NCBI GenBank assembly: GCA_001804805.1
Contig: MHBH01000018.1
Coordinates: forward strand, 1-35,496
DNA: 35,496 bases
Reading direction: 5' to 3'
DNA from: Lentisphaerae bacterium GWF2_49_21
Lineage (GTDB): Bacteria > Verrucomicrobiota > Lentisphaeria > Victivallales > GWF2-50-93
The notes beneath the pieces were generated by a model. The model was not told where the DNA came from. It did no database searches and worked only from the letters and a program-made list of their open reading frames with translations. Below, piece after piece: positions 1 through 35,496 of the stretch (position 1 is the stretch's first letter; every line of letters begins with the position of its first letter). Both the position numbers and the translations under genes were made by a program.

Positions 1-2463
1 GTTGAAATCGTGGGCGACTCCCCCTGCCAGCTGTCCAATAGCTTCCATCTTCCGCAACTGACCGAGCTGGCCTTCCATCTTTTCACGCTCAGCCTCCGCC
101 CGTTTGCGCTCGATGACAGTGGCGAACACGTTGGCAACAGCCATGAGGAATTCAGTTTCCTTCAAGTCCCGAATGTGTCCCTCCTTCACGTACAGGTTAA
201 TGACGCCTAAAACGTTATCTCCAGACAATATAGGCACGCAGTAATGCCCATGGGGCAGCATTCCCTCGACGTGGATGACATGCTGCCCGTCAATGCAATC
301 CGCGAACTGGATGGTTCTCTCCGCAGCGGCTTTTCCGCAGAGGCATCTGCCAAACGGGACTGTGGAACAAGCTGCAAGCAGTTCCCCGGAAAAGCCTCTA
401 TGCACTTGAAGATGCAGCGTCTTTTTCGACTCATCGGCAAGAAAAATGGAGCCTTTCGACTCAAACGCCAACCACTTGAGAGAGAGAAGCAAATTCAGCG
501 CAGTGTCCAGGAACTCCTTCTCATTATTAATCTCGATGGACAATTTCAGCAAGGCATTCATAGCGGCCTGTATCTCGTAATTCCTCTTAATCTCCTCCTC
601 GGCCTTCTTACGCTCGGTGATGTCGCGGATATACAGGTTCACGTAGCCGTGGTCCACAATGGGCGCCAGGGTTGCGCTGAATGTCCGATTACCCGATTGA
701 AACTCGATGTTGACCGGGTGTGCCTTCGCAATGGCCTCGCCGATGTGGGCCTGCCATTCGGCGTTGACCGCGCCACCAACCTCGGCGCCCATCACGGGGA
801 GGAGGATGTCCGCCGCCGGGTTCGCGTATTCCAAAACGCCCTGGGCAGTCACGCGTAGTACCGGGGCCGGGTTTTCCTCAGGAAACCGCGAAAGGCCTTC
901 GATCTTATCCTCCGCCTTCTTGCGCTCCGTGATATCCTCGGAGATGCCCAACAGGAATTTCGTGGTCCCATCTTCCCCCCGGATGCATATCTTCCGGGTA
1001 TGAAGCAGCCGCTGGCCTTTCTTGGCCGTCAGGATAAGTTCTTCCGGGATGTCCAACATGCCAGTCTCTCCATCAAGCACTTCGTGGTCACTTGCCATGA
1101 AGTGGGCCGCCTGTTCCGGAGGGAAAAGATCCAGGTTGTTCTTACCAAGCAATGCCTTGCGGTCATAGCCCAGGAGTTCCTCTCCAGCGCGATTGAATAT
1201 GACGAAACGCAGGTCTGTCGCCTCCTTGAGAAAAATCATGTGAGGGACATTTTCCACGACCGCATTGATGAGTGCTTTCGACTTCTTCAGCTCCTCCTCC
1301 GTCCACTTGCGCTTGGTGATATCGCGAATACTGCTCCGATAACCGAGTGCTTTGCCGTTACTGTCGAAAATAGGTTGCCAAGATATCGAACCCCACCACT
1401 TGCTTCCATCTTTGTGGACGAAGCGAAACTCCACATCGTCCCCATAACCTCCGTGCACGGCCTTCTGGAACAGTTCACTCGCCTCAAGACGATCTTCCCC
1501 AGCAAATAAGGGCAAAGGAAACGCGGGCATGGCAAAGCACTCGGTGAGCGAATAACCGGTTATCCGCTCCACTGCAGGATTGACCCAAAGCAATTGGCCA
1601 TCGGTTCCGAACCAGTTCTCCCAGTCTACCGTGTAGTTGGCGATAGCCTTGAATCTCTCTTCGTTCTCCCGCAGTTCCTCTTCCGCCTTCTTGCGCTCAG
1701 TGATGTCCGTGGCGATGCCGCACATTTGGATCAGATCGCCGTGCTCGTTGCGAACAGGATAGCCCCGATCCAGAATCCAGCGCACCTCCCCATTCGGCCG
1801 TATGATCCGGTATTCGATATTCCAGTTTCCTTGGGTATGCTGTTGAAGAGCCCCGATGACCCGGTCCTTGTCTTCGGGGTGTATTGCGTCAACAAAGGAT
1901 TGGGACGGCTGGTAGAGGTCCGCGCATGGGCGGCCCCAAATGCGTTCAAACGCGGGGCTGACGTATATTAACCGGTCAGCGGTGGGCGTGCTGATCCAGA
2001 AGACGTCTTGGATGTTCTCCGCAAGGAGCCGGAACTTAACCTCGCTCTCCCGCAGTGCTTCTTCCACCTCCCTATGTTTCTGATGCTCCTCGGCCTCGGC
2101 CAAGGCACGCACCACGGCCAGCACCAGCCGGTTGAGCCGTTGCTTGAGCACGAAATCGGTTGCACCGCGGAGCACGCAGTCCACCGCCTGCTCTTCGCCC
2201 AACGTGCCGGAGATCAGGATGAAAGGGACATCGGCTTGTTTCACACGAGCCAATGCCAGAGCTGACATGCCATCGTAGCCGGGAAGACTGTAGTCGGAGA
2301 GGATCAGGTCAAAATGCGTCTGATCCAGTGCGGCCTCGTATTCCGCGCGATCGATCGCGACCCGCAGTTCGCAGCCCATGCCGATCTGCTGCAGTTTGTC
2401 CCGCACCAGTTCCGCGTCGCGCGGGTTGTCTTCGAGATAAAGGATCAGCACCGGATTATTCAT
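1..2463 (-). CDS. Hybrid sensor histidine kinase, N-terminal receiver plus four PAS and GAF (partial)
   Basis: An open frame of 821 codons runs from an ATG at 2463 to the window edge with no stop, so the C-terminus is missing. It starts with a receiver domain (residues about 4-120; acidic pair E11/D12, phospho-acceptor D57 in LSDYSLPG, K107). Four PAS/PAC units follow, three ending in DITERKKAE-like linkers (about 143-260, 268-386, 395-517, 522-620). A GAF domain lies at about 632-787, and the HisKA H-box begins at 803 with H818 in GGVAHDFN, cut at residue 821. The ATPase domain should lie beyond base 1. An AAGGAG ribosome site sits about 6 bases upstream. No membrane segment is visible, so it is probably a cytoplasmic sensor. 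It is last in a co-directional cluster with a response regulator 48 bases upstream and a second kinase. The signal sensed is unknown. Confidence 0.9.
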   Translation of the reverse strand, partial: MNNPVLILYLEDNPRDAELVRDKLQQIGMGCELRVAIDRAEYEAALDQTHFDLILSDYSLPGYDGMSALALARVKQADVPFILISGTLGEEQAVDCVLRGATDFVLKQRLNRLVLAVVRALAEAEEHQKHREVEEALRESEVKFRLLAENIQDVFWISTPTADRLIYVSPAFERIWGRPCADLYQPSQSFVDAIHPEDKDRVIGALQQHTQGNWNIEYRIIRPNGEVRWILDRGYPVRNEHGDLIQMCGIATDITERKKAEEELRENEERFKAIANYTVDWENWFGTDGQLLWVNPAVERITGYSLTECFAMPAFPLPLFAGEDRLEASELFQKAVHGGYGDDVEFRFVHKDGSKWWGSISWQPIFDSNGKALGYRSSIRDITKRKWTEEELKKSKALINAVVENVPHMIFLKEATDLRFVIFNRAGEELLGYDRKALLGKNNLDLFPPEQAAHFMASDHEVLDGETGMLDIPEELILTAKKGQRLLHTRKICIRGEDGTTKFLLGISEDITERKKAEDKIEGLSRFPEENPAPVLRVTAQGVLEYANPAADILLPVMGAEVGGAVNAEWQAHIGEAIAKAHPVNIEFQSGNRTFSATLAPIVDHGYVNLYIRDITERKKAEEEIKRNYEIQAAMNALLKLSIEINNEKEFLDTALNLLLSLKWLAFESKGSIFLADESKKTLHLQVHRGFSGELLAACSTVPFGRCLCGKAAAERTIQFADCIDGQHVIHVEGMLPHGHYCVPILSGDNVLGVINLYVKEGHIRDLKETEFLMAVANVFATVIERKRAEAEREKMEGQLGQLRKMEAIGQLAGGVAHDFN

Positions 2464-2511
2464 CGCAATCTCCTTATGAGCCGTGCAGATCTGCACGACT
2501 CCTTATCGATA

Positions 2512-2982
2512 TCATGGTGTCTTGGGCCGCACCAGACGCACGCTGCCCGGCGGCGGTTCATTGACCACGGCCCAGAAAGCGCCCACCACCTTCACCGCCT
2601 CGACGAATGCCTGGAACTGGACCGGCTTGACAATGTAGGCGTTGACTCCCAGTTGATAGCTCGTGACCAAGTCCTGCTCTTCGCGCGAGGAGGTCATCAC
2701 CACCACCGGGATCGTTTTGAGCTGCGGGTCATTCTTGATCTGCCGCAGCACCTCAAGACCGTCCACCTTGGGCATCTTCAGGTCCAGTAGTACGACGGCG
2801 GGATTGCCGGCGGATCGGTCGGCGAACTGGCCGCGCCGATATAGGTAGTCAAGAGCCTCGACGCCGTCGCGGAGGGCGACGACCTCGTTGGCCAGGTTGT
2901 GATGAGCCAGAGCATCGAGTGTCAGTTCAATGTCACGGGGACTGTCGTCTACCATCAGGATGCATTTCAGAATAGTGTTCAC
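2512..2982 (-). CDS. Single-domain response regulator, Rcp1/CheY type
   Basis: A 156-residue protein made almost wholly of one receiver domain. The acidic pair D12-D13 (MVDDSPRD), phospho-acceptor D67 (LLDLKMPK), T97-S98 and K119 are all present. The sequence style (LTLDALAHHNLANEV, DYLYRRGQF) is that of Rcp1-like regulators, which usually pair with phytochrome-type or PAS kinases and have no output domain. The start is GTG, chosen because AAAGGA lies 8 bases upstream and the receiver begins only a few residues later; the next ATG falls inside the first strand. It starts 13 bases after the kinase at 2996-4147 stops, so the two are probably one transcript, with this protein taking phosphate from that kinase. 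A proline-rich tail of about 15 residues ends the protein. Confidence 0.93.
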   Translation of the reverse strand: MNTILKCILMVDDSPRDIELTLDALAHHNLANEVVALRDGVEALDYLYRRGQFADRSAGNPAVVLLDLKMPKVDGLEVLRQIKNDPQLKTIPVVVMTSSREEQDLVTSYQLGVNAYIVKPVQFQAFVEAVKVVGAFWAVVNEPPPGSVRLVRPKTP

Positions 2983-2995
2983 TGGTGTTTTCCTT

Positions 2996-4147
2996 TCAAT
3001 CGAGTGTGCTTGTTGATACTGACGGTTTCAAGGTGAAGTAAAAAGTCGCGCCAAAGTCCAAAGCTCCCTCCGCCCAGGTGCGTCCGCCGTGCCGGGTGAT
3101 TATGCGCCGCACGTTGGCCAGGCCGATGCCGGTGCCTTCAAACTCTTCCGTCCGGTGCAAACGTTGGAAGACGCCGAAAAGCTTGTGTCCATACTGCGGG
3201 TCGAACTTGACGCCATTGTCGCGCACGAAGAGGATGACACGGCCGTCCTCCATGCCCGCGCTACCAATCTCGATCTGCGCCGGGTCGCGTGAGCGTGTGA
3301 ATTTCACTGCGTTGCCCAGCAGGTTGGCCAAAGCCAACTTGAGCATTGCATGGTCGGCCTGCACTGCTGGCAAGGTCGGTATTTTCCAGATAATGTTCCG
3401 TTCGCGCGTGGCCGGCTCCAAATCACGCAGCGTATCCTGCACCAGCTTATCGAGGTTTACGCTGGCCTCACACATCTCCGCACGGCTCATGCGCGAGAAC
3501 GCCAGCATGTCGTCAATCAGTTCGCCCAGCTCCCGGCTGGCATCAGCAATGGTCTTCATATAACGCCGACCATTCTCTGAAAGCTGACCTTCGGTCTCGC
3601 GTGCAAGCATGTCCACGTAACCTTGCACATGCCGCAACGGCGCACGGAGGTCGTGGGATACGGAGTAGGAGAACGATTCGAGCTCCTTGAAGGCAGCCTT
3701 CAGTTCTGCATTGAGCGTTCGCAGATCTTCTTCCGTCCGCTTGCGCGCAGTGATGTCGCGCTCGGTGGAGGCAATACCAATTACTCTTCCCGTATCGTCC
3801 ACAAGCTTCGTTACCGTCAGCCATACATCGAGCCGCCGCCCGTCCTTGGTCAGCCGCTGGGTCTCAAAAGACGTGACCTTTTCACCCGCAAACAGCCGGT
3901 GGTTAAAACCCTTTTGCTCTGCCGCTTTGTCGGGTGGTGCAAGTTGCCAAATGCTCATCTTGAGCGCCTCTTGCTCGCTATAGCCAAACATCTGTTCGGC
4001 GCCGTGGTTCCAGGCGGTGATCCGGCCCTCGAAGTCCTGTATCGTAATCGCGTCGTTGGAGTCCCGCACCACCGTCACCATGCGGCTGGCCTCCTCCTCC
4101 TTTGCACGCGTTGCTGTCGCCGAATCAATCTGGCGCTTGGTTTTCAT
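2996..4147 (-). CDS. PAS-domain sensor histidine kinase (altered G1 box)
   Basis: A 383-residue soluble kinase. A PAS domain covers about 20-136 and ends in ERDITARKRTEEDL. HisKA holds H165 in SYSVSHDLRAPLRH. The ATPase domain has an N-box (N275 and N279 in NLLGNAVKF) and a G2 box (GTGIGLANV at 338-346). The type resembles cyanobacterial-phytochrome-like kinases that act on Rcp1 regulators, which fits the regulator just downstream. One oddity is the G1 box, which reads DNGVKFD (310-316): the second glycine of the usual DxGxG is lysine K314. The codon is AAG on this strand and the frame is intact, so it is either a real substitution or a base error; it could weaken nucleotide binding. AAAGGG lies about 10 bases upstream of the ATG. 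This cluster looks GC-richer than the rest of the window. Confidence 0.92.
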   Translation of the reverse strand: MKTKRQIDSATATRAKEEEASRMVTVVRDSNDAITIQDFEGRITAWNHGAEQMFGYSEQEALKMSIWQLAPPDKAAEQKGFNHRLFAGEKVTSFETQRLTKDGRRLDVWLTVTKLVDDTGRVIGIASTERDITARKRTEEDLRTLNAELKAAFKELESFSYSVSHDLRAPLRHVQGYVDMLARETEGQLSENGRRYMKTIADASRELGELIDDMLAFSRMSRAEMCEASVNLDKLVQDTLRDLEPATRERNIIWKIPTLPAVQADHAMLKLALANLLGNAVKFTRSRDPAQIEIGSAGMEDGRVILFVRDNGVKFDPQYGHKLFGVFQRLHRTEEFEGTGIGLANVRRIITRHGGRTWAEGALDFGATFYFTLKPSVSTSTLD

Positions 4148-4210
4148 GCCAAATCCCTTTACTTGCGTTTTAGTGTCTTTCCAGTAGCGTCTTTTCTCTC
4201 CAAAACTCCA

Positions 4211-4232
4211 TAACGGTTATTATAACCAGTTA
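4211..4232. promoter_or_regulatory. Palindrome around a -10-like TATAAT upstream of the kinase gene
   Basis: TAAC-GGTTAT and its inverted partner ATAACC-A-GTTA form a near-perfect 22-base palindrome about 64 bases before the kinase start. On the minus strand its centre reads GGTTATAATAACC, containing TATAAT. No clear -35 box is seen. A regulator site over a core promoter would explain it, but this rests on sequence alone. Confidence 0.3.
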
Positions 4233-4353
4233 CGTTTAAAGTATAGGCCGTGCCTGAACCTTTTGCTATGGGGTGAAGAACTACTTCTCTATGGGTGAAC
4301 ACCTACCTGAATATTTCATGAATCAGGAAGACAAGTCCGGAAGTTGTATTTGA

Positions 4354-4408
4354 AGAATGTGGTACAGGCGTACTTCGACAAGCTCAGCACAGGTCCCGCC
4401 TGTAATTA
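4354..4408. repeat. REP-like hairpin arm interrupted in its loop by a 23-nt insert
   Basis: Bases 4354-4371 plus 4395-4408 match the left arm of the element at 27562-27647 in 31 of 32 positions. Between them, 4372-4394 is an extra 23-nt stretch beginning acttcgacaagctc. The insert sits in the apical loop of the TACAGGCG/CGCCTGTA stem. A related insert occupies a palindrome loop at 12448-12479. Confidence 0.75.
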
Positions 4409-4418
4409 GGAGAGGCCT

Positions 4419-4580
4419 TTTCAAAACTGCTTATGGAACGCCGACCTCCAGGTCGGCATAAGAGCCGGTCTGGCCTGCCGCGCCGTCCTGTCCCTCGTAG
4501 TTTCCGCCGCGCCGGAAGAAGTGGGAAGCATCTCAGCGAAGGCGGGAGACCGGCGCTCCTTTAAAAGAGCAGTTTTGAAA
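4419..4580. repeat. Nested inverted-repeat element, about 160 nt
   Basis: Perfect 13-base inverted repeats (tttcaaaactgct at 4419-4431, complement at 4568-4580) enclose a second inverted pair: GGAACGCCGACCTCC-like from 4435 against the complement of about 4547-4561, matching 12 of 15. The left inner arm also forms its own 8-bp hairpin, GCCGACCT-CC-AGGTCGGC (4440-4457). There is no open frame, so it is a small non-coding repeat, possibly MITE- or REPIN-like. Confidence 0.6.
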
Positions 4581-4614
4581 TTACCCCGGGAATTTATTCA
4601 TGGCAATGCTCTCT

Positions 4615-4998
4615 TTAAGACAAGCCAAGCACAGACCGAAGCTCAGAACGCGAGCGTTTCATGATTCGAATCGCTTCCTTCGCATCAGTTGAAGTGGCTG
4701 ACTCCCCTGGATAACGGAACTCAACGGCATATGATGAAAGACGTATCATGTCATCACGCGTGGCAATCAGGAAAGGATGCGAATCCGCACACTGGTCAAG
4801 TAAAATTGGCAGCGCATGGATTTTCCGGACAACGACACCTTTTTTTTCGAGTATTGCCTTGAGATATTTTTCGATACATTGCTGGGCATGGAAACATACT
4901 GAGTTGTGAACGGGATTTCTGCGCAGTCGACGAAGAGTTGTCGCTACGCGGAAATCTTCCTCGGCTTTTTCAATCCATTCGGCAACAGGTTTAACCAT
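4615..4998 (-). CDS. HEPN-domain protein (toxin partner of an MNT/HEPN pair)
   Basis: A HEPN-fold protein of the PF05168 type with hallmark segments FHAQQCIEKYLKA (about residues 36-48 from this start) and FRYPG near 94-98. HEPN proteins of this kind pair with minimal nucleotidyltransferases; in characterised systems the HEPN partner is an RNase toxin and the MNT partner silences it by adding AMP. The canonical catalytic Rx4-6H is not clear here: an R-x4-H match exists near the second helix but not at the usual place, so activity is uncertain. The start at 4998 gives a tight 8-base ATGGTTAA overlap with the MNT gene; an alternative ATG at 5013 adds five residues. Translation is probably coupled. 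It sits among repeat debris, as mobile toxin-antitoxin pairs often do. Confidence 0.82.
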   Translation of the reverse strand: MVKPVAEWIEKAEEDFRVATTLRRLRRNPVHNSVCFHAQQCIEKYLKAILEKKGVVVRKIHALPILLDQCADSHPFLIATRDDMIRLSSYAVEFRYPGESATSTDAKEAIRIMKRSRSELRSVLGLS

Positions 4999-5302
4999 AT
5001 AGCACTTGTCCATCTTGCAGTACAGATCTTAAAAATGTGTCCTTCATTGACAATCGCTCAGAAATTTCAGCCGGACGCTTCACTATCAAATCCATAGGAA
5101 ATGTCGCATCAAATTGAAGGCGTATTGCAATAGCCTGATCGACATTCCTAGGATTGTCATGATCCATTATAACCAGAATATCCACATCGCTATCATCTTC
5201 AGCCGAGGCGCGGGCATAAGAGCCAAACAGTATTATACGGTCCGGATGAAATCTCTTTCCGATCTCCCTGGCATACTTTCTGATTTTATTTCGATTTATC
5301 AT
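4991..5302 (-). CDS. Minimal nucleotidyltransferase (MNT antitoxin)
   Basis: A 103-residue nucleotidyltransferase of the MNT/MntA type. The fold signature GSYARASAEDDSDVD has G27-S28 and the metal pair D39-x-D41, and a third acidic residue, D71, is in FPMDLIVKRP, so the catalytic triad looks complete. In the HEPN/MNT systems studied, such enzymes transfer AMP groups to the HEPN toxin and neutralise it. The gene lies first and overlaps the HEPN gene. TTGACG stands near the start at about 5322, but the spacing to a -10 box is poor, so no promoter is claimed. It could act on another substrate, but the neighbour makes the antitoxin role most likely. Confidence 0.88.
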   Translation of the reverse strand: MINRNKIRKYAREIGKRFHPDRIILFGSYARASAEDDSDVDILVIMDHDNPRNVDQAIAIRLQFDATFPMDLIVKRPAEISERLSMKDTFLRSVLQDGQVLYG

Positions 5303-5471
5303 AATACTTGAAATTAGTCCGTCAAGCGGAAATAATCAAGGGAAAAAGTGCCAAAAATTAAGCTGTGAATTCCAACAGAGAACGAGTTTTCCCCATGTAG
5401 GAGCCCAGACAAGTTTCTACCATCCCCCTAGATACTCTCGGCGGAAGTCCTTCCGCACGAGATTATCTGTC

Positions 5472-5666
5472 AAAGATTGCAGCTGGCTAAATCAGGTGGA
5501 GATATGGTTTGGAGTTCTGGCCAGGAAAGTACTTAAAAGAGGGAATTCCACCTCGGCAAAGGATCTCGGCGAGAAGATGGGAATGTTCATCGATTATTTC
5601 AACAGGACCATGTCAAAAGCGTATAAATGGATAAAATACTCTTCCTGCATGGAATTTTGCTGTTAA
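5472..5666 (+). pseudogene. IS630-family transposase, C-terminal fragment
   Basis: Frame 5472-5666 reads about 64 codons to a TAA. It begins KDCSWLNQVEIWFGVL and continues with RGNSTSAKDLGEKM, FIDYFNRTMSKAYKW. This matches the C-terminal end of IS630/Tc1-mariner-type DDE transposases, including the last catalytic glutamate in LNQVEIW. Everything upstream of that motif is missing, including the first two catalytic aspartates and the DNA-binding part; no start codon or ribosome site is seen. Homology begins abruptly a few bases after the palindromic repeat at 5440-5458. It cannot be active and marks an old insertion between the toxin-antitoxin pair and the serpin remnant. Confidence 0.82.
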
Positions 5667-5672
5667 GATGGC

Positions 5673-5701
5673 GTTTCCACAATTCGCAGAATTGTGGAAA
5701 C
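5673..5701. repeat. Perfect 13-bp hairpin
   Basis: GTTTCCACAATTC, a GCA loop and the exact complement form a strong hairpin 7 bases after the stop of the transposase stump. No U-tract follows in either direction, so it may be a remnant of the insertion's end or a repeat rather than a terminator. Confidence 0.65.
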
Positions 5702-5843
5702 TTATAGATTTACTTGTGCGGAAGGACTTCCGCCAAGCAAATCTAGTCAACCAGTAATACTTGCATGAGGAAGAACTCTACATCTTGTCCATCCCATTGT
5801 TAAGTCCTCTGCCTTGACCCTGTTCTGTTTTCTGCGAAGGCGC

Positions 5844-5991
5844 TTATGGACTCAGCATCCTGCCCATGAACAGAATGCTTCCCGTAAAGCTTGAATGCGA
5901 ATTCCGCATTGCTGGAACCAAGACTGGCTTCTCCTGCACAATATGCGGAGAGTCCGCACAAAATCACTATCGCTGCAATTATCTGTTTCAT
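5844..5991 (-). pseudogene. Serpin reduced to its two ends by an internal deletion
   Basis: The frame from the ATG at 5991 has a signal peptide (MKQIIAAIVILCGLSAYCAG) and then SSNAEFAFKLYGK, which reads like the first helix of a serpin. At about 5885 the reading should switch by one base: the other frame gives TGSILFMGRMLSP and a TAA at 5844-5846. TGxILFMGR near the end is the classic serpin C-terminal signature. The two ends lie directly next to each other, so some 300 or more residues are gone, including the reactive-centre loop, and the junction is out of frame. Without the switch, the first frame runs on to 5800 as a 63-residue peptide. AGGAGG is well placed upstream, so the remnant may still be translated. 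An intact serpin would have been a secreted protease inhibitor, matching the macroglobulin 94 bases upstream. Confidence 0.8.
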
Positions 5992-6008
5992 CTAGTACCC
6001 GCCTCCTA

Positions 6009-6030
6009 TTTTTTCCTGAACAGGAAAAAA
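6009..6030. terminator. Symmetric A/T-flanked hairpin between macroglobulin and serpin remnant
   Basis: TTTTTTCCTG-AA-CAGGAAAAAA pairs over 10 bp. It lies between the strong hairpin at the macroglobulin stop and the AGGAGG of the serpin remnant. It may be a weak bidirectional terminator. Confidence 0.4.
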
Positions 6031-6046
6031 TAATTTATTCATAGTT

Positions 6047-6086
6047 ATATTTCTTTTCGCGGCGTTGCCGCCGCGAAAAGAAATAT
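6047..6086 (-). terminator. 17-bp hairpin at the macroglobulin stop codon
   Basis: A perfect 17-bp stem (ATATTTCTTTTCGCGGC and its complement) with a 6-base loop begins at the last base of the macroglobulin TGA. No U-run follows directly, so it may stop transcription or protect the 3' end of a 6-kb message. Confidence 0.6.
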
Positions 6087-9000
6087 CAATCCTGTACATT
6101 CAACTTTATCTCATCCGAGTTGGCCTTCAGCTCCGGCGCGTACATCGCGCTGCCCTTCGTCGGCAATGCGCTGAACTTCCCGGGAATCTCCGCCTTCATC
6201 CGGTATGAAACACTGTGCGTGCCGCGAGCCAAAACCCGCGTGAAGAAACATACGCGCTCGTCACGAAATTCAACATACGCACCCATCTCGTTCCCGTTGT
6301 ATCCGCTGCGGACTTCGCAGGGTTCGAAACCTGCCGGCTTCATGTCTTCGAATATAAGATATTCATAGTCGTTCTTGCTCTGTATCGTCAGCTCGATTTC
6401 GACAAGATCTCCGCTCTTCAATGTTGCGAGATCCGCAAGCTCCTCGCGCTGGTATTTCTCGACCTTCTGGGACAGTGCCTGGCCGCGCGCACCGGCAACA
6501 TTCACCTTCTTGTCGACTTCCTTCAGCTTGTAATATTTGCGGTCGACCTTGATCTCGAGCCCGGCCTTCCTGATATAGTCCTCCAGGCTGAAATAGCTGA
6601 AATACATATTGGTGTAAATCGGCCCTCTTCCTGTCTTCCTTATTTCTATCTTATGTTTTCCCGTTGATAAATTCTTGCCTTCAAGCAAAAATTTGTTGTC
6701 ATAGGAGAACAGATTCTGTGCATTCACCTTCTCGACCTTCGCCAGCTCGCCGTCGACAAGCACCTCGACAACCATCTCCGGCTTGTCCTCGCCGCTCGCG
6801 CGGATGTAGTCGGCCATCGCCTCGATGCAGAGCGCAGTGTCACGTGTCGAGTTCCAGTATGTCGAATGCTTGCGGTTGTTGAGCAGATATTTCACAAGAC
6901 GCGAGGCCTTCTCGCTCTTGGGATCGGTCAAGGCAAGAAGTTTCAGATAGTAGGCATGCGCCTCGAACTCGCTTCCATACCAGTACCACCAGTATCCCTC
7001 GTTGCCGATATTCAGATATGCCGTCTGGTTCTCATCGTCCTGCACGAGGAACTGTTCGATGTTCCTCATGATCATCTGGAGCTTTTCCGCGTCGTTCTGC
7101 TTCTGCAGCGCGATCCCGAACATCGCCTTCGCATAAACGCTGATCTTCGTCCTGTCGCGGTAGAGCAGGAACTTCATGTCGTCATTCTTGATTCCCGCAT
7201 CCACAAGGATCATGTAGACAAGGGCATCGATGTTGTCGGCATAGAGCCTGTAGTGCTTCGGATGATCCTTCTTGCATGTCTCGCCTTCGGGGTATTCGTG
7301 CCTGCATGTCCTGGCCACCTGCTCATCCTGGTATCTCTTCAGCCAGTCTATGCCGCGTTTCAGCATCTGCTCATCGACCTTCACATCGTTCTTCCTCGCG
7401 ACCTGGAGTCCGTGCACGACTGTCGCGGTAGTGTGCGGGCTTGAATGTTCACCCCAGCCGGAGAACCAGCCCCAGCCACCATCCGACAACTGCATGAACG
7501 CAAGCGCCTTGAGCCCATCGACAATCATGTCGTTCAGAAGCTGTTCATCAAAGACAGGCTCGCGGTCAAAACGCTTCCACTGCTTCGCGCGTTCCTTGTC
7601 ATCGCCTATCTCCTGCGCATTCAGGTTAGAGCGCTTCTCCCTGATGTCTTTCAGGTTCAGCCCCATGTCGACAAGCACCTTCTGCGTGATGACCGTCGGC
7701 AGGAACCTGTTCAATGTCTGCTCCGTGCATCCGTAGGGATATTCGCACATGTACGGCAGCGCATCGACCATCGCTCCGGCAAGCGTCGGAGAATATCTGA
7801 CCTCGAGACGGCTCTCATCCACGCGCCTCTCCCCGGGGACATTTATCTCAAACACCTTCGATCCGGAAACTTCCTTCGCCGAAATGAATCCGCTGTACGG
7901 AACCATCTTCATCATCCCATGCACGTATACCGGAAACTTCATCTCCATCGCATCGCTGTCACCTTCGGTGACAGCCTTCATCCTGACAGTCACTTCGCCT
8001 TCCTTCAGGACTGAGACTCTCCAGTCAACACGGACTTCAGCGCCAGGCTCGATCTTTATATCCCGGACGCCTTTGATCTTCTGGTCCATGACCGACAGGT
8101 TTCCGCCATCGAGTTCAAGAACGACTTTTGCGGATTTCGCATCCTTATAGTAATTATGGACAATCGCGGAAAGAACGACCTCGTCCTTCTCGACAAAGAA
8201 TCGCGGCGCCTGAAGTCTTACAATAAAATCCTTTGACGTGATGACTTCCGTCTCGCCCTGTCCGACCTTCGTGCCATGCGTCATGCTCCACGCCTTTACT
8301 TTCCAAGTCGTGAGATTTTCCGGCATCGCAAGCTCGATTTCAGCTTCGCCTTTCTCATCAGGAGTGACTTTCGTCGTCCAGAACGCGGTGTCCGCAAAGT
8401 TCTTCCTGACAGCAACGCCTCCCATTTCCTCTCCTCCGCCGCCGGCTTCTCCACCGGCCTCGGCTTCCGCCGGAGCTGCCGCGGCTTCAGCTTTATCAGC
8501 CATCATTGCAAGATTACCTTTCGCCTTCATTGGGGCCGACGAAGGCATTACAACACTTGGCATCATTTTTCCTTCCCTAATGGCTCCGCCCCTCCTAACC
8601 GCTCCATCAAATCCTACAGCCACGCCGTCGTTATCCCCATCGGTTATATTTCCAAAAACTCCCAGAGGCCCCATCCCGACTTCCTTTTCCTTCAGCAGAT
8701 TATAGAAGAACTTGTCGAGATTGCTTTCACAGTGGGAATTGTGGGAACGCCTCCATTTCCAGAAGAAATCCTTTATCTCCGGAACATTCGAACCGCCACT
8801 GATATATTCGACCGACTTGTCATAGATTGTAACAACCACCGAACCTGTCGTGAGAGGCTTCCCGAAGAAATCAGTGATCTTGATTTTCGCCTTGGCCTTT
8901 TCGCCCGGCTTGTATTTTTCCTTGGACGGAATGATGTCGACATTCAACACCCTCTTTTCCGGAGGGACCACGAGTTCCTTGACCGCAGTATATATCCTGC

Positions 9001-12000
9001 CTCCGGAAACCGTCACCGCCTCTACAAAGAAATTCGGCATGTCCTTCTTGGATATCTTGATTTCTTCTAGCGCCGTCTTTCCTTTCAGCCTGATCACCCT
9101 TGGTGTAAGATAAATTCCGTTCGCGGGCCTTACGAAGAGCAGGACAGTGCTGTCGGCCTGGTTCGTCTTGATGAGGATCCTGGCTGTATCGCCATCCCTG
9201 TATTCTGTCTTGTCATTTACCACTTCAATATCGTTGAACCTGAAATCGCTGTCCGGATCCCCCTGTGCATGGACAGTGAAGATGTATCCGCCTTCAATGC
9301 TGTTGCCCTTCACATCCTTCAATGTATAGGACAATCTGTACTGGCCTTTTTCAGCAGCCTTTATCTGCTGGAGCGCGAGACCTTCCTCGTTAGTATCTAC
9401 CTCCCAGTTCTGGATTTCCTTCTCCGCAGGTTTGCCTTCTGCATCATATTTTATCTTCATGAGCTTCAGAGAGCCGGTTCCCTTGACAGGCTTGCCATCT
9501 ACGGTCCTGCCTGCGAAACTCGCATTCACGGCATCGCCAACCTGGTAGAACCCCATGTCAACCCAGCCATAGACCGTAAACGGCTTCCTCGCGGCGATCA
9601 CGCTGCCCTTTCCATAGATAGTGCGGCGTGACTGGTCGACGACTTCGGCAGTTATCTCGTAGCGGTGATCCTGATCGCCATGCATCGCCTTAGCAATTGA
9701 ACTGTCGATCTCGACCTTTACTGTTCCATCCTCGCCGATCTTCACTTCGTTCTCCATGACAAGCTCCGGCGGATCATTCCTCACCGGGAACCACCACGGC
9801 GACGGGCATCTGCATCCCCAGCTCTTCCACCCGGGATACCAGCTGTAGTCGCCGGCGAACCACCAGTATCCGGGACCATAGAACCAGTCCCAGTACATCG
9901 GGGGATACCATTTGACATTGTGCGAATACCGCTGGACCTTGTATTTCACCTTCGCATCCGTTACAGGCGCGCCGAAATAATATTTCGCCTTGATGGTCGC
10001 AGTGATCTTGTCGCCAAGCTTGACAGGCTCCTTCGGGGCATCAATTGAGACTTCGTATTCGGGCTTCTTGTATTCCTCTAAACGGAAATGCCCGTATCCT
10101 CCGTGTTTTTCAATATATATTCCATATGTCCCAAGCGTCGCGCTCCTTGGAAGCTTTATCTTGTCCTCGACACCTCCGAACTGATCTGCTGTCAATGTCT
10201 TCTTGTAGATCTCCTCGTTCTTCGGATTGCGGATTATGACGGTGAACGAGCGGCTTGCGAAATCTGAAATGTCCTCCTGATCATATTTCGCTTTCCTGAC
10301 CCACAACTTGAAATTGATCTCCTGGTCCGGACGATAGACAGGCCTGTCGGTGATTATGAAGGTCTTCGTCTGGTTGTATTCATAGTCGTGGTATTGGCCA
10401 TACCATACGCCGCTGAATCCAAGATAGGTTTTCTTCCCGCTGGTTCCGGGAGTCTCGGCGATCCACTGGAAATTCTGGCTCAATGCCTCCGGCCCGATTA
10501 TTGCGAGCCCGTCATCGTTGGTTTCAACCGCGAAGGATTTCGTCTCAATTTCATACTGCCTTCCAGTGACCTTGTCAATCAGCTTCCTGTCAATGTATTT
10601 CTGCTGGTAGCCGAAGAAGTCGAGTTTGATCTTCGGCATCGGGGCACCCGTCAACGCATCCGACACGAAATAAATCGAACCGTTATTGCCCTGTTTCTTC
10701 ATAATGACAGTGTCATTGAGCCACACGACAATCCGGCTCACATTGCCCTCCGCGAGTTTCGCGGTGACAAGATAGGCGCCGGATTCCTTCATCGGGGCCC
10801 TGACAAGAACGGTCCTGTTGAAATGATTTTCGCGGGGCTGCAGCTTCATCTCCCATGTTGCAACCTTGTCACCAAGATATTTCGCCTGGTTGTTCCAGAC
10901 GATCCTCTGGCCGATATCGTTGATGTCGACTTTCTCCCACTCGAGCTGTTTCGGATTCGACTTGAGATATTCCCTAACGTCGTTCAGAAGTTCCGGGACT
11001 CTTATCTTGAAGGCCTCAAACGAAACGGCCTTGCCATTCCTGAATGACAGCTCCACTTCTGCCGGCTTGCCTGCAACAAGAGGCCTGGAACCGACAAACT
11101 GGCACCAGTTCCCGATTATCTGTTCGAGCTGGTTCTTCTTTATGTTATTATGATCTCCATATTTCTTTATGCTTTCCTGCAGGTAATCTGCAGTCTTCGG
11201 ATACTGGCGCCTGTTCCTGAATATATCGACAAGGGAGTTTATCGCAGAAGCACTGAATCCGTCGTTGTCGGCAAGTATCTTCCTGTAAATCTTTATATAA
11301 TTGTATTCATCCGGAAGCTTGAAGCGCTTTATCCCGGTTGCGAGTTTTGCAATCGTCTCGTCCTCGGTAAGAGTATGTACGGCATAAGGGCCGGATTCAT
11401 CCTTGTCGGCGTCCTCGTCGACGTTGCCGTCACCGTCATCACGCGGTCCGAAATACCCCCTGAAATAAGCCATTGTCTCGACGCCGAACTGAGTGCTCAG
11501 GAACCCTGCATACTGGAGAAGTATGGAATTCTTGCTGCCCGGTTCTGATTTAATCGCCTCCTCGAGGAGCCAGCGCCAGCGTTCACCGTCGCTTTTCGCG
11601 TCCGCGAAACTCGCAGGAACCTTGTAGAAGACAGGATTGCCATTCTCATCTACAGGCGCCCCTTTCGTCTCGCCCCTGTGTCCGTAATATCCTTCCTCGT
11701 AGTCCGGAAGCTGGGAAAGATCCGAGAGAAACTGCATCTGCCAGGAATCATTGTATCCCCTGCCCTGGAGTATTGAACGCGCGAAATCCTCGTAGTAATG
11801 GTACTTGTCGTTCCCGGTTCCATCCTTCTGGACAATTGACATCCCCTGGACGAAAAGCTGGAGGGAACGAATCCTGTCGCGCTCCTGCGAATTCACGTTT
11901 TTTCCCCCGCCACGGTGGTTGCCCCTTTCATATTTGCCGGAAATCATGAATCCATAATGGTTGGAATACATGTATATCTCGGCCGCCTTCTTCAGGAGCA

Positions 12001-12298
12001 TCCAGTTCTTGGAGTTTTTCGCTATGCAGCCCTCCACCAGCTCGTCGAATTCATTCTGCCTATTAAGATTTGCCAGGCAGTTGACTGCGTTGTGCAGATC
12101 CTCGCCGACCTGGATTGGGACAGTCTCCTCACCAAGGGCAAGCTTGGAAAAGGCATCATAAGCCTCCTTGTAGTTCCCCTGGTTGTAGAACTTCAGCGCC
12201 TTGTCGCGCGCAGTCTTGCTGGTGTCATCGGCCGCAAAGGCAAATCCCGAAAGAGTGAAAGAAAGAATAACCGACAGCGCAATCAAGCATTTTTTCAT
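6086..12298 (-). CDS. Alpha-2-macroglobulin family protease inhibitor with intact thioester
   Basis: About 2070 residues with signal peptide MKKCLIALSVILSFTLSGFAFA and no lipobox, so the product is exported and probably periplasmic. A TPR-like N-terminal part (about 25-410) is followed by several macroglobulin (MG) beta domains. A tryptophan/tyrosine-rich insert (YPPMYWDWFYGPGYWWF and more) lies near residues 785-835. A K/R/M/A/G-rich low-complexity stretch near 1225-1300, just before NFADTAFW, sits where the bait region is expected. The thioester motif is YPYGCTEQT with C1524, followed by an alpha/alpha toroid (GGWGWFSGW) and a C-terminal MG domain. Cleavage of the bait would expose the thioester and trap the protease. 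This ATG is preferred over an upstream start at 12313 because the signal peptide begins here. A hairpin covers the stop. The TPR part is unlike the short bacterial forms and resembles PVC homologues. Confidence 0.93.
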   Translation of the reverse strand: MKKCLIALSVILSFTLSGFAFAADDTSKTARDKALKFYNQGNYKEAYDAFSKLALGEETVPIQVGEDLHNAVNCLANLNRQNEFDELVEGCIAKNSKNWMLLKKAAEIYMYSNHYGFMISGKYERGNHRGGGKNVNSQERDRIRSLQLFVQGMSIVQKDGTGNDKYHYYEDFARSILQGRGYNDSWQMQFLSDLSQLPDYEEGYYGHRGETKGAPVDENGNPVFYKVPASFADAKSDGERWRWLLEEAIKSEPGSKNSILLQYAGFLSTQFGVETMAYFRGYFGPRDDGDGNVDEDADKDESGPYAVHTLTEDETIAKLATGIKRFKLPDEYNYIKIYRKILADNDGFSASAINSLVDIFRNRRQYPKTADYLQESIKKYGDHNNIKKNQLEQIIGNWCQFVGSRPLVAGKPAEVELSFRNGKAVSFEAFKIRVPELLNDVREYLKSNPKQLEWEKVDINDIGQRIVWNNQAKYLGDKVATWEMKLQPRENHFNRTVLVRAPMKESGAYLVTAKLAEGNVSRIVVWLNDTVIMKKQGNNGSIYFVSDALTGAPMPKIKLDFFGYQQKYIDRKLIDKVTGRQYEIETKSFAVETNDDGLAIIGPEALSQNFQWIAETPGTSGKKTYLGFSGVWYGQYHDYEYNQTKTFIITDRPVYRPDQEINFKLWVRKAKYDQEDISDFASRSFTVIIRNPKNEEIYKKTLTADQFGGVEDKIKLPRSATLGTYGIYIEKHGGYGHFRLEEYKKPEYEVSIDAPKEPVKLGDKITATIKAKYYFGAPVTDAKVKYKVQRYSHNVKWYPPMYWDWFYGPGYWWFAGDYSWYPGWKSWGCRCPSPWWFPVRNDPPELVMENEVKIGEDGTVKVEIDSSIAKAMHGDQDHRYEITAEVVDQSRRTIYGKGSVIAARKPFTVYGWVDMGFYQVGDAVNASFAGRTVDGKPVKGTGSLKLMKIKYDAEGKPAEKEIQNWEVDTNEEGLALQQIKAAEKGQYRLSYTLKDVKGNSIEGGYIFTVHAQGDPDSDFRFNDIEVVNDKTEYRDGDTARILIKTNQADSTVLLFVRPANGIYLTPRVIRLKGKTALEEIKISKKDMPNFFVEAVTVSGGRIYTAVKELVVPPEKRVLNVDIIPSKEKYKPGEKAKAKIKITDFFGKPLTTGSVVVTIYDKSVEYISGGSNVPEIKDFFWKWRRSHNSHCESNLDKFFYNLLKEKEVGMGPLGVFGNITDGDNDGVAVGFDGAVRRGGAIREGKMMPSVVMPSSAPMKAKGNLAMMADKAEAAAAPAEAEAGGEAGGGGEEMGGVAVRKNFADTAFWTTKVTPDEKGEAEIELAMPENLTTWKVKAWSMTHGTKVGQGETEVITSKDFIVRLQAPRFFVEKDEVVLSAIVHNYYKDAKSAKVVLELDGGNLSVMDQKIKGVRDIKIEPGAEVRVDWRVSVLKEGEVTVRMKAVTEGDSDAMEMKFPVYVHGMMKMVPYSGFISAKEVSGSKVFEINVPGERRVDESRLEVRYSPTLAGAMVDALPYMCEYPYGCTEQTLNRFLPTVITQKVLVDMGLNLKDIREKRSNLNAQEIGDDKERAKQWKRFDREPVFDEQLLNDMIVDGLKALAFMQLSDGGWGWFSGWGEHSSPHTTATVVHGLQVARKNDVKVDEQMLKRGIDWLKRYQDEQVARTCRHEYPEGETCKKDHPKHYRLYADNIDALVYMILVDAGIKNDDMKFLLYRDRTKISVYAKAMFGIALQKQNDAEKLQMIMRNIEQFLVQDDENQTAYLNIGNEGYWWYWYGSEFEAHAYYLKLLALTDPKSEKASRLVKYLLNNRKHSTYWNSTRDTALCIEAMADYIRASGEDKPEMVVEVLVDGELAKVEKVNAQNLFSYDNKFLLEGKNLSTGKHKIEIRKTGRGPIYTNMYFSYFSLEDYIRKAGLEIKVDRKYYKLKEVDKKVNVAGARGQALSQKVEKYQREELADLATLKSGDLVEIELTIQSKNDYEYLIFEDMKPAGFEPCEVRSGYNGNEMGAYVEFRDERVCFFTRVLARGTHSVSYRMKAEIPGKFSALPTKGSAMYAPELKANSDEIKLNVQD

Positions 12299-12439
12299 AT
12301 AGCCCCCATACAAGTATTATTTTTTACTATTCTTGTTTTCACATATAAAGACGAAGCATCTGATGATTTATTAGAATATAATGGCAAAATAAATAAAAGA
12401 CGAGTGGTTGGCGAGGATTTAAAGCCAATGCCTGGAGCA

Positions 12440-12487
12440 CCTGCATCCTTCGACAAGCTCGGCACAGGTCAGGACAGGTCTTGCAGG
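12440..12487. repeat. Palindrome with a 32-nt insert in its loop
   Basis: CCTGCA (12440-12445) pairs with TGCAGG (12482-12487). Between them lies 12448-12479, beginning cttcgacaagctcggcac and ending in a repeated caggt word. The first 22 bases match the insert at 4372-4394 almost exactly, and again it occupies the hairpin loop. Confidence 0.6.
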
Positions 12488-12499
12488 CAATAAACAATT

Positions 12500-12573
12500 G
12501 CTTGTAGTTAACGCATTCTTGCGTGTGCCTTTGCTTCTTAAAAACCGCAGCCAATAATGGCTTGACTACAAAC
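12500..12573. repeat. REPIN-like element with GTAG-footed hairpins
   Basis: The left arm reads TTGTAGTTAACGCAttctTGCGT and the inverted right arm reads TTGTAGTCAAGCCAttaTTGGCT. The feet match, including the GTAG word, but the hairpin stems differ (ACGCA/TGCGT against AGCCA/TGGCT). It resembles two REP sequences in inverted order. Confidence 0.55.
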
Positions 12574-12659
12574 TATGAAGAAGATGCATAAAAGAAAAAT
12601 ACTTGTTGCGTCTTCAAGAAAAAAGCTGTCATGTTTCAGCTTATAAGACAGGGACATGC

Positions 12660-12692
12660 AAACTTGAGGTGCCAGACTGGCACCTCAAGTTT
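12660..12692. repeat. 16-bp near-perfect palindrome
   Basis: AAACTTGAGGTGCCAG, one central A, and its exact complement. It lies between two divergent genes, upstream of both, so it is unlikely to be a terminator. It may be a solo repeat arm or a regulator site. Confidence 0.6.
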
Positions 12693-12842
12693 GGCATTCT
12701 TCATAGACTTAGCCAAAAAGCTTATGTCTTCCACTCATGATTCTTTTTCCCTTCAGCTTTTGCCATTTCCCCTTTTGGCCGTATCTTAATATTTATGAAC
12801 TGATTGTAAATTAATAGAAAGGTTTGTAGGGAGATAAGCCCC

Positions 12843-12922
12843 GTTGGAGTACAAGCTTCAGCTTGCTCTTCATATAATCCCGAAAAACAAAAAAATACGC
12901 AAACTAAAGTTTGTACTCCAAC
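12843..12922. repeat. REPIN-like nested inverted repeat (80 nt)
   Basis: Arms 12843-12866 and 12899-12922 are inverted copies (12 perfect outer bases, 20 of 24 overall). Each folds alone: CAAGC-ttca-GCTTG on the left, CAAAC-ttta-GTTTG on the right arm's other strand. The G-C pair in one is an A-T pair in the other. It ends 25 bases before the mtaB start. Confidence 0.65.
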
Positions 12923-12947
12923 TTAAGCAATCAGCTCTATACTAAAA

Positions 12948-14225
12948 ATGTCTTCAAGAAATAAAACAGCGGCAGCAGTAACAGTGGGATGCAGGCTCAA
13001 CCAGGCCGACACCGCCCTCATCTTTGGACGCCTCAAGGATGCCGGTTATGAAATTGTCGAGCCTGACACCGACGGCCCGATCGATGTAATCATCATCAAC
13101 TCCTGCGCTGTCACCGCTTCCGCATCCCAGAAGAGTCGCCAGTATGTCCGGGCGTGCAGACGCAATCATCCTGAAGCGAAGATCATCGTCACCGGCTGTG
13201 ACAGTGAAGTTGAAAAGGAATTCTGGAAGAATGAAAAGTCCGTAGACATCTACCTCCCCAATCCCGACAAGACCAGAATCCTCGACTATATAAACGGCCC
13301 TCTCCCCAGGCAGGAAGCCGCCATGGAAAAGATATTCCTGGAGAACACAACGGGCTTCTATCCCTTCCGCAACCGCGCATTCATAAAGATACAGGAAGGC
13401 TGCGACGCCTATTGCACATACTGCATCGTCCCTTATGCCCGAGGTCCGGAAAGATCCCGCGAGCACAAGGAAATAATCTGCGAATTCCGCAAACTCCTCG
13501 AACACGGGCACAAGGAGATCGTCCTTACCGGCGTCAACATCTCGACCTATCGCGACGGCAAACTCGGTCTGGGGGAAATCGTTTCGGAACTTCTCGCCAT
13601 CGAAGGGGATTTCAGGATAAGATTGAGCTCCACAGAACCGCACATTGAAAACAGGAAGCTCATCGGGATCATGAAGAACAATCCAAAACTCTGCAGGTTC
13701 CTCCATCTGCCGCTTCAGCATGGCGCAAATGAGATCCTTAAGCTGATGGGACGCAAATATACAGCGGAGGAATTTGCGGATTTCGCAAACGAGGCGATAT
13801 CGTCAGTCCCGGGAATCCATCTCGGGACAGATGTCATCTGCGGATTCCCCGGCGAGACGGAACAGTTCTTTGAGAAGTCGTGCCGTTTCATCGAGAGCAT
13901 TCCCTTTGCCAATCTCCATGTTTTCAGTTTTTCGCCTAGGAAAGGAACTCCTGCGGCCGATTTCGATGACAAGTTGAAACCGGCGGAAATGAAAGTCCGG
14001 CATCAGAAGCTTGAAGCATTGGAAGACATGCTTGCCAGCAGATTCCTGGATTCACAGATAGGGATTACATTGAAGATCCTGATTGAGAAAGTCAGGAAAA
14101 ACGGTGAATCCGAAGGATGGAGCGACAATTACATCCGAGTCATCTCCCATATGGAAAATGCAAAGCCCGGATCATTTGCCAATGTTCTGATAAAGGAAAA
14201 ATCCGGGAAGATTTTGAAGGGATAG
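12948..14225 (+). CDS. mtaB: tRNA t6A37 methylthiotransferase MtaB
   Basis: A 425-residue radical-SAM enzyme of the MiaB/MtaB family, which adds a methylthio group to t6A at position 37 of ANN-decoding tRNAs. The N-terminal UPF0004 domain has the three cluster cysteines C15 (TVGCRLNQ), C53 (NSCAVT) and C84 (VTGC). The radical-SAM cluster motif is C152-x3-C156-x2-C159 in EGCDAYCTYCIVPYARG, whose sequence favours MtaB over MiaB or RimO. A short TRAM-like C-terminal part begins at about 370. Length is normal. No good ribosome site precedes the ATG (ATACTAAAA), but the cysteine spacing fits this start. It stands alone, converging with the TPR gene 43 bases downstream. Confidence 0.92.
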   Translation: MSSRNKTAAAVTVGCRLNQADTALIFGRLKDAGYEIVEPDTDGPIDVIIINSCAVTASASQKSRQYVRACRRNHPEAKIIVTGCDSEVEKEFWKNEKSVDIYLPNPDKTRILDYINGPLPRQEAAMEKIFLENTTGFYPFRNRAFIKIQEGCDAYCTYCIVPYARGPERSREHKEIICEFRKLLEHGHKEIVLTGVNISTYRDGKLGLGEIVSELLAIEGDFRIRLSSTEPHIENRKLIGIMKNNPKLCRFLHLPLQHGANEILKLMGRKYTAEEFADFANEAISSVPGIHLGTDVICGFPGETEQFFEKSCRFIESIPFANLHVFSFSPRKGTPAADFDDKLKPAEMKVRHQKLEALEDMLASRFLDSQIGITLKILIEKVRKNGESEGWSDNYIRVISHMENAKPGSFANVLIKEKSGKILKG

Positions 14226-14268
14226 GAGCTTTTGCCCACAAATCGCCTGGAGCAGCTGACACCGCTAT

Positions 14269-15183
14269 TTAAATCTGCAAGCCTTTTGCTTTTTCTTCTT
14301 CACCGAGTTTCAAATAAGCCTCGGAAAGATGCTTCCTGATTATGGCTTCATCTGGCAGGACAGCCAGCGCTTTTTCAAGCTGCTCAACAGCCCCAGAATA
14401 ATTCCCCTGTTTATATAGTATCCATCCCAATGTATCAAGAGCTTCCCCGGAATTAGGCTTTTCCGCAACGGCTTCCATGGCAAACTTCAAAGCCTCATCA
14501 AGTTTAATTCCCTGTTCGGCCCAGAGGAAGGACAAGTTTAATTTCCCATCGTATCCATTCTCAATTGCCTTCAAATACCATTTCTCCGCCTCCCCGTAAT
14601 CCTTTTTTATCTCAACTGTTCCTTCAGCATAAATTTCAGCAACGTAATACTGCGCCTCAGCTTCACCTTTCTGCGCCAGTTCCATAAATATCTTGAACGC
14701 CTTGTCGTCCTGTCCTCTTTTATAAAGCTTCTTTGCCTTCTCAATAGGAAGCTTCCAGAAAAGCCACAATGGAATTCCAATAAGAATCATCACAGGAGCG
14801 GTAACTATAATGAAGAAAAAATTGAGTAACTTCACATACCAGGCTGTCTGATCGGACTTGAGCTGGCTCCAAAGAGTCGGGTAGATGCTGTAGTTGAAGG
14901 GAATGTCAAGGAACGGGATATAACGGGTGTATTCGCCTGTCACATTCCCGCATTTGGGACAGTAATGCTGTGCCGGACCGTCAACAGGCCTTAAACATTT
15001 TATGCATACAGGCGTCCCCTCTCCTTCTTCATCCGCCCCCTCAACCCCATCTTTGTCATTCCTGTCCTTGTCCAGAGGCGTCCAGGGATCAGGTTTGACT
15101 TGTAGACGACTAAACCAGTGGAACAAATATAAAAGGATTATAAAGAAAAGAATACAGAGAGAAATTTTAAGTTCAACTGACAT
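14269..15183 (-). CDS. Membrane protein with zinc ribbon and Sel1/TPR repeats
   Basis: A 304-residue protein of unknown function. A membrane helix at 5-25 is followed by an acidic linker and a four-cysteine zinc ribbon (C60-x2-C63, C75-x2-C78, reading CIKCLRP and YCPKCGN). A second hydrophobic segment lies at about 119-144. The remainder is Sel1/TPR-type helical repeats (for example KAFKIFMELAQKGEAEAQYYVAEIYAEG and ALDTLGWILYKQGNYSGAVEQLEKAL). Such repeats usually hold protein partners, so a scaffold or assembly role is plausible but unproven. A GGCGGGGGC stretch lies just upstream of the ATG. It is co-directional with the sulfatase gene upstream but separated by a hairpin. Confidence 0.85.
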   Translation of the reverse strand: MSVELKISLCILFFIILLYLFHWFSRLQVKPDPWTPLDKDRNDKDGVEGADEEGEGTPVCIKCLRPVDGPAQHYCPKCGNVTGEYTRYIPFLDIPFNYSIYPTLWSQLKSDQTAWYVKLLNFFFIIVTAPVMILIGIPLWLFWKLPIEKAKKLYKRGQDDKAFKIFMELAQKGEAEAQYYVAEIYAEGTVEIKKDYGEAEKWYLKAIENGYDGKLNLSFLWAEQGIKLDEALKFAMEAVAEKPNSGEALDTLGWILYKQGNYSGAVEQLEKALAVLPDEAIIRKHLSEAYLKLGEEEKAKGLQI

Positions 15184-15239
15184 AGAGCCCCCGCCTTTTC
15201 ACAATTAAAATCAGACTTTGGAACTTGAGTATTTGGAGC

Positions 15240-15274
15240 CTGGATAAGGCAGGATGCCATTCTGCCTTATCCAG
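15240..15274 (-). terminator. 13-bp hairpin at the sulfatase stop
   Basis: CTGGATAAGGCAG, an 8-base loop and the exact complement. The hairpin overlaps the sulfatase TAA, which lies at 15267-15269 within one arm. No U-tract follows, so it is either a weak terminator or a 3'-end stabiliser. Confidence 0.5.
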
Positions 15275-16673
15275 CCCCGCGGATACCGAGCCAGCCACTG
15301 ATATTGAACTTGTCGTGTTCCATTATCTTCCTGCCAAGGTTCACAAGCTGTCCATCCTTCAGGTGCGGATGGTTCTCCGACCTGAGATGTTCGATGAAGC
15401 GCTGCCTGAGACGCAACTCGAGTTCTTTGTCGCCGACAAGATTATGTTCGTCGTACGGATCGCAGCTCTTGTCGAAGATCAGCTCAAGCCCGTCATCCGC
15501 GAAATAAAGGTATTTGTATCTGCCGTCATGGAACATGTGCTGGTTGTCAATCTGGGCATGCAGGACGTCCCTGATGGATTTTTCATCGTCCTTGAGAAGC
15601 GGCAGGAGGCTTTTCCCCGTGACATCATCAGGTGCAGCGGTCCCAATGAGTTCGCAGATGGTCGGCAGGAGATCCGCAAGCTCGACGAGTGAAGCGCATT
15701 TCCCGCCTCTTGGAGGCTTCATCGATGACGGACACCTCACGATAAGCGGTATCCTGGCGGCCGACTCAAGCAGGGTACCTTTGAAATAAGTGCCGTAGTC
15801 ACCGAGATGTTCGCCATGGTCCGTAGTATAGATGACAACTGTGTTGTCCCAGAAGTCATGTTTCATGAGCGCGCCCATCAGCCTCCCAATCTGGTGATCG
15901 AGGTTCGTGATCATGCCGTAATAGACTCCCCTCGCCTTCCTGGCCTCGCGCCCCTTCATGTAGAAATGCGAGTTGGCATATCTGATTTTTCTGATGGCAT
16001 ACGGCGTGGTCTCTTCGGAACATGCCCATCTCGGAACCACTGGCTCGGGAATGTCCTCGTTGTCGTACATGCTGTAATAAGGTTCATGGATTATGTTTTC
16101 CGGATGCGGATGCACCATGGAAGTCCAGAGGAAAAATGGCTTGGAGCGATCATGTTTTTCGATGAACTCAACGCTCTGCTGTACCGCCCAGTTCGTAGAG
16201 CAGAGCTCCGGGGGAAGCGGATCGAGCATGGGGACCATCTCGTTCCTGCCCATTCCCGTCCTGCATCCATATCCGAGTCTTTCCACGATGCGCTCAAGCG
16301 TCCTGAACGAGATCCATTCTTCAAACCCCCCGTCGAAACCGGGATCCGTATGCCAGTGCGTCTTTCCAACCAGGGCATTGCGATATCCGGCCGAACCAAG
16401 AATGCCTCCGAGGAATTTTTCGCGCGGCCTGTCGATCCTGAACGACGGACAGTATTCCGGCTTCCCGTACAGATGGGACTGGATGCCAGTGACAAGCGTC
16501 GTCCTGGCCGGTATGCAGACAGGGCAGTCGGAATAGGCGTTGCTGAACATTACGCCTTCCTCCGCGAGGATGTCCAGATGCGGAGTACGCGCGCAGGAAT
16601 GGCCGTAGCATCCGAGCGAGTCCGCCCGGTGCTGGTCCGACGTGATCAACAGTATGTTTGGTCTATCCTTCAT
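15267..16673 (-). CDS. Type I sulfatase (arylsulfatase/choline-sulfatase-like)
   Basis: An alkaline-phosphatase-fold sulfatase of about 468 residues from the chosen ATG at 16673; a start at 16709 would add 12 residues that do not look like a signal. MKDRPNILLITSDQHRADSLGCYGH gives the metal residues D12/Q13. CPVCIPARTTLVTG carries the CxPxR motif, in which C53 would be turned into formylglycine by a maturase not found here. YTTDHGEHLGD supplies the second metal site. No signal peptide is seen, so it is probably cytoplasmic and acts on small imported sulfate esters; the exact substrate cannot be told. A GntR/LacI-type regulator is transcribed divergently 143 bases away and is the obvious candidate to control it. 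Confidence 0.92.
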   Translation of the reverse strand: MKDRPNILLITSDQHRADSLGCYGHSCARTPHLDILAEEGVMFSNAYSDCPVCIPARTTLVTGIQSHLYGKPEYCPSFRIDRPREKFLGGILGSAGYRNALVGKTHWHTDPGFDGGFEEWISFRTLERIVERLGYGCRTGMGRNEMVPMLDPLPPELCSTNWAVQQSVEFIEKHDRSKPFFLWTSMVHPHPENIIHEPYYSMYDNEDIPEPVVPRWACSEETTPYAIRKIRYANSHFYMKGREARKARGVYYGMITNLDHQIGRLMGALMKHDFWDNTVVIYTTDHGEHLGDYGTYFKGTLLESAARIPLIVRCPSSMKPPRGGKCASLVELADLLPTICELIGTAAPDDVTGKSLLPLLKDDEKSIRDVLHAQIDNQHMFHDGRYKYLYFADDGLELIFDKSCDPYDEHNLVGDKELELRLRQRFIEHLRSENHPHLKDGQLVNLGRKIMEHDKFNISGWLGIRGAG

Positions 16674-16679
16674 ACTCTT

Positions 16680-16711
16680 AATATAACCGACCCCATGCAA
16701 TATTTGCAAAT
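16680..16711 (-). promoter_or_regulatory. Sulfatase promoter with ATTTGCAAAT palindrome
   Basis: On the minus strand TTGCAA and TATATT are 18 bases apart, and the -35 lies inside a perfect 10-base palindrome, ATTTGCAAAT (16702-16711). The -10 is only 6 bases before the ATG, which would give a nearly leaderless message. The palindrome is a candidate operator for the divergent regulator. Confidence 0.35.
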
Positions 16712-16733
16712 TGAAATATTTTTAATTGGAATA

Positions 16734-16761
16734 TTGACTTTTCAGGAGCTTGGATTATATT
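16734..16761 (+). promoter_or_regulatory. Promoter of the GntR/LacI-type regulator
   Basis: TTGACT and TATATT are separated by 16 bases. Transcription would start near 16768, leaving about 50 bases before the ATG at 16817. This argues against the TTG at 16760 as the true start. Confidence 0.5.
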
Positions 16762-16816
16762 GGGGACAAGTTGGTTACAGGCTAAACACACGAAGGGACA
16801 AATCAGTAAGATTGCC

Positions 16817-17887
16817 ATGCAGGAAAGAATCCCCCTCAACAAGCGCATATACGGCAAGCTCAGGGACGAGATATCACGCAAGAAGTTCTCGCCGGGCAGT
16901 CTCCTGCCGGGCGAAAAGAAACTCTCCGACCACTTCGGCGTCAGCAGGAAAACCATCCGCCACGCCTTGAACCTCCTCGAAAAAGAGAAGATCGCCATAC
17001 CTGTCAACGGTCTCGGCTGGAAGATATGCGGACAGCCCCAGAAGGGACTGAAGCCCGTTGCCGTAATCAACTACTACAGGGATTTCAGTGCCGACTTCGC
17101 GCAGGCCATATATTCGTTCATGAAGGCCAACGGACTCAAGGTCCGATTCTATTATCCCATAAGCGAGGACTGCGACCTCGACGAGATCCTTTCACCGGAA
17201 AACTACAGCGGACTGATATATCTTTCATGCAACCCCGTCCCGAAATACCACGTCAGGACCGCCAAGCAGCATCATCTTCCGATAGTCTGCGCAGGCCTGA
17301 ATTCCGAGCAACCATACGACACGGTCTCCTCGGACAATCTCGCGGCCATCAACATCCTTGTAAACAATCTCATCTACACTGGCCACAAGAACATACTCTT
17401 CGTAGGCACAAAGATCATGGACCCGGCATTCTCGATACGCCACAAGACCTATTTCAACTCGATAAAAAGACATTTGATGAAGCCAAACTCCCTGATAATA
17501 GATGAAAACTACCTTACGCCGGCTTCAGCCGAAAAACTCCTCCATGAATGCACCAGGAAGAATAGGCGGATCGATGCGGTGATAGCTGTGACAGCGCGAA
17601 TCGCAAAGGATATCCTCACACTCTTCCATGAAAACAAGATCAAGGTCCCGAATGAGATCTCCCTTACCAGTGTCGGCAGTCCTATTGATCCGGGCGAGCT
17701 TTCCCACTTCGGACTTAGTTCAATCACGGGTGTCGTACATCCCTGGAAGGAAATAGGCAGGAGGACCGCTGAGAGGATACTTGCACGGGTCAAGGGCGAC
17801 ACTTCACCTTCAGGAATGGAACTTGTCAAACCCCTGCTCACGAAAAGCGATTCCATCAGGAGCAGGATCGGCACGATGAAGTTCTAA
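16817..17887 (+). CDS. GntR-type DNA-binding, LacI-type sugar-binding regulator
   Basis: 356 residues from the ATG at 16817. An N-terminal GntR winged helix (about 5-65, PGSLLPGEKKLSDHFGVSRKTIRHALNLLEKE) is joined to a periplasmic-binding-protein-like domain of the LacI family (about 75-350; DTVSSDNLAAINILVNNLIYTGHKNILFVG and DAVIAVTARIAKDILTLF). This is the AraR-like arrangement common in sugar regulators. The ligand is probably a sugar or its sulfate, though the sequence does not say which. Position and divergence suggest that it controls the sulfatase and perhaps itself. The start was chosen because the promoter at 16734-16761 overlaps the earlier TTG. It converges with the SRAP gene 17 bases downstream. 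Confidence 0.9.
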   Translation: MQERIPLNKRIYGKLRDEISRKKFSPGSLLPGEKKLSDHFGVSRKTIRHALNLLEKEKIAIPVNGLGWKICGQPQKGLKPVAVINYYRDFSADFAQAIYSFMKANGLKVRFYYPISEDCDLDEILSPENYSGLIYLSCNPVPKYHVRTAKQHHLPIVCAGLNSEQPYDTVSSDNLAAINILVNNLIYTGHKNILFVGTKIMDPAFSIRHKTYFNSIKRHLMKPNSLIIDENYLTPASAEKLLHECTRKNRRIDAVIAVTARIAKDILTLFHENKIKVPNEISLTSVGSPIDPGELSHFGLSSITGVVHPWKEIGRRTAERILARVKGDTSPSGMELVKPLLTKSDSIRSRIGTMKF

Positions 17888-17904
17888 CGGTCGTATCCAT
17901 CCAT

Positions 17905-18597
17905 TCAAAACAGTTCGCCCTGCTCAGGAACTTCAATCTTCTCAATGCAGTCAGGCGCATCATATCTGGACGAATTCACGTTCATGGAGACATGATGGAA
18001 TTCAAGAGGCCCCTTGTGGTCCGCGAACTCATCCTCGGGATTCACCGGGAAATATCTGCCGTCGATCCACTTGTCCACCTTGTCCTGCGCAACAACAAAC
18101 GGCATCCTGTCATGGATGTCCGCCAGATTCCTCCTGGGATTTTTCGTGATGACCGTAAAGCAGAGCGCTCCTCCGGGGGATTCTTCCGTCCAGAGTCCAC
18201 CCAGCGGCATGATCTGCATGCCCGGGGAATGGATCAGGAAAGGCACGCTCTTGCCGTTCTCCTTCTTCCATTCATAATACCCGTTGCACAGGACGGCGCA
18301 TCTTTGGGAGCGCATGAGCTGGCTGAACGTCCTTTTCTGGAGGATCGTCTCTATCCTGGCATTGTATGATACGACGTCATGGTCCTTTTCCTTCACATTG
18401 AAGACTGCGGGCAGGCCCCATTTCATCAACGAGAGGGAGATGACGCCATTCTGGGTGAACACCACAGGCAGTTTCTGTCCGGGGGAGACGTTATATGAAA
18501 TCCTGAATTCGGAAATGTTTATCAGAACTTTGATCTTTTCGCCCCACCACTTGATTATTTCCTCGAGGGGCTTGGCCTGTACGCACCTGCAGCACAT
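17905..18597 (-). CDS. SRAP-domain protein (YedK/HMCES family)
   Basis: A 230-residue SOS-response-associated peptidase-fold protein, which forms covalent links to abasic sites in single-stranded DNA. Key residues are present: C2, exposed after loss of the first Met (MCCRC; most relatives read MCGRY), N79 in YNARIET, E109 in GYYEWK and H162 in ADIHDRMP. The N-terminal cysteine fixes the start, since family members must begin Met-Cys. AAAGGA stands about 10 bases upstream, inside the loop of an 11-bp AT stem that also covers the start codon. It diverges from pyrD. Extra cysteines at 3 and 5 are unusual. Confidence 0.93.
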   Translation of the reverse strand: MCCRCVQAKPLEEIIKWWGEKIKVLINISEFRISYNVSPGQKLPVVFTQNGVISLSLMKWGLPAVFNVKEKDHDVVSYNARIETILQKRTFSQLMRSQRCAVLCNGYYEWKKENGKSVPFLIHSPGMQIMPLGGLWTEESPGGALCFTVITKNPRRNLADIHDRMPFVVAQDKVDKWIDGRYFPVNPEDEFADHKGPLEFHHVSMNVNSSRYDAPDCIEKIEVPEQGELF

Positions 18598-18627
18598 ATA
18601 AAATTTTTCCTTTGGTAAAATTTTATA
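18597..18627 (-). promoter_or_regulatory. AT hairpin holding the SRAP ribosome site and start
   Basis: TATAAAATTTT and its complement form an 11-bp stem around a 9-base loop, ACCAAAGGA, in the leader. The ribosome site is in the loop and the first base of the AUG is in the stem. An all-A/T stem of this shape could melt with temperature; this is only a structural inference. Confidence 0.35.
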
Positions 18628-18724
18628 ACTAATCGTCCTGGGTATAATTTACCATGCAAACAGTCATTTGAAAGTCAAAATTATAAGTGTATCGTAAGCT
18701 TTCCAGTGAAAAGGAATTTGCCCA

Positions 18725-19645
18725 ATGGCCGATTTAAAGACAGACCTCGGGAAACTGAAACTGAAGAATCCGGTGATGACCGCATCCGGCACCTTCGGGT
18801 ATGGCGGTGAATATACCGAATACTTCGACATCTCGAGACTTGGCGCAGTTGTCGTCAAAGGTATCTCCTCATTCCCATGGGAAGGCAATCCTACGCCAAG
18901 AGTCGCAGAAACCGCCAGCGGAATGCTCAACGCCATCGGCCTCCATAATCCCGGCGTCAAAAAATTCCTCCACGCTCCAGAATACATGCCATTCCTCAGG
19001 AAGAGCGGTGCAACTGTCATCGTCAACATCTGGGGGCGCTCCATAGATGAATACTGCGATGTCACTGCAAGACTCGAAGCTGAAAAAGACGGCATCGCCG
19101 CGCTTGAAATAAACATCTCATGCCCGAACATAAAAGCCGGCGGAATCGCATTCGGTACCGACTTGAAACTCCTGGCGAAAGTAATTTCGGAAGTCAGGAA
19201 GCAGACAAGCCTCCCCCTCATCACGAAGCTGAGCCCGAACGTCTCCAATATTGCGGAATTCGCAAAAGCCGCGGAAGATTCCGGGACCGACATCATCTCC
19301 CTTATCAACACTCTTCCGGGAATGGCGATCGACATCGAGACGCGTAAGCCCAAAATCGCAAACGTCAAGGGCGGACTCAGCGGTCCGGCAATCAAGCCCG
19401 TTGCGGTACGGATGGTCTATGACGCATCCAAGGCCGTGAAGATTCCAATAATCGGGATGGGCGGAATTGTCACCGCTGCAGACGCAATTGAATTCTTCCT
19501 CGCCGGCGCAAAAGCCATAGCCGTGGGAACTGCGATCTTCGCAGATCCGATGGCGCCCATAAAAGTCATCGACGGGATCAACGAGTATCTCGACAAGCAC
19601 AAATGCAAAAGCGTGAAGGATATTGTAGGAAAGATAGTGATTTGA
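18725..19645 (+). CDS. pyrD: Dihydroorotate dehydrogenase, class 1B catalytic subunit
   Basis: A 306-residue TIM-barrel flavoenzyme of pyrimidine synthesis that oxidises dihydroorotate to orotate. The start matches class 1 enzymes (LGKLKLKNPVMTASGTFGYG), and the catalytic base is C133 in EINISCPNIKAGG, as in class 1 rather than the membrane class 2 with serine. FMN-binding glycine motifs lie toward the end (IPIIGMGGIVTAADAIEFFLAGAKAIAVGTA). Length is typical of the 1B catalytic subunit, which normally works with a PyrK electron-transfer partner; no pyrK is in this window. AAAAGGAA lies 8 bases upstream. A tandem 14-base repeat begins at the stop codon. TATAAT at 18643-18648 may belong to its promoter. 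Confidence 0.93.
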   Translation: MADLKTDLGKLKLKNPVMTASGTFGYGGEYTEYFDISRLGAVVVKGISSFPWEGNPTPRVAETASGMLNAIGLHNPGVKKFLHAPEYMPFLRKSGATVIVNIWGRSIDEYCDVTARLEAEKDGIAALEINISCPNIKAGGIAFGTDLKLLAKVISEVRKQTSLPLITKLSPNVSNIAEFAKAAEDSGTDIISLINTLPGMAIDIETRKPKIANVKGGLSGPAIKPVAVRMVYDASKAVKIPIIGMGGIVTAADAIEFFLAGAKAIAVGTAIFADPMAPIKVIDGINEYLDKHKCKSVKDIVGKIVI

Positions 19646-19683
19646 TACTGGATGCTTGATATTCGATACTTGATACTGGAAAT
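19642..19683. repeat. Three tandem 14-nt units overlapping the pyrD stop
   Basis: TTGATACTGGATGC, TTGATATTCGATAC and TTGATACTGGAAAT follow each other directly. The first contains the pyrD TGA. Similar 14-base-period text occurs in the coding region at about 29717-29748. Confidence 0.6.
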
Positions 19684-19767
19684 TTGGGAATCCATCAGGA
19701 GCGCCGGCACGTGTCCCGTAAGCCCCGCCGAATGACGGGGTCGAATGACTGGGATCCTGCCGACAAT

Positions 19768-19847
19768 AATGTAACACAGGCATCTTGCCTGTGTCTTTAC
19801 TTTTTGTTCTTTATTCTCAATCACAGGCAAGATGACTGTGCTACATT
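19768..19847. repeat. REPIN-like nested inverted repeat (80 nt)
   Basis: The arms at 19768-19793 and 19822-19847 match inverted in 24 of 26 bases. The left arm folds as CACAGGCA-tct-TGCCTGTG, and a GTAG/GTAA word stands at the foot of each arm. It lies just after pyrD and just before the stop of the convergent kinase gene. Confidence 0.7.
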
Positions 19848-19859
19848 GAAAAAACCAAT

Positions 19860-22064
19860 TCAATCCTTCAGAAGCTGTTTCAAGTCGATCTCCTCGACGT
19901 AGTACCAACTCAGGGTCTTCACAGGGGCATAGCAGATCAGCCGTTTCCGGCCTTTGATTTCAACCTCGAACTGTCCAGCTTCGCTTTTTTTAATCCGCCC
20001 TGATATCTGTGGATATGGGAACTTGTCGAACTTGACCGTAGAAAAGTCCTTCTCGGCTTTCTTCACCTGCTCTTCGTTGAGCTTCGAACTCAGGAACACC
20101 TGCCCTTCGCCGTCAATCAGATATCTCCCGGTCACGAAGACGTCCCTGTCCTTGCCGGAGGCCATGAGCCTCAGCACATGGTTGAACGTCATGTCGAGGG
20201 ATGCTACGCCGCAGAGGCGCTTTCGACTGTCAAAGATCGCCTTGGATGCCGACATGACGATGCCAAGCCCGTCGGTGTCGACATAGGGCGCACTCCAGTT
20301 CACTTCGCTGTTTCCGATTGCAGCCTTGTACCATGGACGGGTTCTCGGATCATATTCTTCAGTGGTCGGGCCGTTTCCCGGATAGCCAAGCATGACTCCT
20401 GCTTCGAGTCCGACATATATCCATACGATCGGCAGACCATCCTGCAGCGCCCTCGCCTTGATCTCGGATGTTCCAATCGACCGATATTCCATTGATTCTG
20501 CAGTCATATATGCGAGCAGGTCGCACATGATCGGATTCAACGCCTGGATCTGGGGCTTGACGCTTTCGAGGGACACTCCCGGAGCCAGCTTGTATTTTGC
20601 CGTTTCAAAACTCACTCTCTGTTTGTAGAATGGTGACATCGTCGTGCCCGCAGGAGGATTTATCCTCTCATTGAACATGTTGCTTTCCGCTATCCTGTCC
20701 ATGTCTCCACCTACCGTTCCCTGCGCGAGGACGATCCTGTATGCAAAACGCTGGAGCGTGTTCGCTACCTGCAGGAAATGACGGTCGATGCTGTGCGCCT
20801 GGTCGGATATGGCGCCATGCAGTTCAACAAGCTTCAGCTCGCGCTTCTTGGAATCAACAATGGCCTGATTCTGCCTGACAAGGCTGAAAATTGTCATCCC
20901 GGCCAATACCAGCAGGACAACCAGTACGACTGACGCAGTAAGCATCCTGTGCTTGTAAAGCTTGCGGAATGTCCTGCGCATGAAATCATCAGGCATCGCA
21001 ATAGTCTCTTCGCCACGCAGGAAACGGCGGATGTCGTCAGCAAGGGCGCTGACCGAAACATATCTTACCGCAGGATTCAGCGCTGTCGCCTTCATGATGA
21101 TCGCCTTCAGGTCATCGGGGATCTTGTACTGCGGGAAATAATGTTCGAGAGTCTCTAGTTTTCCCTCACATGCCTTTGCCATGACCTCAGTGAGAGTTTT
21201 CCCTGTCAGCGCATGTTTCAGAGTCGCGAGTTCAAACAGCATGATTCCAAGCGCATACTGGTCGCTTGCAGGGCCGTAGGCCTGTGTCTGCGCCACCTCG
21301 GGAGCAATGTATCCGGGCGTCCCGCAGATGCCGTTTGCATCCGGAAAATTCTTCCCGTCCTCGGAAAGGACCTTCGCGATCCCCCAGTCCATGACATACA
21401 CTTCATGGAACTGTCCGACCATCACGTTCTCCGGCTTGAGGTCGCGGTGGATGACGTTCTTGTTGTGCGCATAGCTGACCGCATCGCAGACCTTGATAAA
21501 ATTTTCCAGGCGTTCCTTGAGTGATTCGCCCTCCATGTCCTCTGTCCGGGCACCCTTTTTATGCTTGCAGTCTAAAATCGTATCTTCGATGATGTCGTCG
21601 AGAGTCTTGCCGTGGATGAGCTTCATTGCGATGTGGATGCGGTCCTCGTCATCGCCATTCACCTCGTAGAGGGGGATGATTGAAGGATGATCGAGCTGGG
21701 CTGTCACTTTCGCCTCTGCGATGAAATTGGCGATGACCTCGTGGTTATTGACATGCTCGCGTTTCAAAGACTTGATGGCGACATAGCGTTTGAGGAGGAG
21801 GTCCATGGCGGTCTTGATCTCCCCCTGCCCTCCTTCCGCGAACTTCTCGATTATCTCATAGCGGTCATATAGTTCGGTCAGACTTTCCAGCTCTGCGAGG
21901 TCAAGCTTGATCTTTTCGGGTGTCACATGGGTGGTCGCTGCCTGGATGGTGAGGAACTTGGTCGTGGGCCTGGAAAAATTTTTCTCTCCGGAAACAGGAT
22001 CGGCTCCGGAGGAAATCCCGGGATCGGTTTTCGGCGGAATTGCGATTGTATTTTTCCTTTCCAT
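19860..22064 (-). CDS. Membrane Ser/Thr protein kinase with extracytoplasmic Cache sensor
   Basis: A 734-residue fusion. An unstructured start of about 65 residues is followed by a PknB-type kinase domain (about 69-350) with VAIK lysine K98, catalytic D208 in HRDLKPEN, DWG (226-228, replacing DFG, as is often seen in PVC kinases) and APE at 254-256. A membrane helix lies at 376-396. The remainder is an outside dCache-like sensor ending in the family pattern YPGNGP, YDPRTRPWYKAA, SAPYVDTDG and GVASLDMTF. Kinase inside and ligand-binding Cache outside reverse the usual Cache-kinase order and suggest direct control of Ser/Thr phosphorylation by a small outside molecule. AGAGA is the only ribosome-site-like word. 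It diverges from the UroD-like gene, 76 bases away. Confidence 0.92.
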   Translation of the reverse strand: MERKNTIAIPPKTDPGISSGADPVSGEKNFSRPTTKFLTIQAATTHVTPEKIKLDLAELESLTELYDRYEIIEKFAEGGQGEIKTAMDLLLKRYVAIKSLKREHVNNHEVIANFIAEAKVTAQLDHPSIIPLYEVNGDDEDRIHIAMKLIHGKTLDDIIEDTILDCKHKKGARTEDMEGESLKERLENFIKVCDAVSYAHNKNVIHRDLKPENVMVGQFHEVYVMDWGIAKVLSEDGKNFPDANGICGTPGYIAPEVAQTQAYGPASDQYALGIMLFELATLKHALTGKTLTEVMAKACEGKLETLEHYFPQYKIPDDLKAIIMKATALNPAVRYVSVSALADDIRRFLRGEETIAMPDDFMRRTFRKLYKHRMLTASVVLVVLLVLAGMTIFSLVRQNQAIVDSKKRELKLVELHGAISDQAHSIDRHFLQVANTLQRFAYRIVLAQGTVGGDMDRIAESNMFNERINPPAGTTMSPFYKQRVSFETAKYKLAPGVSLESVKPQIQALNPIMCDLLAYMTAESMEYRSIGTSEIKARALQDGLPIVWIYVGLEAGVMLGYPGNGPTTEEYDPRTRPWYKAAIGNSEVNWSAPYVDTDGLGIVMSASKAIFDSRKRLCGVASLDMTFNHVLRLMASGKDRDVFVTGRYLIDGEGQVFLSSKLNEEQVKKAEKDFSTVKFDKFPYPQISGRIKKSEAGQFEVEIKGRKRLICYAPVKTLSWYYVEEIDLKQLLKD

Positions 22065-22140
22065 GTGTCTCTAATTTATATCATGTTCAAAGCATTGACA
22101 ATATCTTGCTTTGTTTTAGTTTATAAACAAGGAGGTTCCA

Positions 22141-23274
22141 ATGACAAGACGCGAAAGACTTATGGCGACATTGAACGGGGCCCCTGTCGACAGGCCGCCG
22201 GTCTCATTCTACGAACTCAACGGCGTTGATGAAAATCCGAATGACAAAGATCCCTTCAACATTTATTCCCATCCGTCATGGAAGCCCCTAATCGACCTGA
22301 CAATGGAGAAAACCGACAGGATTGTCAGGAGACACCCGCAAATCAAAGATTCCACTCCCAATCCGATCGACAATCTTACGAAACGCGAAACCTACTACAA
22401 GGACGGCAGCAGATACGTTGAAACTTCCATAAAGGCCGGCAAACGCACGCTTAAGTCCCTGACCCGGCACGATCCGGACGTCAACACAACATGGACTCTT
22501 GAACATCTCATCAAGGACATAGACGATCTCAAGGCGTATCTTGATATTCCACCGGAAATCTTCTCCGGCACAGTCGATGTCGAAGATGTAATAAAAACTG
22601 AAAAACTGCTGGGGGACACCGGGATTGTAATGCTCGACACAGGAGATCCGTTATGCTCTGCGGCTTCTCTTTTTGACATGGCTGACTACACTGTCACCGC
22701 ATTGACCGAGCAAGAGCTCTTCCATAAGCTGCTGCAGCGTTTCGCCACCTATCTCCATGCGAGGACCGAAGCAGTCGCGAAAGCAGTTCCCGGACGTCTC
22801 TGGCGGATCTACGGACCGGAATATGCTTCAGCACCATATCTGCCTCCAGACCTCTTCAATGATTATGTGGTCGCCTATGACAAACCGATGGTCTATTCAA
22901 TCCATAAACACGGAGGGTTTGCAAGAATCCATTCGCATGGCAACCTGAAGAACATCCTCGACCTTATCGTTGAAACAGGCGCCATGGGCCTTGACCCGAT
23001 CGAGCCGCCCGGACAAGGCGATGTCGAACTTGAATACGTCAGGAAGAATTATGGAAAACAACTTGTCCTCTTCGGAAATCTCGAGATCAGCGACATTGAA
23101 ACGATGCCGACGAACCTCTTCGAGAAGAAAATAGATAAGGCGCTGATGGAAGGAACTGCAGGTGAAGGAAGAGGATTCGTCCTGATGCCGTCGGCCTGTC
23201 CATACGGTCGTGTTCTCTCCGAACTGACACTCAGGAATTACGAGAAGACAATTGAACTTGTGGAGGCGTATTAA
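22141..23274 (+). CDS. Uroporphyrinogen decarboxylase-like (URO-D fold) methyltransferase
   Basis: A 377-residue URO-D-fold protein. It starts MTRRERLMATLNGAPVDRPPV, the common opening of the MtaA/HemE-like group. RIHSHGNLKNILDLI carries H264-x-H266, where corrinoid methyltransferases usually have a zinc-binding HxC; the following GAMGLDPIEPPGQGD is typical of the family. It is too divergent for haem synthesis, and HemE hallmarks are not seen. Many members act as methyltransferases to or from corrinoid proteins or small methylated molecules; the substrate is unknown. A strong AAGGAGG lies 5 bases before the ATG, and TTGACA stands at 22095-22100. A REPIN-like element begins 4 bases after the stop. 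It is likely monocistronic and diverges from the Cache kinase. Confidence 0.88.
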   Translation: MTRRERLMATLNGAPVDRPPVSFYELNGVDENPNDKDPFNIYSHPSWKPLIDLTMEKTDRIVRRHPQIKDSTPNPIDNLTKRETYYKDGSRYVETSIKAGKRTLKSLTRHDPDVNTTWTLEHLIKDIDDLKAYLDIPPEIFSGTVDVEDVIKTEKLLGDTGIVMLDTGDPLCSAASLFDMADYTVTALTEQELFHKLLQRFATYLHARTEAVAKAVPGRLWRIYGPEYASAPYLPPDLFNDYVVAYDKPMVYSIHKHGGFARIHSHGNLKNILDLIVETGAMGLDPIEPPGQGDVELEYVRKNYGKQLVLFGNLEISDIETMPTNLFEKKIDKALMEGTAGEGRGFVLMPSACPYGRVLSELTLRNYEKTIELVEAY

Positions 23275-23278
23275 GTCA

Positions 23279-23359
23279 GTAGGTACGGCCTTTAGGCTGT
23301 ACCATTCTTAACTCTTAAAAAATTACAAAATGCTGGTACAGGCTAAAGCCCGTACCTAC
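23279..23359. repeat. REPIN-like nested inverted repeat (81 nt)
   Basis: Arms 23279-23304 and 23334-23359 match inverted in 24 of 26 bases and start with GTAG. Left stem GCCT/AGGC becomes GGCT/AGCC in the other arm, so both changes keep the pair. It sits directly behind the UroD-like stop codon. Confidence 0.75.
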
Positions 23360-23409
23360 CTCATCCCCGTCCATCTCGGTTGTTGCTTTTACCCCCTTTT
23401 CCCGAAGTC

Positions 23410-23427
23410 TATGCCACATGTGGCATA
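23410..23427. promoter_or_regulatory. Perfect 18-bp palindrome TATGCCACATGTGGCATA
   Basis: An exact palindrome. Its right half plus one base, ACATGTGGCATAA, recurs as a 13-base direct repeat at 23640-23652, just upstream of the small zinc-ribbon gene and overlapping CATAAT, a possible -10. This looks like a full and a half operator, or element boundaries. Confidence 0.45.
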
Positions 23428-23675
23428 ACTGTATAATGACCTTGCCTTGGGTTAAAATAATTGAATCTTGAATTTGCCACAAGGCCGTTGTAAATTACTT
23501 AATAATGAGGAAGATAACAATAAATGGATTTGATAAAAACAATCTATTCCGGGGTTTCCAAGATTCATTCATACGTATCACTTAAGCAACGAAATATCGT
23601 CAAAACCGCTGTTTCAGCGTAATTGAATATAGTTTTCCAACATGTGGCATAATAATATTAAGTATAGGAGATAAA

Positions 23676-23861
23676 ATGGCAAAGAAAATTGATGTTGTAG
23701 AAGCTCCAGACAATGTTTATCCTATTTGTCCTCACTGCAAGAAGGAGTTGAAATTTATTTGGGTGAAAACAAAAGGATTTGGATTTATTGAGAGAAAGCA
23801 ATTTTTACTTTGTCCCCACTGTAAAACTTTCTTGGCATTTGGAAACATCTCCTTGGCTTGA
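23676..23861 (+). CDS. Small zinc-ribbon protein
   Basis: A 61-residue protein with two CPHC knuckles, C18-x2-C21 (ICPHCKKEL) and C46-x2-C49 (LCPHCKTFL), forming a likely four-cysteine zinc ribbon with a lysine-rich middle. No enzyme motif is seen; such proteins often bind nucleic acid or another protein. AGGAG stands 5 bases before the ATG. Codons are clearly richer in A/T than in the neighbours, and the gene sits alone between repeats, which suggests acquisition or a rapidly changing orphan. The 13-base half-palindrome lies about 25 bases upstream and may regulate it. Function not recognised. Confidence 0.72.
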   Translation: MAKKIDVVEAPDNVYPICPHCKKELKFIWVKTKGFGFIERKQFLLCPHCKTFLAFGNISLA

Positions 23862-24211
23862 TTAAAATTAATAAAGGAGATCAAATAAAACTTAACCATA
23901 CGGCCTCACCGAACCGGAGTACCGTTCAATAGGCCTTAGCGTTAAGAATCGAAGAAATGATTGATTGTTCCTGATTCAATTGGTATTATGATGAGCGAGA
24001 GCGAATCTTTGGACTGCGGCAGCCCCCTGCCGCTTTGGATTCTGAATTCAGATAGAATTGGAAATAAATGCAAAGCGGCACAGGAGTGCCGCAGTCCAAA
24101 GTCACGCCAAAGCGCCTGACATAAAGAAAAGATATGTTTTTTAACAATTTCCATTCATCCAATCCCGCATCCACGGTGTGGATGACAGGTGAACGCTACT
24201 GAAAGGATAAA
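23862..24211. other. Gap with a REPIN-like repeat
   Basis: No gene seen. Holds the repeat at 24007-24101; the rest has no recognisable feature except the GAAAGGAT ribosome site of the next gene. Confidence 0.65.
24007..24101. repeat. REPIN-like nested inverted repeat (95 nt)
   Basis: Arms 24007-24037 and 24071-24101 match inverted in 27 of 31 bases. The left arm folds as GCGGCAG-cccc-CTGCCGC and the other as GCGGCAC-tcct-GTGCCGC, so the closing G-C pair is swapped to C-G on both sides at once. Confidence 0.75.
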
Positions 24212-24676
24212 ATGTCGGAATTTGGGAAAGCACTCTTCGGCGGGAGCCGTTTCGTATTCTGGAGCCTGTCTCCAATGATCCTGCTCTTCCTGGTCACCCT
24301 GCCGTTCCTCATCCCCAAGTGGAATGTCGGGATTGTAATAATCATGGTGGCCTTATCTATCATCGGGATCTTTTTGATACTGGGCATGTTCAATCCTTCA
24401 CGCTTTGGCTGGGCTTTCAGAGTTGTCAGCGCAACAGTCTTCCTTGCCTATGTCGCATACGCCTTGTCCGAACTGGCTGAAAATGACTGGATGCTCAAAA
24501 AACCGAAGTCCCGGGGCGAGGCAAATCCCGTCAACGCACTTATCGGACTGGTGATCATTGGCGGTCCGGCCTTGATGTATACCATCCTCGGACGGTTCAG
24601 ATTCCAGAAAGAAGAGGATGAACCATTTGATGACGACGAACTAGATGAGGACGGCCAGCCACCATCTGAAAACTAG
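24212..24676 (+). CDS. Small integral membrane protein of unknown function
   Basis: A 154-residue protein with about four membrane helices (near 16-34, 38-58, 67-86 and 105-124) and a very acidic cytoplasmic-looking tail (EEDEPFDDDELDEDGQPPSEN). No family motif is recognised. GAAAGGAT lies about 6 bases before the ATG. The DUF4038 glycosidase gene starts 48 bases after its stop, so both may share a transcript, though no functional link is visible. Confidence 0.75.
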   Translation: MSEFGKALFGGSRFVFWSLSPMILLFLVTLPFLIPKWNVGIVIIMVALSIIGIFLILGMFNPSRFGWAFRVVSATVFLAYVAYALSELAENDWMLKKPKSRGEANPVNALIGLVIIGGPALMYTILGRFRFQKEEDEPFDDDELDEDGQPPSEN

Positions 24677-24724
24677 CATCAGTTTGATCAATGTGTTATA
24701 AAAATCCTAAAAAATGGAGTTGCC

Positions 24725-26347
24725 ATGAAAGATAAAAGAGAGCGCCAAAACATCCCGGGCATCCAGCGTGAACCGCTTGAATGGAACTATAGATCCTCTA
24801 AAAAATACTCCGATCCGTTCAACGATGTCGACTTGGATGTAATTGTCAGCGCACCGGACGGCGACAAATACCGGATTCCATGTTTCTGGGCTGGAAAGAA
24901 TGAATGGCGTGCGAGATTCGCAGCTCCGAAACCCGGATCTTATCAGCTCGAATCAGTCTGCTCCGACAAGATCAACCACAGCCTCCACGGAAAAAAAGCA
25001 ATTCTCAAGATTTCTCCTTACAAAGGGAAAAATCTTCTTTTGAAACACGGGAATCTCCGTGTAGCGGATTCAAAAAGGACTTTCGAACATGAGGACGGCA
25101 CTCCGTTCTTCTGGCTCGGTGACACCTGGTGGCTCGCACTCAGCAAACGGATGTCATGGCCGACAGATTTCAAACAACTCACAGCAGACCGAGTAAGAAA
25201 GGGCTTCTCCGTAATCCAGATCGTCGCGGGAATTTATCCTGACATGGACTCCTTCGACAAGCGCGGCGAGAACGAAGCCGGCTTTCCATGGGAAAAGAAT
25301 TATTCCAGGATAAATCCGGCGTATTTTGACAAGGCCGACCAGAGGATTGGCTGGCTTGTCCAGCAGGGGCTTGTCCCGTGCATCGTCGGATGCTGGGGAT
25401 ATTATCTTGCCAAGCTAGGGACCGAAAAGCTCAAGAAGCACTGGCGATATCTGATTGCGAGATGGTCGGCATATCCCGTGGTCTGGTGCGCCGCTGGTGA
25501 AGCGGAAATGCCTTACTATCTTTCAAAAGACAAGGATGCCGACAGGAAGACGCAGCATGAGGGATGGACGGAGCTTGTAAAATACATCAGGAACACGGAT
25601 CCAGTAAAACACATGGTCACCATCCACCCCACCCGCATCGGAAGAAATCAGATAGCCGATGACAGCCTTCTTGACTTTGACATGCTCCAAACAGGCCATT
25701 CCGGATATGAAACCGTTCCATACACGGTCAAGACTGTCATTGAGGAAAGGAAGAGGCAGCCGCATATGCCGGTGCTTGTCGGCGAGGTCAACTACGAGGG
25801 GATATTCCACCACTCGCATGAAGATGTGCAGCGTCTGACATTCTGGTCAGCGCTCCTTTCCGGTACAGCCGGCCACACGTACGGGGCGAACGGAATATGG
25901 CAGGTGAATACCGAAAAGGATCCATATGGACCTTCACCACACGGTGGTAACTGGGGAATCACCCCGTGGCAGGAGGCCAGCAGACTGCCCGGCTCTTTCC
26001 AGCTTGGCCTGGCGAGAAAATTCCTTTCGCGATATGAATGGTGGAAATTCGAACCACGCCAGGACTGGGTGACGCCCCCTGGCACTCCTGAAAAACAGGA
26101 TCTGCCATTTGCAGCTGGAATCCCAGGAGTCGTCAGAATCATTTACATATATAATCCACCTACCCCATGGGCCGAGCCCATGATGGTCTCGTCACTGTCA
26201 ACACGCATCCAATACAATGCATTCTTCTGGGATCCCCGGACTGGAAAGAAATATGAAATCGAAAAAATAAAACCCGACTCTGCAGGCAGCTGGAAGATTC
26301 CCATCGTTCCATACTTCAAGGACTGGGTAGTGGTGATTGAAGAATGA
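24725..26347 (+). CDS. DUF5060/DUF4038 glycoside hydrolase (GH140 apiosidase-like)
   Basis: A 540-residue enzyme. The N-terminal DUF5060 beta domain (about 14-100, REPLEWNYRSSKKYSDPFNDVDLDV) is followed by the DUF4038 TIM barrel (about 118-460) and a C-terminal beta domain of the collagen-binding-like type. DUF4038 includes GH140 apiosidases. Candidate catalytic acids are E259 in VWCAAGEAEM and E354 or E358 in LVGEVNYEG, with FFWLGDTWWLAL near the barrel start. No signal peptide is seen, so action on imported oligosaccharides is more likely than on outside polymers. The exact sugar cannot be told. Ribosome-site match is poor (GGAGTTGCC before the ATG). It follows the membrane protein and precedes the divergent regulator/methyltransferase pair. 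Confidence 0.87.
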   Translation: MKDKRERQNIPGIQREPLEWNYRSSKKYSDPFNDVDLDVIVSAPDGDKYRIPCFWAGKNEWRARFAAPKPGSYQLESVCSDKINHSLHGKKAILKISPYKGKNLLLKHGNLRVADSKRTFEHEDGTPFFWLGDTWWLALSKRMSWPTDFKQLTADRVRKGFSVIQIVAGIYPDMDSFDKRGENEAGFPWEKNYSRINPAYFDKADQRIGWLVQQGLVPCIVGCWGYYLAKLGTEKLKKHWRYLIARWSAYPVVWCAAGEAEMPYYLSKDKDADRKTQHEGWTELVKYIRNTDPVKHMVTIHPTRIGRNQIADDSLLDFDMLQTGHSGYETVPYTVKTVIEERKRQPHMPVLVGEVNYEGIFHHSHEDVQRLTFWSALLSGTAGHTYGANGIWQVNTEKDPYGPSPHGGNWGITPWQEASRLPGSFQLGLARKFLSRYEWWKFEPRQDWVTPPGTPEKQDLPFAAGIPGVVRIIYIYNPPTPWAEPMMVSSLSTRIQYNAFFWDPRTGKKYEIEKIKPDSAGSWKIPIVPYFKDWVVVIEE

Positions 26348-26509
26348 GACATGAACATCCACCGTACCCCGTCGCTGAGAAGCTATGGCGGACAGGTCGA
26401 ACTTCCAACTTCGAATGAAGAAAGTGGCACACTGCATTTACATCATGACAAGTTCCAATTTTCAAACAAATACAGGAACAGCCCTTACGTGTCTTAACTG
26501 CTGACAATC

Positions 26510-26590
26510 AAGAACACGTCTTGCGACGTTGACTACAAACATATTCAATAGTTGCATTCGTTCGTAGTTAAGCTCGCAAGAGCTGTTCTT
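26510..26590. repeat. REPIN-like nested inverted repeat (81 nt)
   Basis: Two 31-base arms (26510-26540, 26560-26590) match inverted in 25 positions. The left folds as ACGTC-ttgc-GACGT, the right as AGCTC-ttgc-GAGCT on its other strand; four of the six mismatches are two compensated base pairs. GTAG words stand at the inner feet. Confidence 0.75.
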
Positions 26591-26633
26591 TTCTTAGTTT
26601 GGAATTTTCTTCCCTCCCTAATCAGACATGAAT

Positions 26634-27530
26634 TCAAATCACCGAGAAATTTTCACTGCGGAATTTTCCGGCGGGCATGCCTTTGATCTTCGAGAACAGT
26701 TTTGAAAAATAATAGCAGTCGGGTATACCGACCTTCTCCGCGATTTCGCCGATCCTCAGGTCCGTTGACAGGAGAAGCTCAGAGGCCTTGTCAATCCTTT
26801 TCCTGTTGATCCACTCGAAAGGCCGCATCCCGAGATGCCTGGAGAAAATCCTGCAGACAGTGGCCGGGCTGCTGTTGCCGACTTCCACGAGATCCTGCAA
26901 TGTGATTTTCTGAGCGAGCCTTTCTTCAATAAAGTCACAGATCTTCACAAGAGGAAGTGGAAGACTTGCAGTAGAAACCTGCGGATTGAGGATGTTATAT
27001 TCGATTTCGCGCAGTATAAGACCGGCAAGCATCCTCGACTGCGGCTCCGTCTGATTCCCTCTTATGAAAAGTCCGACCGTGTATTCAGCCAGATGGGACA
27101 GCGGGCTGGGATATACGAGCCGACCCTTGAGGACGCCTCTCAGGACTTTTCCAAGATTTGCATCCTTCCTCAATTCCCCGCCTTTAATAAGTTCTCCGTC
27201 CCTGTGCCTTACCTTGTATTCAAATGGAGAACCTGGAGGAAGCTCGGGAATTATGTGTATTCCGGAAACACGCCACGGCTCCTTTGAACTGTTGAAATAT
27301 CTTATCCTGTGCCCCCATGGCATGAACATCATGTCTCCTGGAGCAAGGACATTTCCCCCGTCATTTACCGTTACATATCCCTCCCCTGCCCGGCACCACA
27401 AGAGCATCCTGCTCATCACATGCATTTCCCCGAGTCTTTTTCCGGGCGCGATCGTCGCATGATTCGCATATGCCACGATGGAAGCAGGGGAGGATGGATT
27501 GGGTCTACGGACCCTCCTCTTTGAGAGCAT
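26634..27530 (-). CDS. AraC-family transcription regulator
   Basis: A 298-residue regulator. The N-terminal part (about 20-150) is a cupin-like ligand domain of the AraC type (LLWCRAGEGYVTVNDGGNVLAPGDMMFMPWG). Two helix-turn-helix units follow at about 200-298 (ITLQDLVEVGNSSPATVCRIFSRHLGMRPFEWINRKRIDKASELL, then IGEIAEKVGIPDCYYFSKLFSKIKGMPAGKFR). The usual AraC signature is complete. GGAGAA lies 6 bases before the ATG. It diverges from the second UroD-like gene with a strong promoter between them, so that gene is its most likely target. The ligand is probably a sugar, by analogy only. Confidence 0.92.
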   Translation of the reverse strand: MLSKRRVRRPNPSSPASIVAYANHATIAPGKRLGEMHVMSRMLLWCRAGEGYVTVNDGGNVLAPGDMMFMPWGHRIRYFNSSKEPWRVSGIHIIPELPPGSPFEYKVRHRDGELIKGGELRKDANLGKVLRGVLKGRLVYPSPLSHLAEYTVGLFIRGNQTEPQSRMLAGLILREIEYNILNPQVSTASLPLPLVKICDFIEERLAQKITLQDLVEVGNSSPATVCRIFSRHLGMRPFEWINRKRIDKASELLLSTDLRIGEIAEKVGIPDCYYFSKLFSKIKGMPAGKFRSENFSVI

Positions 27531-27561
27531 AAATTATTCTCCAGTCTGAAAATATTGTCTT

Positions 27562-27647
27562 AGAGAATGTGATACAGGCGTCCCGCCTGTAATTATGAAT
27601 TAATAAAGCAAAGACAAATTACAGGCGAGATGCCTGTACCACACTCT
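27562..27647. repeat. REPIN-like nested inverted repeat (86 nt)
   Basis: Arms AGAGAATGTGATACAGGC... and its inverted partner agree in nearly all positions, with GTGG/GTGA at the feet and a TACAGGC/GCCTGTA hairpin in each arm. It lies between the AraC gene and the promoter of the UroD-like gene. Its left arm is the same sequence as the interrupted arm at 4354-4408. Confidence 0.75.
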
Positions 27648-27653
27648 TTATTA

Positions 27654-27681
27654 TTGACAATATATTACAAATATTTATAAT
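27654..27681 (+). promoter_or_regulatory. Consensus sigma-70 promoter for the second UroD-like gene
   Basis: TTGACA and TATAAT, both exact consensus, are 16 bases apart. The start would fall near 27688, about 50 bases before the ATG at 27740. It is the best promoter seen in the window and begins directly after a REPIN-like element. Confidence 0.65.
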
Positions 27682-27739
27682 TTCATCCATTTAACGCATT
27701 GTTTATACTGATAATATAATCGCAAACAAGGAGAATACC

Positions 27740-28837
27740 ATGAAAACTCTTGCATACGGCGACAAGCTCAGTTCCAAGGAAAGGGTTTTAAGGACTTTCA
27801 GACATGAAAAGACCGACAGGGTGCCGGTGAACTACTCCGCCAATCCCGGAATCGACAAAAAGCTCAAGGAACATTTCGGGCTGAAGGCCGATGACGGCGA
27901 AGGGCTTCAGAAGGCGCTTGGAGTCGACTTCCGCGGAGTCGGCGCCTCCTATACCGGTTCCAAGCTGCATCAGGATATCCCGGCAAGGAAGGTGCTCGTT
28001 GACAACTGGGGCATCCACCGCATGTGGGTCGAGCATGAGACGGGAGGTTACTGGGACTACTGCGACTTCCCTCTTGAAAAAGCAACGGAGGAGGAAATAG
28101 CTGCATGGCCGATGCCGAATCCCGATCATTTCGACTACACAAAGATCAAGGAGCAATGCCGGACACATCGTGCATATGCAGTCTATGCCGGAGGAGCAGG
28201 AACCGGCGACATCATCAACATGAACGGGATGCTGCGCGGCGTCGAACAGACAATGGTCGACCTGATAACTGACGATCCTGCCGGAATTCTTCTTGCAAGA
28301 CGCAGGGTTGACATCCAGCTCGAAATAGTCCGTCGTTCACTCGAGGCGGCAGATGGCGGAATCGACTTCCTGTGGCTGGGAGAGGATCTTGGCAGCCAGC
28401 ATTCACCGCTTATCAGCCTGGAGCTCTTCCGCAAGCAGATCCGTCCCTTGCATCAGAAGTTCGTCGACTTGGCGAAAAGTTATAAAATCCCGGTGATGAT
28501 CCATTCCTGCGGATCGAGCAGCTGGGCATATGAGGACTTCATTGAGATGGGGATTTCGATGGTCGACACCCTGCAGCCCGAGGCGAAAAACATGTCACCG
28601 GAATATCTGAAGAAGACTTTCGGAAACAGGCTCGCGTATCATGGATGCATAAGCACTGGCGGACCTGTCGCGTTCGGAACTCCTGAGGACACAATCAAGG
28701 ATTGCCGGCGGACCCTCGAGATCATGATGCCGGGAGGCGGATACTGCTTCGCGCCTACGCACTGCCTCCAGGACAATTCACCGCTGGAGAATGTCGTCGC
28801 AATGTATGAGACTGCGCACAAGTATGGGAAGTATTAA
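27740..28837 (+). CDS. URO-D-fold methyltransferase, MtaA/corrinoid type
   Basis: A 365-residue URO-D-fold protein. MIHSCGSSSWAYEDFIEMGISMVDTLQPEAKNM holds H255-x-C257, the zinc-binding pattern of methylcobamide:thiol methyltransferases, with further cysteines in YHGCIST (C303) and APTHCLQ. It begins SSKERVLRTFRHEKTDRVPV, as do many non-haem relatives. Such genes are common near sugar genes in PVC bacteria; a role in demethylating or transferring methyl groups from natural products is likely, but the substrate is unknown. AAGGAG lies 7 bases upstream, and an exact consensus promoter stands at 27654-27681. The AraC gene diverges from it. It resembles the methyltransferase-like gene at 22141 only distantly (HSHG there, HSCG here). 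Confidence 0.88.
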   Translation: MKTLAYGDKLSSKERVLRTFRHEKTDRVPVNYSANPGIDKKLKEHFGLKADDGEGLQKALGVDFRGVGASYTGSKLHQDIPARKVLVDNWGIHRMWVEHETGGYWDYCDFPLEKATEEEIAAWPMPNPDHFDYTKIKEQCRTHRAYAVYAGGAGTGDIINMNGMLRGVEQTMVDLITDDPAGILLARRRVDIQLEIVRRSLEAADGGIDFLWLGEDLGSQHSPLISLELFRKQIRPLHQKFVDLAKSYKIPVMIHSCGSSSWAYEDFIEMGISMVDTLQPEAKNMSPEYLKKTFGNRLAYHGCISTGGPVAFGTPEDTIKDCRRTLEIMMPGGGYCFAPTHCLQDNSPLENVVAMYETAHKYGKY

Positions 28838-28878
28838 GAAGGTGTCAGGTGTCAGGTGATTGGATTGTCAGCAACAGT

Positions 28879-29802
28879 TCAGGGCTCGAAGTTCTCCTGC
28901 TTGTTAAGCTCATCGCTGGTTAATCCTCGCGATTCGATATGGCCGTCCATGAAAGCATGGTTGCCGCTTCTGCCGACATGCCTGAGCGAATATGCTTTTC
29001 CGCAGGCCGAGATCCCGGTGGAGTCCAGCGTGTTTGTCCCGTAGGGGAAGACTGCCTTGGAATAATCACTTGCATCTTCAGTTTCAGCGAAGAGGTATTG
29101 GGTCGAGGTCCTTTTGAAAAGGCTTATCTTTGCGCCAAGGCTGAAGAAGACACAGCCCAAGTCCCCGAACTCTCCGAGCTCCTGTACTTCGCCATATTGC
29201 CCCTGCGGAGGATTTGCCCCCCAATTTGCTCCGCCGGCGGCATTGTAGTTCAATCTGTAATATCTCGAATAATCGCCGGAAAGGGGAGGCTTGGAAGGGC
29301 AGTAGAGCGTACCTGCAGTGTCACGACGGTAGGGAATCCTGTGCTGGCTGAGGGAATTGGTATAATATCTGGAGTTGAGGATATGCGTCCATGAGAGGCC
29401 GCCAACCGCTCCCCCGCCAGTTAGGTATCCCGGAAACCTTTCCTTGTTGTCGGACACGAACACAAAAGTTATTGAAGATATGTCCTTGAGATTTGCCCCG
29501 CACACAGATTTCCTTGCAGTCTCCTTTGCGTTGTTAAGCGCTGGAAGAAGCAGCGCGGCAAGGATTGCGATGATCGCAATTACCACAAGCAATTCAATCA
29601 AAGTAAACTTTGTTTGAATTGGCCTACGTCCCCTAACGGGTAACTTCGGCTGGCAGGCAACCAACAGCTCGATCAAGGTAAATACATTTTTGATTTCAGC
29701 GCTTGGATTCAAATCGCCAATCATAAATCGGCAATCGGAAATGCCATCATCCTGCATCCTGGATCCAGCATCAGTCAACTTGATCAAGTTGAATTTCCTC
29801 AT
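28879..29802 (-). CDS. Pseudopilin of the DUF1559/H-X9-DG type with duplicated signal
   Basis: 307 residues from the ATG at 29802, preceded by GGGAGG; a GTG at 29826 would add eight residues. The working prepilin signal is [18 protein letters not shown] (F66), followed by [15 protein letters not shown] and a C-terminal [19 protein letters not shown], the H-X9-DG motif. A shorter copy, [12 protein letters not shown], ends at residue about 49, and a decayed third copy, RKFNLIKLT, begins the protein. The residues before the cleaved phenylalanine are lysine and valine, not the usual glycine. Bases 29705-29795 are text seen also in repeats (14-base period). The product is probably a type II secretion or type IV-like pilus-like protein of the outer surface, in the form expanded in Lentisphaerota and Planctomycetota. 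Confidence 0.87.
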
Positions 29803-30150
29803 ATGTCCCGCCTCCCGCTCTTCCACTTTTTAATCTTATCACAGGGCACCCTCTGATGTCAAGGGCTGTTCAATTGGCATAGGAATCCAGAAAAACCGAT
29901 AAAAACGCTCGCTTAAAAGTGATTTATTCAATATACTATTCCGCAAATTCAACTTGTCAAGCAAAATATTATATTTAATTATAAATTTCTATTTTACACC
30001 CATTTTATTCTGAATTGCTTTTTATGGAATATGACTAATTCACTATTGACATCATTATTCGTAGCACAAACACACAGTCGAAGGGGAAATATCAAATAAA
30101 AAGCGGGTAAAATGAGGAGGGCAATATGCTGCGGGCAGTATCAAGACACG
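29803..30150. other. AT-rich gap holding the pseudopilin promoter
   Basis: No gene. Apart from the promoter at 29933-29960, nothing recognisable is seen. Confidence 0.7.
29933..29960 (-). promoter_or_regulatory. Promoter of the pseudopilin gene
   Basis: On the minus strand TTGACA and TAGTAT are 16 bases apart (TATATT is an alternative three bases on). This leaves a leader of about 125 bases. Confidence 0.5.
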
Positions 30151-32424
30151 TCAGGGCTGCGGATTATCCTCTCCAGGCGGCCTGAAGCCCGGACCGCCAA
30201 ACGGCTGCGGCTGCTGTCCTTTTTCCGCCCATGCAAACCTCCTGAAGAATTCCTCAGCGGACAGTTTGAAGTCAGGACCAGGAGAAATGAATTTCAAGGT
30301 CTTCATCTTCTTCAATGTCCTATATATGTCCGGATTGAGGATTCTCGGGGAAATGAGTATCCACTCAAGGGGGATGTCCTCGATCGGCTTGAAGCTCTTG
30401 AAGTTCGTCTCGAAGAGCGACAGCTGCTGCAGTTTCATCCCCTTCAACGGACCAAGATCATTGACATCTGTCCTCTTCAATGAAAGTATTTTCAGCTGCT
30501 TGCCCTTCAAGAAGGAGATGTCCTTCACGTTCGAATCACCGAGGTTGAGGTTTTCAAGCGGCATGTCCTTCAGTACGGAGAAGTCCCTTGCCTGGCTTCC
30601 GCTCAGGCTGAGGGTTTTCAGGGGCATCCCTTTCAACGGACTCAGGTCGGTGACATTCGTCCAGTCGAGATAGAGATCGGTTATCTTTGAATTCTTCAGG
30701 GCATTCAAGTCGCCGACCCCGGTGCGCGAAAGGTTCAAGAAGCTGATCTGGAGGGAGGTCAGCGGGGAGATGTTGTGCACCGGTTTGTCGTTCAAATCTA
30801 TCTTCCAGACGCCCTTTTCATCAATATCAATCCTTATGCCTTCAATCCTCATTTCAGGATTCAGAGCCTGCAGATCCGACAACAACCTGTCGATCGCTGA
30901 TTTCTCCTTTTGTTCCGGAGCCCCGGCAGGAGCTTTCTCTTCAGGCTTTTCATTGATCGCGAATCCGTCCTGGTCATTAATTGGCAGGGGTTCAAGGAGC
31001 CTGGGGAGCGGCCTGTCGGGAATATTGACAAGTTCAGGAGCCTTCTCATGCTCAGGCACCTTCTCCGGGACAGGCTTGACAGGCTCACGCTTGCTCTCCG
31101 TCACCGGCGGAACGGCGACATTTACGGGAGGAGGAGTTGCAACCGGCTGTACTACTACCGCAGGCGGAATGTTTTTCGTTTCCTCTATTGTAGTCTTGGG
31201 CATATCCTGCGTCCTGGAAACAACTGGTTTATCCATGGAACGGACAATTATCATGACAATCCCCAGCACGATTGCAACTGACACGCAGGAGAGCACGACA
31301 ATCATGGTTTTCATCATATTCGCATCGGCAGCCTTCACCGGAACCTGCTGCGGAAGCGGAGGCATTTCCATCGATGTCTTCCTCGGAGCCTGCGTGCTTG
31401 CCGTCTTCTGCAGGCCAGACACTTTCCTTGTAACAAGCGTCTCTCCAGTCGCCGGCCTTTTTGATTCCGGGAACTTGCCTTCAAGGACATTGTTCATATC
31501 CTTTATTACCGCCTCCCAGCTCTGCTGCCTTTTTTCAGGCTTCTTCGCCATCATTATTTCGAGCAGCGCGGCACACTGATCCGAGACTGCCGGATTCCTC
31601 TCCTGGGGCGGGGGGAAAGGTTCGGTTATATGCTGCGTGATTATGCTGATCGTGGTTGGCCCGTTATAGGGCAGCTCACCAGTAACGACATGATATAATG
31701 TGGCGCCGAGCGAATAAATGTCTGCATGAAAGTCTATTTCCTTTACTCCCTTGCCCTGCTCCGGACTTATATAGTATGGTGTCCCGATGACAACACCGGT
31801 CATTGTCAGCGACCTGTCCTCCCCCATGCTCTTTGATATGCCAAGATCCATGAGCTTGGGGATGCCCTCGCTGTCAATCATGATGTTCGCTGGCTTTATA
31901 TCCCTGTGGATTATCTTGTGCTTGTTCCAGGCGTAGCAGAGACCTTCAGCGATCCCCCTTGTGATTTCAATGGCCTGCTTTTCAGGAAGAGTCTTCACTT
32001 CGTCAAGCTTCTGCCCGAGCTCATATCCGTCGACAAATCCGACCGCCATGTAATAAATGCCCCTGCTGTATCCTGCATCGATCGCGGCGACGACATTGTT
32101 ATGCGCGAGTTTTGCGAGATTCTTGGCCTCGCGGAGGAACCTTTCGACGAACTCCTTGCTTTTCCCTAGGTTCTGATCGAGTATCTTGAGGGCGATCTTC
32201 CTCTCCATGGCCGTCTGGTTGGCGAGCCAGACCTGCCCCATGCCGCCGGCTCCGAGAAGTTTTTCCAGGACAAAACCATTCAGGTCAAGCCCCTCCTGCA
32301 GCAGTGGCGCGGGGACACGCACTTCGTTCTGGCAGTTGGGACATACGGCGGTACCCCCGCAGAGGGAATCGTTCGCCTCTATGCTTATTCCGCACTTCTC
32401 ACATAAGAAAATTATTTCCGCCAT
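30151..32424 (-). CDS. Zinc-ribbon Ser/Thr kinase with extracytoplasmic leucine-rich repeats
   Basis: A 757-residue membrane kinase. An N-terminal zinc ribbon (C8-x2-C11, C28-x2-C31) is followed by a PknB-type kinase domain at about 50-315: GAGGMGQV, VAIK-like IALK with K80, HRDIKPANIM with D175, DLG at 193-195 and SPEQ at 220-223. A membrane helix lies at 373-395, then a proline/lysine/glutamate-rich linker at about 400-510. Leucine-rich repeats at about 550-690 follow the pattern LxxLxLxxTxVxDLSPLKGMPL and lie outside the cell. The repeats probably read a protein or wall ligand and relay it to the kinase. AAGGGGC stands before the ATG. The HEAT-repeat gene is 120 bases upstream on the same strand. 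DLG in place of DFG occurs in other PVC kinases. Confidence 0.93.
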   Translation of the reverse strand: MAEIIFLCEKCGISIEANDSLCGGTAVCPNCQNEVRVPAPLLQEGLDLNGFVLEKLLGAGGMGQVWLANQTAMERKIALKILDQNLGKSKEFVERFLREAKNLAKLAHNNVVAAIDAGYSRGIYYMAVGFVDGYELGQKLDEVKTLPEKQAIEITRGIAEGLCYAWNKHKIIHRDIKPANIMIDSEGIPKLMDLGISKSMGEDRSLTMTGVVIGTPYYISPEQGKGVKEIDFHADIYSLGATLYHVVTGELPYNGPTTISIITQHITEPFPPPQERNPAVSDQCAALLEIMMAKKPEKRQQSWEAVIKDMNNVLEGKFPESKRPATGETLVTRKVSGLQKTASTQAPRKTSMEMPPLPQQVPVKAADANMMKTMIVVLSCVSVAIVLGIVMIIVRSMDKPVVSRTQDMPKTTIEETKNIPPAVVVQPVATPPPVNVAVPPVTESKREPVKPVPEKVPEHEKAPELVNIPDRPLPRLLEPLPINDQDGFAINEKPEEKAPAGAPEQKEKSAIDRLLSDLQALNPEMRIEGIRIDIDEKGVWKIDLNDKPVHNISPLTSLQISFLNLSRTGVGDLNALKNSKITDLYLDWTNVTDLSPLKGMPLKTLSLSGSQARDFSVLKDMPLENLNLGDSNVKDISFLKGKQLKILSLKRTDVNDLGPLKGMKLQQLSLFETNFKSFKPIEDIPLEWILISPRILNPDIYRTLKKMKTLKFISPGPDFKLSAEEFFRRFAWAEKGQQPQPFGGPGFRPPGEDNPQP

Positions 32425-32544
32425 ATGGCAACGCCCCTTATCAATACAGCTTTCCTACAATATAGTTCCTTCTATTATAAATAAAAGCCTGAGCCCCGGA
32501 TTAGCCGTCCCATGCAGGCAGACAAGTCACATATGGATGAAACA

Positions 32545-33330
32545 CTATTTCAGCTTGTCGGAATATTTATCCATGTACCACTCCATCCATTTTTTCGGAT
32601 CGTCCCCGAGTTCGGTCCCGGCCATCCTTGCGACCTGCTTGCGGAGCTCCGGAGAGGCGTTTTCCCCGTGCTGCTGCCACGCCTTGATGAGATGAAACAG
32701 CATTCTAGGATCCTTGATCGTGGCGACATAACCGAACATGGCGTTGTTGATCCGTGTATCCTGGAACATTTCCGCCAGCGCGGGAAAGGAGCGGGGATCG
32801 GCAATGCGGGTAAGGGCAATCATTGAATAGATCGGTTTTGCACCTTGTCCCTCCCTGCAGATCCGGACCAATGAAGGTGCGGCGTTCCTGCCCATTTTGA
32901 CAATGGTGACCAGATTGGCATGCTCGCTGCTCATCACCGGAGTGAGAAGCGTATCCACCATTTGAAAATTCTCCGGGTCAACCTTGTCTATGTCAGCGGC
33001 GCCAATCTTCAGCATTATGCCGCGGGCCCTGATCCGCACTTCCGGATCAGTGGATTTGACAGCATCCTGGAGGTATGGCGCAACGATTTCACCAAGTGCA
33101 GTCAATCGACGCGTGGCATCCTCCCTTTTCGAGTATTCATCGTGACCGAGTTCGGAGACCAGATTCTTGATTTCCTGGGGAGTGGCTGAAACCGTCTTAT
33201 CAGGAGAGACTGAGGAGCCGGAGTTTGGAGATGTCTGCGCCTGGAGGATCTGGACTCCTGAAAGGACAACCCCCATCAGTATTGCAATCCGCAGGCACGG
33301 TCCTGCAAATGATAAGACTTCTGTTTTCAT
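32545..33330 (-). CDS. Exported HEAT-repeat-like protein
   Basis: About 261 residues from the ATG at 33330; the frame extends to 33510, but the signal peptide MKTEVLSFAGPCLRIAILMGVVLSGVQILQAQ begins at 33330. The mature part holds HEAT/armadillo-like helical repeats (SKREDATRRLTALGEIVAPYLQDAVKSTDPEVRIRARGIMLKIG; AAPSLVRICREGQGAKPIYSMIALTRIADPRSFPALAEMF). These probably scaffold other proteins in the envelope. An AGGA word lies just before the ATG. It is upstream of the leucine-rich-repeat kinase on the same strand, so the two may act together. No enzyme motif is seen. Confidence 0.82.
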   Translation of the reverse strand: MKTEVLSFAGPCLRIAILMGVVLSGVQILQAQTSPNSGSSVSPDKTVSATPQEIKNLVSELGHDEYSKREDATRRLTALGEIVAPYLQDAVKSTDPEVRIRARGIMLKIGAADIDKVDPENFQMVDTLLTPVMSSEHANLVTIVKMGRNAAPSLVRICREGQGAKPIYSMIALTRIADPRSFPALAEMFQDTRINNAMFGYVATIKDPRMLFHLIKAWQQHGENASPELRKQVARMAGTELGDDPKKWMEWYMDKYSDKLK

Positions 33331-33512
33331 GATCCTGATAGAATAGACTGGAATTCCCGGAGAATCAAGGCAGGCCCCTGAAAATCCGCATCCACCTCCG
33401 CAGCCAAGTCCATAGGCAACTGGGCATCTACTTGCGAGTTTGTTTACCCATGCATATTGCAAAATCTTTTTCCTTATTGCATAGTAGATGATACAACAAA
33501 AGGAGATCACAG

Positions 33513-34334
33513 ATGAAACTTGCCTTTACCACGCTCGGATGCCCGACCTGGGATCTGCAGAAGATCCTGTCAACCGCAAAGACACTTGGATACGACGGAA
33601 TTGATTTCCGCGGATATCTCTCGGAAGTCGAACTCTTCAAGCTTCCGGAATTCACATCAGGAATCAAGGAGACCAGAAAGACAATCGAAAAGAGCGGACT
33701 TGAAGTTTCAGCCGTCTCATCTTCCGCCAGGGCCTTTTCGAAAAACGACGAGGACAGGATCAAATGCCTCAACGAATTGAAGGAATATGTAAAGATAGCC
33801 GACGGACTGAACAGCCCGTACGTCAGGATATTCGGAGGAAAACTTGACGGGACTCCTTATGACAAGGCCCTCCAGATAGCCACTGAAAATGTCAAGGCCA
33901 TGGTGAAGGCCCTTGCCGGCGCCAAGGCCAATATCATCATTGAGACACATGATGAGTGGATTGACAGTTCAAGGCTCAAGGCCCTGCTCGACAACGTAGG
34001 CTCAGAACGCATATTTGCTCTCTGGGATGTTCACCATCCCTACCGCATGGGCGGAGAAGCTCCAGCCACAACGTGGAAGAACATTGGCAACAAAGTCCGC
34101 TACACGCATTTCAAGGACTCCATCGCAACCGACGATAAGGGCGGACACAAATATACGCTCCTCGGAAAAGGCGACATCCCGCTGAAGGAAATCGTCTCCT
34201 GTCTCAAGAAGGGCGGATACTCCGGCTATCTGACCCTTGAATGGGAGAAGAGATGGCACAAGGAGCTTGAGGAACCTGAAGTCGCATTCCCGCAGTACAT
34301 CGAGGAAATGCGGAAGATCATAAAGTCCGCCTGA
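33513..34334 (+). CDS. Xylose-isomerase-like TIM-barrel sugar epimerase/isomerase
   Basis: A 273-residue TIM-barrel protein of the AP-endonuclease-2/sugar isomerase-epimerase family. The metal ligands expected for this fold are visible: E144 (IIIETHDEW), D172 and H175 (LWDVHHPY), H199 (THFKDS) and E243 (LTLEWEKRW). Members isomerise or epimerise keto-sugars or act on inositols; the substrate is not clear. AAAAGGAG is well placed 7 bases before the ATG. The GH20-like gene follows 112 bases later on the same strand, with a repeat in the spacer. The HEAT-like gene diverges upstream. Confidence 0.88.
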   Translation: MKLAFTTLGCPTWDLQKILSTAKTLGYDGIDFRGYLSEVELFKLPEFTSGIKETRKTIEKSGLEVSAVSSSARAFSKNDEDRIKCLNELKEYVKIADGLNSPYVRIFGGKLDGTPYDKALQIATENVKAMVKALAGAKANIIIETHDEWIDSSRLKALLDNVGSERIFALWDVHHPYRMGGEAPATTWKNIGNKVRYTHFKDSIATDDKGGHKYTLLGKGDIPLKEIVSCLKKGGYSGYLTLEWEKRWHKELEEPEVAFPQYIEEMRKIIKSA

Positions 34335-34352
34335 AATAAATATAAAAGATTT

Positions 34353-34429
34353 TCTCGCACAGAGGCACAAAGCCTCAAAGGGATTATCCTACGGGAAAAG
34401 ACTCTTTGTGGCCCTGTGCCTTTGTGAGA
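34353..34429. repeat. REPIN-like nested inverted repeat (77 nt)
   Basis: Arms 34353-34380 and 34404-34429 are imperfect inverted copies. Each has its own small stem (GAGGC-acaaa-GCCTC; GGC-cctgt-GCC). It ends just before the AGGAGG of the GH20-like gene and could affect its leader. Confidence 0.6.
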
Positions 34430-34446
34430 GATAGGAGGTTATTATT

Positions 34447-35310
34447 ATGGACAAGGGCTACCTGCTACACCTGACACATTACGATCCCCGGTGGTGTCTG
34501 ACAAAAAAGACGGAAAAACCTTTCGACCTGAAAGTCGGAATGGAAATTGTCGATGCGCTAGCAGAGGAAGGATTCAAGATCCTCTTCATCGGCTGTTCGG
34601 ACGGCGTCAGGTACAAGTCGCATCCTGAGCTTGCCCGGAAATATTCCATTCCTATGAAGGATCTGAAACGTCTCGTGGCTCATGCGAAAAGCGCAGGGCT
34701 TGAAATCGTACCGAAACTGAACTTCTCGAAAAGCGAGATCAGCAGGCATGACAACTGGATAAGAAGGCCTGATTCAACATGGTTCGAGGATTTCGAGGAA
34801 CCGGTCTACTGGAAAAAGGCCTTCGAACTGATCGACGAGGTCGGCGACGTCTGCCAGCCAAGGAGATTCTTCCATGTCGGGATGGATGAAGACCACAACA
34901 GATCATATACGCAGTATGTTGATGCAATAGAGATCCTGCACGACGGGCTGAAGAAGAGGAAGCTCCGCACAATGATCTGGAACGATTCGGCGATCAATTA
35001 TGCGAGCGGATTCGTCTTTGTCGAGAAAATAGTAAACGCCCTCGACAAGATTCCAAAGGACATTGTCCATATAGTCTGGAACTACAGGTATGTCCCTGCG
35101 GAACAGATCAAGCTGACAGCATCAAAGGGCTTTGAAGTCTGGGGTGCGCCCGGCAGGGATGCCGCACAGGTGGAAGGATTCATCAAGGCCCTGGAAAAAG
35201 CCGACGGCAAAGGGCTTCTGATGACAACCTGGATGAAATGCTGGAAACCGAACCGCAAGACCATGCTCGAGCAAGTCCGCGCGATGGGACCGGCGTATAG
35301 GAAGGCGTAA
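34447..35310 (+). CDS. GH20-like glycoside hydrolase (beta-hexosaminidase-like fold)
   Basis: A 287-residue TIM-barrel protein. FFHVGMDEDHNRSY carries the HxGxDE motif of family 20-like enzymes (H143, G145, catalytic pair D147-E148), in which the aspartate helps a substrate acetamido group attack. GYLLHLTHYDPRWCL and RTMIWNDSAINY fit barrel strands. It is shorter than classic GH20 hexosaminidases, which carry a beta domain before the barrel, and lacks a signal peptide, so it is probably cytoplasmic. AGGAGG lies 7-8 bases before the ATG. It follows the sugar isomerase and probably belongs to the same pathway. The substrate (hexosaminide or another glycoside) cannot be fixed from sequence. Confidence 0.82.
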   Translation: MDKGYLLHLTHYDPRWCLTKKTEKPFDLKVGMEIVDALAEEGFKILFIGCSDGVRYKSHPELARKYSIPMKDLKRLVAHAKSAGLEIVPKLNFSKSEISRHDNWIRRPDSTWFEDFEEPVYWKKAFELIDEVGDVCQPRRFFHVGMDEDHNRSYTQYVDAIEILHDGLKKRKLRTMIWNDSAINYASGFVFVEKIVNALDKIPKDIVHIVWNYRYVPAEQIKLTASKGFEVWGAPGRDAAQVEGFIKALEKADGKGLLMTTWMKCWKPNRKTMLEQVRAMGPAYRKA

Positions 35311-35380
35311 TAGGAACAAGTCGTCAGTCGTCGGCCGAAGGCAGCCCATCATCTATTGCGGAACGCCCATCTATCATCCA

Positions 35381-35396
35381 CCCCGCGGATGCGGGG
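35381..35396. repeat. Strong GC hairpin upstream of the intron end
   Basis: CCCCGC-ggat-GCGGGG, extended by CCA/TGG. It follows the GH20-like gene by about 70 bases and precedes the intron-like sequence by 17 bases. It may be a terminator without a U-tract, or part of the insertion site. Confidence 0.45.
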
Positions 35397-35413
35397 TTGG
35401 ATGCATGGAATTA

Positions 35414-35496
35414 GTGTACGCCCGGCATGGGCGCGAACTAATGGGGTTCAAGTCCCCTGTGCTGACCCCGTATATTGGTTAAACAATATACCAAGC
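35414..35496 (+). mobile_element. 5' end of a group II intron (partial)
   Basis: The sequence starts GTGTACGCCCGGCATGGGCG and goes on with AACTAATGGGGTTCAAGTCCCC. Bacterial group II introns begin with a GUGYG-like word and a GCCC-ggcat-GGGC hairpin, followed by a GGGGTTCAAGTCCCC-type stem, which is what is seen here. The reverse-transcriptase gene and the 3' part should lie beyond the window. The first five bases (GTGTA) are not a perfect GTGYG match. It is not a tRNA: the TTCAAGT loop is present but there is no matching acceptor or anticodon arm. Confidence 0.6.

Follow-up and report, generated by a model that had tools for sequence, protein, structure and literature searches.

Why should the two arms of an inverted repeat differ from one another in a way that preserves a small hairpin within each arm while breaking the pairing between them? 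The question is posed by short elements in a 35,496-nucleotide stretch of the genome of Lentisphaerae bacterium GWF2_49_21, referred to here as the window. These elements are very probably heterotypic REPINs, that is, non-autonomous mobile DNA composed of two inverse REPs and dependent on a RAYT, in which mismatch between the arms acts against their mutual pairing. The window holds seven of them, drawn from seven families, all intergenic, gene-free and 66-95 bp in length (Table 1). Each REP is built from a tetranucleotide (GTAG, GGAG, GGAC or similar) beside a small hairpin; the tetranucleotide lies 5' of the hairpin and reads GTAG in F1, F3 and F11, GGAG in F2, GGAC/GGAG in F4, GTGG/GTAG in F5 and GTAA/GTAG in F6. 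The unit is the inverse REP pair, with head-to-head order dominant in all families but F3, which is tail-to-tail. An alternative description of F3 as a GAAC-tagged head-to-head pair was rejected, as the flanks and a RAYT locus in a congener place GTAG on the inside.

Table 1. REPs located in the window, with hairpins written as stem, loop, stem
Feature	Positions	Strand	Sequence	Remark
F1 REP, left REPIN arm	23279..23303	+	GTAG + hairpin GGTACGGCC TTTA GGCTGTACC	
F1 REP, right arm	23335..23359	-	GGTACGGGC TTTA GCCTGTACC	C-G to G-C relative to left arm
F4 REP, left arm	24008..24033	+	TTTGGAC T GCGGCAG CCCC CTGCCGC	
F4 REP, right arm	24075..24100	-	GCGGCAC TCCT GTGCCGC	G-C to C-G
F3 REP, type L	26510..26536	-	GTAGTCA ACGTC GCAA GACGT GTTCTT	GTAG towards centre, tail-to-tail pair
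F3 REP, type R	26564..26590	+	GTAGTTA AGCTC GCAA GAGCT GTTCTT	two flipped base pairs relative to type L
F2 REP, type G arm	12846..12865	+	GGAG TA CAAGC TTCA GCTTG	
F2 REP, type A arm	12900..12919	-	GGAG TA CAAAC TTTA GTTTG	G-C to A-T
F11 REP, type L	12504..12526	+	GTAGTTA ACGCA TTCT TGCGT GT	element absent from the first-pass list
F11 REP, type R	12547..12569	-	GTAGTCA AGCCA TTAT TGGCT GC	two flipped base pairs
F6 REP	19770..19793	+	TGTAA CACAGGCA TCT TGCCTGTG	
F6 REP	19822..19845	-	TGTAG CACAGTCA TCT TGCCTGTG	one stem pair broken, uncompensated
F5 REP	27568..27591	+	TGTGA TACAGGCG TCC CGCCTGTA	
F5 REP	27620..27643	-	TGTGG TACAGGCA TCT CGCCTGTA	loop-closing pair lost, uncompensated
Single F5-type REP	4358..4404	+		loop holds a motif of about 21 nt, CTTCGACAAGCTCAGCACAGG
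Single REP-like hairpin	12434..12488	+	GGAGCACCTGCAT...CTTGCAGGC	loop with the same motif as 4358..4404 (CTTCGACAAGCTCAGCACAGG)

The first-pass annotation had described compensated changes in four elements, and all four are present where it placed them: GGCC/GGCT versus GGGC/GCCT in 23279-23359, GCGGCAG/CTGCCGC versus GCGGCAC/GTGCCGC in 24007-24101, ACGTC/GACGT versus AGCTC/GAGCT in 26510-26590, and CAAGC/GCTTG versus CAAAC/GTTTG in 12843-12922. They were, however, a selection from the seven; 12504-12569 is a fifth compensated element, so that compensated base pairs distinguish the arms of five of the seven REPINs, while the remaining two each carry one uncompensated difference (a stem pair changed from G-C to T/C in 19768-19847, and a loop-closing G-C changed to A/C in 27561-27650).

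Most of these families are linked to transposases of the same genome. Family statistics cover 1.93 Mb of the genome in stretches, supplemented by whole-genome pattern searches; the window families have 19-127 REPs each in the 1.93 Mb, compared with 0-9 in shuffles, and 53 F1 REPINs match the search pattern in the whole genome. The 5.9-Mb genome encodes 20 Y1-transposase (Y1_Tnp) genes, eleven of which are each flanked by a REP family of their own, in one-to-one correspondence (L015-F1, L020-F2, L014-F4, L009-F5, L011-F6, L017-F11, L016-F7, L018-F10, L019-F9, L013-F17 and L005-F15). Two short IS200-like genes, L001 and L002, are also found in the genome. Six of the seven window families (F1, F2, F4, F5, F6 and F11) thus have their own RAYT, with the same flanking REPs, elsewhere in the genome; an F3 RAYT was not found in this draft genome and was seen in a congener only (G001:C56), where the protein is 50% identical to the F11 RAYT. 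For all six RAYT proteins tested the best NCBIfam match is the REP-associated tyrosine transposase model (65.6-85.4 bits, with three of the six exceeding its cut-off of 80), and a scan of the F1 RAYT against public genome contigs returned distant relatives only.

If the RAYT, an HUH-type transposase, recognizes the REP as a folded single strand, as we infer, then a mutation in the stem would be tolerated only together with a matching change in its partner, and paired stem changes would arise because the hairpin has to fold. In line with this, TnpAREP requires the GTAG motif and certain loop bases, and in group 3 also a stem free of mismatches, with much weaker demands on stem sequence (PMC8266576). 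The loops of F1, F2 and F9 have the TTNA form, which is that of the Marinomonas REP Mb loop (PMC8266576). Covariation among distinct REPs is also consistent with the expectation. Across 13 families in the 1.93 Mb, of which F5 and F6 partly overlap, there are 276 two-sided paired stem changes versus about 95 in column shuffles, and 109 one-sided changes that break the stem. In F3, 48 paired-change cells compare with 19.0 ± 3.5 after shuffling (0 of 500 shuffles reach 48) and with 0-2 when the partner position is slid; for F1 the corresponding values are 39, 12.6 ± 2.2 (0 of 500 reach 39) and 0-9. The stems therefore do show the excess of paired changes whose absence would have spoken against the first-pass proposal, and the arm hairpin is indeed what is conserved.

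The arm difference itself is a fixed, two-type feature of each family that is copied with the element, in most families though not in all. The same difference is found in nearly every copy, and is thus neither a set of independent single events nor a compensation arising element by element. In most families, one to three base-pair swaps separate the stems of the two types. Forty-five of 46 F11 elements combine one ACGC arm with one AGCC arm, and none has matching arms; F2 is heterotypic in 26 of 28 elements plus 2 of 2, and F3 in 23 of 24 elements read by eye. Congeners retain the arrangement, with F11 heterotypic in 17/17 and 11/11 elements in two of them and F3 in all of the 19, 12 and 2 elements, likewise read by eye, in three. 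Random re-pairing of arms predicts 9.8 ± 2.1 heterotypic elements in F2 and 13.3 ± 2.4 in F11, where 18 of 18 and 25 of 25 are observed. Identical arms occur in F9 (0/6 heterotypic) and in part of F4 and F10, and the arms of F5 and F6, both with short spacers, are more alike than random re-pairing predicts.

What the difference does to pairing between the arms can be read from the length of their complementarity. In 11 of 13 families the longest perfect arm-arm run has a median of 6-12 nt, so the complementarity along the whole REP that characterizes a symmetrical REPIN was not found in these runs. The first-pass view that arm-to-arm pairing is broken holds for these families but does not extend to the identical arms just described. 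Perfect runs of at least 16 nt occur in 12 of 160 elements with a spacer of 40 nt or less and in 8 of 25 with a longer spacer, and arm mismatch seems least strict where the arms lie far apart. This trend comes mainly from F1 and from differences between families (family-level rho 0.53, p 0.06); inside single families, arm identity is significantly related to spacing in F1 only, and the spacing argument is accordingly kept in reserve. In energies computed on isolated, protein-free strands, the long hairpin is more stable than the two arm hairpins in 98 of 186 elements with their real arms and in 185 of 186 if the arms are made identical, counts that are unaffected by the invalid energy of at least one F8 element, whose spacer cannot accommodate a loop; for this reason the F8 and overall long-hairpin means were ignored. 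For F11, the long hairpin and the two arm hairpins compare at -5.3 versus -8.9 kcal/mol as is, and the value becomes -24.5 kcal/mol if the arms are identical.

These results suggest a reason for the arm difference. A strand with identical arms would fold up as a single long hairpin, which the transposase could no longer use and which nucleases that cut palindromes could attack, whereas swapped base pairs would block arm-arm pairing and leave the two small hairpins competitive. Prevention of arm-arm pairing, taken alone, is a tentative account of why the arms differ, to which we give a little under even credence. Similarly, heterotypy may represent selected negative design, a conjecture we hold with equal reserve: families would repeatedly evolve and lock in swaps that leave the RAYT-recognized hairpins intact and remove the long hairpin, such that the single-strand fold is switched from the arm-arm hairpin to two transposase-ready hairpins. 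Homotypic families (F9, and F5/F6 with their similar arms) count against this explanation, as does the fact that copies are non-independent and descent with the element partly explains heterotypy without selection. The one hint of movement comes from the region upstream of the gene at 12948, which spans about 550 bp and includes two REPINs here but measures 58 bp in congener G002. Deletion could also account for this difference; gene order there differs in G001 and G003.

Alternatively, the RAYT could read the two arm types as a code for left and right ends, comparable to LE and RE of IS200/IS605, with the lost arm pairing a by-product. We regard this as somewhat unlikely, yet it would accommodate the resemblance at stem positions 2-3 between F3 and F11 (YG versus GC) despite only 50% RAYT identity, the retention of the same arm pair in two congeners, and the inner flanks of F2 that differ by arm type. 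However, the code common to F3 and F11 may reflect shared REP ancestry, and the families with identical arms would lack such a code. Moreover, much of the stem can be swapped with little effect on cleavage in E. coli and Marinomonas (PMC8266576).

Descent alone is an unlikely explanation. One heterotypic founder per family, multiplied whole, would account for the repetition of the same arm difference in nearly every copy, and propagation in the form of doublets has been proposed for REPINs (PMC3116915), so that arm types could be inherited with heterotypy under no current selection. Yet per-site conservation in F11, F2 and F3 is about 1.0 at the tetranucleotide and most stem positions, while most linker sites lie at about 0.2-0.6 and linkers have diverged to near-random identity, which indicates that the stems are under constraint. 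Heterotypy was also acquired separately by many families, with 46 distinct arm differences by family, position and pair type (F5 and F6 overlapping). A mutational origin by template switching across the small palindrome (quasi-palindrome correction), with no selection on folding, is improbable. Flips of C-G/G-C or A-T/T-A between arms, which need no wobble intermediate, are common (132 of 268 cells, 16 of the 46 types), but this process would correct imperfect stems in either direction, and it leaves unexplained why the tetranucleotide and the loop are conserved, why two arm types are combined in a fixed way, and why transitions make up 22 of the 46 types. That the elements are transcription terminators or mRNA-stabilizing hairpins selected as RNA folds is very improbable, since, although all are intergenic and one starts just past a stop codon (gene end 23274, element start 23279), Rfam at its gathering score gives zero matches in the whole window, some of the strongest conservation falls on the tetranucleotide, which lies outside the stem, and every family goes with a RAYT gene of its own.

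Heterotypic REPINs have both precedents and contrasts among known systems. REP sequences are among the commonest bacterial repeats, and the preference for heterodimers was left unexplained in 2013 (PMC3733652); negative design, if true, would answer why they are preferred. The quantitative reason offered here is testable, in that for most families the computed energies place the effect of arm mismatch on folding at about 10-20 kcal/mol. More than ten RAYT-REP systems coexist in this one genome, the majority of them heterotypic and a few homotypic, and congeners are available for comparison. Relatives of the RAYTs in IS200/IS605 (IS608, ISDra2) are HUH tyrosine transposases that also act on single-strand hairpins, but the window elements have REP tetranucleotides and no Y1 transposase of their own between LE and RE. 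Like the REPINs and RAYTs of P. fluorescens SBW25, they are inverted REP doublets, high in copy and intergenic, in several families that each stand beside their own RAYT; the SBW25 doublet is described as symmetrical and forming one long hairpin (PMC3116915), whereas in most of the present families the arms are unlike and their mutual pairing is broken. Published precedents exist both for complementary mutations in REPs (2010) and for REP heterodimers (2013). In Stenotrophomonas BIMEs, as here, REPs differ at few positions with the palindrome preserved, and the modified REPs were taken as selection for complementary mutations (PMC2817692); the present analysis goes beyond this by counting such changes against shuffles and slid partners and showing them to be fixed by arm. 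Different stems or loops are also combined in REP heterodimers such as E. coli GTAG-3 (y with z1/z2) and P. aeruginosa GTAG-24, which in some families are the exclusive dimer form, and whose authors saw no obvious explanation for the preference and proposed escape from SbcCD (PMC3733652; PMC8266576). What sets the present elements apart is that one genome holds about ten families linked to RAYTs, whose arm differences are mostly compensated swaps kept in congeners, and that energies and spacing were examined.

The window is an entire contig (C18) of a 5.9-Mb draft genome and holds seven inverted pairs of small hairpins, all between genes. Each half is a REP, in which a short tag (GTAG, GGAG, GGAC, GTGG or GTAA) adjoins a 5-9 bp hairpin, and the seven elements represent seven families, F1-F6 and F11. 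The first-pass annotation had described paired changes in four of them (12843-12922, 23279-23359, 24007-24101 and 26510-26590) that keep the arm hairpin and break arm-to-arm pairing, and these changes are exact in the sequence. A fifth compensated element begins at 12504, where two adjacent base pairs are flipped (ACGC..GCGT versus AGCC..GGCT). The elements at 19768 and 27561 have one uncompensated stem difference apiece, so that with two of seven uncompensated the original four were a favourable selection.

Coordinates of additional hairpin pairs, nested motif copies and REP-associated tyrosine transposase (RAYT) genes
Feature	Location	Context
Inverted hairpin pair	window 12504-12569	
Inverted hairpin pair	window 19768-19847	
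Inverted hairpin pair	window 27561-27650	
CTTCGACAAGCTCRGNRCARG inside hairpin loop	window 4358-4404	
CTTCGACAAGCTCRGNRCARG inside hairpin loop	window 12434-12488	
F1 RAYT	C9:37025	flanked by F1 REPs
F2 RAYT	C32:183623	flanked by F2 REPs
F4 RAYT	C63:78206	flanked by F4 REPs
F5 RAYT	C67:22855 (L009)	flanked by F5 REPs
F6 RAYT	C43:33780	flanked by F6 REPs
F11 RAYT	C7:25155	flanked by F11 REPs

Compensation extends well beyond the window. In 1.93 Mb of the genome, REPs of eight families with an even, non-zero number of stem mismatches to the family pattern outnumber those with an odd number by 160 to 54, a conservative excess because detection by mismatch count disfavours double changes; F3 REPs with zero to five mismatches number 35, 0, 14, 1, 19 and 3. 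Among distinct REPs, two-sided paired changes were observed 276 times versus 95 after shuffling, while one-sided changes broke the pair in 109 cases and left a wobble in 80, and 25 two-sided changes were unpaired. Covariation scores were 0.592 for F3 (shuffled 0.190, slid partners at most 0.101) and 0.397 for F1 (shuffled 0.133, slid partners at most 0.071); these two alignments leave out a few rows (other families or stem lost) that the 276-versus-95 count includes. The counting tool gave 99.0% paired cells for F3 and 98.0% for F1, but cells are not events because copies are related. A cautious count yields 46 distinct family, stem-position and pair-type differences between arms (F5 and F6 partly overlap), comprising 16 flips, 22 transitions and 8 other transversions.

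The arm difference is identical in nearly all copies of a family. Genome-wide, 45 of 46 F11 elements combine one ACGC with one AGCC arm, the 46th has a one-sided change, and none of the 46 has identical arms; congeners G001 and G003 are likewise heterotypic (17/17 and 11/11). F2 is heterotypic in 26 of 28 elements, the remaining two being G-G, and in 2/2 in G001. Read by eye, F3 joins an L arm (AYGYC) with an R arm (AGCYC) in 23/24 elements, as does every F3 element in G001, G002 and G003 (19, 12 and 2). Random re-pairing of arms within families gave 9.8 ± 2.1 heterotypic elements for F2 and 13.3 ± 2.4 for F11, versus 18/18 and 25/25 observed. Differing stem pairs are compensated in 93/109 cases in F1, 19/20 in F2, 31/32 in F3, 48/51 in F11, 24/35 in F8, 8/8 in F10, 6/7 in F4 and 6/6 in F17, and more weakly in F5 (14/24), F6 (11/23), F7 (7/14) and F15 (3/8); F9 is homotypic (0/6 heterotypic). 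Per-site identity is mostly 0.2-0.6 in arm-adjacent linkers versus 0.9-1.0 in tags and most stem positions, so the arm types have persisted longer than the linkers, which points to constraint on them beyond recent copying alone.

The likeliest reason for two arm types, which we advance tentatively, is that heterotypy prevents the arms from pairing with each other. When the strand of 186 elements was folded with DNA parameters in two states, the arm-arm hairpin prevailed over two separate hairpins in 185 if the arms were made identical versus 98 with the real arms, and in only 1 of 25 F11 elements with real arms. Among elements whose spacer is at most 40 nt, 12 of 160 contain a perfect arm-arm run of at least 16 nt, versus 8 of 25 among those with longer spacers; run length rises with spacer length over distinct elements (rho 0.35), the trend over families being borderline (rho 0.53, p 0.06). 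F10 is mixed, with spacers of 73, 74 and 104 in identical-arm elements versus 26, 26, 96 and 107 in heterotypic ones. A serious rival is that the arm types form an end code, with which the YG/GC code common to F3 and F11 is compatible; that code is also compatible with common ancestry, and plain descent is itself a serious rival to prevention of arm pairing.

Twenty genes in the genome encode a Y1 transposase domain, and scanning their flanks paired 11 RAYT genes one-to-one with 11 REP families. The best match of all six tabulated RAYTs is the NCBIfam REP-associated tyrosine transposase model, three scoring above its cut-off. No F3 RAYT was seen among the Y1 gene flanks of the draft genome; the only RAYT found with F3-type REPs at its flanks is in a congener (L171, G001:C56:43820). 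F3 copies, including 26510-26590, are tail-to-tail pairs with GTAG inside, and all other families here differ. Two further genes (L001, L002), which encode IS200-like proteins of 148-150 aa, adjoin other hairpin repeats, F13 and F12. The ends of the F5 RAYT gene encode peptides such as RTGVSPVI and TGRRPV that are translated REPs, which are thus now part of the coding sequence.

The genome holds 31 copies of the ~21-nt motif CTTCGACAAGCTCRGNRCARG. Of 30 copies viewed with their surroundings (L231-L260), about 24, by eye, lie within the loop of a hairpin that is a REP or resembles one, and these hairpins belong to several families; when a contiguous stem is strictly required, a flanking stem of at least 7 bp is present in 10 of the 30, versus 1.1% of random places. 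The motif is also present in ten viral contigs, mostly without an evident hairpin, and no report of its sequence was found in the literature searched. It behaves as if it were a nested mini-element inserting into REP hairpin loops of unrelated families and leaving the stem intact. Where the congener G002 has only 58 bp between its homologue of 12337-12392 and the gene at 12948, GWF2_49_21 has about 550 bp (12393-12944) with two REPINs (inverse REP pairs) and a nested REP. At 5428-5746 a 41-nt inverted repeat with a GGCGGAAGTCCTTCCGC core, its arms 237 nt apart, encloses open-frame fragments and the perfect hairpin GTTTCCACAATTCGCAGAATTGTGGAAAC; with more arm copies at L141 and L125, it looks like a remnant of another mobile element. 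A possible operator is located at 23410-23651, where the palindromes TATGCCACATGTGGCATA and ACATGTGGCATA lie upstream of a small open frame (23676) whose protein has two CPHC motifs.

Both complementary stem mutations and heterodimers are already published, and our finding is therefore a further, well-documented example of a kind already known, from a genome in which RAYT-REP systems are unusually numerous. Nunvar 2010 found that modified REPs keep the palindrome and proposed selection for complementary mutations (PMC2817692). Di Nocera 2013 described homo- and heterodimers, with certain families exclusively hetero, saw no obvious explanation for this preference and suggested escape from SbcCD (PMC3733652). 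In biochemical work, group 3 TnpAREP requires GTAG, key loop bases and a mismatch-free stem, the stem sequence mattering less, and F2, in which two bases separate the tag from a 5-bp stem with a TTYA loop, shares the architecture of the Marinomonas REP Mb (PMC8266576).
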